NCBI RefSeq assembly: GCF_002844555.1
Contig: NZ_PJNI01000008.1
Location: 124,001 to 188,000 of the forward strand
DNA from: Brumimicrobium salinarum
GTDB lineage: Bacteria; Bacteroidota; Bacteroidia; Flavobacteriales_D; Crocinitomicaceae
Reading direction: 5' to 3'
DNA length: 64,000 nt
In this document: piece by piece, positions 1 to 64,000 of the stretch
How positions within the stretch are numbered: the first letter of the stretch is position 1
Layout: each line of letters starts with the position of its first letter
The notes under the pieces: generated by a model
Database searches by the model: none
Seen by the model: only the letters and a program-made list of their open reading frames with translations
What the model was told of the DNA's origin: nothing
Translations under genes and position numbers: made by a program

Positions 1-1620
1 ATTGGTTTTATTCACTTCATTATATGTAAATGAGTACGTAAGTCCGGCAAGAAACTGTTGCTCGAAACTTCTTCTCAAAAATGGATTATCATCCAAAATT
101 TGCTCAAATTCATCACTGGTATTTCCAAGTTTCACAAAATTTATTTGAAAAGGAGTAAGTTGATGCGTTACATACCGATTTGCATTCCACATATATCCAA
201 ATGATGCAGAGTAAGAATTCAAGTTGTATAATTTTGTTCGGTTGAAATAATCAAATCCTGTGCTGATTTTTGTTTTCGGAACAGAATATTTGAAATAGGG
301 CTCTAAATTTCCTGGGAAAATTAAACGTGGAAAGGTCAAAGATACTTTTGCTCCCAACTGTAAACTGCTCGAACCATTTGTTTTACGTCCCAATTGTTTT
401 TCATAACCAAAACTACCAGTCGCTGAAAAACTTTCTCCTCCTTTAAATATATTTCGATTGGTATAAGTTAAACCAACATTTGGCCCCGTGAAATTATTGG
501 ATTTAGTAACACCTTGGAGCTCGGCCCTTAAAGAACGCTTTGTAAGTGGCGACAAATAAATATCTGCCTTTAACTTTCGCTTCCACAAACTATCTTCTTC
601 TTTTGGTTCTATTTCCTGATAATCAATATTGACAAACTTATAAGTGCCAATAGAGGAGAGGCGACGACTGGTATATTTAGATTTTGTGGGGTCATATCTC
701 TTTCCCGGTTCTATGATTACAAAAGGTTGTAAACGATGAGGTTTAAAGAAAAGTTCATTTTGAATAAATGTAATGTTATTTACGAGAACAGAATCAGCTG
801 ATACTGCAGACGTGTCTTGTGAAGCGTTCGGAAAAACTTGAATCTGCTCTACTTCATAGGGAACTTTAGACTTTTGGGGAACACCATTCTTTAATTTCAA
901 ATACAAATTATAAGTTCGGTTGTTATTTAAGTTTGTATCGGCTTGAAAAAGTATAAAACTAGCATTGAAATTATAATATCCTTTTTCTTTGAGGTATTGG
1001 TCAATTCTTTCTCTCTCGGCTTTAAAACCACGTAAATTATACCTAAAAGAATCTTTAATAAATGTTTCTGATAGTGCATTTTCTAATTCTGTGTATATAG
1101 GATAATTCCGATCTGTTGTATCGCGCTCTATTTTGTATTTATTAAGTCTGTAGGGTTTGCCAATCCGCACAGTATAATTGGTTTCTGCTGTTGCCTTAGT
1201 GCTATCTTTTTTAATAGAAGAGGCTGTTTCGCTATAGAAAAAACCATTGTTTTGCAATCGATTTTCAATTAAATTTTTGGTGACATCAATTTTAACATCT
1301 GAAAAGTAAGCAGGTTCTTCGCCTATCTTTTTGTTCATAAAACGAACAATAAAATTAGGATCTTCTTTTTGGGCTTTATAATGATAATATAAACCAAGGT
1401 ACATCCATAATATTCGAGTATTTGGTGCAGGATAAAGCAAGCTCTGAAGCTCATTTTCTAAATCGGCTTTGTTTTCTACATCATTGGTGTCTATAACGGT
1501 AACATCTCCACCACGGTATAGAAACTCTCCTTCGGGAATATGCTTCTTGATGCTACAAGCGCTCATTACTATTGCCAAAGCAAAACATAAATAATATTTG
1601 AAGAAATTTTTAATGTTCAT
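1..1620 (-). CDS. tamL: TamL, BamA/TamA-family outer-membrane lipoprotein (C-terminus outside window)
   Basis: Partial gene: 540 codons lie in the window and the frame is still open at base 1. The product begins with a short signal ending in a lipobox (M-S-A-C, Cys at about residue 22), followed by POTRA-like segments and the start of a BamA/TamA-type beta-barrel rich in alternating aromatic strands. In Bacteroidota the TamA partner of TamB is a lipoprotein called TamL; together they are thought to move phospholipid or outer-membrane proteins between the two membranes. The ATG overlaps the stop of tamB in an ATGA sequence (1617-1620), which suggests translational coupling. The call rests on the lipobox, the barrel-like sequence and the adjacency to tamB. 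A plain BamA paralogue is the alternative. Confidence 0.85.
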   Translation of the reverse strand, partial: MNIKNFFKYYLCFALAIVMSACSIKKHIPEGEFLYRGGDVTVIDTNDVENKADLENELQSLLYPAPNTRILWMYLGLYYHYKAQKEDPNFIVRFMNKKIGEEPAYFSDVKIDVTKNLIENRLQNNGFFYSETASSIKKDSTKATAETNYTVRIGKPYRLNKYKIERDTTDRNYPIYTELENALSETFIKDSFRYNLRGFKAERERIDQYLKEKGYYNFNASFILFQADTNLNNNRTYNLYLKLKNGVPQKSKVPYEVEQIQVFPNASQDTSAVSADSVLVNNITFIQNELFFKPHRLQPFVIIEPGKRYDPTKSKYTSRRLSSIGTYKFVNIDYQEIEPKEEDSLWKRKLKADIYLSPLTKRSLRAELQGVTKSNNFTGPNVGLTYTNRNIFKGGESFSATGSFGYEKQLGRKTNGSSSLQLGAKVSLTFPRLIFPGNLEPYFKYSVPKTKISTGFDYFNRTKLYNLNSYSASFGYMWNANRYVTHQLTPFQINFVKLGNTSDEFEQILDDNPFLRRSFEQQFLAGLTYSFTYNEVNKTN

Positions 1621-4600
1621 TCTTCTTCTTTTTTTGGCTGATTGATATCTGATTTCGTTTTTGAATTTGATTTATCTTTTTGATCCTCTGGATTTTTCTT
1701 TTGTTTTTTATCACCAAATAAGTCCTCAAAATGATTAAATTGTCGTTGGAATATTAACGCAATTCCATTGACGAAAACCTGACCATCAATAACATTTTGA
1801 TATTCGCTATCGCGATAACCTTTTATTCTCCATCGTCCATCCTCGGTAATTAAATATTGAATACTTGCATTTCCCACAACTGCATCCTGACCTGGAGGAG
1901 CATCACCTTCAACATTTACAGTACTTCCCACTTCTACAATTAATCGATCATCAAGTAGTTTTTTTTGTGCACTAACGTTTAAATCTGTCCGTTGATCGGC
2001 TGTTTCTCCTTGATAATCTGTATAACTATCTAATCCGAAATTAAGCTCTACACCAGAGTTACCCATTAATTTATCTGAATATGCATTGAGTTGATCGGAA
2101 ATGGCTTGGTTGATATTCTTTCGCACTAAGCTGGCTGTTCCTCCGCTCGAACCATCAGATCCAGGATTTGGATAAAACTTTTTAAGTACCAGTAAGGAGA
2201 AAACTTGTTTGTTTAAAGCATCTTCCTGGTTGTTGATTTGTCTAATACGACTGTAAACCGTTCCATCAATAGCTCCTTTTGATTCTTCTGGCATTCCCAA
2301 GTTGAAATTTAATTGTGGTTGATCAATTTCTCCATTTACATTTAGATAAACGAAGAAAGGTAATTGTTGTCGGTATTTATTTCTCACCTCTTCACTGGCT
2401 CCTGCAGTTTGTGCTGCCATCAGTGCGGATGCGGATGCTTTAACTGAATAACTTGCTGTAACGTCTAAATCAGCATCCATCGGATCTCCACCACTCCAAG
2501 AAATAGAACTTCCTGGTTCAAACTCAAACTCTCTTTTTACTAAATTGTACAAGCTTAAATTGTAATGTCCTTTGTCAATGGTGTATTTACCACTTAAAGT
2601 GGTTCTTCCGTTTTTCTCTAAATTAAATATTAAGTCTCCAGCACCAGATACATTAAGGTTATCACCGGTTTTTGGATCTACAATAACATTGAATTCTGCA
2701 CCTTGCTCAACTTTTAGTTTTGCATGCACTTCAATACCTCCAAAGGCAACAATATTTGTTGAATCCTCGTTGGCTGTCAAAATATTATCGGGATTTTCTT
2801 TATTTACGAATTCGATAACACCATCTCTTTTCTCAAGCTGCGCTTGTGCATCTTGTAATGCGTAAGTGAAATCTGTTTTCTCATTGATAGCTAAGTTAAG
2901 ATCCAAAAATGGTGCATTCAAATCTCCTTTTATATCTCCGTTCATATCAAAATTCAAATCCCCGTAAAAAACTTCATTGTCTTTTTTTGTTGAATTGATG
3001 GCTTGAAAATTATTAGCTTTTATTCCAATATTAAAAGATGGATTTGAAAAGTCGTTGGTTTGTATATCACCATTCAAAGCAAATTTATTGTTGTTTTGGT
3101 CTGCTATAGAAAACTGCTTAAAACTAATTTTTTCATTATTTATACCGATGCGCTCATTGGCTAATTTGAATTTAGAATTAAGTTGGGTAACATTCATTTC
3201 AGCTTGATTAAACTGTATAAAACCATCGTAAATAGGTGAGCTTATATTGCCTTTAAGTTCAATTTTTCCTGATATGTTACCACTTGCATTGGTTAAATTA
3301 TCGTTTGATAAGGCTGCAATTGTTTCAAGGTCTATTTGGTGTAGGTTGGCAACAAAGTCTAATTGGTTTTCTGATACTTTCGATTTATAATCTCCATTTA
3401 CATCAATGTCAAGATGATTTCCTTGAATTGATAAGTCAACATTGTAATCTTCGAGTGTTTTTGAAGAAGCGCTCAAATTTAATTGACCAATTTCTGCTTG
3501 TAAGGCTTTTAAATTATCTATTTTTAAGTCTGCATTTAATCCAAGTTTATCCAACGGATCAATAGCAACGATATTACCATTCAAATCTCCTGAAGCCAAA
3601 AGTTCTTCATCATTAAATAAAGCCAATAGATTTTGCAGTTTGAAGTTTTTAAACCCAATGCCGATATTATTTTCTTTGCGCGATATAAGATCGTTTGCAA
3701 GACCTATGCTTTGATTTCCTTTAGTAAATTTGAATTCTTTTGCAATAATTTGATCTTTCTGAATGGTGAGCTCGTTGTTTTTTGGAATAGACCAAGTTTC
3801 TCCATTAAACTTTAAAGGTTCTGGTAAAAAATGAATTTTTAAATTGTTATTCTTTCCTGAAATTTCTGTTTTAACAATATATAGTTCTTCCTCACCTTCA
3901 AAAGAGTGAAAATGTAAATTTAAGTTACCGTTTTTTAAATCTCCATCAAAATAGGTTTGATTCATTGCAATAGGGTCTGCTTTTAATGCTTTAAAGCCAA
4001 ATCTAAACATAGCATCTTCTTGTTTTGCATCTATTTTAAATTTTAAACTGTCAATCGTATTACCTGCATAATTTAGGTATGGAAGTGATACAGTTGTGGA
4101 TAAATCATTTTTACTTTCGTTAAAATTAACGGTTAAATTTAGTGTATCCATTGTTTTTAATTCTGGAACTAAAAAAGAACTGAATAGTTCATTTTCTGTG
4201 AAATCTAAATCTAATGAGAGTTGTACTGGATTTGAAATACTGTCTTGGCGAGCAATAGAATCGGCAAAGTAATTGGTTAAATGGTCTTGAATGGATTTGG
4301 ATATCTTCTCAGGACCTGCGTTGGCGCGTAAAGCTAAATTTAAGAAGTTACTTTTTACATCCATTGAGGTGCCGTCCTTATCAAGTTCTGCAGCCATTAT
4401 AACAGGACCTAAATAGTAATTATCTTTATTTGAAACAATTACCCCTTCTGATATGTTTGCCGTTACTTTAAATTGGTCTGAATTTCCTTTCAGTTCCGAC
4501 TGCAAACTTAATCTACTCTTAATATTGTCTTTTGTTAATCCTAAAGCCATCAAATTAGCTCCTTTAACATTTAAATCGATTGATGCTTCTGGACGAAGTG

Positions 4601-6716
4601 TATCTAAATCAAGTTGTGTGTCTAATGTTAGATTCAAATGATCATCTTTAAAACATAAATTGATATCACCTTTTCCATTTTTCAGTTGACCGTCTAATTC
4701 GAGTGCAGAAAAATCATAGTTATTAAATTCTAAATGTGAAAAATCAGATCGAAGCTCAGCATTCAAATCTTGAAGGTTATTTCCTTTACCTTGTGCTTCA
4801 ATATCAAATGCAACAATTCCAATTGAAGGATTATTAATAATTTTACCTAATGCTAAATCAATTACCGATAGTTTTCCATTGAAAGATAATTGATTATTAT
4901 TTTTAAAACCGCCATCAAGGTTTATTTTTCCTTCTGGAACTTGAATTTTTGTTTGTGTCTCAATAGCCGACAAACCACCTTTGACTTTACTTTGAATGTT
5001 TATTTTTTCGGGGATAGAAATGCCTAAACTATCTGTTTCAACCAGCTGAGCAATATCAATTCGCTGCGTTTGAATCGTTAAATTGTCAATATCGGCATAA
5101 AGACTTTCTGTGTCTGTAAGGTTGAGGAACTGTCCGTTTGTATGGATTGCCGTATTTGATCCCCATAACAATTCAAATTTAGAAAGCTTCATCTTTTTTA
5201 TACTTCCCTTGGCATAGAGCTGACTTTCGATTGGATGTTTGCTCAATTTTTGTAAATATTCATTCTCTTTCAACTCCGGAAGAATGGTGAAAATATCTTT
5301 TAATTCTACATAAATTTTGGAGAGTCGAATATCTAATTCTGCTTGTTCGGGCTGTTGAATTATCTTATTAATGCTGGGAAATGCTAGATCAATATTCGCC
5401 ACTAAATTTGTTTGACCTGAAACAAGATTAAATGCTGTTACACCTAATTTATTTTGTTCTAAATGAGCATCAAATTGAAAATTGTTTATTGTTACACCAC
5501 TCTTTTCTTTAAACGACAAAGATTCTAATTTAAATTGTGCTGTTTCTTCTTTTGTTAATGAAATTTTATCGGTTATGAAGTTAAAATCAGCTAGTTGAAT
5601 ATTGTTGGGGTCAAGGGCTGCACTGTTAACTTCATTTGGAGAAGTTGTATAATGAATTTGATTATCGGTAAAAGCAATTCTATTTATATCTACTTTCCAA
5701 TCAGGCCATTCAAAAGAGGATGGTAAACTGTCTTTTTGGTTCCCAATAGTGTCTATTTGAGTTTCCTTTCTTGGTTGGACTTGAGTTGAACTTATTTTTA
5801 CGTCAATAAAAGATTGATCTAAAATAATTTCATTGATCTCTATTTCCTGATTGGATAAATTCGCTGCAGGAACATTAATTTTAAAAAGATTTAAGTTTGC
5901 GGTAGCTTCTAAACCATCAGGAATGGATTGGTAATAAGCATTCACATTTTCAAGTTTTAATTCATCTACATTGATAAACGGAAGTTCAGTAGAGGTGGTG
6001 TCCGTTGAAGGAGGAATAGGCTTGTTTTGCACATATTTTATATCTGTATTTTTAAGTGCGATTTGTTCTACCTCAAATTGCATTTTGTTCAAATCAAAAT
6101 TTTTTCCTTTAAAATTGAAAGCTCCCAGCTGAAGATCAGCAGCCATTCCTGTGACTTCATCATGGTAATTCACCTTAAAATTAGAAAAATGTATTGTACC
6201 TATTTGAATTTTTGGTGACTCACTATTTTGTTCTTGTTCTTCAACTGATTTTTCCGTTTCAGAAGTCGATTCACTCGAGAAAGCGTCAATTAAGAATTGA
6301 AAATTATAGCCGCTAATGGAATCTTCACGGTGAACATTGGCGCGTAAACCATTCCATTCGACTCCGTTTATGGCAATTGGATTTCCCATAATTATTGGCC
6401 ATATTGGGATTCCAGCTTGTAATGACTTTGAATATAGGAGTGTATCTTTCTGTAAATCTTCAAGATAGAGTCCTTCAAGGTAGATATCTCCTGAAAAAGT
6501 AATAAAAAGCTTATCTATTGAGAATTCCGTGTCTGTTTTAGCAGTAATAAATTGGGTAGCTTCACCTACGATAAGTCGCTGACCCCATTCACTACGAACA
6601 ATTAAAACAATAATTATAAATAAGGCAACAAGGACAGTGGCAAACCATGCCAAAATCCGCAAACCGCGTTTCCACCATGGACGCTTTTTATGTTTTTTCT
6701 TTACCTTTTCTTCCAA
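1617..6716 (-). CDS. tamB: TamB, translocation and assembly module inner-membrane component (DUF490)
   Basis: A 1699-residue protein with a basic N-terminus, one membrane anchor at about residues 17-41, a very long periplasmic region of repetitive beta-rich sequence (TamB/AsmA-like groove) and a C-terminal DUF490 domain at about 1330-1650 containing conserved glycine-aspartate motifs such as GGDPMDADLDV. It is expected to span the periplasm and feed the outer-membrane partner encoded next (tamL). The start is a TTG at 6714-6716: an in-frame stop lies five codons upstream and the next methionine is far downstream of the anchor, so no ATG can serve. The C-terminal tail is highly charged (Lys/Glu/Asp), as often seen in Bacteroidota TamB. 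The family call is secure; the transported substrate is not known from sequence. Confidence 0.93.
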   Translation of the reverse strand: MEEKVKKKHKKRPWWKRGLRILAWFATVLVALFIIIVLIVRSEWGQRLIVGEATQFITAKTDTEFSIDKLFITFSGDIYLEGLYLEDLQKDTLLYSKSLQAGIPIWPIIMGNPIAINGVEWNGLRANVHREDSISGYNFQFLIDAFSSESTSETEKSVEEQEQNSESPKIQIGTIHFSNFKVNYHDEVTGMAADLQLGAFNFKGKNFDLNKMQFEVEQIALKNTDIKYVQNKPIPPSTDTTSTELPFINVDELKLENVNAYYQSIPDGLEATANLNLFKINVPAANLSNQEIEINEIILDQSFIDVKISSTQVQPRKETQIDTIGNQKDSLPSSFEWPDWKVDINRIAFTDNQIHYTTSPNEVNSAALDPNNIQLADFNFITDKISLTKEETAQFKLESLSFKEKSGVTINNFQFDAHLEQNKLGVTAFNLVSGQTNLVANIDLAFPSINKIIQQPEQAELDIRLSKIYVELKDIFTILPELKENEYLQKLSKHPIESQLYAKGSIKKMKLSKFELLWGSNTAIHTNGQFLNLTDTESLYADIDNLTIQTQRIDIAQLVETDSLGISIPEKINIQSKVKGGLSAIETQTKIQVPEGKINLDGGFKNNNQLSFNGKLSVIDLALGKIINNPSIGIVAFDIEAQGKGNNLQDLNAELRSDFSHLEFNNYDFSALELDGQLKNGKGDINLCFKDDHLNLTLDTQLDLDTLRPEASIDLNVKGANLMALGLTKDNIKSRLSLQSELKGNSDQFKVTANISEGVIVSNKDNYYLGPVIMAAELDKDGTSMDVKSNFLNLALRANAGPEKISKSIQDHLTNYFADSIARQDSISNPVQLSLDLDFTENELFSSFLVPELKTMDTLNLTVNFNESKNDLSTTVSLPYLNYAGNTIDSLKFKIDAKQEDAMFRFGFKALKADPIAMNQTYFDGDLKNGNLNLHFHSFEGEEELYIVKTEISGKNNNLKIHFLPEPLKFNGETWSIPKNNELTIQKDQIIAKEFKFTKGNQSIGLANDLISRKENNIGIGFKNFKLQNLLALFNDEELLASGDLNGNIVAIDPLDKLGLNADLKIDNLKALQAEIGQLNLSASSKTLEDYNVDLSIQGNHLDIDVNGDYKSKVSENQLDFVANLHQIDLETIAALSNDNLTNASGNISGKIELKGNISSPIYDGFIQFNQAEMNVTQLNSKFKLANERIGINNEKISFKQFSIADQNNNKFALNGDIQTNDFSNPSFNIGIKANNFQAINSTKKDNEVFYGDLNFDMNGDIKGDLNAPFLDLNLAINEKTDFTYALQDAQAQLEKRDGVIEFVNKENPDNILTANEDSTNIVAFGGIEVHAKLKVEQGAEFNVIVDPKTGDNLNVSGAGDLIFNLEKNGRTTLSGKYTIDKGHYNLSLYNLVKREFEFEPGSSISWSGGDPMDADLDVTASYSVKASASALMAAQTAGASEEVRNKYRQQLPFFVYLNVNGEIDQPQLNFNLGMPEESKGAIDGTVYSRIRQINNQEDALNKQVFSLLVLKKFYPNPGSDGSSGGTASLVRKNINQAISDQLNAYSDKLMGNSGVELNFGLDSYTDYQGETADQRTDLNVSAQKKLLDDRLIVEVGSTVNVEGDAPPGQDAVVGNASIQYLITEDGRWRIKGYRDSEYQNVIDGQVFVNGIALIFQRQFNHFEDLFGDKKQKKNPEDQKDKSNSKTKSDINQPKKEEE

Positions 6717-6875
6717 AAATCGTTCTGTTTATTCAAAATTAACATTTCTAACCGTTGTTTTATTAACGAAACTTTGCATGTTGTTTAAAAAACGTTAATC
6801 AATAAGCTATACCTAATGTAAAGCTTGAGTTTAACACAAGAAAAAGGTATTGGTTCAATTTTATATGAGATTAGA

Positions 6876-7502
6876 CTAAAAAATAACTCCGTTATGAAAA
6901 GAAATCACCTCAGCGTTACTGTCTTGTATAATCATTTTTATGGATGAATTCTTTTTGGGTCCAACTTTCCATGCCTTGACAATATCTAAGGAATTTTCAC
7001 CTTTCATGGCATTCAAATCGTAATAGATAGGTTCGACGGTTAAACAATTTTTAGAGAAAGCATTTAATCTTTCTTTTGCGAATTTATCATCATTGACTGT
7101 GGATTTGAATATTTTTTTGAGTTCTTTTTCGCTCATTTGAAAGTTATCGTCTAAATTAAGTTGATTAATTAGGGTTCCGCTCATGTAGTCAAATTCATCT
7201 TTAGAGGTAAAATGAAAAGCTACATCACTAAGGTATAAATTTATCCCATTCACATATTGATGACAATGAACATGGTAACTTCCATAAGAACTTGTGACCA
7301 TTCTATGTACTTGTATGTTTGGGTTGGTTATGTTTATAGAAGCCAATAATTGTTTAGCAAGTATAAGTTTATCCACTGTAACAAGAACCTCTTGCGGATT
7401 TGCATCAATCGTTTTAACGCATAAAGAATTTTGTTTTTTACAACTCGAACAAATTGTTAAAACAAAAATTAGAGTTAAAAAAGAAATAAGTTGAGACTTC
7501 AT
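6876..7502 (-). CDS. hypothetical lipoprotein
   Basis: 208 residues starting at the ATG at 7500-7502, which begins a typical lipoprotein signal (K-S-Q, hydrophobic stretch, then C-S-S-C-K-K); the open frame extends further upstream but that part has no signal-like character. The remainder is a soluble domain without a family I recognise. A stretch around residues 70-100 is rich in His and Tyr (HVHCHQYVNG). It faces away from the DUF2249 gene, with a shared 175-bp upstream region. Likely anchored to the inner or outer membrane; function unknown. Confidence 0.7.
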   Translation of the reverse strand: MKSQLISFLTLIFVLTICSSCKKQNSLCVKTIDANPQEVLVTVDKLILAKQLLASINITNPNIQVHRMVTSSYGSYHVHCHQYVNGINLYLSDVAFHFTSKDEFDYMSGTLINQLNLDDNFQMSEKELKKIFKSTVNDDKFAKERLNAFSKNCLTVEPIYYDLNAMKGENSLDIVKAWKVGPKKNSSIKMIIQDSNAEVISFHNGVIF

Positions 7503-7584
7503 AGACCGAATAGTTTGATAATATATTGATTGCGACTCAAATATATTGCTTTTTAGATAAACCCACGAATTAAATTGAAAAATA

Positions 7585-7598
7585 CTGACAAATGTCAG
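7585..7598. promoter_or_regulatory. candidate operator: perfect palindrome CTGACA-AA-TGTCAG
   Basis: A 14-bp perfect inverted repeat (6-bp arms, 2-bp centre) sits 80 bp upstream of the DUF2249 gene and 83 bp upstream of the divergent lipoprotein start. Its size and symmetry fit a dimeric transcription factor site. DUF2249 proteins are often found with nitrogen-oxide and low-oxygen genes controlled by Crp/Fnr- or Rrf2-type regulators, so a redox regulator is one possibility. No regulator gene lies nearby. Confidence 0.35.
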
Positions 7599-7677
7599 GT
7601 CAAAAAAAGTAATGATTGTATTATAAAACAATAGTTTAGACAAAAAAAGATAAAAACATCTTAATTATAGCTAGATT

Positions 7678-8424
7678 ATGAGTAATACAACAACAGAGGC
7701 GCTAGATATGCGCGTACATGTACCGATAGAGAGACATAAACGATTAATACAATTATTTAAAGAGCTACCCGTTGGTGAGCATTTCGTATTTATTAATGAC
7801 CATGATCCCATTCCATTATTTTATGAGTTTAGGACTATTTTTGGAGATGTTGTAGGCTGGGAATACCTGAATCGAGGTGGAAGAGACTGGAAGATGAAAG
7901 TTACACGAACCGAAGCCTCTCAAGGAAGGGAATTTACAGATATTTCCACTTTGTTAGATTTAAGAAAAGCGGATGAAAAAGAGTGGAAACAAATTGTATT
8001 TCACCGCTACGGCATGATGGAGGAAGGAGATGTCATGGAATTAATCTCAGCGGTTCAACCCAAAGAAATTCATGGAATCTTTGTGCGTAAATTTGAAGGA
8101 AAACATTCTTGGATTTATAAAAAACAAGATCCTGAGGAGTATGTTGTACATATTAAAAAAGAATCCAAAAGTGGATTAGGGGACGACGGATATTCAATTG
8201 TTGACACCTTTGACTTACGGCCTTATCCACCAACAGAAAGACATGAAATGTTTTACAAAGGGTTTGCAGACATAAAACCAGGAGAAGCTTTTGAATTTAT
8301 TAATGATCATGACCCAATTCCACTATATTATCAAATGGAAGCCCAAAGTAAAGATCCATTCAAATGGGAATATATTGAAAAAGGACCAGAAAAATGGAAG
8401 GTGAGGGTGATAAAAACGAAGTAA
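7678..8424 (+). CDS. triple DUF2249-domain protein
   Basis: 248 residues made of three related modules. The first (about 9-76) and third (about 178-247) match DUF2249, each with the signature N-D-H-D-P-I-P-L (residues 40 and 209) and a following W-E-Y and W-K-(M/V)-(K/R)-V strand. The middle one (about 92-161) keeps the L-D-L-R entry and the strand pattern but has lost the NDHDP motif. DUF2249 is a small alpha/beta domain, probably ligand- or metal-binding, often linked to nitric oxide or microaerobic metabolism; its biochemical role is not established. Cytosolic, no signal peptide. A strong bidirectional terminator follows at 8524-8548. Confidence 0.85.
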   Translation: MSNTTTEALDMRVHVPIERHKRLIQLFKELPVGEHFVFINDHDPIPLFYEFRTIFGDVVGWEYLNRGGRDWKMKVTRTEASQGREFTDISTLLDLRKADEKEWKQIVFHRYGMMEEGDVMELISAVQPKEIHGIFVRKFEGKHSWIYKKQDPEEYVVHIKKESKSGLGDDGYSIVDTFDLRPYPPTERHEMFYKGFADIKPGEAFEFINDHDPIPLYYQMEAQSKDPFKWEYIEKGPEKWKVRVIKTK

Positions 8425-8523
8425 TTTCAGTTTCTTGAAGTGGCTGAATAATGTTTTAAACGCATAAAAATATCTATGGTTAAATGAAGCTTCGTGTTTT
8501 TAATAAGGTTTGATTTTATGCTA

Positions 8524-8548
8524 AAGAGGAGTCAAAATGACTCCTCTT
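8524..8548. terminator. bidirectional terminator between DUF2249 gene and TonB receptor gene
   Basis: Perfect 11-bp hairpin AAGAGGAGTCA / TGACTCCTCTT with a 3-base loop, followed by T-rich sequence on the plus strand. It lies between two convergent genes and can serve both. Confidence 0.8.
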
Positions 8549-8560
8549 ATTTTCAATGAA

Positions 8561-10429
8561 TTACTTTTTCTTCCAAACATAACGAACACCTAAGGTTAGC
8601 CAACGAGGTGGCATAGGAACTGCTCCAGCTTCTTTGTATTCTGCGTTGAGTAAATTGCTCGCATCTGCATATACTGAAAATGCCTTGATGTCGTAATTAA
8701 TTCTCGCACTCAATAAATGATAAGGTGTGTTCAATTCTCTTTCGATGTATCGGTGATTCACTTGAACTGAAAAGTCTTTGTAAGCATAATTTAAGCCAAT
8801 AACCAATTGATGCCTTAAAGATTCAAGTATGTACTTGGATTGTAAGTCTTCACTAGATTGATAACTTGGTTGAAGATAATTGTAGCTTACTTTATAGCCC
8901 AATTGATGCTTCTTTTTAAACTTAAATTGCTGTCCTATTTGTCCGTAAATTCCATGAACTAAATTTTCACCAATATTGATAGGGGAGTAGGGTGATGAAG
9001 GCATATCTCTTACCCAATCAATATAGTCTGAAATGGAACGGTAAAAATATCCACCTTTCATTTTAAAAGATTTTCTTTTATAAGTAAAGTTAAACTCATA
9101 CGCCCATGCATTTTCAGGTTGAATGTTGGGATTACCAATATTTTCAGGCGCTTGATTCAAATATAAATCGGTGAAGGAGGGAATGCGCTGACCCGATCCA
9201 GCACTGGCTGAAACTTTCCAATGGGGCGAAAATCGGTAGGCGAGGTCAAGACCGGGATAAACTTGCCAACCGTAACTGCTGTTGTAATTTACATAAGCTC
9301 CTGCAGTAGCGATGAGTTTACGCCAAAAAACACCTTTATATTCTGCTGAAACTCCATGATTATCGCGTTGATGTTGGCTTATATTTGAACTGTTGATTTC
9401 ATCAAAACGCGATTCCCAACCTAGACCAAAATCACCAATTGAAGTTTCTACACTCGCATTGACTTCAGCCATAAATGCATTGGCATAATGTTTTGAACGT
9501 GCTAAATCTATGTCTTTCCCTAAATAGCGGTAATCATCTTCGTTATATCGATTACTAATTCTTGGTGAAATTTTAAATCTCCCCACCTTATGTGTTGATG
9601 AAACGCTAAAAAGTCCTGTTTCAACAGTTTCATGTGCGTTAATATCTCCAGGAGCTGCATAAAATCCGTTTGCGCCAAAATCATTATAGGTATATCCGCC
9701 CATCCATTCTAATTGATGCTTGTTATTGATTTTATGTTTTCCATTGTAGAAAAACTTTGTATTACTTTGTGCTGTGTTGTAGCGTTGACCATTGTATAAA
9801 TCCTGACTCAAAGCAATTAAATGATTTTGTTTTTTCGTATTGAAATTCCCTGTAAGTTGAATTCCGCCACCACCGTAAATACCATCTCCATCACCCGCTT
9901 CTTTTTCCTGAAATGAAGAACCCGCATAAGTGTTGACCGCAACAAATGACTTTCCAGCAGATTTGGTAACGATATTAATTGCTCCAGTTAAAGCATTTAC
10001 ACCATAAACACGGGCTGCAGGGCCTTTTAAGACTTCCACTTGTTGAATTGCATCTAAAGGAATGGGAATATTCATCATGTTGTGTGCAGTTTGAGCATCT
10101 AACATTTTAACGCCATTGATTAGAATTAATGTCTGTTCAAATGATCCACCGTCAATGCTAATGTCTGCTTGCGTTCCGAAGGGGCCACGCTGACGAATAT
10201 CTACACCGCCAACATAGGATAGCAATTCATTGACCGTTCGCACAGGAAGTGTTTTGATCTCTTTTGCTGTTAATATATCTACATTTCTTGTGGCTTGATT
10301 AATCGGAATTTCTAATCGATTACGCTGAATGATAATCTCCTCATAAACCGTTGTGTCTTGTTGAGAAATTGCTCCAAAACTAAGTAGAAGCGTCATTTTA
10401 AAGCCGATTAAGGTTTTTAATTTGTTCAT
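8561..10429 (-). CDS. TonB-dependent outer-membrane receptor, BtuB-like
   Basis: 622 residues from the ATG at 10427-10429, which starts a good signal peptide (cleavage near S-Q-Q). The plug domain occupies about 35-150 (features such as RTVNELLSYVGGVDIRQRG and VEVLKGPAARVYG), followed by a 22-strand type barrel ending in aromatic strands. Overall size and plug motifs resemble the BtuB group of cobalamin receptors rather than SusC or siderophore receptors, but no ligand can be read from the sequence. It is divergent from a MocR-type regulator across 102 bp containing two TAGTCCAG repeats, so it is probably controlled by that regulator. That points to a vitamin- or amine-like ligand sensed through PLP chemistry, with B12 as the alternative. 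Confidence 0.85.
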   Translation of the reverse strand: MNKLKTLIGFKMTLLLSFGAISQQDTTVYEEIIIQRNRLEIPINQATRNVDILTAKEIKTLPVRTVNELLSYVGGVDIRQRGPFGTQADISIDGGSFEQTLILINGVKMLDAQTAHNMMNIPIPLDAIQQVEVLKGPAARVYGVNALTGAINIVTKSAGKSFVAVNTYAGSSFQEKEAGDGDGIYGGGGIQLTGNFNTKKQNHLIALSQDLYNGQRYNTAQSNTKFFYNGKHKINNKHQLEWMGGYTYNDFGANGFYAAPGDINAHETVETGLFSVSSTHKVGRFKISPRISNRYNEDDYRYLGKDIDLARSKHYANAFMAEVNASVETSIGDFGLGWESRFDEINSSNISQHQRDNHGVSAEYKGVFWRKLIATAGAYVNYNSSYGWQVYPGLDLAYRFSPHWKVSASAGSGQRIPSFTDLYLNQAPENIGNPNIQPENAWAYEFNFTYKRKSFKMKGGYFYRSISDYIDWVRDMPSSPYSPINIGENLVHGIYGQIGQQFKFKKKHQLGYKVSYNYLQPSYQSSEDLQSKYILESLRHQLVIGLNYAYKDFSVQVNHRYIERELNTPYHLLSARINYDIKAFSVYADASNLLNAEYKEAGAVPMPPRWLTLGVRYVWKKK

Positions 10430-10498
10430 TTTATGATAATTATTTATTCGGTATTTAAAGAATTGCTGCAAAGATGATATATTTGTTTTTTTGATAAG

Positions 10499-10529
10499 TA
10501 GTCCAGTTTATAAAAACAAAATAGTCCAG
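10499..10529. promoter_or_regulatory. candidate MocR operator: two TAGTCCAG direct repeats
   Basis: TAGTCCAG occurs at 10499-10506 and again at 10522-10529, 23 bp apart start to start, between the TonB receptor and the MocR regulator. MocR-family proteins (GabR, PdxR) bind direct repeats about two or more helical turns apart, and the second copy ends two bases before the TTG start of the regulator. This suggests autorepression plus control of the receptor. Confidence 0.6.
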
Positions 10530-10531
10530 AT

Positions 10532-11995
10532 TTGATTTCTATATCTCAATATATTCGTATCGACAGAAGAAAGTCTGATCCATTGTACCTTCAGATTACT
10601 TATCAATATATCAATGCGGTGCAAGGTGGTCTTTTATTGGAAGGAACTAAACTTCCTGGAACACGCGTATGGAGTAATGAATTAGGTGTTCATAGAAAAA
10701 CGGTTATAGCTGCTTTTGAAGAGTTGGCCGCTCAAAACTGGATGAGGATACAAGCAAAAGTGGGTGCTTTTGTTCAAAATCCAACTGTAAAAGCGCAAAA
10801 GTCACAGGCTAAAGCGGCAAAATCTGTAGATTCTATTCAACAATCAGGATTTGAATTTCAACGTTCTTTTTTATTGTCATCGCCTTATGAACATGAAAAT
10901 CATCGCTTAATTTGTAATGAAGGACAGCCCGATTATCGTATTTTAAAAACTCAAGAATTATCTCGTTTTTATTCGGGTGCTTTAAAACGAAGAAATATCC
11001 AACAGCACATTGGAAATTATGCGGTTCAAGAAAATGATTTTTTTAAAGAACAATTGAGTTTTTATTTGAATTTAAGTCGCGGTTTTCACATTGATAAATC
11101 CCATCTGTTAACCGCAAAAAGTAAAGAAACTTTGTTTTACACCTTGGCCAAAACGCTTTTTAAACCAAAAGATGTTGTGTTAATAGGAGAATTAAACTTG
11201 TTTTCTATGAATATGGTTTTTAATCAAGCAAATATATCGTTAAAAACAGTTCCTGTCGATGAACATGGAATGGACATAGCATACATTGAAAAAAGCTATA
11301 ATAAAGGAGAAATCAAAGGAGTTTATTTGAATCCATCGCAAGGATATCCTACAACTTTTCCTTTGTTTAATTCAAGAAAAGAAAAATTGAAAGCTTTAGC
11401 TGTGAAATATGATTTTGTGATCATTGAAGACCATGAAGATTTCGATTTTAGTCATCAAAAAAGCGTGGAATTACCAAGTTCAATTCAGGAAGCAAAGGGA
11501 AGAATTATTCATTTAGGAACAATAGGAAAACATTTGCATCCTTCATTTCAGATGAGTTTTATTGTTGCATTTCCCGACTTTATTGCAGCAGCAAAAAAGC
11601 ATGTGTCTGTTCTGCAACCTCAAGGAAATTACGTCCTAGAACAAGCCTTAGGTGAAATGATTTCAGAAGGCGATTTTTATCGGTATTTAAAAAAGTCAAT
11701 GAAAATTTATACCGAAAGATTACAGTTTTTCGAGGATTTATTGCGCACACATTTAGGAAATGAAATTGAATACGAAATTCCCAACAATGGTTTCGCTTTT
11801 TGGATTATTTTTAAGCAATCTATTTCATTAGTGGCGCTGTCCAAGGAGTTAAAGAAACGAGATGTCTTTTTGCCGAGGATTTGCATGTACCAAAATCATC
11901 AACTCACTGCCTTACGTTTGGGCTTCGCGCATTGGAATAAGGAAGAAATGGAAGAAGTGGTTAAGGAATTGGGGGGGATGGTAAATAAAGTTTAA
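10532..11995 (+). CDS. MocR-family (GntR-aminotransferase) transcriptional regulator
   Basis: 487 residues. An N-terminal GntR winged helix-turn-helix (about 10-78; LPGTRVWSNELGVHRKTVIA) is fused to a type I aminotransferase-fold domain (about 120-480). Aminotransferase landmarks are present: N-P-S-Q-G-Y-P near 267, I-E-D-H near 305, and the Schiff-base lysine as K333 in G-T-I-G-K, where the usual S-K is G-K. MocR regulators use PLP as a cofactor and respond to amines or to PLP itself (GabR, PdxR). The start is TTG at 10532; an in-frame TAA at 10511-10513 rules out longer forms and no ATG precedes the HTH. It is divergent from the TonB receptor, its likely target. Confidence 0.9.
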   Translation: MISISQYIRIDRRKSDPLYLQITYQYINAVQGGLLLEGTKLPGTRVWSNELGVHRKTVIAAFEELAAQNWMRIQAKVGAFVQNPTVKAQKSQAKAAKSVDSIQQSGFEFQRSFLLSSPYEHENHRLICNEGQPDYRILKTQELSRFYSGALKRRNIQQHIGNYAVQENDFFKEQLSFYLNLSRGFHIDKSHLLTAKSKETLFYTLAKTLFKPKDVVLIGELNLFSMNMVFNQANISLKTVPVDEHGMDIAYIEKSYNKGEIKGVYLNPSQGYPTTFPLFNSRKEKLKALAVKYDFVIIEDHEDFDFSHQKSVELPSSIQEAKGRIIHLGTIGKHLHPSFQMSFIVAFPDFIAAAKKHVSVLQPQGNYVLEQALGEMISEGDFYRYLKKSMKIYTERLQFFEDLLRTHLGNEIEYEIPNNGFAFWIIFKQSISLVALSKELKKRDVFLPRICMYQNHQLTALRLGFAHWNKEEMEEVVKELGGMVNKV

Positions 11996-12159
11996 TTGAT
12001 AATTAACAATAGATACAACTTTTCTTTTTTCTAACCATCTCACACCAAACTGTTTGTTATTCCGAAGGAAAGTAACTGAGCATTTTTAATGTAATATTGC
12101 ACGAGCTGTTTTTAAATAAATGCTTGGCAAGATTCATTTGGTAGGCGGAAACTTTTCAC

Positions 12160-13809
12160 CTACCCTTCACAACTCACGCACTCCACTAAATTTTTGACAA
12201 CAAATTCTTTTCCTACGCTTTGACTTCTTTGATAATACAAAGTTTTCACACCTAGTTTCCATGCTTCAATTAATAAGGCATTGATGTCTTTGACAGGTAA
12301 ATTTGAAGGAATGTTTAAGTTCAAACTTTGTGACTGATCTATGAATTTTTGTCGGATAGAGGCTTGTTGGATAATCTCTAATTGACTAATTTCTTTAAAG
12401 GTTTTAAAAATAGCTTTCTCTTCTAAAGTTAATGCTTCTAAATGCTGGACACTTCCTTGATTTAACATGATACTGCGCCATGTTTCTTCATTGTCTATTC
12501 CTTTGTCAGCGAGTAAAGTTTTAAGGTATTTATTTTTACGTACGAAATTTCCTTTAGACAATCCCGCTTTGTAGTAATTGCTGCTGAAAGGTTCTATTCC
12601 TGGGGAGGCTTGACCTAAAATAGCGGAGGAGGAAGTGGTTGGTGCAATTGCTAAAAGTGTTGTATTTCTTCTACCATATCCTGCTAGTATTTCTGGTTCT
12701 CCATAAATTTCCGCCAAAGATTTTGATGCTTTTTCCGCCTCTGATTGAATGTGAGAAAAGATTGAGCTGGTTAATTGTTTAGATTCAAAACCTTCAAAAG
12801 GGATATGATTTTTCTGTAAATACGAATGCCAGCCCATTACTCCTAAACCTAAAGCTCTGTGTCGCTTTGCAAAACGATTTGCAGATTTTAAATAGTAGTT
12901 ATCTTCCGTTTTAGCGATGAATTCTTGCAGTACGGCATCTAAAAAATAAATGGCTAATTGCACAGCATTTGTATCTTTCCATTCATCATACAATTCTAAG
13001 TTCATAGAGGAGAGACAGCAAATAAAAGACTCATCTCTGTTGGATGGGAGCATGATTTCAGAACATAAATTACTTGAATTAATTGTTCTGTTTTTGTCTT
13101 TATAAACTTGAGGTTTGTTTTTATTGACATTATCGGTAAAAAACAAATAGGGCAATCCTTTTTGTTGTCGAGATTCAAGTACTTTTGCCCAAATCTCTCG
13201 TTTATCCATGTCTCCATCAATCATTTCTTGCATCCAATAATCGGGAACACAAACGCCATAAAATAGATTTTGTAGAGGATTTCCAATGTCTTTAATTTTT
13301 AAAAATTCCAAGATATCTGGATGATCAATATCTAAGTAAGCTGCAAAAGCTCCTCTTCGTACACCGCCTTGTGAAATTGTATCCATCGCCGTATCGAACA
13401 ACTTCATAAAAGAAACTGCACCGCTACTTTGTCCGTTGTCTGTAACCGCGCTACCTCGTCCACGCAATTCACCAAAATATCCAGAAGTTCCTCCTCCAAT
13501 TTTGGTTTGCATAATTACTTCTCCCAATTTATGCGTTATGGCTTCTATGTTATCAGGAACATGAACATTAAAACAAGAAATAGGCAAACCTCTTTCGGTT
13601 CCCATATTTGCCCAGATCGGTGAGCTGAGACTCATCCAACCATTCTCTATTAATTCAATAAAGGGTTCTTTTAATTCAGGTTTGTATAAACGTTTACTTG
13701 CTGCGGTTGCTACACGTTCAATTGCTCCTTTTACGGTTTCGCCTTTGAGCAAGTAACCACGATTTAATATTTGCTCACTTTCTGCATTGAGCCACCATAA
13801 TTTTTCCAT
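12160..13809 (-). CDS. nrdA: ribonucleoside-diphosphate reductase class Ia, catalytic subunit (no ATP-cone)
   Basis: 549 residues of class I RNR large subunit. The active-site set is complete: C79 (LPISC) as the first redox cysteine, N247-C249-E251 (NLCSE) for thiyl radical chemistry, C264/C265 as the second redox cysteine, the paired tyrosines of the radical path in K-T-L-Y-Y, and a C-terminal shuttle pair C544/C547. Compared with the E. coli enzyme about 200 residues are missing: the N-terminal ATP-cone (overall activity site) is absent and the protein begins directly near the core. It is downstream of nrdB by 35 bp in one operon, under the cobalamin riboswitch at 14926-15046. Confidence 0.95.
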   Translation of the reverse strand: MEKLWWLNAESEQILNRGYLLKGETVKGAIERVATAASKRLYKPELKEPFIELIENGWMSLSSPIWANMGTERGLPISCFNVHVPDNIEAITHKLGEVIMQTKIGGGTSGYFGELRGRGSAVTDNGQSSGAVSFMKLFDTAMDTISQGGVRRGAFAAYLDIDHPDILEFLKIKDIGNPLQNLFYGVCVPDYWMQEMIDGDMDKREIWAKVLESRQQKGLPYLFFTDNVNKNKPQVYKDKNRTINSSNLCSEIMLPSNRDESFICCLSSMNLELYDEWKDTNAVQLAIYFLDAVLQEFIAKTEDNYYLKSANRFAKRHRALGLGVMGWHSYLQKNHIPFEGFESKQLTSSIFSHIQSEAEKASKSLAEIYGEPEILAGYGRRNTTLLAIAPTTSSSAILGQASPGIEPFSSNYYKAGLSKGNFVRKNKYLKTLLADKGIDNEETWRSIMLNQGSVQHLEALTLEEKAIFKTFKEISQLEIIQQASIRQKFIDQSQSLNLNIPSNLPVKDINALLIEAWKLGVKTLYYQRSQSVGKEFVVKNLVECVSCEG

Positions 13810-13844
13810 TGTTTGCTGTTTTGATGTTAAAAATTGATTGAAGT

Positions 13845-14819
13845 CTAGAATAAATCTAAAGCGCTGATACTTTTATCGTGCTTGGTGTATTCTGTGGGTC
13901 TTTTGGCAAAAAAGTCGTCTAATGAATTGGCGAAAACATCTTCTTCAAACCATGCCATGGGTTGATATTCTTCTGGGGTGATGTTATATATCTTTTGAAT
14001 TCCAATTTCAGATAGACTCTCATCTACTCTAAACTTCATGAAATTAAGTAGATCTTGCTTACTGATCCAATCGATTTCTCCATCTTCAAAAATCCAGTTT
14101 AAAATTTCTGCTTCAACTTTAATTGATTCTTTTACGATTTCTATAATTTCATTTTTCGTGTTTTCATCAAAAAAGTCAGGATATTCCTCCTTGATCTTAT
14201 TCACCAAGAAAGTTCCAGCATTAGCATGTACTTGCTCGTCTATTGATGTCCATGAAATGATGTTGCTTACATTTTTCATTAAGCCTTTAAAGCGTGTAAA
14301 TGAAAGCACAATTCCAAACTGACTAAACAGCGATACATTTTCAATAAGGATAGAGAAGAGAATTAAAGAAAAAACATATTCTCTTTTGTCATCCGATTTT
14401 GCATGTTGAAGTGCATTGGTTAAATACGCTATTCTGTTTTTAATGGCAGGAACTTCGATTACTTTTTCAAATTCGTTATCATAGCCTAATACAGTTAAAA
14501 GTCTTGAATACGCCTCGGAGTGACGAAATTCACATTCTGCAAAAGTACTTCCTAAGCCGTTCATCTCCGGTTTAGGCATGTGTTGATAGAGGTCGCCCCA
14601 AAATGACTTTACAGCTACTTCAATCTGTGCAATAGCAAGTAAACTTTTTTTGATGGCTTGTTTTTCATGCGGTGCCAAATGCGAATGAAAATCTTGTGTG
14701 TCGGCGGTAAAGTCGACCTCTGAGTGTACCCAAAAAGTACGGTTAATGTTGTCGATGAAATCCAAAACCTCTGGATATTCGAAAGGTTTGTAATTCGTAC
14801 GTTTGTCAAAAATGCCCAT
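13845..14819 (-). CDS. nrdB: ribonucleoside-diphosphate reductase class Ia, radical-generating subunit
   Basis: 324 residues of the ferritin-like small subunit. Metal ligands E97 and H100 are visible with the radical tyrosine Y104 four residues later (E-F-R-H-S-E-A-Y); later ligands lie in I-E-N-V-S and D-E-Q-V-H. It therefore looks like a tyrosyl-radical di-metal enzyme. No ATP-cone is fused to its N-terminus, unlike some Bacteroidota NrdB proteins. First gene of the nrdB-nrdA operon. The 107-nt leader between riboswitch and ATG contains a 10-bp long-range complement (GCATAAAAAA / TTTTTTATGC at 14849-14858 and 14900-14909), a plausible expression platform. Confidence 0.95.
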   Translation of the reverse strand: MGIFDKRTNYKPFEYPEVLDFIDNINRTFWVHSEVDFTADTQDFHSHLAPHEKQAIKKSLLAIAQIEVAVKSFWGDLYQHMPKPEMNGLGSTFAECEFRHSEAYSRLLTVLGYDNEFEKVIEVPAIKNRIAYLTNALQHAKSDDKREYVFSLILFSILIENVSLFSQFGIVLSFTRFKGLMKNVSNIISWTSIDEQVHANAGTFLVNKIKEEYPDFFDENTKNEIIEIVKESIKVEAEILNWIFEDGEIDWISKQDLLNFMKFRVDESLSEIGIQKIYNITPEEYQPMAWFEEDVFANSLDDFFAKRPTEYTKHDKSISALDLF

Positions 14820-14848
14820 TGTAATTGGTTTTTAAAAATTAAACAAAG

Positions 14849-14909
14849 GCATAAAAAATAGAAGGGAAGAAGTGTTAAGTTACACATTCTAGAACCTTGT
14901 TTTTTATGC
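14849..14909 (-). promoter_or_regulatory. candidate expression-platform hairpin of the nrdBA riboswitch
   Basis: On the minus strand GCATAAAAAA (14900-14909) can pair with TTTTTTATGC (14849-14858), closing a 41-nt loop between the aptamer and the nrdB ATG. It could form the switching stem that controls translation or early termination. A smaller TTCTAGAA palindrome lies inside the loop. Confidence 0.4.
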
Positions 14910-14925
14910 GAAAACAAAATTCAAC

Positions 14926-15046
14926 TTGATAGAATTTAGGTAATCTGGCTTATGGATTTGACACCAATTACAGTTGCGCAACAGCTCGTGATTTGAACAC
15001 GATTCCCCTAATTTTTCAAATGCGTTTAAACATTTGTTCTTATCAA
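14926..15046 (-). ncRNA. cobalamin (B12) riboswitch upstream of nrdBA
   Basis: Read on the minus strand the leader contains the conserved cobalamin aptamer blocks in order: AGGGGAATCG, a stem-loop GTG-TTCAAATC-AC, GAGCTG, GCAACTGTAA and the B12 box AAGCCAGATTACC at 14939-14951. A closing P1-like stem is formed by TTGATAAGAA (15037-15046) and TTCTATCAA (14926-14934). B12 riboswitches usually shut off downstream genes when adenosylcobalamin is abundant. Controlling the B12-independent class Ia reductase this way makes sense if the cell also has a B12-dependent class II enzyme (NrdJ); that gene is not in this window. Confidence 0.93.
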
Positions 15047-15058
15047 AAAGATTTTAAG

Positions 15059-15066
15059 CAAATATA
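15059..15066 (-). promoter_or_regulatory. -7 promoter box TATATTTG for riboswitch-nrdBA
   Basis: Perfect match to the Bacteroidota -7 element TAnnTTTG on the minus strand, 13 bp upstream of the first base of the riboswitch P1 stem. Transcription would start just before the aptamer. Confidence 0.7.
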
Positions 15067-15221
15067 GGTTTGAATATTGTCTTTGATATTGAAAAGTAGA
15101 TATTCTTATAAACAAAAAATGTTGATAAATTACGGATGCGTTGTGTACAATAAGATTGGAGGAAAAAGTAGATTTTATAATTTTTATTTTCTTTTGAACT
15201 TACTACGTTTATTCATTTATT

Positions 15222-15683
15222 TTAGTAAGGCCCAATTAAAATTGCAATTACGGGCATGCTTATTTCACCATTAAATGAGATTATACAATCGGTGAACTGC
15301 GTAGAGTTTCCAAAAAATAATTTGTTTTTCATGCGGGTAAATAGGATATCTGTAAAACTCTTGGAATCGTTTTTATATATTTTTTGATCATCGAAAGTGT
15401 AAAGAATATCTGTAAAACTAGTTGAATTTCCTTTATAAACGTGGTTGCCTTTCACGGTATAAAGCACATCTGTATAACTGGTGGAGTTTCCTTCGTAAAT
15501 TTTATTCTCAGCAATGGTGTATGCTATGTTTGTGAAAGAAGTTGAACTTCCACGATAGACTTTGTTGTTTTTTATGGTGTATAGGATATCAAAGTGACTG
15601 TTTGAATTTCCTTTGTAGACTTTAGTTTGGGCATAAGATATATTTAATGATACGGCAAAAATAAAGTAGATAAGGAATTTCAT
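15222..15683 (-). CDS. secreted protein of six 20-residue repeats
   Basis: 153 residues starting at the ATG at 15681-15683 (seven codons inside the longest open frame) with a signal peptide cleaved after Y-A-Q. The mature part is six near-perfect 20-residue repeats of the form N-K-(V/I)-Y-x-G-N-S-(T/N)-S-F-T-(D/N)-I-L-Y-T, then a short hydrophobic tail. The alternation of Tyr/Phe and Ser/Thr predicts two beta-strands per repeat, so a small solenoid or sheet is likely. I do not recognise the family; no enzymatic residues are evident. Exported to the periplasm or beyond; no T9SS sorting domain. Confidence 0.75.
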   Translation of the reverse strand: MKFLIYFIFAVSLNISYAQTKVYKGNSNSHFDILYTIKNNKVYRGSSTSFTNIAYTIAENKIYEGNSTSYTDVLYTVKGNHVYKGNSTSFTDILYTFDDQKIYKNDSKSFTDILFTRMKNKLFFGNSTQFTDCIISFNGEISMPVIAILIGPY

Positions 15684-15704
15684 TGTTTTGTATTTTGGTA
15701 TCAA

Positions 15705-15947
15705 TATACGGAAAAAATGTAAATATATTCTCGTTGTTATCTGCCCCGGTGAAGCCGAAAAGCCTGTTTGCTATTTTTTTACAACCGCAGGCGCCAAGAA
15801 AGCGACTTTAGAAGCTCTTTTTGGTAACTTTAGCGGTGTAATATAAATAGCGTGCAGCTTGAAGGTGTAAACGGATAAGGCAGCCTATTCATCAATTTTT
15901 AAATGATTGGATAACTTAGTTTATTGCGTTTATATGACTAGTAAACA
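15705..15947. other. intergenic region, no recognisable gene
   Basis: Short unassigned stretch between the repeat protein and the symporter. It is somewhat richer in G+C around 15745-15850 than its surroundings and contains no open frame or hairpin that I can assign. A decayed gene or repeat is possible. Confidence 0.3.
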
Positions 15948-18046
15948 TCATTTTTTTGCTTTTGCATAGGCAGGATTTATATATAGTTTACCTTCTTTTA
16001 ATTGTTTCCAATACAAGTTCATATCGGCGTAAATTTCGGGTGAAAGAATATATAATCCGATGATGTTAGGGAAGGACATGGCCAGAATCATCATATCAGC
16101 AAAACTAAGCACGGCTCCTAAACTAACGGAAGCTCCGACTACTACAAAAACAAGGTAAAGCACTTTGTAAATTAATTCTGATTTTTTGCTCTTTCCGAAT
16201 AGGAAAGTCCATGAGCGCATACCATAATAGGACCAGGAGACCATGGTTGAAAATGCAAAAAGAAAAACAGCGATTGCAAGTACAGTTGGGAACCAGGAAA
16301 TTACGCTTCCGAATGCATCAGCGGTTAATTCTACGCCTCCAATTCCAGTATCTACTTCGTGCATTCCAGTAAAAATAAGTACTAGGGCAGTCATGGTACA
16401 AACCAGCATTGTGTCAATAAAAGGCTCTACCAAAGCCGTGAAACCATCAGCAATGGGATGATTAGTTTTGGAGGCACTGTGAGCAATTGCAGCAGATCCA
16501 ACACCAGCCTCACTTGAGAATGCTGCTCGTTGAAGTCCTATAATTAAAACACCAATAAATCCACCTTTAAGCGCATCTGCAGAGAATGCACCATTGAAAA
16601 TAGCCATAAAAGCACCACCAATATACTCTATATGAACACCTATTACGATAATACAGCCCACTACATAAAAAATAGCCATAAGGGGAACTACTTTTTCTGT
16701 AACTTTTGCAATACTGCGTATACCACCAATAATTACAGCTCCAACAAGCAATGCGAAACCAACTCCAAACATGAAGCCATATCCTTGAAGTGCTGGGATT
16801 TGTTCAGAAACGATTTTAAAAGCCTGGTTAGATTGCAGCATGTTTCCACCACCAAAAGAAGCACCTATTCCTAATACGGCAAACATTCCTGCGAGAAATT
16901 TACCGAGTCCTTTCATGTTTCTTTTCTCTAAACCGTAACGCAAATAGTTCATTGGTCCTCCGAAAATTCTCCCTCCCTCATCAATAAAGCGATATTTTAC
17001 ACCTAATGTACATTCGGCAAACTTGAGCGACATGCCAAAGAAACCAGCTAAAAACATCCAAAACGTTGCTCCAGCTCCTCCTAATGAAATTGCTACGGCA
17101 ACACCTGCAATATTCCCTAAGCCAACGGTAGCGGAAACTGCGGTAGCCATTGCTTGGAAATGGGTTATTGTTCCTGGAGCATTGGGGTCATTAAATTTAC
17201 CGCGAGCTAAATCTATTGAGTGTTTAAATCCGCTGATGTTTACAAACTTGAGGCGAAAAGTAAAAAAATACTTCCCAAGATCAACCATATTACAATAAAC
17301 GGAATGGTGTTGGTTTTTATATCTCCATTAGGATGTAAAAGTGGTTGTGGTTCATCAAAGTGAATTATTCCCAGTGCACGTGCTTTAAATTCGCCAGTTT
17401 CTGGTTTTCGTGAAATTGTATCGTTCGCCTGGTAGTGTTTTTCAATGCTCCCTGTTCGATTTGCAAAAACGGTAAATGTACTTTTATCAGGTTTTTCAAT
17501 GATAGCAACTTCATCGCCTTTTTTAATGTGTTCATTTTCTTGAACCTTCCACGATTTTATTAAATAATCTGCTTCAATTTTGGTTTCTTTGATGGGAAGT
17601 TCAAGTTTAACTTCTGAAACATATACTGTGGCATCGTACAATCCAGTTGCTGCAAAAGGATCCCAAAAAAGAATGGCTCCTAGGACATCTACTGCAGGTT
17701 GGACATTGCTGTTGAACATTTCAGTAATTGATTCGGTTGGAATTTTAAATTCCTTTGTAATACTAGCTCCCTTGGCATCTGTAACGGTAAGGGTATGTTT
17801 TAAACCTTCAATTAGTCCTGTTGATCGTGTGGAATCAATGCTAGTATTTTGGTTACTCCATTTGTATTGGAAAGGAGCTTCACCATTGCTGACTTTAGCC
17901 TTGGCTATTCCGTCGTTAATCTCTTTTGTTGGATTTTCTATCTCTATTTCTAATTGCAAGGAAGCACTTGGATTTTCTTGCGCATTTAGAAAAGTCAATA
18001 AAAAGCTTGAAATAAAAATTGATGTAAAGAGTATGTATTTCTTCAT
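15948..18046 (-). pseudogene. sodium/alanine-type (AGCS) symporter with periplasmic N-terminal domains, interrupted by a one-base frameshift
   Basis: Two overlapping frames encode one protein. Upstream (17240-18046, 268 codons): signal peptide, a SprB-repeat-like domain (about 45-110), a lipoyl/biotinyl-like beta domain (about 150-225), then the first membrane helix I-P-F-I-V-I-W-L-I-L-G-S-I-F, after which it runs into a stop. Downstream (15948-17288, 446 codons): F-F-T-F-R-L-K-F and all remaining AGCS helices (motifs GLGNIAGVA and FSSEAGVGSAAIAH). Joining them needs one extra base in the A7 run at 17262-17268 (T7 on the coding strand; T8 would restore frame), giving about 699 residues. AGCS proteins import alanine or glycine with sodium. 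Slippage rescue, a true mutation or a base-calling error are all possible. Confidence 0.85.
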
Positions 18047-18565
18047 AAAAGAGATAAAAATTTTAGTTTTTTAGTTTTTTTTGCGTAAAAACGTCCAAAT
18101 TAATGATAAATCTGTGTTTTTTCAAGGGAATATAAATTTATTCTAAATCTTAACGGATATGTTTTAGAGGTGTTGATTATTAAATTTTTCAACCTTTGGT
18201 ATAGAAGCTCTTGGTGGTTTTAGTTTCTTTTATCTTTGAGCTTGTAATGGGGGTGTTTTGTGGGGGGGATAGTATCGACACTGTGAACTTAATCATACTT
18301 TGTGCCTTAAAGAGGAAAACTTTTCAATTAAATCACTGAAGTTTCGGAGTTAAACCAAAACACTGTAGTGTCCCTATTTACAACTGTTTTGTCATTATTT
18401 TTGTATTGCTTTGCAACAAAAATATCGCCAAAACAAAAGTTATTGTAGCCTATTTCTATACTCGAGTTGCACTGCACTTTGTTTCGTTTACTTGAGATTA
18501 TAAACAGGTGCCCCCTTCAGGATCATTTCTATAAGCTTTTTAATTATAAATCTTATATTTCCGGA
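18047..18565. other. intergenic region with G-rich tract
   Basis: About 520 bp without a convincing gene. It holds an unusual G-rich segment for this genome at about 18247-18267 (G5 and G7 runs) and, just before the next gene, TATATTTC followed by the ATG at 18566, a one-mismatch version of the -7 element. Nothing else was assigned. Confidence 0.4.
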
Positions 18566-19270
18566 ATGGAAACTTTTGAGAAACGCTATAAATCATTCAC
18601 TAATAGTCAGCTGTTAGAAATTATTTCTAACAGTGAGGACTATCAACCTGAAGCTGTTGAGGTGGCGAAATCAGAAATAAAAGCTAGAAATTTAAGTGAG
18701 CAAGAATTATCTCGGGTTTATGTGAAACTTAAAGCTAAAGATGAAGCGGAAATTAGAAATAAGGCAGCAAAAAAGGAGAGGGTAAATCAAGTAAAAGCTA
18801 AAGTTATAGCGTACTTTAATCCGATTAATCCTTTCTTATCTGACTTGTCAAAACACGAGAGAAATATTCGATTAATAAGTATTGTTTTTGGAGGAATAGC
18901 GATTTATCAATTGTTCAGTGAGTTGGATACATTTGTTTATATTTTCACTTCTTCTTATGGATGGGATTTTTCTATTTTACTTTTTCTTATTCCCTATATC
19001 GGTTTGCCTGTTAGTGTTTATTTGTTTTGGAAACGAAAAAAATCGGGTTGGATTTTACTGATGTTGTATTTTGCATATAGTCTTGTTAATGTTCTTCTCA
19101 TGATTAAGTTTACCATCGAATACGAACCTGTAGAGGATTGGTTTTTTGATAAGTTCCTCCTTCCTCCAACTTCACCGACGACTTACATTTTTCCACTTTT
19201 ATTCTATATTGGAACAATTTGGGTGATGTGCGGGAAAGCATTGAGAAAACATTATTTCTTAACGGAATAA
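18566..19270 (+). CDS. small integral membrane protein with Bacteroidota N-terminal helical motif
   Basis: 234 residues from the ATG at 18566, which directly begins a motif common in Bacteroidota membrane proteins (M-E-x-F-x-x-R-Y-x-S-F-x-N-x-Q-L-L-E-I-I, then pairs of helices with A-V-E-V-A-K-x-E). A basic linker leads to four predicted membrane helices (about 110-225). The longer open frame starting at 18467 lacks such a motif, so the internal ATG is preferred. No catalytic residues are seen and function is unknown. It is followed 32 bp later by a lipoprotein gene. Confidence 0.7.
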   Translation: METFEKRYKSFTNSQLLEIISNSEDYQPEAVEVAKSEIKARNLSEQELSRVYVKLKAKDEAEIRNKAAKKERVNQVKAKVIAYFNPINPFLSDLSKHERNIRLISIVFGGIAIYQLFSELDTFVYIFTSSYGWDFSILLFLIPYIGLPVSVYLFWKRKKSGWILLMLYFAYSLVNVLLMIKFTIEYEPVEDWFFDKFLLPPTSPTTYIFPLLFYIGTIWVMCGKALRKHYFLTE

Positions 19271-19302
19271 GTTATTTTAGCCATTGGATAAAAAAATTAA
19301 AA

Positions 19303-19794
19303 ATGAGTGAATTCAACAAAGTAAATAAAGTGAAAAGATTATCAAAGTTTAGGCAAATTATACTCCTCATTAGCTTTATGGTAATTATATCTAGCTGCAC
19401 TAGCGATGAGTTTCAACGGGTAGAGCTTCAACAATTTGTTGGTACATGGGAACTTAAAGGAAGATCAATGTTTGAAGGAGTTCAAATTGAAATTAAAAAT
19501 ACGGATAAAAATAAGCTTCAAGGAACACTGGTTAAGTTAAATGATAACAAATTTGTAAAACTGTTTGCGGAACCTAATGAAGCATGGGTGACAGGGATCA
19601 AAAGAACCTCAAACTTTGAATTTAATTTAACTGAAAAGAAACTGGGCAGCCCTTTATTTTCGCTCTATGATTTGGAAACATCGAAAAGTTTTAAAGCACA
19701 ATTCATTGATGAAAACACTATCGGATTAAGTGCTGGAAATGCCAAGCCAAGTAATTCTTCCATTCGATATGTTCGGGTTAAGGAAGATAATTAG
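19303..19794 (+). CDS. hypothetical lipoprotein
   Basis: 163 residues from the ATG at 19303-19305. A basic N-terminus and hydrophobic stretch end in the lipobox I-S-S-C (Cys about residue 32). The mature part is a lipocalin-size beta-rich domain (F-V-G-T-W-E-L-K-G-R, typical of small lipocalin-like Bacteroidota lipoproteins). Lies 32 bp after the membrane protein gene and probably shares its transcript. Function unknown. Confidence 0.65.
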   Translation: MSEFNKVNKVKRLSKFRQIILLISFMVIISSCTSDEFQRVELQQFVGTWELKGRSMFEGVQIEIKNTDKNKLQGTLVKLNDNKFVKLFAEPNEAWVTGIKRTSNFEFNLTEKKLGSPLFSLYDLETSKSFKAQFIDENTIGLSAGNAKPSNSSIRYVRVKEDN

Positions 19795-19920
19795 GGTAAT
19801 AAACCAGAATATTTACTTGTATTTCTTAGCGAACTTTAATTTCAAATAAAAAAATCTAAACAGAAACTCCATAGAGCAGTAACTTTAAAGTTAACATGTT
19901 GGATTGTAAAAACTATAAAA

Positions 19921-21585
19921 ATGAAATATTTAGAAAAGGAAGGTTTTAGCATTTCAGAAGATCCACAATTAACATCTAAATATTTTACTGATTCCCCCAT
20001 AATAAATGATGAAATAGATCTCATTTACAATGACATATTGGATGATGTTTTAAATGTGAAAAGTAGAATTAAGGAGTTGATTGCGAATTATCCTGATAAC
20101 CCAAATGTTAAACAATTAATGTTTATCTATCATATTTTTAATGAAGAATTTGATCACGCTTTTGATTGTAATACTAAGATTCTTACTGAGCATCCAGACT
20201 ATTTTTATGCCATGGCTAACCAAGCCAATGCATATATTGATTACGGTGATTTAGAAAAGGTGGTGAACTTGTTAGGGGAGGACTTTAATTTGAAGAATTG
20301 TTTTCCAACCCGTGACATTTTTCATATTAATGAAATCATGAGTATGTATAAAGTTGCTGTACGTTATCATGCTGCTATGTCTGATTTTGATACTGCAGAA
20401 GACTATGTAGAAAGAATGATGGATATTGATGAAGATCATCCTGAAGTTGAAAATGCCCAAGAAATGTTGATGTTTGAAAGCTTGGAGCAACAGGATGAGT
20501 TTTTACAAAGTGAGAAAGATTATAAATTTACCGTTGAAATTCAACCACAAGTCCAAACGCTTAAAAGAACTCCGCCAAAGTTTCAGCATAATGAAATATC
20601 TTTATTGTATGAATATGAATTAGACATAGATGATGGGATCTTGCATGGTATTCTAGCACTGTCTAGGAAGGAGCTCATAGCAGATCTATGTTTGGTGTTG
20701 AAAGATAGTGTTGAAAGATTTAGTTTTTTTAAAAAGAAAAGCAAATATGAAACAGCTTTTGTATTTCACGCCATTAGTCTTTTAGCGGAGTTAGAGGCCA
20801 CAGAAGCTTTGCCTGAGGTTCTCCATGTTTTCAAACAAAGTGAAGACTATTTTGAGTTGTACATTTTACATTATCAGCACGATGATTTATGGCATTCGAT
20901 TTATAAATTAGGTCAAAATCAACTGGATCTTCTTGAGGAGTTTATGAAGACATCTGGAGTTTTAATGAATTATAAAGTGGAAGTAACTTCGGCCCTTGTT
21001 CAAATAGCAATTCATCAACCAAAAAGAAGAGATGAGGTGATTTCGTTTTTTGCTTCTGTACTTAATTTTTATGAGAAGGCTAAACCAACGGACAATGTTA
21101 TTGATAGTTTATTGCTCGGCGATATGATTGATCAACTGAAAGAAATCAACGCTAATGAGCTGCTTTTTATAATTAATAATTTAATTGAGCAAGATTACGT
21201 TTATTTAAATATTTGCGGTGATTTCTCTACAATTAAAGAGGGATTTAATTCTTTTGAATCAGAGGATTACAAGAAAGAGATGTTGTCAATTTCTGAATAT
21301 TACGTGCATAATTTGTCACTAAGAGCCAATCTTATGGATGACTTTCTTGACTTTGATGATGATCATTTTGGTTTCGATGATGAATTTGATATTGATTTCG
21401 ATGATGAAGCAGAAGAGGACCCATTTAAAAAAACAAGCTTTAATGATCTACTTGAAGACCTCCTAAGTGAAGGAAGTGAATCCTCCAAATCTCAACCTTT
21501 TAAAGCGGAGGAAAAAGTGGGAAGAAATGATCCTTGTCCATGTGGAAGCGGGAAAAAGTACAAAAAATGCTGTATAGGCAGGTAA
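19921..21585 (+). CDS. helical-repeat protein with C-terminal SEC-C zinc motif
   Basis: 554 residues. The N-terminal third is TPR-like (about 40-180, with tandem helix pairs such as [28 protein letters not shown]). The middle (about 230-460) resembles HEAT/DUF1186-type helices. An acidic Asp/Phe-rich linker lies at about 478-500. The extreme C-terminus is a canonical SEC-C zinc-binding motif ([18 protein letters not shown]). SEC-C motifs in SecA bind zinc and SecB or ribosomes; here the tail may tether the protein to a partner. Cytosolic; precise role unknown. Confidence 0.8.
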
Positions 21586-21632
21586 GACACGTTTAAAAGT
21601 CTTAGATTTTTTATTTAAGGTCAGCATTCTTT

Positions 21633-21640
21633 TATCTTTG
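21633..21640 (+). promoter_or_regulatory. -7 promoter box TATCTTTG
   Basis: Perfect TAnnTTTG element ending 5 bases before the ATG of the YkgJ-type gene, implying a leaderless or near-leaderless transcript. Confidence 0.6.
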
Positions 21641-21645
21641 CCTCA

Positions 21646-22131
21646 ATGAAGTACCAAGCAGATCTCGAAACAGCAAAATCCAACAAAGCCGGCAATAAGA
21701 AGCTGGTCAAGAAACTTAAGCGTATTCCCGAGCGGAAACTCGATGATTTATTTCATGAAAAGCACGATGAGGTTTTTGAGGAAATCGATTGTTTGGAATG
21801 CGCCAATTGCTGTAAAACCACCAGTCCAATTTTTCGAGATATAGATATCAAGAGATTGTCTAAGCGTTTACGTTTAAAACCCGCTGAGTTTATAGATCAG
21901 TATTTACGTATCGATGACGATCAAGATTACGTTTTGCAAAGTTCGCCGTGTGCATTTTTGATGGACGATAACAAATGCAGCGTTTATGAAGATCGACCAA
22001 AAGCATGCAGAGAATATCCGCACACCGATAGAAAACGCATGTATCAAATTTTACCATTGACCCAAAGAAATACGCTGGTTTGCCCAGCAGTGAGTCGAAT
22101 TTTTGAAGAGTTGAAGGTAGAGATGATTTGA
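21646..22131 (+). CDS. YkgJ-family cysteine-cluster protein
   Basis: 161 residues with the family's metal-binding cysteine pattern: C-x2-C-x2-C-C (D-C-L-E-C-A-N-C-C, about residues 49-56), then S-P-C-A-F-L, N-K-C-S-V-Y, P-K-A-C-R-E-Y-P and a late V-C-P. These proteins are thought to bind zinc or an iron-sulfur cluster; role undetermined. A basic N-terminal helix (about 5-30) could contact nucleic acid or ribosome, which is inference only. Cytosolic. Confidence 0.88.
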   Translation: MKYQADLETAKSNKAGNKKLVKKLKRIPERKLDDLFHEKHDEVFEEIDCLECANCCKTTSPIFRDIDIKRLSKRLRLKPAEFIDQYLRIDDDQDYVLQSSPCAFLMDDNKCSVYEDRPKACREYPHTDRKRMYQILPLTQRNTLVCPAVSRIFEELKVEMI

Positions 22132-22477
22132 AAAATGGCTGCACTGTGATTGGTGTGGTTATGAACTCACATGCTTATTCCGTCACGCTTAATACATCGC
22201 GGTTCATCAATATTATTTTTTTAAACTTTAAAGGCTTGGAAAGGAACCCAAACTTAGGGTATGTTTTTATATTTTAATAGCAGGGGGAAACACTTGATGT
22301 ACATTCCATTGTTTGATTAAAACAAGTAATGGGTGAAAAATGCGGGATAATGAAAAGAATCTCAGTAAAACAGGCGGGAATTAGAAATTTCCATATTTAT
22401 TCTTCAATAAGAATGGCTTTCTTCCTAAAATGTTTTTAATTTTAAAATCTAACGTTAACTATCTCAAATCAAAATGC
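22132..22477. other. intergenic region, nothing recognised
   Basis: About 345 bp with several short, unconvincing open frames and no hairpin-plus-T-tract, promoter box or repeat that I can support. Confidence 0.4.
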
Positions 22478-22687
22478 ATGAGTACCAATAAACACGCTGC
22501 GATAAGATATAATACACTAGATACTTGCTTTTCAAATCGAGGTCGAAAATTTTTTATGGATGACCTTCTTGAGGCTTGCAACTATTCTATTTGTGAATTT
22601 ACCGGTCAATCTGAGGGGGTAAAACGAAGACAAATTTATGATGATATCCGCTTTATGAAACTCCGAAAGGAATGTCCACACGAATAA
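22478..22687 (+). pseudogene. WYL-domain regulator, N-terminal fragment only
   Basis: The 69 codons from ATG 22478 match the N-terminal helix-turn-helix of Bacteroidota WYL/YafY-type regulators (M-S-T-N-K-H-A-x-I-R-Y, F-x-x-D-L-L-E-A-C, E-F-T-G, G-V-K-R-R-Q-I-Y-D-D-I-R-F-M). Full-length relatives are about 330 residues with a WYL sensor domain. Here the frame ends right after the first winged helix and the downstream sequence shows no WYL domain in any frame. It is most likely a truncated remnant. Confidence 0.7.
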
Positions 22688-22793
22688 GGATTGAGACTAG
22701 GCCTGTAGTCAATTACTTCTATTTCTGCGCTTTTTCCAGAAGGAAAAGAAGTTGTAAATGTCTATTATGTTAATTTTGATGAGTGATTATGTA

Positions 22794-22837
22794 TAAAAAA
22801 AATCCCTCATACTTTTCAGTACAAGGGATGTTTTTTC
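22794..22837 (+). terminator. rho-independent terminator
   Basis: Stem ATCCCT (22802-22807) / AGGGAT (22824-22829) with an inner TACT/AGTA stem, flanked by A-run and T6, giving a bidirectional-looking terminator in the gap between the WYL fragment and clpB. Confidence 0.7.
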
Positions 22838-22920
22838 TTAATGAGAAGCTACGATATTCAATGAAAGAAAGAATCCAATCCAAAGTGGCACCAATCTCTC
22901 TTTTTCTCTCCCTCACCTTG

Positions 22921-23057
22921 TGAAATCAAGCAAAGCGAAGATTTCATCTCTCTCCCTCTTCCAAACCGAAGGTTGGAAATCCTCTCCTTGCCGATTTATC
23001 GGCATCTCTCCCTGCGCTTTAGCGCTCCTCTCCCTAGAAATTGTCTTAAACAATTTC
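22921..23057. repeat. array of five hairpins separated by CTCTCCCT-type linkers
   Basis: Five inverted repeats of different sequence lie in a row: 22921-22946 (TGAAATC/GATTTCA), 22959-22978 (TTCCAACC/GGTTGGAA with one bulge), 22989-23004 (TGCCGAT/ATCGGCA), 23014-23025 (GCGCT/AGCGC) and 23037-23057 (GAAATTGT/ACAATTTC). The linkers are nearly the same each time (TCTCTCCCT, ATCCTCTCCT, TCCTCTCCCTA), so one strand is GGGAGAGG-rich. The last hairpin contains the clpB stop codon. It may work as a compound terminator or mRNA-stabilising element for clpB, or be an unnamed repeat family. Confidence 0.75.
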
Positions 23058-25667
23058 TTCTTCTTCCTGAGAAATGGGTTTTCTAAATACAATCTTTCCG
23101 TCAAATAGATCCACTACAACATTCTGCGATGTATCTATTTTCTGTGCGAGTAAATCCTTTGACAACTCATTCAGAATGCTCTTTTGAATTACTCTTTTTA
23201 CTGGTCTCGCTCCGAAATGTGGATCGTAACCTGTTTCGGCAATCCAGTTTAAAGCGTCTTCTTTGACCACCAATCTGATGTCGTTTTCTTCTAATCGTTT
23301 TTTCAAGTTGTTCAACTGAATCTCTACGATTTGACGTGTATCTTTCTTCGTTAATGGCGTAAATAAAATCTGCTCATCAATTCGGTTTAAGAACTCTGGA
23401 CGAATTTCTTTTTTCAAGAATTCCAGCATTTCCAATCTTGTACTTTCTTTTACCGTTGGGATTTCAGCATCACTTATTCCATCGAAGTTCTCTTGGATAA
23501 TACTTGCGCCCATGTTTGTCGTCATGATGATGATTGTGTTTTTGAAATTCGCAACACGACCTTTGTTGTCAGTTAATCGACCATCATCTAAGACTTGCAG
23601 TAAAATGTTAAACACATCTGGATGCGCTTTTTCTATCTCGTCGAGTAAAACAATCGAGTAGGGGCGGCGTCTCACAGATTCTGTCAATTGTCCACCTTCG
23701 TCGTAACCTACGTATCCCGGAGGTGCTCCCACTAATCTACTCACACTGTGCTTTTCTTGGTATTCACTCATGTCGATACGCGTCATTGCGTTTTCATCGT
23801 TGAATAAATATTCCGCTAAAGTCTTGGCCAATTCGGTTTTTCCCACTCCTGTCGTTCCCATGAATAGGAAAGATCCAATCGGACGGTTGGGGTTTTGTAA
23901 TCCCGCTTTATTTCTTCGCACTGCATCGGAAACTGCTTCGATGGCTTCTTCTTGTCCAACCACTCGTTGACGCAATTCATCTTCTAAGCGCAAGAGTTTC
24001 GCACGTTCGCTTTCCAGCATTTTGTTGACAGGAATTCCCGTCCATTTAGAAACCACATCTGCAACTTCTTCGGCGTCGACTTCCTCTTTAATCATTTTAC
24101 TTTCTTTCTGAAGTTCAATGAGTTTTTCTTTTCCTTTCTCCACTTCAGCTTCCAGCTCCTTAACTTTACCGTAACGCAATTCGGCTACTTTACCGTAATC
24201 TCCGGCTCTTTCCGCTTGATCGGCTTCCAGTTTTACTTGTTCTATTTCCTCTTTGGCATTTTGAACGGTGTCAATTACATCCTTTTCGGCTTTCCATTTC
24301 GCCATGAATTCATCGCGTTGTTCAGAAAGATTCGCCAATTCCGCCTTTAAAGTAGATAACTTTTGCTTATCGTTTTCTCGTTTAATAGCTTCTCGCTCAA
24401 TTTCTAACTGCATGATTTTTCGCTCAATCTCATCCAATTCCTCTGGTTTTGAGTTGATTTCCATTCTCAATTTAGAAGCCGCTTCATCAATTAAGTCAAT
24501 CGCTTTATCTGGCAATTGTCTGTCGGTAATATAACGTTGAGAAAGTTCCACTGCTTGGATAATCGCATCGTCTTTGATCAAAACTTTGTGGTGATTCTCA
24601 TACTTTTCTTTAATTCCACGCAAAATTGAAATCGCATCTTCCGAAGAAGGTTCATCAATCAACACGGTTTGGAAACGACGCACCAAAGCTTTGTCTTTTT
24701 CAAAGTGTTTTTGGTATTCGTCTAAGGTTGTTGCACCCACAGCTCTCAATTCTCCACGTGCCAAAGCAGGTTTTAGAATGTTTGCAGCATCCATTGCGCC
24801 TTCGCCACCACCAGCTCCAACAAGCGTGTGAATCTCATCAATAAATAAGATGATTTCTCCATCGGATTTAATTACTTCGTTGACCACGGCTTTTAAACGC
24901 TCCTCAAATTCTCCTTTATACTTTGCACCGGCGACTAATGCCCCCATATCCAAAGCATAAACGATTTTAGATTTCAAGTTCTCAGGCACATCTTCTGAAA
25001 CAATTCGCTGTGCAATTCCCTCTGCAATTGCAGTTTTACCCACACCTGCTTCACCAATCATAATCGGATTGTTTTTCGTTCTTCGGGTCAAAATTTGCAA
25101 CACACGACGAATTTCTTCATCACGCCCGATAATCGGGTCTAGCTTTCCTGTTTCCGCCATTTTATTGAGGTTATTGGCGAATTTATCCAAAGACTTATAT
25201 GTTCCGTCTTTTCCTTGAGAATCTACTGACTCTCCATCTCTTAATTTCATAATTGCGTCTTTTAAAGTTGATTTTTTGAACTTATTGTCTTTCATCAAGC
25301 TCGAAACTTGATCATTTCCATCCATTAATGAATAGAGCAATATCTCAAGTGAAAGAAATTCGTCCTTAAAGTTGCGCATTTCGTTCATTCCGTAATTTAA
25401 AACACGTTGTAAAGTGTTGCTTAAATAAGGCTGACCACCTCCTTCAACTTTCGGATAAGATTTGATAATGCTATCCAAAGCTTTTGTGAATAAAGGTAAG
25501 TCGCTATTTAACTCTTTAAATATAAAAGGAAGAACACTGTCATCGACTTTGATCATACCGCGCAGAATATGACCTGTCTCAATCGCTTGTTGACCGTTCT
25601 CTTGAGCTAATTTTTGCCCTTCGTGAACTGCCATCTGCGTTTTTGTTGTCCATTTATTAGTATCCAT
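23046..25667 (-). CDS. clpB: ClpB, ATP-dependent protein disaggregase
   Basis: 873 residues with the full ClpB plan: Clp N-domain (1-145), AAA+ module 1 with Walker A G-E-A-G-V-G-K-T at 205-212 and Walker B I-I-L-F-I-D-E, coiled-coil middle domain (about 405-525), AAA+ module 2 with Walker A G-T-T-G-V-G-K-T and the [10 protein letters not shown] pore loop, then the C-terminal small domain ending in an acidic tail E-E-E-E. It works with DnaK to rescue aggregated proteins in the cytosol. The upstream gap shows no CIRCE palindrome, so heat control is not evident. The 3' end runs into the hairpin array. Confidence 0.98.
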
Positions 25668-25809
25668 ATAATTTTTCGTTTTTTTTATTCTTGTTTTCGG
25701 TGAAGCTTTATCAAATTCCTAACCATTGCTAAAATAGAGAGAAATCGCTAAAGATTAATGACATTATGGCGCGTGGAGTTGGGTTGGACTGACTAAATGA
25801 CGTTTATTT

Positions 25810-25892
25810 AATTACGAATTTTTCAATTACGAATTACGAATTACGAATTATGAATTCATCGTTCATAATTCATAATTCATCAATCATAATTT
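25810..25892. repeat. AATTACGA / TTCATAAT short tandem repeat with inverted halves
   Basis: Copies of the 8-bp unit AATTACGA are followed, in inverse orientation, by TTCATAAT units, so the block can fold on itself through T-A and G-T pairs. Related tandem arrays occur at 55329-55497 and, degenerate, at 60387-60462. It fills much of the 325-bp clpB-topoisomerase gap. No promoter was seen there. Confidence 0.7.
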
Positions 25893-25991
25893 AAAAAGTT
25901 GCTCTTTTAGTTTCTCGATATAATTAAACTATTCTTGTCTTTTACTGTTTTAGTTTTGATTTAAATCATACTTTTATAAAGCAGAAAAAAG

Positions 25992-26975
25992 ATGTATTCC
26001 CGAAAGAAATATGGCAAAGGTTTTACTTATCGATACGAAAGTGGAAAAACCATTAAGGACAAATCTATTCGAAAATGGATAGCATCTTTGGTTATTCCTC
26101 CAGCTTGGACTGAGGTTGAGATAAGCGAGGATAGGGAAGCTGATCTTTTAGTGACCGGAAGAGATGCCAAAAACCGGAAACAATATATTTATCATCCCGA
26201 TTACAGGGCAAGAAGAAATGCGAAAAAGTATGATCGGATCGTTTTCTTTGCAGATTCCTTAGAAAATATGCGTCGGGTGAGTGGGCAGCATTTAAGAATA
26301 GAAAAGCCTACGCGAAAAAAAGTAATGGCAGCAATGTTGCGCTTATTAGAAACGGCTTTCTTTCGGCCAGGAAGCGACTATTACACCGAAGAAAATGAAA
26401 CTTATGGACTCACAACGATGAGAAATAAGCATTTAACGATTGAGGAAGATGAATTGATTTTCAATTATACAGGGAAATCTGGAAAAGAACAAGAAAAGCA
26501 TATTGTGAATGAAAGATTAGCCAAAATTGTACAAGAAGTAGATGAATTACCCGGCTATAGGATTTTCAAGTATATTGATGAAAACAATAAGATTGTAAAG
26601 GTTGATAGCGATGATTTAAACGCATATATTCATGAAGTAATGGGAGAAGATTTTTCCGCTAAGGACTTTAGAACTTGGGCAGGAACTATGATCGCTGCAA
26701 TTGCCTTAAATGAATTAGGAGCTGTTAAGGAAAAAGACCAAGATCTATTAGATAAAAACATCAAAGAAGCTGTAAATCGTGTTTCTGAAAGATTGGGGAA
26801 TACGCCAGCCGTGGCACGTTCATCTTATATTGATCCTAGAGTTATAGAAGAATACACACAAGGAAAAACATTGCAATATTTTGAAGAGGAAATTATCGAA
26901 TTATTGCAAAAAGCAGAGAACCTTTCTAAACAGGAAGTAGGTGTGCTTTGCATGTTGAAAAGTCGTTTGGAATAA
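25992..26975 (+). CDS. DNA topoisomerase IB (eukaryotic/poxvirus type)
   Basis: 327 residues matching small bacterial topoisomerase IB: an N-terminal beta domain (about 1-85; F-T-Y-R-Y, I-P-P-A-W-T-E-V) and a tyrosine-recombinase-like catalytic domain with R/K residues in G-L-T-T-M-R-N-K-H, the K-D-F-R-T-W-A-G motif and the nucleophile Y279 in S-S-Y-I-D-P. It relaxes supercoils by a 3'-phosphotyrosine intermediate. Size and motifs are complete, so it should be active. Common as an accessory enzyme in Bacteroidota. Confidence 0.93.
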   Translation: MYSRKKYGKGFTYRYESGKTIKDKSIRKWIASLVIPPAWTEVEISEDREADLLVTGRDAKNRKQYIYHPDYRARRNAKKYDRIVFFADSLENMRRVSGQHLRIEKPTRKKVMAAMLRLLETAFFRPGSDYYTEENETYGLTTMRNKHLTIEEDELIFNYTGKSGKEQEKHIVNERLAKIVQEVDELPGYRIFKYIDENNKIVKVDSDDLNAYIHEVMGEDFSAKDFRTWAGTMIAAIALNELGAVKEKDQDLLDKNIKEAVNRVSERLGNTPAVARSSYIDPRVIEEYTQGKTLQYFEEEIIELLQKAENLSKQEVGVLCMLKSRLE

Positions 26976-27055
26976 AGATTAATGCATAAATTTAAGTTTG
27001 GTTTATTATTTATTGAAATTTTAAGTAAATTTATTGAAATATTTAATCCACATCT

Positions 27056-27940
27056 ATGAAAAAAATACGGTATTCAATTTTTTCGGCATTGATTGTATTT
27101 GTTGCGCTATCCTTTACATTTGAATTCGATTCGACAAATAGTATTTTTAAAAAGCTTAAAAACGATTTTGGTTATGTTCCTTCAGGAAAGGTCAAGTTAA
27201 ATGATTCAGAACTAACTGTTCAAGCTTTTTATATCGCTAAAACTGTTGTGACAAACGGGGAGTATAAAGTTTTTTTAGATGATTTAATAGCAACTGGTCA
27301 AATAGAGAAATACAAACTTGCTAAAATAGATTCAACAGGATGGTACACGGTGCCGAATAATAATTTTGAAAAGCTTGGTGAATCATATCACTTACAAACT
27401 GAATATGAATCTTATCCGGTTGTTAACGTAACTAAAGAAGGGGCTACTTTATATTGTGAGTGGTATACTGCAAAAATGAATGAAGGAATACCGAAAGAAG
27501 AACACCTCATTTTCCGTTTGCCTCAAAAAGCAGAATGGTTACGCGCGGCAGAAGGTAGTGAGCCGAATAAAATTTATACATGGAATAGTCTTTATCTTAG
27601 AAATAACCAAGGCAAATATTTAGCAAACTTTGTTTCTACACCTCAATCGTCAATTACGAGAAATGAAGCAGGTGATTTAGAAATTGTTACGAATCAAGTA
27701 AAGTATTTGAGTAAAATCAATACTATGGATGTTATTTCTCCTGCGAAATCATATTATCCTAATGAATTTGACGTGTATAACATGAATGGAAATGTTGCAG
27801 AGTTATTGGCTGATCCTAATGAGGTCATTGGAGGTTCATGGTATGATCCAGGTTTTGATATTAAAAATAGAAGTGTAAAAAAATATTCCGGAGCTTCTGC
27901 AACCGTAGGATTTAGGATTGTAGCTACAGCAATCAATTAA
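27056..27940 (+). CDS. secreted FGE/SUMF1-fold protein
   Basis: 294 residues with an N-terminal signal or anchor (about 5-22) followed directly by an FGE-sulfatase fold: Y-V-P-S-G entry, F-Y-I-A-K-T-V-V-T-N-G-E-Y, Y-P-V-V-N-V-T, F-R-L-P-Q-K-A-E-W-L-R-A-A, D-V-Y-N-M-N-G-N-V-A-E and the C-terminal G-G-S-W-Y. The catalytic cysteine pair of formylglycine-generating enzymes is absent after GGSW, so, like GldJ/GldK of the gliding/T9SS machinery, it is probably structural or binding rather than an oxidase. It is not closely similar to the FGE pair at 47.5-52.2 kb and lacks their N-terminal domain. Confidence 0.82.
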   Translation: MKKIRYSIFSALIVFVALSFTFEFDSTNSIFKKLKNDFGYVPSGKVKLNDSELTVQAFYIAKTVVTNGEYKVFLDDLIATGQIEKYKLAKIDSTGWYTVPNNNFEKLGESYHLQTEYESYPVVNVTKEGATLYCEWYTAKMNEGIPKEEHLIFRLPQKAEWLRAAEGSEPNKIYTWNSLYLRNNQGKYLANFVSTPQSSITRNEAGDLEIVTNQVKYLSKINTMDVISPAKSYYPNEFDVYNMNGNVAELLADPNEVIGGSWYDPGFDIKNRSVKKYSGASATVGFRIVATAIN

Positions 27941-28022
27941 GAAAATTTTATTTGATCTCGCCTGTATGCGCAGTACTCTTGCTCAATACTCAAAAATACT
28001 ACTGAAAATTCATTTTTAGTCG

Positions 28023-28030
28023 TATTTTTG
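28023..28030 (+). promoter_or_regulatory. -7 promoter box TATTTTTG
   Basis: TAnnTTTG element 4 bases before the first ATG (28035) of the HsdR_N gene; the spacing makes the second ATG (28041) the more likely start if transcription begins about 6-8 bases after the box. Confidence 0.55.
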
Positions 28031-28034
28031 TTCC

Positions 28035-28493
28035 ATGTTAATGCCTTTGAACTTCCCCAAAACGCCCTTAAAGCTCTCCAAAAAAGGAGAGGAGATTTTT
28101 GTTTGGGATATTTTCAGAAAGAAGAAACTTTTACTTACACCTGAAGAATGGGTCCGTCAACATGTATTACATTTCTTGATACAACATAAAGAAACTCCAG
28201 AACCACTTATCGCCGCGGAATATGCTATTGAAGTTAATAAGATGACACGCCGTTGCGATGGTGTAGTATTCAATCGAGATGGAAAAGCTGTAGCCATTGT
28301 TGAATGCAAAGCTCCTCAAATAAAGTTAACAGAAGCTGTACTGCACCAAATTGCACAATACAATTATAAGTTACGTGTTAATTGGCTGATTCTTACCAAT
28401 GGCTTACACACTATTGTTGCATTTGTAGATCAATCTACAGGAGTAGTTCAATATCACGAAGAGATTCCAAATTATTCAGAATTAATAAAATAA
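28035..28493 (+). CDS. stand-alone HsdR N-terminal (PD-(D/E)XK nuclease-fold) protein
   Basis: 152 residues (150 if the ATG at 28041 is used). The sequence matches the type I restriction enzyme R-subunit N-terminal domain: L-T-P-E-E-W-V-R-Q-H, R-C-D-G-V-V-F and A-I-V-E-C-K-A-P, giving the D...E-x-K nuclease triad, then Q-I-A-Q-Y-N and L-I-L-T-N-G-L. No helicase, specificity or methylase gene is nearby. Such single-domain proteins are near universal in Bacteroidota, so this is probably a housekeeping nucleic-acid enzyme rather than restriction. The substrate is unknown. Confidence 0.85.
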   Translation: MLMPLNFPKTPLKLSKKGEEIFVWDIFRKKKLLLTPEEWVRQHVLHFLIQHKETPEPLIAAEYAIEVNKMTRRCDGVVFNRDGKAVAIVECKAPQIKLTEAVLHQIAQYNYKLRVNWLILTNGLHTIVAFVDQSTGVVQYHEEIPNYSELIK

Positions 28494-28518
28494 AAAAAGA
28501 GCAACATTTCTGCTGCTC
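28490..28518 (-). terminator. terminator for the OmpA lipoprotein gene
   Basis: On the minus strand GAGCA (28514-28518) pairs with TGCTC (28499-28503), followed by T7. It overlaps the end of the convergent HsdR_N gene. Confidence 0.6.
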
Positions 28519-28576
28519 CATAATTCTGTACTTTAGTTTTTTTTACGAAAAGACATCAGTCCAAAGAGTACGTATG

Positions 28577-28603
28577 CTACCGCGAGATTTCATCTCGTGG
28601 TTG
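28577..28603. repeat. REP palindrome CTACCGCGAGAT-TTC-ATCTCGTGGTTG
   Basis: A 27-bp imperfect palindrome. Its sequence equals the reverse complement of the REP at 53267-53293 except for one base, so the two belong to one dispersed family. The second copy lies 42 bp after a RAYT transposase gene. Confidence 0.8.
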
Positions 28604-28624
28604 TTTGTACCTAATCCCAAGTAT

Positions 28625-29608
28625 CTATTTACCTAAATAATTCATCACCTCACTTAAATCAGGTGAGAGAATAATTTCAGTTCTTCTATTTTTGGCTCTT
28701 CCAGATGCGGTTGAATTACTTGCTTTAGGATCGTATTCTCCACGTCCTGAAGCAGTCAGCCTTTCCGCACTTATGTCGTGTTGCTCTTGTAATAATCTAA
28801 CCATTGATGTTGCTCGGGCTACACTTAAATCCCAATTGTCTTTATAAGTTGATGTTTTAATCGGTACATTGTCTGTGTGACCTTCGACCAAGATTTTAAA
28901 TTCGGTGTTTCTCTTTAAAACATCAGCGAGAACTTTTAAAGCTTGTTTTCCTTTATCTTGAACTTCTGCTTTTCCTGATTTAAACATGAGTTTATCCGAC
29001 ATAGAAACATAAACTTTTCCATCCTTTATTTCTATAGACAACTCATTTGCCTCAAATCCGAGTAATGCTTCACGTAATAATTGGTTTAATCGCTTAGCAA
29101 TAGAATCTTGACGTGCAATTTCTTTTTCTAGTTCATTTATTCTTCTTTCTCTTTCGGCAAGCGCATTTTCTTTTTCTGTCAAACGACGTTCCTTTTCCTT
29201 AATACGTTCATCAAAAAGGTGTCCCTGATTCAAATTATTGGTAATTGCGCCAGAAAAACGTTCGCTTAAGTTCAAATGATCCTCCTGAAGGTTACGGTGT
29301 TTTGATTGTAAATCTTCGTAGTTGTTTTCTAATTCATTATATTCACCTACTATTTCTCGATTTTTCTTAATCAAGCTATCGTTTTTGATCTCCAGAGATT
29401 GATTGGTCTTAATTAAGTATTCATTCTCCTTTTCTTTAACTTCAACTATTTCACATAGTTCATCTCTTTCGTCTACAACATCTAAAAGGCGATTGCTTCC
29501 TTGAATTCCGCCTTCGGGCTTCTCTTCGCCACATTTGTAAATCGGTGCACATGAAGCAACAGAAAAGAGTGTTCCGATAGCTAGTAAAACTATGTTTTTA
29601 TTTCTCAT
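28625..29608 (-). CDS. OmpA-family lipoprotein with coiled coil
   Basis: 327 residues. Lipoprotein signal with Cys at residue 20 (S-V-A-S-C), a long coiled coil (about 55-185, Glu/Lys/Leu rich, including E-R-R-I-N-E-L-E-K-E), then a C-terminal OmpA peptidoglycan-binding domain (about 205-320; F-K-S-G-K-A-E-V, V-E-G-H-T-D-N-V-P, N-W-D-L-S-V-A-R-A, A-S-G-R-G-E, N-R-R-T-E-I-I-L). It probably tethers outer membrane to cell wall with the coiled coil as spacer. The domain is MotB-like, but no stator membrane helix is present. Confidence 0.9.
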   Translation of the reverse strand: MRNKNIVLLAIGTLFSVASCAPIYKCGEEKPEGGIQGSNRLLDVVDERDELCEIVEVKEKENEYLIKTNQSLEIKNDSLIKKNREIVGEYNELENNYEDLQSKHRNLQEDHLNLSERFSGAITNNLNQGHLFDERIKEKERRLTEKENALAERERRINELEKEIARQDSIAKRLNQLLREALLGFEANELSIEIKDGKVYVSMSDKLMFKSGKAEVQDKGKQALKVLADVLKRNTEFKILVEGHTDNVPIKTSTYKDNWDLSVARATSMVRLLQEQHDISAERLTASGRGEYDPKASNSTASGRAKNRRTEIILSPDLSEVMNYLGK

Positions 29609-29682
29609 GGTAATAATTTAGATTTTATCCACATCAAATATAACTGAAATTCAATGGTTACAGATAGAAAAAATGATTTTTT

Positions 29683-30567
29683 TTAGGGGGTATTCGGTTT
29701 TTTATGCTTCCATCTTCTGTGGGACCATAACCAGTATTGTGGATGTTCCTGAATAACGCGTTCTAGGTATTCAGCATGTTTGTCAAGCACATATCCATCT
29801 CTTTCTTTGGTGATATCTTCAGAGATAGGGGTGAAACTAACTTCATAAAAACCTCTCTTACGCTTTCTAATTGCACCAAACAAGATAACTTGATTATATT
29901 TTTTAGCTAATTTTTCAGCTCCTTTCATCCATCCTGTGTCTTGATTTAAGAAAGTATTCCAATAAGCAGATTTTGGATCTCCAGGCGACTGATCATTGAC
30001 CATAACACTTAAGACAGGTGGATTTTTTGGTTTTTGCGCAAAGAAACGTGGAATTTCACGCATACTCAACATTTTCATTCCAAACCGTTGACGTGATTTT
30101 AGAATCTTTCTGTTGTAAAATCCATTTTTCAAAGGACGATAGGCTGCGATTGTTTGGTGTTTCATTTGTTGCGCTATTCCTACAGCATAATACTCCCAAT
30201 TGTTGTAGTGACCACATAGTACAATAACATCCTTACCTTGATCAAAATACTTATGCACTTCTTCTGGATTAATCAGTGCACATCGTTCTTGAATGGCTTT
30301 ATTGGATATGCTTAAAGATTTAGTGCTTTCCACCAGAAAATCTGCAAAGTGTTTATAAAATTTTTTTTCTATGTCAGAACGTGCTTCATTATCCAATTCT
30401 GGAAATGAGTTTTTGAGGTTTTCGCGAACAACTTTTTTACGGTAACCAACTATGTAATAAAGGAGTAAGTAAACAAGGTCAGAAATAAAGTAAAGTACCT
30501 TGAATGGCAAATGCGATATAGGAATCACAATAACAAAATATACAAGGGCACTAATAAATTTCGACAT
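29683..30567 (-). CDS. LpxL/HtrB-like lysophospholipid acyltransferase
   Basis: 294 residues from the ATG at 30565-30567 (a TTG two codons upstream is less likely). One N-terminal membrane segment, then the acyltransferase motif H-Y-N-N-W-E (HX4E; about residue 120), the R-x-L-K-N-x-x-Y motif and Q-S-P-G/W-F-type loop (N-D-Q-S-P-G-D). This family adds the late acyl chains to lipid A in the inner membrane. Bacteroidota carry a single or few such enzymes, so it could be the main LpxL. The coding strand contains an intact A8 run near 30360, relevant to the frameshift findings. Confidence 0.88.
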   Translation of the reverse strand: MSKFISALVYFVIVIPISHLPFKVLYFISDLVYLLLYYIVGYRKKVVRENLKNSFPELDNEARSDIEKKFYKHFADFLVESTKSLSISNKAIQERCALINPEEVHKYFDQGKDVIVLCGHYNNWEYYAVGIAQQMKHQTIAAYRPLKNGFYNRKILKSRQRFGMKMLSMREIPRFFAQKPKNPPVLSVMVNDQSPGDPKSAYWNTFLNQDTGWMKGAEKLAKKYNQVILFGAIRKRKRGFYEVSFTPISEDITKERDGYVLDKHAEYLERVIQEHPQYWLWSHRRWKHKKPNTP

Positions 30568-30654
30568 GCTCAAAAATAATCTTCAAAAATAGTTTTTATC
30601 TACTAAAAAAGGCATAACTGACAAGTAAGTTTTTGTAAATTGTTAATTAAAACG

Positions 30655-31605
30655 TTAATTCATTCTTTTCATCAACAATTGATACAAAGAAAACATGGCC
30701 TCTATATCACTGATAAAAACTTTTTCTTGTGGCGAATGAACATGATCTTCTGGCGCACCAATAAAACACCAATCAAATGGTAGGTCAGTATTTTGTAACA
30801 TTGAACCATCACTTCCACCAGCAGATTCTACTTCAAGTTGATGTTTAATGTTGTTTTCTTTCGCGATTGCTAAAATTTTATTCAAATATGATCTTCTTGG
30901 AATGGCTTTGTCTCGCATAGAAATCGCTACTCCACCATTGTGTTGAATTCCATCTGTAACCCAAGTTATGTCTGATATCAACGCCTGACGCACATTGTAA
31001 TTATCATATAGAAATCTCCCTAAAAAGCCAACAGATCCGCCACCATGCTCTTCATAAGTTGAAAATACAATAGCTCCATTTTCTAAATTTTCAGCCAATG
31101 TTAAAGCATTTAATACACCTAAACGATTATCTAAGTAAGGGGTTTGAACATATTCTTCGGTACAATTAAAGTTAGGCTTGAATGACAAGTTCGTTCCTCT
31201 ATCAATTGTTCGATCAGCAACACACTTTAGTTGTTGTTGTCCTTCATCATTTTCAATAATCATTAACTCAGTCTCAATCTCTCCTTGACTATCCTTCCCA
31301 ACAAGTTGCATTCCGTCAATGGTTTTGGGACCGCCTATTTTAATAAGGTTGTTGTTATAACCAACGGTAAAACCAATTGTGTCGATATGCGCAAAAACAG
31401 CTGTCTTTGGTTTTCCGAAAATTAAAACAATTGCGTCTTGGAAATCATCACCAGTATGAACAGTCACTTCATGTTTCCAGGTGTTTTTGTGTTCATTGAT
31501 ATAGGATAATAGAAATGCTTTAATTTCTCCCTCGTCTCCAGATGTACCTCGGATCGATATAAGTTTTTCTAATAAATCTGGTTTAAAATGTGCCAATTTT
31601 TTCAA
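30655..31605 (-). CDS. M42-type zinc aminopeptidase-like protein
   Basis: 316 residues. Putative metal ligands follow the M42 pattern: H in F-A-H-I-D-T, D in Y-L-D-N-R-L-G, the E-E pair in T-Y-E-E-H-G, D in I-S-D-I-T-W and H in D-H-V-H-S-P. It is shorter than the canonical M42 enzyme at 54.2 kb and distantly related. The start appears to be a TTG at 31603-31605, because no ATG lies before conserved sequence. The reading frame overlaps the end of the upstream YigZ gene by 23 bp, so the two are cotranscribed and probably coupled. Confidence 0.82.
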   Translation of the reverse strand: MKKLAHFKPDLLEKLISIRGTSGDEGEIKAFLLSYINEHKNTWKHEVTVHTGDDFQDAIVLIFGKPKTAVFAHIDTIGFTVGYNNNLIKIGGPKTIDGMQLVGKDSQGEIETELMIIENDEGQQQLKCVADRTIDRGTNLSFKPNFNCTEEYVQTPYLDNRLGVLNALTLAENLENGAIVFSTYEEHGGGSVGFLGRFLYDNYNVRQALISDITWVTDGIQHNGGVAISMRDKAIPRRSYLNKILAIAKENNIKHQLEVESAGGSDGSMLQNTDLPFDWCFIGAPEDHVHSPQEKVFISDIEAMFSLYQLLMKRMN

Positions 31606-32200
31606 TTTTTAATGATACGAATGTTTCTAATTTCGCCAAAAGTACATCACTAGCTTCAATTTTGATCGCAATTTTTAAATAACAATCATTTTCGAACTTC
31701 TGTTGTTGAATCGTTGCATCGCTTTCTTTTACCGTATCCATAATAAGCGGCATATCTGCATAATCAAAATACAGTTCAAAACGGTCCTTAACTACTTCTT
31801 CTATGATATTTCCATGCTCAATGGCTTCCTTTGCAGCGGTTCTATAAGCGTTTATTAAACCTCCAACTCCTAATTTTGTTCCGCCATAATAACGAACAAC
31901 ACCTATTAAAACATTTGTTAAGTCAAAAGATTGTATTTGTCCTAAAATAGGAGCTCCTGCGCTGTTGCTTGGTTCTCCATCATCATTAACTCTATAAATG
32001 TCCTTCTTAATGCCAAAACGGTACGCATAACATAAGTGCCTGGCTTGATGGTGATCATTCTTCCATTTTGCAAGTAGCTCTTTAGCTTCTTCTTCATCTT
32101 CACACTTAATTGCAATTCCAATAAACTTAGAACCTTTTTCTTTGTAGAGACCTTCTGAAGTGCCTTTTAATGTCTTGTATGTTGTCGGTATTTTCAGTAT
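31583..32200 (-). CDS. YigZ/IMPACT-family protein
   Basis: About 205 residues of the YigZ family (F-I-G-I-A, H-L-C-Y-A-Y-R, N-D-D-G-E-P-S-N-S-A-G-A-P-I-L, V-V-R-Y-Y-G-G-T-K-L-G-V-G-G-L). Members have a ribosomal protein S5 domain 2-like fold and a C-terminal ferredoxin-like domain; the eukaryotic IMPACT protein modulates translation. The start is uncertain: the frame stays open to 32263, but a perfect TATATTTG box at 32215-32222 means codons upstream of about 32210 are probably untranscribed. The first conserved residues begin near 32190, and only non-ATG codons (CTG, ATA) are available there. The coordinate given is approximate. Confidence 0.85.
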   Translation of the reverse strand: MLKIPTTYKTLKGTSEGLYKEKGSKFIGIAIKCEDEEEAKELLAKWKNDHHQARHLCYAYRFGIKKDIYRVNDDGEPSNSAGAPILGQIQSFDLTNVLIGVVRYYGGTKLGVGGLINAYRTAAKEAIEHGNIIEEVVKDRFELYFDYADMPLIMDTVKESDATIQQQKFENDCYLKIAIKIEASDVLLAKLETFVSLKIEKIGTF

Positions 32201-32214
32201 TTTTGGATTTTGCA

Positions 32215-32222
32215 CAAATATA
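32215..32222 (-). promoter_or_regulatory. -7 promoter box TATATTTG for yigZ
   Basis: Perfect TAnnTTTG on the minus strand, only about 20 bp from the divergent lipoprotein start at 32244, so the two promoters nearly overlap. Confidence 0.6.
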
Positions 32223-32243
32223 ATAAAGTAATCTTTGAATTTA

Positions 32244-32759
32244 ATGAAACTAAGACTTTCCATTTCTCTCTTGTTTTTTGTTCTTCTTTTTGCTTGTCAA
32301 AAAAATGAACAATCATGCGCTGATGGAATACTTGATCCAGAAAAAGAAGAAAAGATAGATTGCGGCGGAGTTTGTCCACCGTGTAATTTTACACCTACTG
32401 AAGTTTCTAGTTTTTTAACGATGAAAATTAATGGAGTAAAAACAACTTTTGACAATAATACCTTACTTAAATCTCCAGAATTTATTTTATCTTTCAATAA
32501 TGACACGATTGATGTAAAATTAAATTTCGGGAGTGGAGATTCATTAGGAGCGAGGGCTGTCAATGTTGTATACTCCGAAGCTATTTTTAATCAAGAAGCT
32601 TACCCAATACTAAACGACGGAATTGTTGTTTTTTCAGAAGTGAATACAACACAAAATGAATTATCAGGTTTTTTTAAGGCACGGTTTACAACAGGTAATA
32701 CTTTAGATGATACTTTGCGAATAACTGAAGGAGAGTTTCAAAATATAAAATGGGAATAA
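32244..32759 (+). CDS. lipoprotein with CxDGxxD...DCGGxCxPC motif
   Basis: 171 residues from ATG 32244: short signal and lipobox (L-F-A-C, Cys residue 16), then the compact cysteine motif C-A-D-G-I-x-D...I-D-C-G-G-V-C-P-P-C, frequent in Bacteroidota surface proteins, followed by a beta-rich domain (about 55-170) resembling small DUF6252-like lipoproteins. Likely surface or periplasmic. The four mature cysteines probably form disulfides. Function unknown. Confidence 0.75.
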   Translation: MKLRLSISLLFFVLLFACQKNEQSCADGILDPEKEEKIDCGGVCPPCNFTPTEVSSFLTMKINGVKTTFDNNTLLKSPEFILSFNNDTIDVKLNFGSGDSLGARAVNVVYSEAIFNQEAYPILNDGIVVFSEVNTTQNELSGFFKARFTTGNTLDDTLRITEGEFQNIKWE

Positions 32760-32762
32760 AAA

Positions 32763-32912
32763 ATGAATACTAATTTTCAAATCATCATCGGTTTAGGGTT
32801 GCTAGGCATAACAGCTTACGATATTGTAATGTCAGGATTTCACTTTAAACATGCCATTTTTATTGGTATTGCTGCGTTAGCAATCGTTTCGGCAATTGCT
32901 AAGAAGCAATAA
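32763..32912 (+). CDS. 49-residue small membrane protein
   Basis: A short gene whose ATG lies 3 bases after the stop of the upstream lipoprotein gene. The product has two hydrophobic helices (about 5-20 and 29-45) and ends in K-K-Q. Tight spacing suggests cotranscription. No family recognised. Confidence 0.6.
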   Translation: MNTNFQIIIGLGLLGITAYDIVMSGFHFKHAIFIGIAALAIVSAIAKKQ

Positions 32913-32991
32913 GCGTTAAATTATACATTTTTAGCTTATAAAAAGGTTGATTTGAATCAACTTTATAAACGCTTGAGTTGTTATTCATAAG

Positions 32992-32997
32992 AGGAGG
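32992..32997 (+). promoter_or_regulatory. strong Shine-Dalgarno AGGAGG before DAHP synthase
   Basis: A full AGGAGG lies 8 bases before the ATG at 33006. Most genes in this window, as in Bacteroidota generally, have none, so its presence here is unusual. Confidence 0.6.
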
Positions 32998-33005
32998 AAA
33001 GAAAA

Positions 33006-34082
33006 ATGAAATTAGAATTAAAACATAATTTACGAAAATTTAACCGGCCATACTTGATCGCGGGTCCATGCAGTGTTGAAAGTGAAAAGCAAATCATGGA
33101 AATAGCTAATCAATTGGTTCAGTATAACAAACCAGCATTGCTTCGTGGTGGAATTTGGAAGCCAAGAACACGACCGAATTCATTTGAGGGTGTTGGAGAG
33201 TTAGGTTTGCCATGGTTAGTCAATGCAGGGAAAGAGTATGGAATACCTGTAACAACAGAAGTTGCTAATGCAAAACATGTTGACGCTGCTTTAAAGGCAG
33301 GTGTTGATGTTTTGTGGATAGGTGCACGTACTACCGTGAATCCTTTCGCTGTGCAGGAAATTGCAGATGCGATTAGAGGGACAGAGATTACTGTCATGGT
33401 TAAAAATCCAATTAATCCCGATTTAATGTTGTGGATTGGAGCTTTAGAACGTTTTCAGAAAGTGGGAATTTCCGATTTGATTGCTATTCACCGAGGATTC
33501 TCTGTTTATAAACATCCAAAATATAGAAATGCTCCAAATTGGGAGATTCCTATTGCATTAATGGAACAAATGGAAGATATTCCTATAATTTGTGATCCTA
33601 GTCATATTGTTGGAAATAGAGATGGCTTGCTGAATGTTTCTCAAAAAGCAATGGATTTGAACTTTGCTGGATTGATGGTTGAAACACATACTGAACCTGA
33701 TAAGGCTTGGTCGGATGCTCAACAACAAGTAACTCCCAAAAAGTTACAGGAGCTTATCGGGAAACTTATTTTGAGAAAAGAGGATATTCAGCATGATAAA
33801 GACTTTATAGCCTTGCAAAGAAAAGAAATTGCAGCTATCGATGACCAAGTGTTTACATTGATGAAGAAAAGAATGGAGATTGTTCGTCAAGTTGGTGATT
33901 ATAAAAGAGAGAATGAGATAACAATTCTACAAAAAGAACATTGGACACAAATGATAGAGCAACGCCTCAAGCAAGCTGATGAATTAGGGTTGAGTAGAGA
34001 CTTTATTCGTTTAGTTTTAGATGCAACACATCAAGAGTCTATTCGACATCAAACGAAAGTAATGAACCCCGAGAATGAATAG
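33006..34082 (+). CDS. bifunctional DAHP synthase / chorismate mutase (type II fusion)
   Basis: 358 residues. The N-terminal domain (1-255) is a KDO8P-like DAHP synthase (I-A-G-P-C-S-V-E-S, G-G-I-W-K-P-R-T-R-P, V-M-V-K-N-P, I-A-I-H-R-G, I-C-D-P-S-H-I-V-G, M-V-E-T-H). The C-terminal 95 residues form an AroQ-type chorismate mutase helix bundle (R-K-E-I-A-A-I-D-D-Q-V...M-K-K-R-M-E-I-V...H-Q-E-S-I-R). The enzyme condenses PEP with erythrose 4-phosphate and also converts chorismate to prephenate; the fused mutase often serves as the feedback sensor. This fusion order is typical of Bacteroidota. Confidence 0.95.
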   Translation: MKLELKHNLRKFNRPYLIAGPCSVESEKQIMEIANQLVQYNKPALLRGGIWKPRTRPNSFEGVGELGLPWLVNAGKEYGIPVTTEVANAKHVDAALKAGVDVLWIGARTTVNPFAVQEIADAIRGTEITVMVKNPINPDLMLWIGALERFQKVGISDLIAIHRGFSVYKHPKYRNAPNWEIPIALMEQMEDIPIICDPSHIVGNRDGLLNVSQKAMDLNFAGLMVETHTEPDKAWSDAQQQVTPKKLQELIGKLILRKEDIQHDKDFIALQRKEIAAIDDQVFTLMKKRMEIVRQVGDYKRENEITILQKEHWTQMIEQRLKQADELGLSRDFIRLVLDATHQESIRHQTKVMNPENE

Positions 34083-34364
34083 TTAGGCGATCATTTTAAA
34101 AATAAAGTTTCCAATCATTCCAAAAGCTGTGCTTAGAGCACCAATTGTAGCAATTCGAACGATCCATTTAGGTTTTCGGAAATATGCAGAGATCAAAAAT
34201 ATGATTGTTATAATCATTGTGATAACGCCTGGATTTAATAAAAAGGAAGTTAAAACATCGCCTTGAAGTAGCGCCAGAAATGAACGTTGTGTTCCACAGC
34301 CAAAACATTCTATTCCTAATGTAGACTTAAATGAACAGGGAAGTAATTGATCTACTTGAATCAT
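34083..34364 (-). CDS. DUF2752 small membrane protein
   Basis: 93 residues from the ATG at 34362-34364. It has the DUF2752 signature C-F-G-C-G-T-Q-R-S followed by two hydrophobic helices. The two Cys may bind metal or a partner. It abuts the end of the DAHP synthase gene on the other strand. In Bacteroidota this family often sits beside CCC-motif membrane proteins, as here. Function unknown. Confidence 0.8.
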   Translation of the reverse strand: MIQVDQLLPCSFKSTLGIECFGCGTQRSFLALLQGDVLTSFLLNPGVITMIITIIFLISAYFRKPKWIVRIATIGALSTAFGMIGNFIFKMIA

Positions 34365-34386
34365 AATCAACTAAATAATTCAATCC

Positions 34387-34746
34387 TTAAAGCGCAAAGC
34401 CTGTACCCAAGACAGCCATTGAGCTAATGCCTATAATCACTAAATAGTAAAGCAAAACTATAATGTATAGAGATGATAAGGAAAGTCCTACAATAGCACA
34501 GATTTTACCAGCTTTAACTGATTGTATAGAACTCGGATCGTATTTCTGCTCATTTTCTTTAATGAGCTTATTTGCAGAGGAAGCGAGTGATAGAGCAATT
34601 ATTCCCATGATTATTCCAGGAACCCCATAACAAAAACATCCGGGGATTATTGACAGTATTCCCAGTACAAGTACGCCTGTACTGTTCGGTACCTTTTCTG
34701 TTCCTGAGTCAGGAATGTTGATTATTTCTTGATCTATTTCTTCCAT
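34387..34746 (-). CDS. CCC-motif / DUF4190-like membrane protein
   Basis: 119 residues: polar N-terminus, first hydrophobic helix with L-V-L-G-I-L-S-I-I-P-G-C-F-C-Y-G, G-I-I-x-G-I-I-A-L-S-L, a central polar loop (Y-D-P-S-S-I-Q-S-V-K-A-G-K) and a last helix. This matches Bacteroidota CCC-motif proteins encoded with DUF2752. The upstream gene (34816-35169) is a paralogue lacking the cysteines. Confidence 0.75.
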   Translation of the reverse strand: MEEIDQEIINIPDSGTEKVPNSTGVLVLGILSIIPGCFCYGVPGIIMGIIALSLASSANKLIKENEQKYDPSSIQSVKAGKICAIVGLSLSSLYIIVLLYYLVIIGISSMAVLGTGFAL

Positions 34747-34815
34747 TATGAAAAATTTGAAAGGCGAAAATACAATTTTTTGTTATCTTCTATTTTTTAA
34801 TGTTGAGAAATTAAA

Positions 34816-35169
34816 TTACATGTAGTAATTTTCCTCTCCTAATAACGAAGCACTAAAATATAAAGCATATATCATTAGACTAAAAAAGAAGAGAATTGAT
34901 AAAATCAGTCCTATCATGGCACAAATCTTACCTGTTTTTAATCGATTCAAGGATTGGGTGTTGTATTGCATTGATGTGGATTTAATTTGTTCTTGGCTTC
35001 CTGAAGCTAACGATAATGCAATTATACTTAATATTATACCTAATAATCCGAAAGAAAATGAACCAGGGAAAATAGACAAAATTCCTAAAACAAGAATTAT
35101 TTTGCTGTTTGGAGCTTGCTTAAGCGTGTCCTGATGTTTCTCCGTTGTGTTTGCTTTGTGATTGTCCAT
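34816..35169 (-). CDS. CCC-motif-like membrane protein paralogue without cysteines
   Basis: 117 residues from ATG 35167-35169; the longer frame upstream lacks a sensible start. The layout is the same as the neighbour (L-V-L-G-I-L-S-I-F-P-G-S-F-S-F-G, then G-I-I-L-S-I-I-A-L-S-L, R-L-K-T-G-K), but both cysteines of the G-C-F-C-Y-G loop are replaced by serine. Tandem duplication with loss of the motif is the simplest reading. Function unknown. Confidence 0.72.
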   Translation of the reverse strand: MDNHKANTTEKHQDTLKQAPNSKIILVLGILSIFPGSFSFGLLGIILSIIALSLASGSQEQIKSTSMQYNTQSLNRLKTGKICAMIGLILSILFFFSLMIYALYFSASLLGEENYYM

Positions 35170-35315
35170 GTCTTCTTTTTTTGCAAAAGATATGGATTTT
35201 CTTCTGATCTGTTGAGGTTGGCGTATTGAACCTGTAAAAAATGACATAATATTCTTTCGTTGACCAGATTGTTAAATTCGGAACGCAATCACACCGTTTT
35301 TCAACTTAAACTCAT

Positions 35316-35323
35316 TATATTTG
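35316..35323 (+). promoter_or_regulatory. -7 promoter box TATATTTG for icmF
   Basis: Perfect TAnnTTTG element 23 bases before the chosen ATG of icmF. It supports the shorter start, since upstream in-frame codons would lie before the transcription start. Confidence 0.65.
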
Positions 35324-35346
35324 CGGGAGTTCATTATGACGAAATT

Positions 35347-38300
35347 ATGGAGAAAATAGCACCTTATAAAACAAAAAATAAAGTTAGAATTGTTACAGCA
35401 GCCTCGCTTTTTGATGGGCATGATGCAGCAATTAATGTGATGCGTAGAATCATTCAAGCTTCAGGCTGTGAGGTGATTCATCTTGGACACGATAGGAGTG
35501 TGGATGAGGTTGTAAACTGTGCAATTCAGGAAGATGTGCAGGCCATTGCAATGACTTCTTATCAAGGAGGACATACAGAATACTTAAAATACATGTATGA
35601 TTTACTCCAAGAAAGAGGAGCACCACAAATTAAAATTTTCGCAGGTGGAGGAGGAACAATTCTCCCTGAAGAGATTAAAGAATTGGAAGCTTACGGAATT
35701 GAGCGTATTTATCATCCAGATGATGGTCGTGAAATGGGACTTCAAGGAATGATCAATGATTTAATCGAAAAATCTGATTTTCCTGTTGGAGAAAATGTAA
35801 AAGTAGATCCGAAAACATTAAAGGATAAAAAAGATGCCGATATCGCTAAAGTAATTTCTGCTGCCGAAAATTTCCCAGAGGAATCTAAAGCACTATTGGA
35901 TGAAATGCACGAATTAGCGGAGAAATCAAAAGTTCCTGTTCTCGGAATTACGGGAACTGGTGGAGCTGGAAAGTCTTCATTGGTTGATGAATTGGTGCGT
36001 CGTTTTCTAACTGATTTTGATGACAAACAAATCGCAGTAGTTTCTGTGGATCCTTCGAAAAGAAAAACTGGAGGAGCTTTACTTGGAGACCGTATTCGTA
36101 TGAATTCAATTTCAAGTGATCGTGTTTATATGCGCTCTCTGGCGACAAGACAATCTAATTTAGCATTGTCGAAATACGTTGCAGAAGCTTTATTGGTGCT
36201 GAAAGCCGCAGAATATGATTTAATTATTCTCGAAACTTCTGGAATTGGTCAGTCAGACACTGAAATTATGGACCACTCTGATGCAAGTTTGTATGTGATG
36301 ACGCCAGAATATGGTGCAGCTACACAACTTGAGAAAATCGATATGCTTGATTTTGCAGATGTGATTGCACTTAATAAATTTGATAAACGTGGAGCTTTAG
36401 ATGCTTTGAGAGATGTACGTAAGCAATACCAAAGAAATCACGTTCGCTTTGATGATGCAGTAGATGATATGCCAGTTTACGGAACAATTGCGTCGCAGTT
36501 CAACGATCCTGGAATGAATCAATTGTACAAAGTACTTTTGGAAACCTTAAATGAAAAAGCGGGAGCTAATTTAGAATCTACTTTTGAAATCACTGATGAA
36601 ATGTCGGAGAAGGTTTTTGTTATTCCACCGGAAAGAACACGTTATTTATCTGAGATTTCTGAAAGCAATAGAAATTATGATCGCTGGGTTGAAAATCAGG
36701 TGGCAGTAGCCGATAAATTATATGGAATTCAAAAATCAATTGATACCATTTCTGAAAGTGAGATGGAAGATAAAGATCGTTTGATAAAAGGATTAACGGA
36801 GACTTTTGAAAAACTTAAAATGGACTTGAACCCTCACAATTGGGAGGCTATCGAGTCTTGGGGTGATAAAGTTCAGAAATATAAAGATCCTGTTTTTACA
36901 TTTAAAGTACGTGACAAAGAATTAAAGATTCAAACACATACAGAATCGCTTTCTCACTTACAAATTCCAAAAATAGCTTTGCCAAAATATTCTTCTTGGG
37001 GAGATATTTTAAAATGGTTATTGCAAGAAAATGTACCAGGAGAATTTCCATACACAGCAGGATTATTCCCTTTCAAAAGAGAAGGAGAGGACCCAACAAG
37101 AATGTTTGCTGGAGAGGGAGGTCCAGAACGTACAAATAAACGTTTCCATTACGTGAGTTTAGGAATGCCAGCAAAAAGACTTTCAACAGCTTTTGACTCG
37201 GTAACGCTTTACGGAAATGATCCAGCAGATCGTCCAGATATTTACGGTAAAATTGGAAATTCAGGGGTTTCTATCTGTTGTTTAGATGATGCTAAAAAAC
37301 TGTATTCTGGTTTTGATTTAAGTGACCCGAAAACATCGGTTTCTATGACCATTAACGGTCCAGCGCCAATGTTGTTGGGTTACTTTATGAACGCAGCCAT
37401 AGATCAGGCTTGTGAGAAATACATTAAAGCCAATGGACTCGAAAAAGAAGTACAAACAAAAATTAAATCAATCTTTGCTGAAAAAGGAACAGAGCAACCT
37501 GTTTATCAAGGTGACTTACCTGAAGGAAACGATGGTTTAGGATTGATGTTGTTAGGATTAACTGGTGATCAGGTTCTTCCAGCTGACGTTTATGCACAAA
37601 TTAAAGCAGAAACACTTGCAGTGGTTCGTGGAACAGTTCAGGCAGATATTCTGAAAGAAGATCAAGCACAAAACACATGTATTTTCTCTACAGAATTTGC
37701 TTTGCGTTTAATGGGAGATGTTCAGGAATACTTTATCGAAAAGAAAGTACGTAACTTCTATTCAGTTTCTATTTCTGGATACCATATTTCTGAGGCTGGA
37801 GCCAATCCAATTACACAATTAGCTTTAACGCTCTCTAATGGGTTTACTTACGTTGAGTATTACTTAAGTAGAGGAATGGACATCAATAAATTTGGTCCCA
37901 ATCTTTCTTTCTTTTTCTCCAATGGAATTGATCCAGAATATGCGGTTATCGGAAGGGTGGCTAGAAGAATTTGGGCGAAAGCGATGCGTGAGAAATACGG
38001 AGCAAACAAAAGAGCTCAAATGTTGAAGTACCACATTCAAACTTCTGGACGTTCTTTACACGCTCAGGAAATTGATTTCAACGATATTCGTACGACGCTT
38101 CAAGCACTTTATGCAATTTATGACAACTGTAATTCATTGCATACAAATGCTTACGACGAAGCGATTACCACGCCAACAGAGAATTCAGTGCGAAGAGCAA
38201 TGGCAATTCAGCTCATCATCAATAAAGAATTAGGTTTAGCGAAAAACGAAAACCCAATCCAAGGATCTTTCATTATTGAAGAATTAACCGATTTAGTTGA

Positions 38301-38727
38301 AGAAGCTGTATTGACAGAGTTTGACAGAATTACGGAAAGAGGAGGTGTACTTGGTGCAATGGAAACAATGTATCAACGTTCTAAGATTCAGGAAGAATCA
38401 TTGCACTATGAGACCTTGAAACACACTGGAGAATTCCCAATTATTGGAGTGAATACTTTCAAAAGTTCACAAGGTTCGCCAACGATTGTTCCTAAAGAAG
38501 TAATTCGTGCAACGGAAGAAGAAAAACAATACCAGATTAAGATGGTAAAAGAACTGCAAGAAGCAAGAAAAGACGAGTCAGAAAAATGGCTCAACATTCT
38601 TCAAGAAGCGGCAGTCAACAATGAAAATATGTTTGATAAATTAATGGAAGCAAGTAAATATTGTTCTTTAGGGCAAATTACCAATGCTTTGTTTAATGTC
38701 GGAGGACAGTACAGAAGAAATATGTAA
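35347..38727 (+). CDS. icmF: IcmF, fused B12-dependent isobutyryl-CoA mutase-type enzyme
   Basis: 1126 residues from ATG 35347 (immediately before M-E-K-I-A-P-Y, with the -7 box 23 bases upstream). Three fused parts are visible. A B12-binding domain (about 10-140) has the base-off D-G-H-D-A-A motif. A MeaB-like GTPase chaperone (about 170-470) has P-loop G-T-G-G-A-G-K-S-S and N-K-F-D. The mutase TIM barrel (about 530-1120) has [20 protein letters not shown], the IcmF rather than methylmalonyl-CoA mutase active-site version. It rearranges isobutyryl/butyryl- or isovaleryl-type CoA with adenosylcobalamin. With the riboswitch and the BtuB-like receptor it shows this organism depends on B12. Confidence 0.95.
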
Positions 38728-38749
38728 GGTTCTATAATTTATTTTTTTA

Positions 38750-38783
38750 AACGTAGCGACGTAAGATTGAGCGTCGCTACGTT
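38750..38783. repeat. 12-bp-arm palindrome AACGTAGCGACG
   Basis: AACGTAGCGACG (38750-38761) and its exact complement (38772-38783) enclose a 10-base loop, extended by a T7 run on one side and an A6 run on the other. It is placed 23 bp after icmF and may help termination. Its form (GTAGCGACG core with symmetrical ends) resembles dispersed REP palindromes. Confidence 0.75.
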
Positions 38784-39050
38784 AAAAAATAAATCAAATG
38801 AAATGGTGCCAATTACAGAGGATTGATCTTTAAGGAATACGCTGAAATGGAGTACGTATTTATACGTCAGATTTTCATAAATTAATTAGAGTGTTCTAAA
38901 AAATACGTTTTCTTGTTTTTATTGATAGAGATTAGCTGTTTTAACGAAAATCGATCGTCTTTACATAGATTTTAAAAAAGACCAACCTAATGCAATATTT
39001 ATTTCTAAAATGAAATTCAAAAAATAATTGTTTTATAACTTCTCACTTAC
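38784..39050. other. intergenic region, no gene recognised
   Basis: The rest of the 350-bp gap between icmF and the zapA operon is AT-rich with one small palindrome (ACGTATTTATACGT near 38863-38876). No 6S-like or other RNA could be supported. Confidence 0.4.
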
Positions 39051-39058
39051 TATCTTTG
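39051..39058 (+). promoter_or_regulatory. -7 promoter box TATCTTTG for zapA operon
   Basis: Perfect TAnnTTTG element 19 bases before the ATG of the coiled-coil gene that starts the zapA operon. Confidence 0.65.
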
Positions 39059-39077
39059 TAAGCAGTCGTATTTATTT

Positions 39078-39371
39078 ATGGAAGATATTCAAAAAGTAAT
39101 AACAGAAATTGAAATGAAGGTCGCTAAAATGCGTTCATCATTGAGAAGTGTAAATGCTGAGAATACAAAGCTTCAGGCAGAAGTTTTACGTTTAAATGAA
39201 AAACTTTCAGCTCGAGAAACTGAAGTTTTGGAATTTAAATCAAAATACGATCAATTAAAAGCGCATCAAGAACAGAATCATGTTGAGCAAGATTATCAAC
39301 AGGATAAAAATGTTCAAATTGATGCATTAGTAAGGGAAATAGATGACTGTATAAGTCGATTGAAAGCATAA
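39078..39371 (+). CDS. coiled-coil protein upstream of zapA
   Basis: 97 residues, almost entirely coiled coil (about 5-70 and 80-97; K-L-Q-A-E-V-L-R-L-N-E-K-L). It immediately precedes zapA (7 bp), as small coiled-coil genes do in many Bacteroidota. It may be a division-ring accessory of ZapB type, but sequence alone does not prove that. Cytosolic. Confidence 0.75.
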   Translation: MEDIQKVITEIEMKVAKMRSSLRSVNAENTKLQAEVLRLNEKLSARETEVLEFKSKYDQLKAHQEQNHVEQDYQQDKNVQIDALVREIDDCISRLKA

Positions 39372-39378
39372 TTTGAAA

Positions 39379-39663
39379 ATGGGTAAATTGTCAATAAAAA
39401 TAGTTATTGCAGGACGTAACTATCCGCTGACCATCAATGAAGGTGAGGAGGAGTTCGTTCGCAAGGCTGTGGAAGACATTAACACTAATATTCAAAAGCT
39501 TCAAGAGAGTTATGCAGTAAAAGATATGCAAGATTTATTAGCGATGACTTCATTGCAATTGGCCACGCGTTCAAAACCATCACCCCAATCGGGAGATGCA
39601 GGTTTAGAAAAAGAAAAAATTCTTTCGGCGCTACAATTGCTTTCCAATAGCATTGAAGAGTAG
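39379..39663 (+). CDS. zapA: cell division protein ZapA
   Basis: 94 residues from the ATG at 39379. ZapA pattern: beta-beta start I-K-I-V-I-A-G-R-N-Y-P-L-T-I, then E-E-F-V-R-K-A-V-E-D-I-N, and a C-terminal helix for tetramer formation. It bundles FtsZ filaments at the division ring. Located between the coiled-coil gene and rny; this neighbourhood supports the call. Confidence 0.9.
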   Translation: MGKLSIKIVIAGRNYPLTINEGEEEFVRKAVEDINTNIQKLQESYAVKDMQDLLAMTSLQLATRSKPSPQSGDAGLEKEKILSALQLLSNSIEE

Positions 39664-39693
39664 TTTAATACGTCTTGTTTTTTAATAAATGTT

Positions 39694-39733
39694 TCCCACA
39701 TTATGAGTGTTGTATTCACTTATTATTGTGGGA
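39694..39733 (+). promoter_or_regulatory. stable leader hairpin before rny
   Basis: TCCCACA (39694-39700) pairs with TGTGGGA (39727-39733) and inner AGTG/CACT arms pair as well, giving a long bulged hairpin followed by TTTTTAATTTT, 18 bp before the RNase Y start. It could be an attenuator or an autoregulatory site for the nuclease. Confidence 0.5.
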
Positions 39734-39751
39734 TTTTTAATTTTAATAAAT

Positions 39752-41284
39752 ATGGAGATGATTATAGGTTCAGGTATAGGTTTAATCGTTGGGGTTATAC
39801 TTGCTTTAATAGTGCAGAATGTGCTGCTCAAGAAACGAAAAGAGCAGATTTTAAAAGAAGCCGAGAATGAAGGTGAGTCAATTAAAAAAGATAAAATCAT
39901 TCAGGCCAAAGAGAAGTTTTTACACTTAAAAGAAAATCACGAAAAGAAAATCAAAGATCGTGAACGCAAACTTCAGTCAGCTGAAGACAGAACAAAAGCA
40001 AAAGAGAAAAACTTGTCGAAGAAAATCGAAGAAATCAATCGTAAGGAAAAGTCAATAGATGGTAAAAGAAAAACACTAGATGAAAAAATCCAACTTAACT
40101 TGACAAAACAGGAAGAGTTGGAGAAGATACAAGATCGTCGTGTTTTAGAGCTTTCTAAAATTTCTGGAATGGACGTTGAAGAAGCGAAAAAACAATTGAT
40201 GGAGGCTTTAAAAGACGAGGCCAGAACAGATGCAATGGCTCACATAAAAGATATTGTAGAAGAAGCGAAATTAAATGCTAATCGCGAAGCTAAAAAAATT
40301 ATCATTCAGTCTATTCAACGTGTTGCGCATGAGCAAACTGTTGAAAATGCAGTTTCTGTATTCAATATTGATTCGGATGAAGTTAAAGGAAGGATAATTG
40401 GTCGTGAAGGTCGAAATATCCGTGCCTTAGAATCGGCAACAGGTGTGGAAATTGTTGTTGATGATACGCCAGAAGCGATTTTATTGTCATGTTTTGATCC
40501 TGTAAGAAGAGAAATCGCTCGTTTGTCAATGCACCAATTGGTTTCTGATGGAAGAATTCATCCAGCCCGAATTGAGGAGGTTGTTGCTAAAACTAAAAAA
40601 TCGCTCGATGAAGAAATTGCCGAAACAGGAAGAAGAACTTGTATTGATTTAGGAATACATGGATTACACCCGAATTTATTAAAAATGGTGGGTAGGATGA
40701 AATACCGTTCTTCATACGGTCAGAACTTATTACAACACAGTAGAGAGGTAGCTAATATCTGTGCGATAATGGCGTCGGAATTAGGATTGAATGTCAAATT
40801 AGCAAAACGAGCAGGGTTACTGCACGATATTGGTAAAGTACCAGAAGATGAGCCTGAATTGCCGCACGCAATTTTAGGGATGAAGATTGCAGAGAAATTT
40901 GGAGAAAAGCCAGATGTTTGTAATGCAATTGGTGCTCACCATGATGAAATTGAAATGAATACCATGATCTCTCCACTTGTTCAAGTAGCTGATGCTATTT
41001 CTGGTGCAAGACCTGGTGCGAGACGTGAAGTGGTTGAATCTTATATAAATAGAATTAAAGAATTAGAAAATCATGCGCTTTCTTATGATGGTGTAATTAA
41101 AGCCTATGCCATTCAAGCAGGTAGAGAATTACGTGTGATGGTTGAAAGTGAAAAGGTTTCGGATTTAAAAGCTGATGAACTTTCATTTGCTATCTCACAA
41201 AAGATTCAAACCGAAATGACTTATCCTGGTCAGGTTAAAGTAACTCTTATTCGAGAGCGTAGATCAGTGAATTACGCGAAGTAA
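39752..41284 (+). CDS. rny: ribonuclease Y
   Basis: 510 residues from ATG 39752, which starts directly at the membrane anchor ([12 protein letters not shown]). Then a long charged coiled coil (about 35-190), a KH domain (about 200-265; [11 protein letters not shown]) and an HD phosphohydrolase domain with H-D in L-L-H-D-I-G-K-V. RNase Y is a membrane-bound endoribonuclease that starts mRNA decay. Its length is typical. A GTG 15 codons upstream is possible but would place the anchor away from the N-terminus. Confidence 0.95.
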
Positions 41285-41350
41285 TGTAATCATTTACTTC
41301 TCTAATAAAGAAGCGAATTGTCCTTTGGACAAGATTTAATGAGTATTTCA

Positions 41351-41390
41351 AAACCTCTTTTCTAGGTAACCGGAAAAGAGGTTTTTTTTT
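41351..41390 (+). terminator. rho-independent terminator of rny
   Basis: Perfect 12-bp stem AAACCTCTTTTC / GAAAAGAGGTTT with T9 at its end (41382-41390). Confidence 0.92.
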
Positions 41391-41736
41391 GAACAATACT
41401 GTGTGCTTATGTATTTTCTCACCAATGGCTTGGAGGGATAGGAAGACTAGTTTATTTCTGTAATTCTACCATTATTTAAACATTTATGCCTTTTAACCCG
41501 GATTATTCATGCATTTAATTTTAAATCTATTCTAGGCACAAGACCTAAAGTAATATATGTATATTTCGCGGGGCTTGTAACGACGAATAGATCAAAATTA
41601 AATCAAAATCTTACAAATACACAAATACCCAAAATTGGGTTTCTCAAATTTTACAGGAAATACAGTTAAAATACTGACTTACAAATGTTGATATTCTTAA
41701 ACTTTAAGATTGGTGAATAATTCGGGTTAATTGTAT
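41391..41736. other. intergenic region, no gene recognised
   Basis: About 345 AT-rich bases between the rny terminator and the next promoter box. A small GC-richer part near 41567-41590 has no structure that I can assign. Confidence 0.4.
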
Positions 41737-41744
41737 TATTTTTG
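41737..41744 (+). promoter_or_regulatory. -7 promoter box TATTTTTG
   Basis: TAnnTTTG element 50 bases before the T9SS cargo gene. A clear -33 element is not seen. Confidence 0.4.
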
Positions 41745-41794
41745 AATTAGACAGTTGTATGTAGTAAATTGCGGATGATTAATGCAAATAGAAT

Positions 41795-43654
41795 ATGAGA
41801 TATTTTCAAATAATTTTAGTTTTTGTCGTGATTTCAAGCTTGTCAGAAGTACAAGCTCAAGAAGATAAAAAGTACGTTAAAAAGCAAGGTAAATACTTAG
41901 GCTTATCCAAACCATTAACAGAACTGCCTCAAATTTTTGACGAACAATCAACTGTTTATTATAATGACGAAGCAAAGGTGAGGGAAAATAGGGTTCGCCC
42001 CGAATATGTTGACTCTACGGCTTTACCTAAAAAGTTTGACCCACTAGTTTCTTTTAATTTTCAAAAATCATTAGGTTCAGCCGAACGCTCAAGAGGTGAG
42101 ATTCAGATACTTCAAAATTTTGAGGGTATGCGTGGGGCTTTTCCTCCAGATCCTTCTGGTGCTGTGAGTGATCAATATTATGTTCAAGCAGTTAATACTG
42201 TATATCGCGTATATGATTTGAATGGAAATCCATTAACAGGCATTATTCAATTAAAAGATTTATGGCCAGGCTCTAGAAATTCAGGAGATCCGATTGTTTT
42301 GTACGACCGACATGCTGAACGATTTATGGTGACCCAATTTCAAACGGGATCAAATGAGATTTTAATTGCAATTTCAAAAACAGCAGACCCAACTGGAGCT
42401 TATCATCTTTATTCATTTTCTTTTTCAAGTTTTCCTGATTATCCAAAGTATTCTATTTGGTCAGATGGGTATTATATGACCTCAAATACTGTTGGAAAAG
42501 GTGTTGTAGCATTTGAACGAGATAAAATGTTAGTAGGTGATACCAGTGCGTCGCTCATCAAAATGGATTTACCTAATTTTGCCACACAATACGGCTTTAA
42601 TAGTGTGCTGCCTGCTGATGCTGATGGAGATTTGCCGCCTTATGGAACACCAATCAGTTTATTTCTTTTTCAAGATGATTCTTGGAGTAGTTTCATTACA
42701 AATGATCATATAAAGGTACTAAAAATGAATATTGATTGGAATGTGCCATCAAATTCTGCTATTTTCATTGATCAGGAAATAAACACAGCTCCATTTAATG
42801 CTGTTTTTACTAATTCCTGGAATGATATTGAGCAGAAAGGTACGTCTCAAAAATTAGACGCAATTGCATCAATCTTTAATTATCGAGCGCAATACTTGAA
42901 ATGGCCTACTCATAATTCAATTTTATTATGTAATGTCGTTGATATCGATGATCAAAATACAGCTGGAATAAGATGGTATGAATTAAGACAAGCTTCAGAT
43001 ACAGATGATTGGACGATTTATCAGCAAGGTACATATGCAATAAATGATGGTAATAGTCGCTTCTTAGGAAGTATTGCAATGGACTATAATGGTCATATAG
43101 GAATGGGATATTCTGTTTCAGGTCCAACAGAATATCCAGGATTAGCTGCAACAGGTCGGTTCTCAGGAGATGAACTTGGAAAGTTTACTTTTTCTGAAAC
43201 TTGGGCTCAAAAAGGAGAGGCTTTTCAAACAGGAGGGAACCGTTATGGTGACTATGCACAAATGACTTTGTCTCCTGATGGACAAGAGTTTTGGTATACA
43301 GGTGAATATATTGCCAAAAACGGAAATTACTTTGCCAGAAAAACAAAAATATTTTCATTTAACTTAAATGAACAATTGGATCTTGAAAGTAAAGATATAA
43401 AGGCTGAAGCCACATTAACATATATTCAAAATAACGAATGGCTTACTGTTAAAGGAGAAAACATGCCGATAGCTGAAAAGATGTTTGTTGACTTATTCGA
43501 AATTAGTGGAAAACATTTGAGTAGGCAAAATACATCATCATTTGAAGGGCAAATTAATGTAGCGTTTAATACTACTCAATTATCTCCAGGAATTTACCTT
43601 GTTAGGGTTGGAAAGGATAACTTTATGAGAACAATGAAAGTACGCGTAAAATAG
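41795..43654 (+). CDS. secreted protein with T9SS type A sorting domain
   Basis: 619 residues: signal peptide ending near Q-A-Q-E, a large beta-rich domain (about 90-530) with Asp/Gly-rich strands such as F-P-P-D-P-S-G-A-V and W-S-D-G-Y-Y-M, probably a beta-propeller, then a C-terminal T9SS type A sorting domain (about 540-619) with A-T-L-T-Y...L-F-E-I-S-G-K and L-S-P-G-I-Y-L-V-R-V-G...T-M-K-V. It should be exported by the type IX system and attached to the cell surface or released. Enzymatic function is not evident. Confidence 0.85.
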   Translation: MRYFQIILVFVVISSLSEVQAQEDKKYVKKQGKYLGLSKPLTELPQIFDEQSTVYYNDEAKVRENRVRPEYVDSTALPKKFDPLVSFNFQKSLGSAERSRGEIQILQNFEGMRGAFPPDPSGAVSDQYYVQAVNTVYRVYDLNGNPLTGIIQLKDLWPGSRNSGDPIVLYDRHAERFMVTQFQTGSNEILIAISKTADPTGAYHLYSFSFSSFPDYPKYSIWSDGYYMTSNTVGKGVVAFERDKMLVGDTSASLIKMDLPNFATQYGFNSVLPADADGDLPPYGTPISLFLFQDDSWSSFITNDHIKVLKMNIDWNVPSNSAIFIDQEINTAPFNAVFTNSWNDIEQKGTSQKLDAIASIFNYRAQYLKWPTHNSILLCNVVDIDDQNTAGIRWYELRQASDTDDWTIYQQGTYAINDGNSRFLGSIAMDYNGHIGMGYSVSGPTEYPGLAATGRFSGDELGKFTFSETWAQKGEAFQTGGNRYGDYAQMTLSPDGQEFWYTGEYIAKNGNYFARKTKIFSFNLNEQLDLESKDIKAEATLTYIQNNEWLTVKGENMPIAEKMFVDLFEISGKHLSRQNTSSFEGQINVAFNTTQLSPGIYLVRVGKDNFMRTMKVRVK

Positions 43655-43674
43655 TTATTGAATGTGTTTCAAGA

Positions 43675-44283
43675 TTAATCACTTTTGCTTTTAATCTTTT
43701 CCCATGTTGAATACATTGATTCTTGTTTAGGTCGATCGGCTTCCTCCTCTCTCAATGGATCGCATGGTTTTAGCGTATCATAACATTCTTGAGGTAGGGC
43801 TTGGTAAAGCGCTGTTCCTTTTGTTTTCCAATCAATCATCTCTTGACTCACTTTTTTTATAACCTTTCCAGGATTACCAACAACCAAGCTTCTTTTAGGT
43901 ATATTTGATTTCGCAGGAATAAAACTTAACGCACCAATGATGCACTCTTCTTCAATAACAGTGTCATCCATAACTACAGTGTTCATTCCAATCAAAGTAT
44001 TTCGCCCAATTTCACCACCATGAATGATTGCTCCATGACCAATATGTGCGCTTTCATGCAAAACAACAGTCGTTCCAGGAAACATGTGAATGGTACAATT
44101 CTCTTGAACATTACACCCGTCTTTTATGATAATTTTACCCCAATCACCACGAACAGCAGCTCCTGGACCGATGTAGACGTTTTTTCCGATGATCACATTA
44201 CCAGTTACCGTAGCATTTTCATGTACAAAGCTTGATGGGTGGATAACTGGTTTGAAACCATTAAATTCAAAAATATTTGCCAT
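43675..44283 (-). CDS. hexapeptide-repeat protein, PaaY / gamma-carbonic-anhydrase-like
   Basis: 202 residues of left-handed beta-helix repeats (I-G-K-N-V-Y-I-G-P-G-A-A-V-R-G-D) with conserved histidines (I-H-M-F-P-G, H-I-G-H-G-A-I-I-H-G) that bind metal in gamma-class carbonic anhydrases. The C-terminal W-K-T-K-G-T-A-L-Y-Q-x-L-P-x-E-C and P-C-D-P-L-R tail is characteristic of PaaY/CaiE, a thioesterase-like protein near phenylacetate or carnitine pathways. No paa genes are nearby, so the substrate is open. Confidence 0.85.
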   Translation of the reverse strand: MANIFEFNGFKPVIHPSSFVHENATVTGNVIIGKNVYIGPGAAVRGDWGKIIIKDGCNVQENCTIHMFPGTTVVLHESAHIGHGAIIHGGEIGRNTLIGMNTVVMDDTVIEEECIIGALSFIPAKSNIPKRSLVVGNPGKVIKKVSQEMIDWKTKGTALYQALPQECYDTLKPCDPLREEEADRPKQESMYSTWEKIKSKSD

Positions 44284-44335
44284 TTTTTAACTGTTTATTA
44301 CAACTTTTTAGTGTTTATCTTCGTTATATAAAACG

Positions 44336-44881
44336 ATGAGCTATTGCGAATTTACAAAAGATTTAAAACAAAATCATTTAGATAAAAAATATCATGATTT
44401 TTATTACGGATATCCTGTTGAATCTGATGATGAATTGTTTGGTAGATTGATTTTAGAAATTAACCAAGCTGGATTAAATTGGTCTTTGATATTGAATAAA
44501 GAAGAAAACTTCAGAAAAGCTTTTGATAATTTTAGTATTGCTAGTGTTGCACAGTTTGATGAACAAAAAATTACCGAGTTGATGAACAACAAAGGTATCA
44601 TCAGAAATAGAAGGAAAATTGAAGCAGTTATTTTTAATGCTAAAAAAATACTTATTATTCAAGAAAAATTTGGTAGCTTTAATAATTGGTTAACACAATA
44701 TGTTGGTTTTTCATTGAAAGAATGGACCAAGTTGTTTAAGAAAAATTTTAAATTTACAGGGGAGAAAATTGTTGAAGAGTTTTTAATGAGTACAGGATAT
44801 GTTAAAGGTGCCCACGATAAAAATTGTCCTGTATACGATGAAATATTAAAATGTAACCCACAATGGAAAAGAAACGCATAA
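44336..44881 (+). CDS. tag: DNA-3-methyladenine glycosylase I
   Basis: 181 residues. Tag motifs: start C4 (S-Y-C-E-F) and Y-H-D-F-Y-Y-G-Y-P-V, L-I-L-E-I-N-Q-A-G-L-N-W, the E-E-N-F-R-K-A-F-D-N-F helix, G-I-I-R-N-R-R-K-I-E-A-V and F-K-F-T-G. The zinc snap is completed near the C-terminus by H-D-K-N-C. The segment between the last helices is shorter than in E. coli Tag, as in other Bacteroidota. It removes 3-methyladenine from DNA. The last 19 bases overlap the next gene. Confidence 0.9.
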   Translation: MSYCEFTKDLKQNHLDKKYHDFYYGYPVESDDELFGRLILEINQAGLNWSLILNKEENFRKAFDNFSIASVAQFDEQKITELMNNKGIIRNRRKIEAVIFNAKKILIIQEKFGSFNNWLTQYVGFSLKEWTKLFKKNFKFTGEKIVEEFLMSTGYVKGAHDKNCPVYDEILKCNPQWKRNA

Positions 44882-45543
44882 AAACACTTTTAATTTTAAT
44901 TTTTGGATTTTTATCAACCCAAACAATCGCACAACATTCTATAGGTGGTGGTGTGAGTTCGTTTCATGGATTAAATTTGCCTATTGATCGGATTGGGATT
45001 AATGTATTTGCTGAAATTCCGCGATCACCAAATAATACCTTCTTTATTCGTGGTGCCTATATGTTTCCACATAAGAATCAAAGAATTGATCAGGTATCCG
45101 CAAAGCCAGGAATAACACCAAGTATAGCTGATGCAAAATTGATAACTAAAACCTCTTATTTTGCTGTTGATGGTGGTTCTCGATTATACTTCTTTAACGA
45201 ATATGATATAGGATTAGGCTTTTTTGCTGGTGGACATTTAAAAGGAATTTTAAGTTCTTATGGATCGAAATATAGAATGGATTCAGGATTAGATATAGAT
45301 GATTATCAGACAAGCACTTATCCACCGCAAGACTTGAATAGTTCAGATGCGCAATATTCTTTATTGTTTGCTTTCGGTGGAACAATAGGAGCAAAGTATC
45401 AACTTCCAATGGGGGGGGCATTGATGTTTGATATAGGATTAGATGTTATTTCTAGACTTTATGACCCAGCACTTATTTTAGGAAATGAAATATCACCCAT
45501 TTCTTTCTCATTTAACTTAGGCTATCGATTTGACTTCTATTAA
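44863..45543 (+). CDS. outer-membrane beta-barrel protein, hypothetical
   Basis: 226 residues. Clear signal peptide (L-L-I-L-I-F-G-F-L, cleavage after I-A-Q), then alternating amphipathic strands with many Gly and aromatic residues and a terminal aromatic strand ending F-D-F-Y, typical of 8-10-strand barrels. No family assigned. It overlaps tag by 19 bases and is followed 12 bases later by a kinase gene, so these genes form one operon. Confidence 0.7.
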   Translation: MEKKRIKTLLILIFGFLSTQTIAQHSIGGGVSSFHGLNLPIDRIGINVFAEIPRSPNNTFFIRGAYMFPHKNQRIDQVSAKPGITPSIADAKLITKTSYFAVDGGSRLYFFNEYDIGLGFFAGGHLKGILSSYGSKYRMDSGLDIDDYQTSTYPPQDLNSSDAQYSLLFAFGGTIGAKYQLPMGGALMFDIGLDVISRLYDPALILGNEISPISFSFNLGYRFDFY

Positions 45544-45555
45544 CTTGAAAAGCGC

Positions 45556-46365
45556 ATGGTAGTTATTGAAAGTGGAGGTACTAAATCAACATGGTTGTTT
45601 AAAAGCTCTTCAGGAGATCTCCAAAAAATAATTTCTGTTGGATTACATCCCCGTGAAATTACACAAGCAAAAATCCAAACAATTCAAAAAATAGTACTTG
45701 AAAATCATTTGCAGGAGCAATCTGTTTATTTTTATGGTGCAGGTTGTGAAAATAAAACCAATAAACAGATCATAATTGATTTTTTTGAGAAGCAACAAAT
45801 GGTAGTGAGATGTGTTGAGACTGACGTTTTAGCAGCGTGTATATCACACCTAGGACGCGATAGGGGCGTGGTTGGTGTTTTAGGTACAGGTGCTGTTGCT
45901 GCCATGTATAATGGGAAAAAGATAGTCAAGCAAACTTCCGGACTGGGGTACATATTAGGTGATGAAGGCAGCGGATTTGATATTGGTAAACGATTATTAC
46001 AACATTATTTCCACAGGAAACTTCCAGAAGTAATTAATTTAAATATTGAAAATTATTTTAATAATGAATCTATTCTGGCTTGTATATATGGAAAAGAAGG
46101 ACGTATGCAAATTGCTGGATTAACAAAGGTTGTAGCACAGTTTTCTGATCATTCTTTAATGAAAGACATATTGAGGGATGCTTTTAATGATTTTTGTAAG
46201 GAAGCTTTAACATCACTTGGAAAAGATTATCCTATTCATTTTGTAGGTAGTGTTGCTTACTATTTTAAATCTGATCTTTTTAAATGCCTTAAAACAAATG
46301 GTTACCAACCTGGAAACGTTCATATAGAAGCAGTTCATAAACTTTATGATTTTTTATCTGAATAA
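45556..46365 (+). CDS. BadF/BadG/BcrA-type ATPase, probable N-acetylglucosamine kinase
   Basis: 269 residues of the ASKHA fold: phosphate-1 loop near the start (E-S-G-G-T-K-S-T-W), D-V-L-A-A, G-V-L-G-T-G-A-V-A, the adenosine region G-L-G-Y-I-L-G-D-E-G-S-G and a final H-F-V-G-S-V-A. In related Bacteroidota proteins this is an amino-sugar kinase used in cell-wall recycling. The BadF ATPases of benzoyl-CoA reductase activation share the fold, but no such reductase is present. Cytosolic. Confidence 0.85.
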   Translation: MVVIESGGTKSTWLFKSSSGDLQKIISVGLHPREITQAKIQTIQKIVLENHLQEQSVYFYGAGCENKTNKQIIIDFFEKQQMVVRCVETDVLAACISHLGRDRGVVGVLGTGAVAAMYNGKKIVKQTSGLGYILGDEGSGFDIGKRLLQHYFHRKLPEVINLNIENYFNNESILACIYGKEGRMQIAGLTKVVAQFSDHSLMKDILRDAFNDFCKEALTSLGKDYPIHFVGSVAYYFKSDLFKCLKTNGYQPGNVHIEAVHKLYDFLSE

Positions 46366-46483
46366 ATAGTTGTTTTATCATCATTTAGTTTGTGTTTATC
46401 TAGTAGTTAATAGACTTTTAGTCAAAGAGTTTTTATAATTATAAAATTTTCCTCATATTGGTAGTTTTTACAGCAGATATTAG

Positions 46484-46885
46484 ATGGAAATATTAGAAAA
46501 AAGTTCAACACCGGTAACTCCCCATATTAATTTTAACCCAAAAACTGGAGTTATGTTGATTCAAGGTCGAGCAATTCCACAAAATGCGGAAGAGTTTTGG
46601 GGACCTGTTTTAAAATGGTTTTACGCTTATTCGATTGCTCCTCAATCGAATACCAAGCTTGTTTTTAATATGGAGTATTACAACAATTCAAGTTCTCGCC
46701 AAATTCTTTTTTTACTGCATAAATTAAATGAACTTAAGGAACAAGGCTACAACGCATCTGTGTTGTGGAAATATACTACAGAAGATAAAGAGATGAAAGA
46801 AGCAGGCTATGATTTTTCCTGTATGGTAGAAGTTCCTTTTGAATTTGAGGTTGTAAATGTTGAAAAAGATGAGATTTATAAATAG
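46484..46885 (+). CDS. SiaC-family (DUF1987) regulatory phosphoprotein
   Basis: 133 residues matching DUF1987 (P-H-I-N-F-N-P-K-T-G-V-M-L-I-Q-G-R-A-I-P, F-W-G-P-V-L-K-W, M-E-Y-Y-N-N-S-S-S-R-Q-I). In Pseudomonas, SiaC is phosphorylated on Thr by SiaB and stimulates the diguanylate cyclase SiaD. Here the corresponding stretch is N-S-S-S-R, so a serine would be the target. No siaB/siaD-like gene lies in this window. Confidence 0.82.
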   Translation: MEILEKSSTPVTPHINFNPKTGVMLIQGRAIPQNAEEFWGPVLKWFYAYSIAPQSNTKLVFNMEYYNNSSSRQILFLLHKLNELKEQGYNASVLWKYTTEDKEMKEAGYDFSCMVEVPFEFEVVNVEKDEIYK

Positions 46886-47482
46886 CTCAATGATTGTAAT
46901 ATGTTCAGGAACAATTAATGTATAACTGTTGTCCTTATTGGTGAAGTAATTCTGTTCAACAAAACTATACTTAATTCACCCCTAAAATTGAATCCGAGGC
47001 ACTATAAAATTTCACTTAAGTAATCGATTTAAAGCACTCAATCCAATCTGCACTGGTATAATATGAATTCTTATATACTTGAAATTGATTTGTTTCGAGA
47101 GAGGGTATTATGTGTTTCTAATATTGAATTATGCTGATATAGAGCTAAAATAGGTCTATACGTTAGATATTCTTTTTTCTTATATAACTGTCCATTGATT
47201 TGTTGATAGATATAAATATGTGGATTTTGGGGCATAGAGAGTGTTAAAGGTTAATGTCTTATGAGGAAATACATTTCAGATGTTTCAAAAGAATCTTTAA
47301 GAGCCTATTATTGGATTTAAGTTGGATTTAATTAATCAAAAAAAACTAAGCTTCCGACCTATGTAAACCTAATGTAAACCCAAATAATTTTAGGTATTAT
47401 ACATTTTTAATAATATTTGTCAAGGAAATTCATTTTTGGTTTTGAAACAAATGTTAAAAGTCTATTACTTAAAAAAAACAAT
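46886..47482. other. long intergenic region upstream of the FGE cassette
   Basis: About 600 bp with no gene that I can support. Two features stand out near its end: the 11-bp-spaced direct repeat at 47361-47380 and a TTTG-type -7 element at about 47412-47420. Confidence 0.5.
47361..47380 (+). promoter_or_regulatory. 11-bp-period direct repeat ATGTAAACC
   Basis: ATGTAAACC occurs at 47361-47369 and 47372-47380, exactly one helical turn apart. That spacing is typical of OmpR/PhoB-family binding sites. It ends about 37-40 bp upstream of a TA-N3-TTTG box for the FGE cassette, a position suited to activation. Confidence 0.45.
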
Positions 47483-49027
47483 ATGAAAATTAAACTATTT
47501 TTAATATTAGTCCAAATAATCTTATCTGGATTGTCACTTGCGAATAACTTAAAAATAAATAATGTCACACGTCCTTCCAATGACAAAGTTTCCTTTGATT
47601 TGCAGTGGGATAATAGTTGGAATTTTAATGGTTTGTCAAGTACAGCAGAAAACTGGGATGCAGTTTGGGTGTTTGTGAAAGTTCAAGATTGTAATTCTGA
47701 TTTTAAGACATGGGAACACGGTGATTTAAGCACCAATTCTTCAGATCATGTTGCTTCTGGTGGAATATTAACAGTTGATGCCGTTTCAGATGGAAAAGGT
47801 GTTTTTATAAAAAGACAAAGTAGAGGTGTTGGAAATATTTCCTCTACCAGCATTACCTTAACGTTTCAAACTGCTTACAACCCAAGTAACATTAGCCTAG
47901 AAGTATTCGGAATAGAGATGGTCTCTGTGCTAGATGGCGCATTTGAAGTTGGAGGAACTTCCGGTTCTTATAATAGTTTGGATGCTGGAGTAGCTTTTAA
48001 CAATGGACACACTATTTCAAGTGAAAGTGCGATAAGTGCAGGACTGTTAAAAACAGAGGGTGCACCAAACACCCCTTCTGAACTTAGTTACAACCCATCC
48101 ATTCCTGCGAATTTTCCAAAAGGATACAATTTCTTTTATATTATGAAGTATGAAATAACACAGGAACAGTATGTTAACTTCTTGAACCTTTTGAACTATG
48201 CGCAACAGACTGTACGTACCTCTCATCTTCCTAATTCCCCAACGGGAACAAATGGTTTAGCTCCGAATCCAACGAGTATAATGAATCGGAATGGGGTCCG
48301 AATTATTACACCAGGAAATCTTAGTCCAGATAACAAGCCTGCAATTTATGGATGTGACCTCAATAATAATGGTGTCTTTAACGAAGCGGATGATGGTCAA
48401 AATTTGGCTTGTAATTATTTAAGTTGGCCTGATATTCTTGCTTATCTAGATTGGTCTGGACTACGTCCAATGACAGAGTTAGAATTTGAAAAAGCTTGTC
48501 GTGGTCCCTTACCCGTAGTTACGGATGAATACGCGTGGGGAGCTAAAGAGATCATCCAAACAAGTTCAAATACCATATCAGATGCTGGTACAAAAGATGA
48601 ACTTTCAACCATTGAGGCGACCCCTGTTGATGGCTTAGCCGCAATAAATGGTGATTCTAATAATGATGGTCCTTTAAGAGTTGGTTTCGCTGCATCCAAC
48701 ATTCCTACAAGAGCCGGAGCTGGAGCTTCTTACTGGAGCTCATTAGACATGACTGGAAACCTATGGGAGCAAACTGTTTCAGTAGGCTATGCAAACGGAA
48801 ACATATCAAGCTTTACTGGGGTATTAGGTGATGGAAAACTTAATAATAGTGGAGACGCCGATCAATCAGGTTGGAACTTAGATCCTACTTTCAGCATTGT
48901 TAGAGGTGGTAGCTACGCATCAGGTGATTTTCAAAGTAGGGTAGGTGATAGGGTTAATATAAACTCGACAACTTACAACTTCAATAGAAACCCTGAAGCT
49001 GGTGGTCGTGGAGTACGACAATATTAA
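47483..49027 (+). CDS. secreted FGE/SUMF1-fold protein with novel N-terminal domain (cassette gene 1)
   Basis: 514 residues from ATG 47483 (signal peptide cleaved near S-L-A-N). Domain 1 (about 20-150) is a beta-rich module with W-D-N-S-W, N-W-D-A-V-W-V-F-V-K, S-T-N-S-S-D-H and D-G-K-G-V-F-I, ending in E-V-F-G-I-E-M-V. Domain 2 (about 150-514) is an FGE fold: Y-I-M-K-Y-E-I-T-Q-E-Q-Y, a Ca-loop-like D-L-N-N-N-G-V-F-N-E-A-D, A-C-N-Y-L-S-W, L-R-P-M-T-E-L-E-F-E-K-A-C-R-G, D-M-T-G-N-L-W-E-Q and R-G-G-S-Y. The catalytic Cys pair after RGGS is absent. First gene of a three-gene operon (gaps 25 and 31 bp). Probably a surface-assembly factor; mechanism unknown. Confidence 0.82.
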   Translation: MKIKLFLILVQIILSGLSLANNLKINNVTRPSNDKVSFDLQWDNSWNFNGLSSTAENWDAVWVFVKVQDCNSDFKTWEHGDLSTNSSDHVASGGILTVDAVSDGKGVFIKRQSRGVGNISSTSITLTFQTAYNPSNISLEVFGIEMVSVLDGAFEVGGTSGSYNSLDAGVAFNNGHTISSESAISAGLLKTEGAPNTPSELSYNPSIPANFPKGYNFFYIMKYEITQEQYVNFLNLLNYAQQTVRTSHLPNSPTGTNGLAPNPTSIMNRNGVRIITPGNLSPDNKPAIYGCDLNNNGVFNEADDGQNLACNYLSWPDILAYLDWSGLRPMTELEFEKACRGPLPVVTDEYAWGAKEIIQTSSNTISDAGTKDELSTIEATPVDGLAAINGDSNNDGPLRVGFAASNIPTRAGAGASYWSSLDMTGNLWEQTVSVGYANGNISSFTGVLGDGKLNNSGDADQSGWNLDPTFSIVRGGSYASGDFQSRVGDRVNINSTTYNFNRNPEAGGRGVRQY

Positions 49028-49052
49028 TTCTATTTATATAGTCAGGTATCAA

Positions 49053-50198
49053 ATGAATATGATTAAATGGTATTATAAAATATTAATCACATTGTTGATC
49101 CAAATATGCAGTATTGCAGTCTTTGGCCAAGCTCCATTCTATGGAGGGCCTGGGAATGGAGCTTCAAGTGAAAAATTATTAGCTTCAAGCTGTAGTACAA
49201 CATCGTACTCATCGTTCTTAGGTGGAGAATCTGATGGGAATACTAATGCAAAATATGGAACCTCTTGTGAATCCACTTCAATCTCTATGTTTGCAGGAAG
49301 TAACTCAGATGGTTTTTCAAGTAGTAACATAGGCGGAAGTTGTGATACTTATTCATACAATCCTTTTTTAGGTGGTGAATCTGATGGTAATTCTAACGCA
49401 AAATACGGCACCTCATGTGAGCCAAAAACAGTAACCTTATTTGCAGGAGGTTCCACAGATGGTTTTACAAACAATAATTTGAATGGGTTCTGTGACGTTA
49501 TTTCTTATAACTCTTATCTTGGAGGAGAAACAGATGGTTACACCAATTCCGTTTATGGAACTCCTTGTGAATCTAAAACAATTACATTATTTGCTGGAAG
49601 TAGTACGGATGGATTCAGCTCTCATAACCTTGGTGTAGATTGTAATATCGACCCTTTACCTATTGAATTACTGTACTTTGATGCAATTAAAGAGAATGAA
49701 AAAGTAAGAAATCAATGGGTTACAATGAGTGAGCGAAATAATGATTTTTTCACCATAGAGAGATCACTAGATGGATATCAATGGAAAGAACTAGGAACAG
49801 TGCCGGGAGCTGGAAACTCGTCTACAGAATTAAATTATCATTGGTATGATATGCATCCGAAACAAGGTATTTTATATTACCGTTTAAAACAAACAGATTT
49901 TGATGGTGCTTATACGTATTCAGACATTAGATCAGTTGTTTTTGATAATTATTCAAACGACAATATTACATTATATCCGAACCCTACAAGTGGTAAGGTT
50001 CAATTGAAAGTCATTAAAGGCAAATTAAAAAACGTTTCAATTAGTATTTATGATGCCCAAGGGCAATTGGTATTTGAATTGCCAAACTTTTCTGGTACAT
50101 CTCATGTTTTTGACCTTTCATTTTTCCAAAAAGGAATTTATATAATGAAAATACGAAGTGATGAAGAATTAAAAGCTTTTAAAATAGTAAACCAATAA
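49053..50198 (+). CDS. T9SS cargo with six 25-residue Cys/GG-x-DG repeats (cassette gene 2)
   Basis: 381 residues from ATG 49053. The signal peptide ends at V-F-G-Q. Six exact 25-residue repeats follow (codons 49191-49640), each beginning with Cys and carrying (L/A)-G-G/S-x-x-D-G near its centre. Odd and even units alternate in type (F-L-G-G-E-S-D-G-N versus F-A-G-S-x-x-D-G-F), so the true period is 50 residues, three times. A seventh Cys closes the array. A linker domain (about 220-305) leads to a T9SS type A sorting domain (about 310-381; L-Y-P-N-P-T-S-G-K and G-I-Y-I-M-K-I). It lies between two FGE-like genes and is their likely partner. Confidence 0.88.
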   Translation: MNMIKWYYKILITLLIQICSIAVFGQAPFYGGPGNGASSEKLLASSCSTTSYSSFLGGESDGNTNAKYGTSCESTSISMFAGSNSDGFSSSNIGGSCDTYSYNPFLGGESDGNSNAKYGTSCEPKTVTLFAGGSTDGFTNNNLNGFCDVISYNSYLGGETDGYTNSVYGTPCESKTITLFAGSSTDGFSSHNLGVDCNIDPLPIELLYFDAIKENEKVRNQWVTMSERNNDFFTIERSLDGYQWKELGTVPGAGNSSTELNYHWYDMHPKQGILYYRLKQTDFDGAYTYSDIRSVVFDNYSNDNITLYPNPTSGKVQLKVIKGKLKNVSISIYDAQGQLVFELPNFSGTSHVFDLSFFQKGIYIMKIRSDEELKAFKIVNQ

Positions 50199-50229
50199 AA
50201 CGATTATTAAGAATTTAAAATATAGAAAA

Positions 50230-52209
50230 ATGAAAAAATATAAACTACTTCTAGTATTTGTTTTTACCTTATTATGCAACACTATTCTTGCAAGTAATGT
50301 TCAAATAACTAATGTTACTCGTCCAGCCAATGATATCTTAAAGTTTGATGTTTCTTGGGAAAACAGTTGGTACCTTAATACTTCCCCTAATAATTGGGAT
50401 GCAGTTTGGGTATTTATAAAGGCTCAAGATTGTAACACAGAGTTGAAAGAATGGAAACATGCAGATGTTAGCACTAATTCTTCCGACCATAATGTATCAG
50501 GTGGTATTCTTCAAGTTGATGCTGTTACTGACGGAAAAGGTGTTTTTATCCGTAGAACTAATCATGGTTTTGGGAATATTCCAACGGCATCTGTCGAGGT
50601 AAAGCTTCAAAACGCAACATATCCTAATAATGGTACGGTAAACTTTGAGGTTTTGGGAATTGAAATGGTCGCTGTTTTAACTGGAGACTTCCAAGTTGGT
50701 AACGCTCATGAAGCAACGCACAGTTTTGAAACAACAACAATTAGCTCTGAGAACGCTATAAATTCTGGGGCTCTTATAAAAAATACAAATAATAAAAGCA
50801 GCAATGCAACACTACCTAATGACTTTCCTAAGGGGTATGATCAATTTTATATAATGAAATATGAAATATCTCAAAATCAATATGCTAAATTTCTAAACTT
50901 ACTCAGTTATAACCAACAGTTTTTTAGAACTAGCAACCCGCCAACTGCTTCTCCAAATACCAATGCTTTATCTGATCAACCGAATGGTATCAGATATAGA
51001 AACGGAATAATCCTTACTGCCCCTGGTTCTGTTAGCAATGGTGCAGAATATGGTGCCGATTACAACGATAACACTACAGTGAATGAATCTGATGATGGAC
51101 AAAGTATAGCTTGTAATTTCTTAAAATGGACAGACTTACTCGCTTACCTTGATTGGGCTGCGCTTAGACCAATGACCGAATTGGAGTACGAAAAAGCATG
51201 TAGAGGTGAGAATTCAGCTGTTACTGATGAATATGCTTGGGGAAATAAGATTGTTCATGGTGCGAAATCTATTTCAATTAATAATGATGGACAAGGAAGT
51301 GAAACTTCAACAACAACAGCACCTGCAAATCATGGTGTTGCAGCTGTATTAGGTAAAAACGAAACATCAAGTGGACCTCTTCGCGTTGGGTTTGCAGCTT
51401 CTCAAGGTTCGCCTACTCGCCTTAGTGCTGGGGCATCTTATTGGGGCGTTTTAGATCTAACAGGTAACGTTTGGGAACAAACCGTATCGGCAGGATTTGA
51501 GAGTTCAAATATCTCATCTTTTACCGGTGGACTAGGAGATGGTGAAATAACATCTGATGGAAAAGCAAATCAAGCAGACTGGGAGCTAGACCCCTTATAT
51601 AGTCTAGTAAAAGGTGGAAGTTGGATGTCTGGAGCTCTTCTTCCTGATTCTGCTTATTGTTTTCCGACCAGTAATAGCAATAAAAAAAACATCAACTATC
51701 ATATAAGCAGGTTTAGGTTGGCTAACGTAGACCACAGCACACCCTATACAGATACGATTTACAATGATTATACTGCTCAAGTTGAGCCAATTCTTATGTA
51801 TCCTGGACAGCCTTATACCCCTTATGTTACAGTCTCAAATGGTTATAGGCCCTATGTTAGAGTTTGGATTGATGAAAACAATAACGGACAATTTGAAAGT
51901 ACGGAACGAGTATCTTACTATGGTACTTCTGGAACTATAAACGGTGAATTTGCTATTCCTGACATATCCGTGTCATTACCTCCAGGTTCTTATAGGCTAC
52001 GGGTTGCCTATAGTCAGTATTATGCGCCTTCCGCGAATGGATGTGACCCTGCAAATGGTAATTATTGGAGTTCTGGTTCAGAAATAGAGGACTACACACT
52101 TGTTGTTGGTGGTTTAGATCCAGTTGGTTCTAGAGTTAATATCGGAGACACTAAGTTTAATGCTGACCGGCATCCTGCCACAGGTGGTAGAGGTGTTCGT
52201 CAATTTTAA
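50230..52209 (+). CDS. secreted FGE/SUMF1-fold protein with inserted GEVED domain (cassette gene 3)
   Basis: 659 residues, paralogous to cassette gene 1 throughout (N-terminal W-E-N-S-W / N-W-D-A-V-W-V-F-I-K domain at about 20-150, then FGE fold). The major difference is an insertion of about 160 residues (roughly 472-632, DNA about 51645-52128) placed after V-K-G-G-S-W and before the final V-G-S-R-V-N...G-G-R-G-V-R-Q-F. The insert is a GEVED module (Y-C-F-P-T, Y-N-D-Y-T, V-R-V-W-I-D-E-N-N-N-G-Q-F, G-S-E-I-E-D-Y-T-L). GEVED domains occur in Bacteroidota surface proteins and likely bind ligands. The FGE catalytic cysteines are missing here too. Confidence 0.83.
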   Translation: MKKYKLLLVFVFTLLCNTILASNVQITNVTRPANDILKFDVSWENSWYLNTSPNNWDAVWVFIKAQDCNTELKEWKHADVSTNSSDHNVSGGILQVDAVTDGKGVFIRRTNHGFGNIPTASVEVKLQNATYPNNGTVNFEVLGIEMVAVLTGDFQVGNAHEATHSFETTTISSENAINSGALIKNTNNKSSNATLPNDFPKGYDQFYIMKYEISQNQYAKFLNLLSYNQQFFRTSNPPTASPNTNALSDQPNGIRYRNGIILTAPGSVSNGAEYGADYNDNTTVNESDDGQSIACNFLKWTDLLAYLDWAALRPMTELEYEKACRGENSAVTDEYAWGNKIVHGAKSISINNDGQGSETSTTTAPANHGVAAVLGKNETSSGPLRVGFAASQGSPTRLSAGASYWGVLDLTGNVWEQTVSAGFESSNISSFTGGLGDGEITSDGKANQADWELDPLYSLVKGGSWMSGALLPDSAYCFPTSNSNKKNINYHISRFRLANVDHSTPYTDTIYNDYTAQVEPILMYPGQPYTPYVTVSNGYRPYVRVWIDENNNGQFESTERVSYYGTSGTINGEFAIPDISVSLPPGSYRLRVAYSQYYAPSANGCDPANGNYWSSGSEIEDYTLVVGGLDPVGSRVNIGDTKFNADRHPATGGRGVRQF

Positions 52210-52246
52210 AGGACTTATTTAGATTGGATCATACTATAAATTTATT

Positions 52247-52280
52247 CGAACTAACGAGTACCATACAGCTCGTTAGTTCG
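52247..52280. terminator. 12-bp hairpin after the FGE cassette
   Basis: CGAACTAACGAG (52247-52258) and its exact complement (52269-52280) flank a 10-base loop. No T-run follows, so it may be a processed 3' end or a palindromic repeat rather than a classical terminator. Confidence 0.55.
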
Positions 52281-52442
52281 ATAGCTGACAGTTGTTGAAT
52301 GGCATCCTCCTATTCAAAAATAGGAATGGAGCAATTACATTTCTGTTGTCATCAAGGACGTTTTTTTGGTTTGTCGAATAGACTTTCTTCTTTTTCCTCA
52401 ACTCATCCAACATGAATTATAAAATTTTCTTATTTTTAATTC

Positions 52443-52592
52443 ATGATGCCTATTATTATAATTTCAATTGTTGTTTTTATCCTTCTTATTTTTGTTTGGG
52501 TAATATATAATCAACTTGTTTCAGCACGTGAATCGGTTAACGAGGCACTTGCGGGGTCTCCAAACATATATCTCAGTCAAAAAAGCTCATAA
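52443..52592 (+). pseudogene. LemA-family N-terminal fragment
   Basis: 49 codons: one membrane helix (I-I-I-I-S-I-V-V-F-I-L-L-I-F-V-W-V) followed by I-Y-N-Q-L-V-S-A-R-E-S-V-N-E-A, the characteristic start of LemA proteins (normally about 190 residues). The frame then leaves the family (L-A-G-S-P-N-I) and stops. The rest of lemA is absent, so this is a remnant next to a transposase. Confidence 0.72.
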
Positions 52593-52667
52593 AAACATCA
52601 TTCCATAAACCTTGATTGAATAATTTTCACTAACTTATTTAGTATTAACCCAATAAGCCTAAATCAT

Positions 52668-53225
52668 ATGAGTAGAAATTATCGGTTTCACAACCCTGAA
52701 GCGCCTTATTTTGTAAGTTTTTCAGTTGTAGAATGGTTAGATGTATTTACAAGAAATGAATACAAAGACATTTTAATTGACAGTTTACATTATTGTCAAG
52801 AAAAAAAAGGAATGGAAATTTACGCATGGTGTATACTGTCAAATCATGTCCATTTAGTTTTTAGAAGTACTGAAGGAATGCCACCAGGTCAGTTACTCGG
52901 AAGTTTTAAACGACATACAAGCATGGCTGTCGTAGAAGCAATTAAAGAAAATGACAGGGAAAGTAGAAAAGAAAATTTGTTGGAAACTTTTAAACGCAAT
53001 GGAAGTAAAAAATCTAATGTAACATATAATCAATTCTGGCGACAAGACAATAAACCAATCGAATTATGGAGTAATTTTGTAATTTCTCAAAAAATTAGAT
53101 ATATCCATAATAATCCTGTAGAGCAAGGACTTGTTTTTAGACCAGAAGATTATCTATACAGCAGCGCAGTAGACTATAGTGGTGAGAAAGGTGTTTTAAA
53201 TGGAGTTGTGGTTGTTGGATTGTAA
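52668..53225 (+). CDS. REP-associated tyrosine transposase (RAYT)
   Basis: 185 residues of the Y1 (IS200-like) transposase fold. The HUH motif is N-H-V-H-L-V-F (H60, H62), preceded by M-E-I-Y-A-W-C-I-L-S. The catalytic tyrosine is most likely Y145 in Q-K-I-R-Y-I-H-N-N-P-V-E-Q-G-L. RAYTs are single-copy domesticated relatives of IS200 that copy REP palindromes around genomes. A REP (53267-53293) lies 42 bp downstream and a near-identical copy at 28577-28603; REP-like hairpins follow at 54051-54115. It appears intact. Confidence 0.92.
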   Translation: MSRNYRFHNPEAPYFVSFSVVEWLDVFTRNEYKDILIDSLHYCQEKKGMEIYAWCILSNHVHLVFRSTEGMPPGQLLGSFKRHTSMAVVEAIKENDRESRKENLLETFKRNGSKKSNVTYNQFWRQDNKPIELWSNFVISQKIRYIHNNPVEQGLVFRPEDYLYSSAVDYSGEKGVLNGVVVVGL

Positions 53226-53266
53226 AATATTTGTATTTTTAAACAAGGTAATAGTTAGGATTCAGA

Positions 53267-53293
53267 CTACCACGAGATGAAATCTCGCGGTAG
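53267..53293. repeat. REP palindrome next to RAYT (CTACCACGAGAT-GAA-ATCTCGCGGTAG)
   Basis: A 27-bp palindrome with one mismatch. Its reverse complement differs by one base from the element at 28577-28603. Position directly after the RAYT gene suggests it is the cognate substrate. Confidence 0.88.
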
Positions 53294-53406
53294 CGGGTGG
53301 GGAGACACAATTCGGTCAGGTAATTCTGCTGGGCATGGAGTCGTTGAGGATTCAAAAGGAAGAAAAGAGATAAAAGTTGACCCAAGTTCACTAAAGAAAA
53401 AATAAA
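53275..53406 (+). pseudogene. C-terminal gene fragment (possible toxin tail)
   Basis: An open frame of about 42 codons from the ATG inside the REP to TAA 53404-53406 encodes G-W-G-D-T-I-R-S-G-N-S-A-G-H-G-V-V-E-D and a Lys-rich end. It has the look of the end of a larger protein whose body is missing; the REP has cut into it. A polymorphic-toxin C-terminus is one guess, because a lipoprotein gene follows 2 bp later, but I do not recognise the family. Confidence 0.35.
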
Positions 53407-53408
53407 TA

Positions 53409-54044
53409 ATGAGAATCAATCATTTTGTGATATTACTATCAGTTTTCAATTTCATGTTAATTGGTTGCTCAATTGAGGATGAGGAAGATATAGTTGCTAA
53501 TGGTTTTTTTGAGGTTTTCAATAAGGATTCAGTACTTCTTGAATCAGGTTATATGAGGAACGGTAAGAAAGATAGTATATTCTTACATTACCATTTGAAT
53601 GGACAAATAAAAAGTTATACTCAATATGATAATGGTATACCTGTGTTTAGTCGATATGATTTAAAAGAAAACGGTGATTTCATTAGGTATTGTTATTATG
53701 ATAATACTGGTAAAAGGGTGTATGTTTGTCGCTACGAGAACGAAGAAATTGTTCAAGAAGATGGAAGGGGGATTCCCCAAGTTGAACTACATAATTTTTA
53801 CAAGTTAGATACGTTTAAGATTCTGTTTACGCTTGTTACCCCTCCCAATTACAGCAGAAGTTTAGAGGTAAGATATAATGACTCCTTGGTAGTAAAGAAG
53901 AAGCTTGGTAATGAAAGTTCGTATACACTGTTTGGAGAGCATAAGGATAAAGAGATTAAATTTAAGGCAAAATTATATTTGACTAAAGAGAACACAGATG
54001 ATACACTAGTTCATTTTGCCTATGCAAATATTGAAGCTATTTAA
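53409..54044 (+). CDS. hypothetical lipoprotein with MORN-like repeats
   Basis: 211 residues. Signal and lipobox L-I-G-C (Cys about residue 20). The N-terminal half has MORN/TT-antigen-like strands (G-Y-M-R-N-G-K-K-D, H-L-N-G-Q-I-K-S-Y, Y-D-N-G), often found in immunity or surface proteins. The C-terminal half is beta-rich and unassigned. It starts 2 bp after a C-terminal fragment of another gene, so it may be the surviving partner (for example immunity protein) of a lost toxin. That link is inference. Confidence 0.6.
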   Translation: MRINHFVILLSVFNFMLIGCSIEDEEDIVANGFFEVFNKDSVLLESGYMRNGKKDSIFLHYHLNGQIKSYTQYDNGIPVFSRYDLKENGDFIRYCYYDNTGKRVYVCRYENEEIVQEDGRGIPQVELHNFYKLDTFKILFTLVTPPNYSRSLEVRYNDSLVVKKKLGNESSYTLFGEHKDKEIKFKAKLYLTKENTDDTLVHFAYANIEAI

Positions 54045-54050
54045 CATTCA

Positions 54051-54115
54051 CTACCTCACGAGATTTTGCTTCCCAAGCTGTCGCGAGAATTAGCGAAGCT
54101 TCTCGTGGTCTTGGG
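54051..54115. repeat. pair of REP-like hairpins
   Basis: Starts with CTACCTCACGAGAT, the REP arm with two extra bases. A second palindrome follows: CCCAAG (54072-54077) with CTTGGG (54110-54115) outside, and GCGAGAA (54083-54089) with TTCTCGT (54100-54106) inside. The C-G-A-G-A core is shared with the RAYT-linked REP. Confidence 0.6.
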
Positions 54116-54125
54116 CTTATCAATT

Positions 54126-54167
54126 AAAAAAAACCACCTAGAATTTTACTTCTAAATGGCCTTTTTA
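54126..54167. terminator. bidirectional terminator
   Basis: A hairpin (CCA...TAGAA / TTCTA...TGG) flanked by an A-run and T5, between the convergent lipoprotein and M42 peptidase genes. Confidence 0.6.
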
Positions 54168-54210
54168 GTTAGAATACCTAAATCCAGTTTTTGAGCTATA
54201 TAACCAAAAA

Positions 54211-55290
54211 CTACGTGAAATACCTAAAATCTTGCTTGTTCTCAATCTGTTTTATCGAAGCAAAAATTAATTTTATCGTATTTGAAACATCTTCTTCGTG
54301 CGTCATTTCTACTGTGGTGTGCATGTAACGAATTGGCAATGAGATTAATGCTGCAGGAACTCCTTCATTGCTGTAGGCAAAAGCATCGGTATCTGTTCCC
54401 GTAGCACGTGAAGCCGCTAAACGCTGGAAAGGAATCTTTTCATCTTCGGCTGCGTTAATGATGAGTTTCAGTAGATTGTTTTGAACTGCTGGACCATAAG
54501 TAAGCACAGGACCTTTACCGCCTTTTAAATCACCTTGCTCTTTTTTGTCTATCATCGGTGTATTGGTATCGTGACAAACATCGGTGATGATTGCAACATC
54601 GGGTTTTATTTTCTGTGCAATCATTTGGGCTCCACGTAAACCAATTTCTTCTTGAACAGAATTTACAATGTACAATCCAAAAGGTAACTTTGTATCCGTT
54701 TCTTTCAACATTCTTGCCACTTGAGCAATCATAAATCCACCCACTCGGTTATCTAAAGCTCTTCCAACGTATCTTTTTTCATTGAGAATCATGAATTCAT
54801 CCTCAAAAGTTACAACGCAACCTACGTGAACTCCTAGTTTTTCAACTTCTTCTTTCGAGCTGCACCCACAATCAATAGTGATGTTTTTTAGACTTGGCTT
54901 TGGGTCTTTGTCGTGACGTGTATGAATTGCAGGCCAGCCAAAAACAGCTTTTACAATTCCTTTGTCGGTATGAATGTTTACTCTTTTTGAAGGAGCAATC
55001 ATGTGATCTGAACCACCATTTCTTCTTACGTAAATAAATCCATCATCTGTAATGTAATGCACAAACCAAGAAATTTCATCCGCATGTGCCTCAATGACAA
55101 CTTTGTATTCTGCTTCAGGATTAATAACCCCAACAACAGTTCCATAGTTGTCTACCATGTAATCATCAATGTAAGGCTTAATGTATTCTAGCCACATTTT
55201 CTGACCAGGAGACTCGAACCCAGTAGGAGAAGCGTTGTCTAAATATTTCTTTAAGAATTCTTTACTTTCTTCTGTTATTGCTTTACTCAT
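54211..55290 (-). CDS. M42-family aminopeptidase
   Basis: 359 residues, complete M42 set: H-A-D (V-I-E-A-H-A-D-E-I), D in R-A-L-D-N-R-V-G-G, catalytic E-E in S-V-Q-E-E-I-G-L-R-G-A, D in I-I-T-D-V-C-H-D and H in R-Y-M-H-T-T-V-E-M. These enzymes form large dodecamers that trim peptides in the cytosol. A perfect TATCTTTG promoter box lies 17 bp upstream at 55307-55314. Confidence 0.94.
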   Translation of the reverse strand: MSKAITEESKEFLKKYLDNASPTGFESPGQKMWLEYIKPYIDDYMVDNYGTVVGVINPEAEYKVVIEAHADEISWFVHYITDDGFIYVRRNGGSDHMIAPSKRVNIHTDKGIVKAVFGWPAIHTRHDKDPKPSLKNITIDCGCSSKEEVEKLGVHVGCVVTFEDEFMILNEKRYVGRALDNRVGGFMIAQVARMLKETDTKLPFGLYIVNSVQEEIGLRGAQMIAQKIKPDVAIITDVCHDTNTPMIDKKEQGDLKGGKGPVLTYGPAVQNNLLKLIINAAEDEKIPFQRLAASRATGTDTDAFAYSNEGVPAALISLPIRYMHTTVEMTHEEDVSNTIKLIFASIKQIENKQDFRYFT

Positions 55291-55306
55291 TTTTTTTGAT
55301 TTTTCT

Positions 55307-55314
55307 CAAAGATA
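55307..55314 (-). promoter_or_regulatory. -7 promoter box TATCTTTG for M42 peptidase
   Basis: Perfect TAnnTTTG on the minus strand, 17 bases before the ATG. Confidence 0.65.
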
Positions 55315-55328
55315 AAAAATCAAAAAAC

Positions 55329-55497
55329 AATTACGAATCGTTTAATTACGAATTCCTGGAACCTTTAAAATTCATAAATCCCCGATTCATAATTCTCCCA
55401 TTCGTAATTCGTAATTAACTTTCATTCATAATTAACTTATTCGTAATTCGTAATTGATTTTCATTCGTAATTCCCCCATTCGTAATTCGTAATTGAC
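55329..55497. repeat. ATTCGTAATTCGTAATT tandem repeat array
   Basis: The 8-bp unit ATTCGTAA (variants ATTCATAA) occurs many times, usually in pairs ending AATTAACTT or AATTGATTTTC, filling the gap between M42 peptidase and rhodanese. The same unit occurs at 25810-25892 and, in degenerate form, at 60387-60462. Confidence 0.8.
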
Positions 55498-55505
55498 TAT
55501 ATTTG
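55498..55505 (+). promoter_or_regulatory. -7 promoter box TATATTTG for rhodanese
   Basis: Perfect TAnnTTTG element 26 bases before the ATG, immediately after the repeat array. Confidence 0.65.
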
Positions 55506-55531
55506 TCAAGAAATAATTTTGAACGAAACCG

Positions 55532-55846
55532 ATGAAAGAAATTACTGTACAAGAACTTGAGAAAGCCATTAATAGTAAGACTGAATTTACATTGTTAGAC
55601 GTAAGAGAAAACTACGAATATAAAATAGGACATCTTAATTGTGTTCATATTCCGATGGCAGAAATACCAAATCGTGCTGAGGAATTAGACAACGACAAAA
55701 TGACTTACGTAATGTGCAAAACAGGAAAACGTGCTGCAGCAGTCGCTAATTTTTTAGCAACTAATTTCAAATTTAATGAAATTGCTGTGGTTTGTGGTGG
55801 AGTAGAGGCTTATGCTAATGAAATTGATCAATCGATAGAAGTTTAA
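55532..55846 (+). CDS. single-domain rhodanese-like protein
   Basis: 104 residues: L-L-D-V-R-E-N-Y-E-Y entry, H-I-P-M-A-E-I-P and the active-site loop with C-K-T-G-K-R (catalytic Cys about residue 67). It could transfer sulfur from thiosulfate or persulfide donors. It starts an operon with the DUF368 gene (9 bp) and aroE. Confidence 0.92.
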   Translation: MKEITVQELEKAINSKTEFTLLDVRENYEYKIGHLNCVHIPMAEIPNRAEELDNDKMTYVMCKTGKRAAAVANFLATNFKFNEIAVVCGGVEAYANEIDQSIEV

Positions 55847-55855
55847 AATTAGATA

Positions 55856-56800
55856 ATGGAAAATCAATCTAGATCTTTGCCTCAATTGTTAGGCATCACT
55901 TTGCGTGGCTTGGCAATGGGAGCAGCCGATGTAATTCCAGGAGTTTCTGGAGGAACAATTGCTTTTATTACTGGAATTTATGAAGAGCTCATCACCAGCA
56001 TTTCAAATATAAATTTTGCGGCACTAAAAAAGTGGAAATCGGACGGATTTTCTGCTTTTTGGAAGCATATTAATGGTAATTTCTTTGTTGCATTAGTGTT
56101 AGGAATCGGGATTAGTGTTTTGTCTTTAGCACGAATTGTTACTTATTTTTTAGTCGAATTCCCTGTATTGTTGTGGGCATTTTTCTTTGGATTAATTGTC
56201 GCAAGTGCACAGCTAATCATGCGAACGGTTGGTAAGTGGGATATTAAAACTGTTCTGGGATTAATTGCAGGAACAGCCATTGCAGCCTATATTTCTACTG
56301 TTCACGTTACCGCAAGTGGTGGCGAATCTTGGTACATCGTTTTGAGTGGTGCAATTGCGATTTGTGCAATGATTTTACCTGGAATTAGTGGCGCTTTTAT
56401 CTTGGTTTTACTCGGCTCTTATGCTATGATCATCGAAGGACTAAAAAACATGGATTTTACCATTATTGGTTTATTTGCAGTAGGATGTTTAGTCGGACTT
56501 TTATCTTTTAGTCGATTGTTAAAATACCTATTTGAAAACTTTAAAAATTTAGTTTTAGCCATTCTTTCAGGGTTTTTAATTGGTTCACTCTTAAAGATAT
56601 GGCCTTGGAAAAATCAAATTGGTGATGCACCGATAGTTATTCATTCTGACGGGAAAGAAGACTGGATGATGACCAATGTTCTACCTCAAAACTTCATTGG
56701 GGAGCCGCAAATTCTTTATGTTGCACTTTTAGCAATTGCTGGTTATCTATTGGTTTATTTAATGGACAGATTTGGAAACAAAACAAAATTGGTAGAGTAA
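55856..56800 (+). CDS. DUF368 / PopT-type undecaprenyl-phosphate translocase
   Basis: 314 residues, 8-9 membrane helices. The DUF368 signature is at the N-terminus (G-L-A-M-G-A-A-D-V-I-P-G-V-S-G-G-T) and a matching inverted repeat lies near 170 (M-I-L-P-G-I-S-G-A-F). DUF368 proteins have been shown to recycle the lipid carrier C55-P across the cytoplasmic membrane. The stop overlaps the ATG of aroE by one base (TAATG). Confidence 0.92.
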   Translation: MENQSRSLPQLLGITLRGLAMGAADVIPGVSGGTIAFITGIYEELITSISNINFAALKKWKSDGFSAFWKHINGNFFVALVLGIGISVLSLARIVTYFLVEFPVLLWAFFFGLIVASAQLIMRTVGKWDIKTVLGLIAGTAIAAYISTVHVTASGGESWYIVLSGAIAICAMILPGISGAFILVLLGSYAMIIEGLKNMDFTIIGLFAVGCLVGLLSFSRLLKYLFENFKNLVLAILSGFLIGSLLKIWPWKNQIGDAPIVIHSDGKEDWMMTNVLPQNFIGEPQILYVALLAIAGYLLVYLMDRFGNKTKLVE

Positions 56801-57552
56801 TGGAACAAAATGATCATAAAAGATTCGGTTTACTGGGTAAAACGCTTGGACATTCTTTTTCAAAAGCATTTTTTGATAAAAAGTTCTTAGATGAAAAAAT
56901 CAATGCAACATTTGAAAACATTGAATTAGCGGATGAAAACGCTCTTGCAACATGGTTGAAGTCGGCTTGTAATGAGTTTTCCGGAGTTTCAGTTACCATT
57001 CCGTATAAAGAAACCGTGATTCCATACCTTGATGAATTGAGTCCAGAAGCTAAAGCAATTGGAGCAGTAAATTGCATTCATTTTCAAGATGGAAAGTCAA
57101 TAGGACACAATACAGATGCTTTTGGGTTTGGTCAATCGATAAAACCTTTTCTTAGAAATATTCATGAAAGGGCTTTGTTGCTTGGAACAGGCGGCGCATC
57201 AAAAGCGGTGGCTTATACTTTGAAGAACTTAGGAATTACCGTAGGATATTTATCTCGAACTCCAAAGGACGATCAAATGGTTTTTAGTTACGATCAAGCC
57301 AATGAGATTATGGTGAAATCCTTTCCAATGATTGTCAACTGTACACCAATTGGAACCTCACCAAAGATTGATGAAAAACCGAATTTTCCAATAGAACTCG
57401 TGGGTGAAGATCATTTCGTAGTAGATTTAATTTATAATCCTGCTGAAACTTTGTTTTTGAAATTGGCCAAAGAAAACGGAGCCGATACCTTAAATGGACT
57501 CTCCATGCTTCAACAACAAGCACTCAAAGCTTGGGAAATTTGGAATAGCTGA
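56800..57552 (+). CDS. aroE: shikimate dehydrogenase
   Basis: 250 residues: substrate loop G-H-S-F-S-K, catalytic Lys in V-T-I-P-Y-K-E, Asp in G-H-N-T-D-A-F-G-F, NADP-binding L-L-G-T-G-G-A-S-K-A, N-C-T-P-I-G and the Q-Q-A end (G-L-S-M-L-Q-Q-Q-A). It reduces 3-dehydroshikimate with NADPH in chorismate synthesis. Translationally coupled to the DUF368 gene. Confidence 0.95.
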   Translation: MEQNDHKRFGLLGKTLGHSFSKAFFDKKFLDEKINATFENIELADENALATWLKSACNEFSGVSVTIPYKETVIPYLDELSPEAKAIGAVNCIHFQDGKSIGHNTDAFGFGQSIKPFLRNIHERALLLGTGGASKAVAYTLKNLGITVGYLSRTPKDDQMVFSYDQANEIMVKSFPMIVNCTPIGTSPKIDEKPNFPIELVGEDHFVVDLIYNPAETLFLKLAKENGADTLNGLSMLQQQALKAWEIWNS

Positions 57553-57605
57553 TTATATTTGAAACAAACAGCAATTTTTGTTGTTTTTCATCTTAAATTC
57601 TCACT

Positions 57606-58235
57606 GTGGACATTCTAAAATCTTATATCAGAGAAGGCGAACATCAAACACAAGATTTTAAATTTCGTGTAGACGACGCCAAGAAAATAGCACGTACTTT
57701 AGCGGCTTTTGCCAATACTGATGGTGGCCGTTTATTGATTGGAGTCAAAGACAATGGTAAAGTGGTTGGCGTAAATCCTGAGGAAGAATTTCATGTAATT
57801 CAGGGCGCTGCATCTATGTATTGCAAGCCAGAATTAAAGGTGAAAACTCAAATAATGCAAGATGATCATAAGTTGGTTTTAGAAGTTACTGTTGACGAAG
57901 CAGCAAGGAAACCGATTAAAGCCTTGGATGATAATGATGTTTGGAAAACCTATGTAAGAAGAGAAGATCACACCTTATTGGCCAATAAAATTTTGGTGGG
58001 TGTCTGGAAGAAACAGCGTAATGCAAGCTCAACACCTCAGACATTTGATGAAGATGAACAATTGATTTTAAATACCATTAAAAATGAAGGTCAAATTACT
58101 TTGAGTAAGCTCTATCGCAAGACAAAACTTAAGAAATCATACATTGATCGACTATTGATTTTGTTTGTGACTTGGGAAGTTGTCCAAATGAATATAACAC
58201 CAGCAGGAACTTATTTTTCAGTGTCAGATGTATAG
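57606..58235 (+). CDS. AlbA_2 (Schlafen-like) domain protein with winged helix
   Basis: 209 residues with a GTG start at 57606 (no ATG at the conserved edge). N-terminal AlbA_2 domain (about 8-130; Q-D-F-K-F, A-F-A-N-T-D-G-G-R-L-L-I-G-V-K-D-N-G, Y-V-R-R-E-D) and a C-terminal winged-helix-like part (about 145-205). Such proteins bind nucleic acid and are often regulators. The target is unknown. Confidence 0.83.
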   Translation: MDILKSYIREGEHQTQDFKFRVDDAKKIARTLAAFANTDGGRLLIGVKDNGKVVGVNPEEEFHVIQGAASMYCKPELKVKTQIMQDDHKLVLEVTVDEAARKPIKALDDNDVWKTYVRREDHTLLANKILVGVWKKQRNASSTPQTFDEDEQLILNTIKNEGQITLSKLYRKTKLKKSYIDRLLILFVTWEVVQMNITPAGTYFSVSDV

Positions 58236-58285
58236 TATATAGTGTAGAAAAGAGTTTTACAAAACTCCAATTAGTTCTAAACAAA

Positions 58286-58313
58286 AAAAGAGCCGCTTTC
58301 ACGACTCTTTTTA
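58286..58313. terminator. bidirectional terminator
   Basis: AAAAAGAG / CTCTTTTT arms around an 11-12 base loop, between the convergent AlbA_2 and mscS genes. Confidence 0.8.
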
Positions 58314-58330
58314 TTATTAAATAATTTTTA

Positions 58331-59179
58331 TTAGTTAGCAGCAGGATCTTTTAAACCTCCATCTACATGCACGTCCATTTGTGGGAACGGCATTGATATA
58401 CCCTCTATTTCTTCAAACTTTTGGTAAACTGCTTCATTGATGTCGAAGAAAATATCCCAATAATCTTCTTTGTTACACCATACCCTCACCGTTAAATCAA
58501 CAGATGAATCACCTAAATTTCCGAGCTTAACAAAAGGGGCAGGATCTTTAAAAACTTTATCGTGAGCACTTACAATTTGCAAAACTGTGTCTCTGGCCAA
58601 TTTAAAGTCCTCACCGTAGCTAAATCCAAAGGTAAAGTCTACTCTTCTCGTTGGTTGCATGCTGTAGTTGGTGATGTTTCCGTTGTATAATGGACCGTTG
58701 GGTACAATAATCGTTTTATTATCAGGTGTTGTCATTACTGTGTGAAATATCTGAATTTCTTTTACTGTTCCCGACTCACCTTGACATTGTACATAATCTC
58801 CTACCTTGAATGGTTTAAAAATTAAAATCATAACTCCACCCGCTAAATTGCTCAATGTTCCAGAGAAAGCCATACCTATTGCTAAACCTGCAGCACCCAG
58901 TATTGCAATGAAAGAAGTCATTTCGATTCCTAACTGGGAGAAAACGGTAACTATAGTTAATACTTTTATAAGTCCACTAACAAGTCCTTTCATAAAGGTA
59001 ATGAGACCTTTATCAGAGTCTCTTTTTTCGAGGATTTTTGCGACCATTTTGCTGAAGAACTTTGCTAATCTCATTCCTATGATGAAAATAACAACAGCAA
59101 TCAGTAAGTTAATTCCAATTTCGACAAGCGTTCCCATGAGGTCTTCTTGAGATATTCCAAATAGATTTTCTGTATCCAT
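58331..59179 (-). CDS. small-conductance mechanosensitive channel, MscS family
   Basis: 282 residues: three N-terminal membrane helices with the pore helix (A-A-G-L-A-I-G-M-A-F-S-G-T-L-S-N-L-A-G-G), then the beta domain (F-K-V-G-D-Y-V, G-T-V-K-E-I, N-K-T-I-I-V-P-N-G) and C-terminal alpha/beta domain. It opens on hypo-osmotic shock to release solutes. Length matches E. coli MscS. Confidence 0.94.
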   Translation of the reverse strand: MDTENLFGISQEDLMGTLVEIGINLLIAVVIFIIGMRLAKFFSKMVAKILEKRDSDKGLITFMKGLVSGLIKVLTIVTVFSQLGIEMTSFIAILGAAGLAIGMAFSGTLSNLAGGVMILIFKPFKVGDYVQCQGESGTVKEIQIFHTVMTTPDNKTIIVPNGPLYNGNITNYSMQPTRRVDFTFGFSYGEDFKLARDTVLQIVSAHDKVFKDPAPFVKLGNLGDSSVDLTVRVWCNKEDYWDIFFDINEAVYQKFEEIEGISMPFPQMDVHVDGGLKDPAAN

Positions 59180-59214
59180 AATTTAAGTATTGATTAAATA
59201 ATTTAATTTTGTTT

Positions 59215-59222
59215 GCAAATAT
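59215..59222 (-). promoter_or_regulatory. -7 promoter box TATATTTG for mscS
   Basis: Perfect TAnnTTTG on the minus strand, 36 bases before the ATG. Confidence 0.6.
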
Positions 59223-59261
59223 ATGGTTAATTATTGTTTAACCTCTTAATTTAAAACAGTG

Positions 59262-60019
59262 ATGTTAATTTTATCTAAAATTGTTTATGTTTTTATTACA
59301 CCTTTAACATGGCTCTTGATAGCTTTAATCATTAGTGTTTTAGCAAAAAGGAAAAGAATTAAAAGAGTTGCTCGAATATCCTCATTAGCAATCGTTTTAT
59401 TTTTTTCAAATACATTTATTTATAAAGAAATACTAAGGGGTTGGGAGATTCATGCCGTAAGCTTTGAAAGTGTCAATCATCATGATGTCGCACTTGTTTT
59501 GGGCGGAATGTTCGAATATGATCATTCTGTTGATAGAATAAGTGTGAGAAGAGGAGCTGATCGAATATGGCAAGCTCTCACACTTTATAATCAAAAAAAG
59601 TAAAAAAACTCTGTATTATCGGACATCATGGCGATGTTATTGATAAAGGATTAGATGAAGCTGTGCAACTTAAAGAAAAACTGATTGAATTTGGAATTCC
59701 TGAAACAGATATTCTTATTGAAACAAAATCTAGAAACACCAATGAAAATGCAAAATATACTACAGAATTATTACAACAATCTTATCCTCATTTCAATTCC
59801 TTTATTTTGGTGACCTCAGCAAGACACATGCGAAGAGCTAAAGCTTCTTTTGAAAATTATGGGTTAAAAGTAACTCCGTTTTCTACTGATCAATATACTG
59901 CTGAGAATAGGTTTTACACATGGGACGAATTTATTATTCCAAGTGCTGATACATTCAATGAATGGTTCGGATTGCTTAAAGAAATAGTTGGCTATGCTTG
60001 GCATTCTATTGCATACTGA
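59262..60019 (+). pseudogene. YdcF/ElyC-family (DUF218) envelope protein, one-base frameshift
   Basis: The first frame (59262-59603) has two membrane helices and the start of the DUF218 domain (V-A-L-V-L-G-G, R-G-A-D-R-I-W-Q-A-L-T-L-Y) and stops at T-A-A after an A7 run (59593-59599). The second frame carries the rest (K-K-L-C-I-I-G-H-H-G, S-R-N-T-N-E-N-A, L-V-T-S-A-R-H-M-R-R-A). One extra A would fuse them into about 252 residues, the normal size. ElyC/YdcF proteins act in cell-envelope (peptidoglycan/polyprenol) homeostasis. Either slippage, a mutation or a sequencing error. Confidence 0.88.
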
Positions 60020-60060
60020 TTTAAAAGTAAATAAATTATTTGAATTAAAACATTACTGAA

Positions 60061-60390
60061 ATGGAGATTAACTGGGAAGATTTCACTAAAATTGAGATGC
60101 GTGTAGGTACAATTTTGACTGCTGAAATATTTGAAGAAGCACGAAATCCAGCGTATAAAATGACCATTGACTTTGGAACTTTGGGAATCAAAAAAACATC
60201 TGCACAAATTACTAAGTTGTATAAACCCAATGACCTCATTGGAAAGCAGATTGTCGCTGTGGTTAATTTTTCGCCTAAACAAATTGCCAACATGATGAGC
60301 GAATGTTTGGTGCTCGGTGGGGTAGAAGGAGAAAAAGTTACCTTGATTAATCCTGACCAAACGGTTGAAAATGGAACACGGATATTTTAA
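60061..60390 (+). CDS. csaA: CsaA, tRNA-binding export chaperone
   Basis: 109 residues of the EMAP/tRNA-bind OB fold (M-R-V-G-T-I-L, S-A-Q-I-T, V-V-N-F-S-P-K-Q-I-A, S-E-C-L-V-L-G). CsaA dimers bind unfolded preproteins and SecA in Bacillus and tRNA in vitro. Size and motifs are complete. Confidence 0.93.
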   Translation: MEINWEDFTKIEMRVGTILTAEIFEEARNPAYKMTIDFGTLGIKKTSAQITKLYKPNDLIGKQIVAVVNFSPKQIANMMSECLVLGGVEGEKVTLINPDQTVENGTRIF

Positions 60391-60542
60391 TTACGAACGG
60401 CTTTAGCCCTCAACGAAGTTAATTACAAGTTAGTCAATTACGAATTTCCTCAATCGTAATTATTTAGCATGAACGTGATTTTATTTTGAATCGGTTTTTA
60501 TAAGAAATAGAAAATCGTGCAGAATCAATTGACATTGTGGGT

Positions 60543-60598
60543 ACGTTTATATATTTGTAGTATCACACGGCCGTGCGATGCTACAAATATATAAACGT
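60543..60598. repeat. 56-bp near-perfect palindrome
   Basis: ACGTTTATATATTTGTAG (60543-60560) and its exact complement (60581-60598) flank an inner palindrome with CACGGCCGTG at the centre; only two base pairs out of 28 are not Watson-Crick. It lies between the convergent csaA and prfC genes. The GC-rich core with GTAG/CTAC edges is REP-like and unlike the surrounding DNA. Confidence 0.85.
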
Positions 60599-60623
60599 CT
60601 AATATTGACTAATTCGAAATTGA

Positions 60624-62213
60624 CTATTTCACCTTAAATTCACTCGTTTTATGGAAAGTAATTGCTGGATAATCTCTTTCGGCCATTTCTAATAAAAACG
60701 GAGTTTCTGCTAGAAAAACGTAATTATCATCCTTGTCTTTGGCGATATTTCCCGTTTTGGCTTTTAAGAATTTTTCTATTTCCTCTGGTTTGTCTGAGGT
60801 CATCCAACACGCTTTGTGGTAATTCATTGGTGTAAATGAACATTTGGCACCGTATTCGTGCAATAAACGGTATAAAATAACTTCAAACTGTAGTTGTCCA
60901 ACCGTACCGATAATCTTACGACTTCCAGGCTCTTGAATAAACATTTGGGCAACTCCTTCATCCATTAACTGACGAATTCCTTTGTCCAATTGCTTAGATT
61001 TCATTGGGTCATCGTTTCTTAATTCTTGGAAGAATTCTGGTGAGAATGAAGGAATTCCAACAAAGTTAAAATCTTTCCCTTCTGTTAATGTATCTCCAAT
61101 TTTAAAGTTTCCTGTATCATAAAGTCCAATTACATCACCTGGAAAAGCTTCATCGACAATACTCTTATCTTGGGCCATAAAAGAAGTCGGATTCGGAAAC
61201 TTAATTTTCTTTCCATTGCGCACATGTTTATAGAAGGTATTGCGTTCGAATTTTCCAGAAACGATTCTTAAGAAAGCAATTCTATCTCGGTGCTTTGGAT
61301 CAAGATTGGCGTGAATCTTAAACACAAATCCAGAGAATTTAGGAGCTGAAGGTTCTATAAAACCTTGATCTGTGTCTCTTCCTCGTGGTGAAGGCGAAAT
61401 ATCCACAAACGCATTCAATAATTCACGAACTCCGAAGTTATTTACCGCACTTCCAAAAAAGACAGGAGCTATTTTTCCGCTTAAATAATCTTCCATGTTG
61501 AACTCATCATAAACGCCATCTACGAGTTCAACTTCTTCACGTAATTCATTTGCAGCTTCATCGCCAATGATCTCATCGAGCTCCTTGTTGTCTAAATCGG
61601 TAAATTTGACCAACTCTTCACTGATCCCCGTTTTATTTCCATGAAATAGACTCAATTCTTGTTCGTGCATGTTGTAAACCCCTTTGAAATCGTCTCCCAT
61701 TCCAATTGGCCATGCTAATGGGCGAACACCAATGCCTAGTTTTGTCTCTATTTCATCTAATAATTCAAAAGCATCTTTACCATATCTGTCCATCTTGTTG
61801 ATGAAAACAATTACTGGTGTATTTCTCATGCGACAAACTTCCATCAGTTTTTCGGTCTGACTTTCCACACCACTCGCATTGTCAATCACTAAAATAACGC
61901 TATCCACCGCTGTTAACGTACGGTAAGTATCTTCAGCGAAATCCTTATGTCCAGGAGTATCAAGAATATTTATGTGTTTATCACGATAGTCAAAAGCCAT
62001 TACAGAAGTCGCTACAGAAATACCACGTTGTTGCTCAATTTCCATGAAATCGGAAGTTGCGGACTTCTTAATTTTGTTACTTTTTACCGCTCCAGCTGTT
62101 TGAATTGCACCACCAAATAGAAGTAGTTTCTCCGTTAAAGTAGTTTTACCAGCATCCGGATGGGCAATAATTCCAAAGGTGCGTCTTTTCTCTATTTCTT
62201 TTTGATTCGTCAT
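60624..62213 (-). CDS. prfC: peptide chain release factor 3
   Basis: 529 residues from ATG 62211-62213, which directly precedes the conserved [20 protein letters not shown] (G1). Further motifs: [17 protein letters not shown] (G3), N-K-M-D-R (G4). RF3 is the GTPase that removes RF1/RF2 after termination. A perfect TACATTTG box lies at 62265-62272, supporting this start over the upstream in-frame ATG. Confidence 0.97.
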
Positions 62214-62264
62214 AAATATCAGGACATTAGTCGAATACATTAAAATCGAATTCGATCAATAGCG

Positions 62265-62272
62265 CAAATGTA
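62265..62272 (-). promoter_or_regulatory. -7 promoter box TACATTTG for prfC
   Basis: Perfect TAnnTTTG on the minus strand, 52 bases before the preferred prfC start, in the short region shared with the divergent L,D-transpeptidase-like gene. Confidence 0.6.
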
Positions 62273-62299
62273 GTGACATTTTATTATTTTCGCATCGCT

Positions 62300-63091
62300 A
62301 TGCTCAATAAAATACCCGTACAAAAGCTCATTTTGTTTGGTTTTACATTTATTTTACTAAGTTTCACAAATTTTCATTTTGAAGAAATTTCGGTAAAAAC
62401 AGAAACAAAAAATGAGGATCAAAATAAAGCAGTTCAACATAAGGAACATTATCCTGAAAACAGATGGGAACAATTTGTTTATTCGAATTATAAATGTTTA
62501 AATGATTCTACTTTAACTTATGAAGCATTCTACAATGGATTAAAGGGATATTACACTTTAAAAGAAGAAGGTCAGCTTGAGAATGAGAGGGTTTTAACCA
62601 TAGTTGATTTTTCACAGCATTCCTCTAAAGAAAGAATGTACGTTATTAATGTCGAAACATTTGAAATTGTAAAGAAATCGCTTTGTGCGCATGGAAAACA
62701 CACAGGAATGGCGACTGCTGAAAAGTTTTCAAACATTAGTGGCAGCTTGCAAAGTAGTTTAGGCTTTTTTCTCACTGCCGAAACCTACTCTGGAAAGTTT
62801 GATTACGCAATGCGATTGGATGGATTAGAAGCGTCTAATTCAAAAGCTCGGCCAAGGGGAATTGTAGTTCATGGAGCAACTTATGCAACTCCGGCGTTTT
62901 TAAAAAGAAATAATGGAGTGCTCGGAAGAAGTTACGGGTGCCCAGCTTTGCCAAAACATAATGCCACCGAAATAATTGATGTAATTAAAGAAGGTTCTTG
63001 CTTTTTTATTTACGCTGATGATTTAAATTATTTAGAGAGCTCTAAAGTGATTAATCAAGAATCATTTCCTTCCATTTTAAATGCTTCATAA
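62300..63091 (+). CDS. murein L,D-transpeptidase catalytic domain family protein
   Basis: 263 residues from ATG 62300. Signal or anchor at about 8-25, then a domain with I-V-V-H-G-A-T-Y and G-R-S-Y-G-C-P-A-L-P, the His...Ser-x-Gly-Cys arrangement of L,D-transpeptidase-type catalytic centres (YkuD_2 family). It would act on peptidoglycan in the periplasm. Whether it crosslinks, anchors or cleaves cannot be read from sequence. Confidence 0.87.
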   Translation: MLNKIPVQKLILFGFTFILLSFTNFHFEEISVKTETKNEDQNKAVQHKEHYPENRWEQFVYSNYKCLNDSTLTYEAFYNGLKGYYTLKEEGQLENERVLTIVDFSQHSSKERMYVINVETFEIVKKSLCAHGKHTGMATAEKFSNISGSLQSSLGFFLTAETYSGKFDYAMRLDGLEASNSKARPRGIVVHGATYATPAFLKRNNGVLGRSYGCPALPKHNATEIIDVIKEGSCFFIYADDLNYLESSKVINQESFPSILNAS

Positions 63092-63155
63092 AGAATAAAA
63101 TCAATAAAAATTTAATTTAATTTTAAATTTTCTTGCATACTCCAAAGTGTTGATA

Positions 63156-63163
63156 TATATTTG
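63156..63163 (+). promoter_or_regulatory. promoter of cold-shock gene (TTG ... TATATTTG)
   Basis: Perfect -7 box, with a TTG at 63133-63135 20 bases upstream as -33 element: the most complete Bacteroidota promoter in the window. The leader to the ATG is about 18 bases, much shorter than E. coli cspA leaders. Confidence 0.72.
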
Positions 63164-63186
63164 GACTTTATTTTTAATTATTTATT

Positions 63187-63378
63187 ATGCCACAAGGAAC
63201 AGTTAAGTTTTTTAACACAGAAAAAGGGTTCGGATTTATCGTACCAGAAGAAGGAAACGATGTATTCGTACATGCAAACGGATTAATCGACGAGATTCGT
63301 GAAGACGACAAAGTTGAATTTGAAGTTGAAGAGGGAAGAAAAGGATTAAACGCTGTTAACGTAAAAGTTATCGGTTAG
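63187..63378 (+). CDS. cold-shock-domain protein (CspA family)
   Basis: 63 residues: whole protein is one OB-fold cold-shock domain with RNP1 (K-G-F-G-F-I) and RNP2 (D-V-F-V-H). It binds single-stranded RNA and DNA, acting as an RNA chaperone. Own promoter and terminator (63403-63438) make it a single-gene unit. Confidence 0.96.
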   Translation: MPQGTVKFFNTEKGFGFIVPEEGNDVFVHANGLIDEIREDDKVEFEVEEGRKGLNAVNVKVIG

Positions 63379-63402
63379 TATATAATTTATTTTAAGTACT
63401 CT

Positions 63403-63438
63403 AAAAGGCTATCGATTTTTCGATAGCCTTTTATTTTT
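63403..63438 (+). terminator. rho-independent terminator of cold-shock gene
   Basis: Perfect 12-bp stem AAAAGGCTATCG / CGATAGCCTTTT with a 6-base loop and following T-rich sequence. Confidence 0.92.
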
Positions 63439-63585
63439 GTCTAAACTTTTTTAAACTTAACCAATTCTATATCTAAATCATTAGTAATCTGTTGATAATT
63501 AAATGCTTCATTTTTTCAAAATTAAATTTGACGCAATGGAGACTGAATTTTATTTAAAATCATTCTAATTAAGCAAATAAAGTCT

Positions 63586-63593
63586 TATATTTG
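63586..63593 (+). promoter_or_regulatory. -7 promoter box TATATTTG for response regulator
   Basis: Perfect TAnnTTTG ending 5 bases before the ATG, implying a leaderless or near-leaderless mRNA. Confidence 0.6.
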
Positions 63594-63598
63594 CTACC

Positions 63599-64000
63599 AT
63601 GAAAGTCATTATAGCAGACAGTAACGACATTGTAAGGGTTGGATTGCGATCCATTTTGGCAGAAGATCCATCCGTGAAAGTGGTTGGTGAAGCTGTTTCG
63701 GGAGAACAGTTCATTGAACAACTCAAAAATGTAGAGGTTGATGTTGCGCTACTTGACTACACTGCACCGAATTTTAGTATTGATATTATTCCAAAAGCGT
63801 TGAATGCAAATAAGCATCTAAAAATTGTAGCCATAACGCCTGAACAAAATCCATCTGTTGTCATTGATGCTTTAAAATCTGGTGTTACCAGTTACATCAA
63901 AAAAGACTGTGATATCGCTGAAATTAAATCATCTGTTAGAGAAACAGTAGGAGGGAACAAGTTCTTTTGTGGACAAATCTTAGATTCCATCCGCAAAGCT
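63599..64000 (+). CDS. NarL/FixJ-type response regulator, receiver domain (3' end outside window)
   Basis: 134 codons of a receiver domain: acidic pocket near the start (A-D-S-N-D), phospho-acceptor D in A-L-L-D-Y-T (about residue 54), T in A-I-T-P, K in S-Y-I-K-K-D and a linker with G-G-N-K-F-F-C-G, the usual lead-in to a LuxR-type HTH in Bacteroidota. The DNA-binding part lies beyond base 64000. The partner kinase is not visible. Confidence 0.85.
   Translation, partial: MKVIIADSNDIVRVGLRSILAEDPSVKVVGEAVSGEQFIEQLKNVEVDVALLDYTAPNFSIDIIPKALNANKHLKIVAITPEQNPSVVIDALKSGVTSYIKKDCDIAEIKSSVRETVGGNKFFCGQILDSIRKA

Follow-up and report, generated by a model that had tools for sequence, protein, structure and literature searches.

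Exported FGE-fold proteins without catalytic cysteines beside GGxxxG-motif cargos: a probable two-component docking module at a three-gene locus of Brumimicrobium salinarum

The locus lies in a window of 64,000 nucleotides (the whole stretch of DNA that was analysed) from Brumimicrobium salinarum, and all positions given here are those of the window. Three genes follow one another on the + strand, with gaps of 25 bp between genes 1 and 2 and of 31 bp between genes 2 and 3, and this layout, with its coordinates and spacing, is as the initial annotation gave it. A promoter scan of the locus returned 22 promoter-like sites against 21.8 in shuffled sequence, i.e., no excess. The genes and their parts are as follows:

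47483..49027, + strand: gene 1, exported FGE-like protein of 514 aa with a signal peptide, an N-terminal domain and an FGE fold
47543..47929, + strand: N-terminal domain of gene 1 (about residues 21-149), a predicted beta-sandwich and the proposed motif-docking domain
47690..47692, + strand: Cys70 codon of gene 1, the sole cysteine of the mature N-terminal domain, proposed to pair with the cargo cysteines in a disulfide
48128..49024, + strand: FGE-like domain of gene 1 (PF03781, residues 216-494), without the catalytic cysteine pair
49053..50198, + strand: gene 2, T9SS cargo of 381 aa bearing seven motifs of the GGxxxG type and as many cysteines
49134..49643, + strand: gene 2 motif array (residues 28-197), in which a single cysteine follows each of the seven motifs at +15/+16 after GG
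49971..50189, + strand: gene 2 sorting domain, T9SS type A (residues 307-379; TIGR04183, PF18962)
50230..52209, + strand: gene 3, second exported FGE-like protein, of 659 aa, with an internal GEVED domain
50431..50433, + strand: Cys68 codon of gene 3, aligned to Cys70 of gene 1
51853..52101, + strand: GEVED domain of gene 3 (PF20009, residues 542-624), which interrupts the FGE fold

Genes 1 and 3 had been described as paralogues that share an uncharacterised N-terminal domain and an FGE fold, and both parts of that description stand. The Pfam FGE-sulfatase model (PF03781, gathering cut-off 23.3 bits) matches gene 1 at 48.4 bits and gene 3 at 58.2 bits, and identity between the two proteins is about 53-55% through most of the chain and extends to the roughly 130 N-terminal residues, for which neither Pfam nor NCBIfam has a matching model. 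On reading the two sequences, the catalytic cysteine pair of true FGEs is missing, again as first described: gene 1 reads RGGSYASGDFQSR, without either catalytic cysteine, and the active-site pair is likewise absent from RGGSYASGDFQSRVGDR and from the gene 3 equivalent of RGGSW. An alignment of 85 FGE-like relatives contains no conserved cysteine at all. The signal peptides end in LANN (gene 1) and LASN (gene 3), and neither protein has a lipobox, a pattern found in just 2 of 100 relatives. The best explanation is that both proteins are exported by Sec and have lost FGE catalysis.

An AlphaFold2 model of gene 1, built with the 85 relatives, reached a pLDDT of 90.7 and a pTM of 0.92. Its C-terminal part compares with the solved structures of FGE, CalU17, EgtB, PvdO and PorK at Z about 19, and ToxD is also among the relatives of the fold in the structure comparison. 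The N-terminal domain is predicted to be a beta-sandwich by its strand pattern, with N22, W42, N44, S45, W46, N57, D59, A60, W62, K66, W77 and H79 as its conserved residues; a name for its fold was sought and set aside, the best structural match (a carbohydrate-binding module, Z 6.4) being too weak. Gene 3 additionally holds a GEVED domain that the first reading had missed (PF20009, 49.7 bits, cut-off 24.4). It is inserted between GGSW and the C-terminal tail common to gene 1, which is the place of the catalytic cysteine loop in true FGE, and such an insertion occurs in 1 of 85 relatives. Some FGE-like relatives have a second C-terminal domain.

Gene 2 carries a type A T9SS sorting domain (TIGR04183, 49.7 bits, cut-off 23) and cysteines at residues 47, 72, 97, 122, 147, 172 and 197, spaced by exactly 25 residues, so the sorting domain and the regular spacing of the seven cysteines noted at the outset are both present. 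The number of repeats had been given as six, but the motifs number seven, since the first one (FYGGPGNG, residues 29-36) sits just past the signal peptide and owns Cys47. Between the cysteines, the 25-residue units alternate as A-B-A-B-A-B, with identities of 0.60-0.80 within A, 0.40-0.64 within B and 0.24-0.44 between A and B. We also considered calcium-binding RTX repeats (GGxGxDxUx) and rejected them, as the nonapeptide period is absent and the spacing is 23-29 residues among cargos and 25 in gene 2. The genome encodes SprA (2425.6 bits) and a GldK of its own (G000:C86, 565.6 bits), and the curated GldK model (cut-off 350 bits) gives gene 3 just 11.2 bits and does not list gene 1. The separate GldK and SprA indicate that a T9SS is present and that genes 1 and 3 are not T9SS ring proteins. 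Gene 2 thereby shows both marks of a type A T9SS cargo, namely a sorting domain scoring above cut-off and a T9SS in the same genome.

The gene pair was then followed through other genomes, with relatives drawn from genome contigs, near relatives, a phylum sample and an order sample. The FGE-like relatives encoded in the genome collection occupy at least 513 stretches, and about 80 of these were read. GGxxxG within the first 150 residues occurs in the next same-strand gene at 69 of 77 loci, as opposed to 29 of 437 genes lying three or more genes away (Fisher p 1e-52). The stricter [YFW]xGGxxxG gives 68 of 78 for the gene after the FGE-like gene and 4 of 440 for genes at least three away, with 2.8 of 78 expected from a residue-shuffle control of the next gene. 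When the count is restricted to the first 60 residues of the protein, the strict motif is found in 60 of 78 next genes and in none of 156 secreted-like genes. Of the 41 loci with a tandem-repeat version of the motif no more than two genes off, all but one have it in the gene directly next to the FGE-like gene, and such versions occur in 0 of 403 genes four or more away. Late additions were three cargos overlooked by the gene caller, plus one more where a contig ends. In the independent samples of the phylum and the order, the strict motif is present at 26 of 47 loci, and many of the loci without it are divergent members or belong to one family with an unrelated next gene. Six loci have space for a cargo but none present.

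A search in the reverse direction agreed with this picture. A cargo profile run against 349 genomes from the order found a match in 12, and the FGE-like gene was present in 20; 11 of the 12 also had the FGE-like gene (overlap p about 1e-14), and the remaining match sits at the edge of a contig. Because the profile was made from FGE-linked cargos, the test lacks full independence. On 395 genomes, where sensitivity was low, a cargo profile matched four, all of which carry an FGE-like gene as well. A DNA pattern for 27-residue GGxxDG repeats, run on the same genomes, gave three matches, about the same as its reversed control, and is uninformative. Copies on phages or plasmids were searched for and none were found. 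The co-occurrence across genomes on which the initial annotation had staked its idea is thus there: the pair recurs far beyond chance.

The relatives also show which features of the locus are general. FGE genes on both sides of the cargo are found in 1 of 87 loci, the one in this window; the rule is one or two FGE-like genes followed by the cargo. The first motif copy typically reads AQ[YF]xGGxxxG and lies at a median residue of 26, right behind the signal peptide, and residues such as D, S, N, Y and R alternate at its variable non-glycine positions. Copy number ranges from a single motif followed by unrelated domains up to 21 copies at intervals of 23-29 residues. The remainder of the cargo may consist of PKD, Ig-like, SprB or other domains, and some cargos are repeats alone. 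Among tandem cargos (at least two units, n=48), 43 have exactly one cysteine per unit and three have no cysteine. The 25-residue cysteine repeat of gene 2 is one version of a broader motif, which is usually N-terminal, may be single and may be cysteine-free. A T9SS tail is present on 42-43 of 67 cargos, about a third having none; together with the varied domains, this indicates that the common item is the motif and not the export route. With 0 of 85 FGE-like proteins carrying such a tail, and genes 1 and 3 likewise lacking it, the proposed bond between the module and type IX export does not hold.

The initial annotation had suggested that the FGE-like proteins bind, modify or arrange the repeats during or after type IX export, and had placed recognition or scaffolding above cysteine oxidation. 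Recurrence and motif favour non-catalytic recognition or scaffolding, and the data as a whole bear out that preference; the tie to type IX export is the part that falls away. Since the catalytic cysteines are absent and many motifs contain no cysteine, we dropped cysteine oxidation as a general function.

Where cysteines do occur, those of the N-terminal domain and those of the cargo match by position. In type A, a single N-terminal-domain Cys70 accompanies a cargo cysteine at +14 to +18 after GG, mostly +16 (52/52), and Cys70 is found only in loci whose cargo motifs have a cysteine (52/52). Type B has Cys140, just before the EMV motif, and a cargo cysteine at +10 in 3 of 3 loci, where the motifs with that cysteine number 14/14 (L023), 10/10 (L244) and 1/1 (L077). 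Two N-terminal cysteines (near 70 and at 135) define type C and go with cargo cysteines at -5 and +12 in all four loci (L083, L095, L104 and L216). In type 0, the N-terminal cysteine is absent or elsewhere and the motif has none (37/38). Overall, 96 of 97 pairs agree across these four cysteine classes, whose three position classes were set after the data had been seen. Loci inspected after the rule was set all agreed with it, i.e., L090 (type C, with a cargo that had earlier been overlooked), L248 (A), L245 (B), and L062, L066 and L071 (0). L058, which is nested among type A, has lost both cysteines, and where a locus has more than one FGE-like gene, almost all of its copies are of the same cysteine type.

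The cargo cysteines are thus linked to the N-terminal domain and not to the active site of the FGE fold. Cys70 is associated with the cargo cysteine at phi 0.84, compared to 0.44 for the best cysteine of its own FGE domain, so that it has no evident partner within its own chain. By the blunt first definition, which preceded the refined classes, the cysteine was present in both proteins in 51 cases, in the FGE-like protein only in 1, in the cargo only in 10 and in neither in 35 (p 3e-16, uncorrected for ancestry). Mapped on the tree, these traits show only about four to five changes; the independent pairs are all concordant, with none opposite (p 0.25), and with so few evolutionary events the tree-corrected support for the match is weak. 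That the cysteine position of the FGE-like protein predicts that of the cargo suggests disulfide locking of the two proteins.

Taken together, the cassette is probably one copy of a conserved two-component docking module with a disulfide lock. We infer from sequence that the N-terminal domain and the FGE fold beside it would together dock the [YF]xGGxxxG motif carried by the product of the adjacent gene, in whichever compartment the two proteins may meet. Cys70 of gene 1 or Cys68 of gene 3 could then form an intermolecular disulfide with the cysteine 15-16 residues past the motif. Each motif would hold one covalently locked FGE-like subunit, giving up to seven on gene 2, and the resulting repeat-protein scaffold would be anchored via the T9SS tail of that protein. 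An AlphaFold2 read-through model of an FGE-like protein joined to a short cargo (L105) was confident in the FGE part, with a pLDDT of 53-65 in the cargo and no readable interface. More tentatively, the family as a whole might be one of non-catalytic FGE-fold covalent adaptors, in which the N-terminal domain reads GGxxxG, a position-coded cysteine pair locks each motif, the number of repeats sets the number of adaptors on a surface scaffold, and the cysteine code has switched to a new arrangement on three or more occasions.

One rival explanation concerns the disulfide. It may be that the FGE-like protein binds the motif while the cysteines serve otherwise, in cross-links between cargo repeats or with another envelope protein, and that their match reflects the shared ancestry of the pair. 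Motif and FGE-like gene do co-occur even in cysteine-free loci, and the Cys70 group lies near one clade, so that most of the match could come from a single event. Three distinct cysteine arrangements nevertheless match by position, both cysteines were lost in L058, and the held-out loci obeyed the rule, all of which makes this explanation rather unlikely in our view.

The nature of the contact, and whether there is any, raises two further possibilities. The fold relatives EgtB, PvdO, CalU17 and ToxD are enzymes and FGE itself binds a short client peptide, which would suit a maturation enzyme acting on GGxxxG residues by a chemistry other than the conversion of cysteine to formylglycine; yet the catalytic pair is missing, PorK re-uses the same groove non-catalytically, and the variable non-glycine residues of the motif fit poorly with such an enzyme, so we regard it as improbable. 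Equally improbable is that both proteins are independent surface or periplasmic products of one operon that never touch, e.g., two adhesins or glycan binders. The adhesin-type domains of the cargos (PKD, Ig-like and SprB repeats) and the second C-terminal domain of certain FGE-like proteins would be at home there, but the motif is kept while the rest of the cargo is highly variable, and the cysteine match is hard to account for if the proteins make no contact.

If the docking module is the right reading, proteins of this kind, whose present annotation is formylglycine-generating enzyme or hypothetical surface protein, are more likely to be a docking pair with a readable motif, and Cys70 becomes a single-residue prediction open to a gel test. 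Literature searches covering the motif, SUMF1 in combination with T9SS repeats, and the two genes under their annotations turned up no account of the pair or the motif in the library searched. The FGE fold as a hub and the disulfide attachment of clients are already known; docking coded by cysteine position may be new.

The initial annotation had called the locus an assembly module unlike GldJ/GldK, a distinction that now looks doubtful. In PorK, the FGE fold is re-used as a docking hub whose former substrate groove docks PorN (PMC12421860), and disulfide bonds link SprF to GldK and PorG to PorK (PMC12635249), so that both halves of the proposal have a precedent in the phylum. Gene 2 resembles other type A T9SS cargos in its TIGR04183 tail and differs from the usual ones in its N-terminal array of GGxxxG motifs. 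Genes 1 and 3 share with true FGE (SUMF1) the PF03781 match and the fold (the gene 1 model at the Z value given above), but not the catalytic cysteine pair. In common with PorK and GldK, they have an FGE fold without catalytic cysteines that is put to use in protein docking (putatively so here), the gene 1 model standing as close to PorK as to FGE. In contrast to PorK and GldK, which are ring or track lipoproteins, they have no lipobox, possess an N-terminal domain of their own and are encoded beside a motif-bearing cargo. The proposed intermolecular disulfide would, as in SprF-GldK and PorG-PorK, attach a client to an FGE-fold protein of Bacteroidota. In those two systems a membrane protein is the client and is bonded to a cysteine of GldK or PorK, whereas here the putative bonding cysteine belongs to the added N-terminal domain and repeated motifs mark the client. 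Should the disulfide prove true, client attachment to FGE-fold proteins would widen from two membrane proteins, as in SprF-GldK, to a phylum-wide repeat scaffold.

The genome that carries the window cassette also encodes another one (G000:C23:205302-208102 and downstream; locus L008:9303-13291), in which two genes for FGE-like proteins, i.e., exported FGE-fold proteins without the catalytic Cys pair, precede the cargo gene. Its motif is of the GGxYSG type with a period of 44 residues, unlike that of the window cassette; the FGE-like N-terminal domains have cysteines of their own, and on the tree this cassette clusters with other lineages rather than with the window cassette. In a congener (genome G002, L021:8031-9536), the FGE-like gene may be a pseudogene, since an in-frame TAA splits it, yet the repeat cargo is intact. 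An FGE-like gene was also found on two IMG/VR contigs classed as viral (L203 and L204), which are probably bacterial DNA; on L203, the gene that follows it has a decayed motif, IFTSSAKADGF.

Around the window cassette, the following features were found:

46484-46885, + strand, gene for a regulatory phosphoprotein of the SiaC family (PF09345, 108.5 bits), about 600 bp before the cassette
47396-47423, - strand, perfect (12/12) sigma-70 consensus TTGACA-16-TATAAT, opposite gene 1 in strand and shortly before it
52668-53225, + strand, candidate IS200/REP-associated transposase ORF (likeness judged by eye), a short way downstream of the cassette
55385-55498, intergenic, AT-rich tandem repeat (about three copies of a 39-bp unit)

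Because Bacteroidota promoters differ from the sigma-70 consensus, the match at 47396-47423 is likely due to chance.

At four loci (L056, L057, L078, and L084), the gene upstream of the FGE-like gene encodes a propeller-like protein in which an NGGxxGNP segment close to the N-terminus is conserved, and the downstream motif cargo is missing in three of them. This propeller-like protein may be an alternative partner of the FGE-like protein. At two loci of the GGxGYG group (L022:2676-3401 and L076:382-1197), the gene upstream of the FGE-like gene encodes NNTGIGN-type repeats, which are similar to trimeric head domains.
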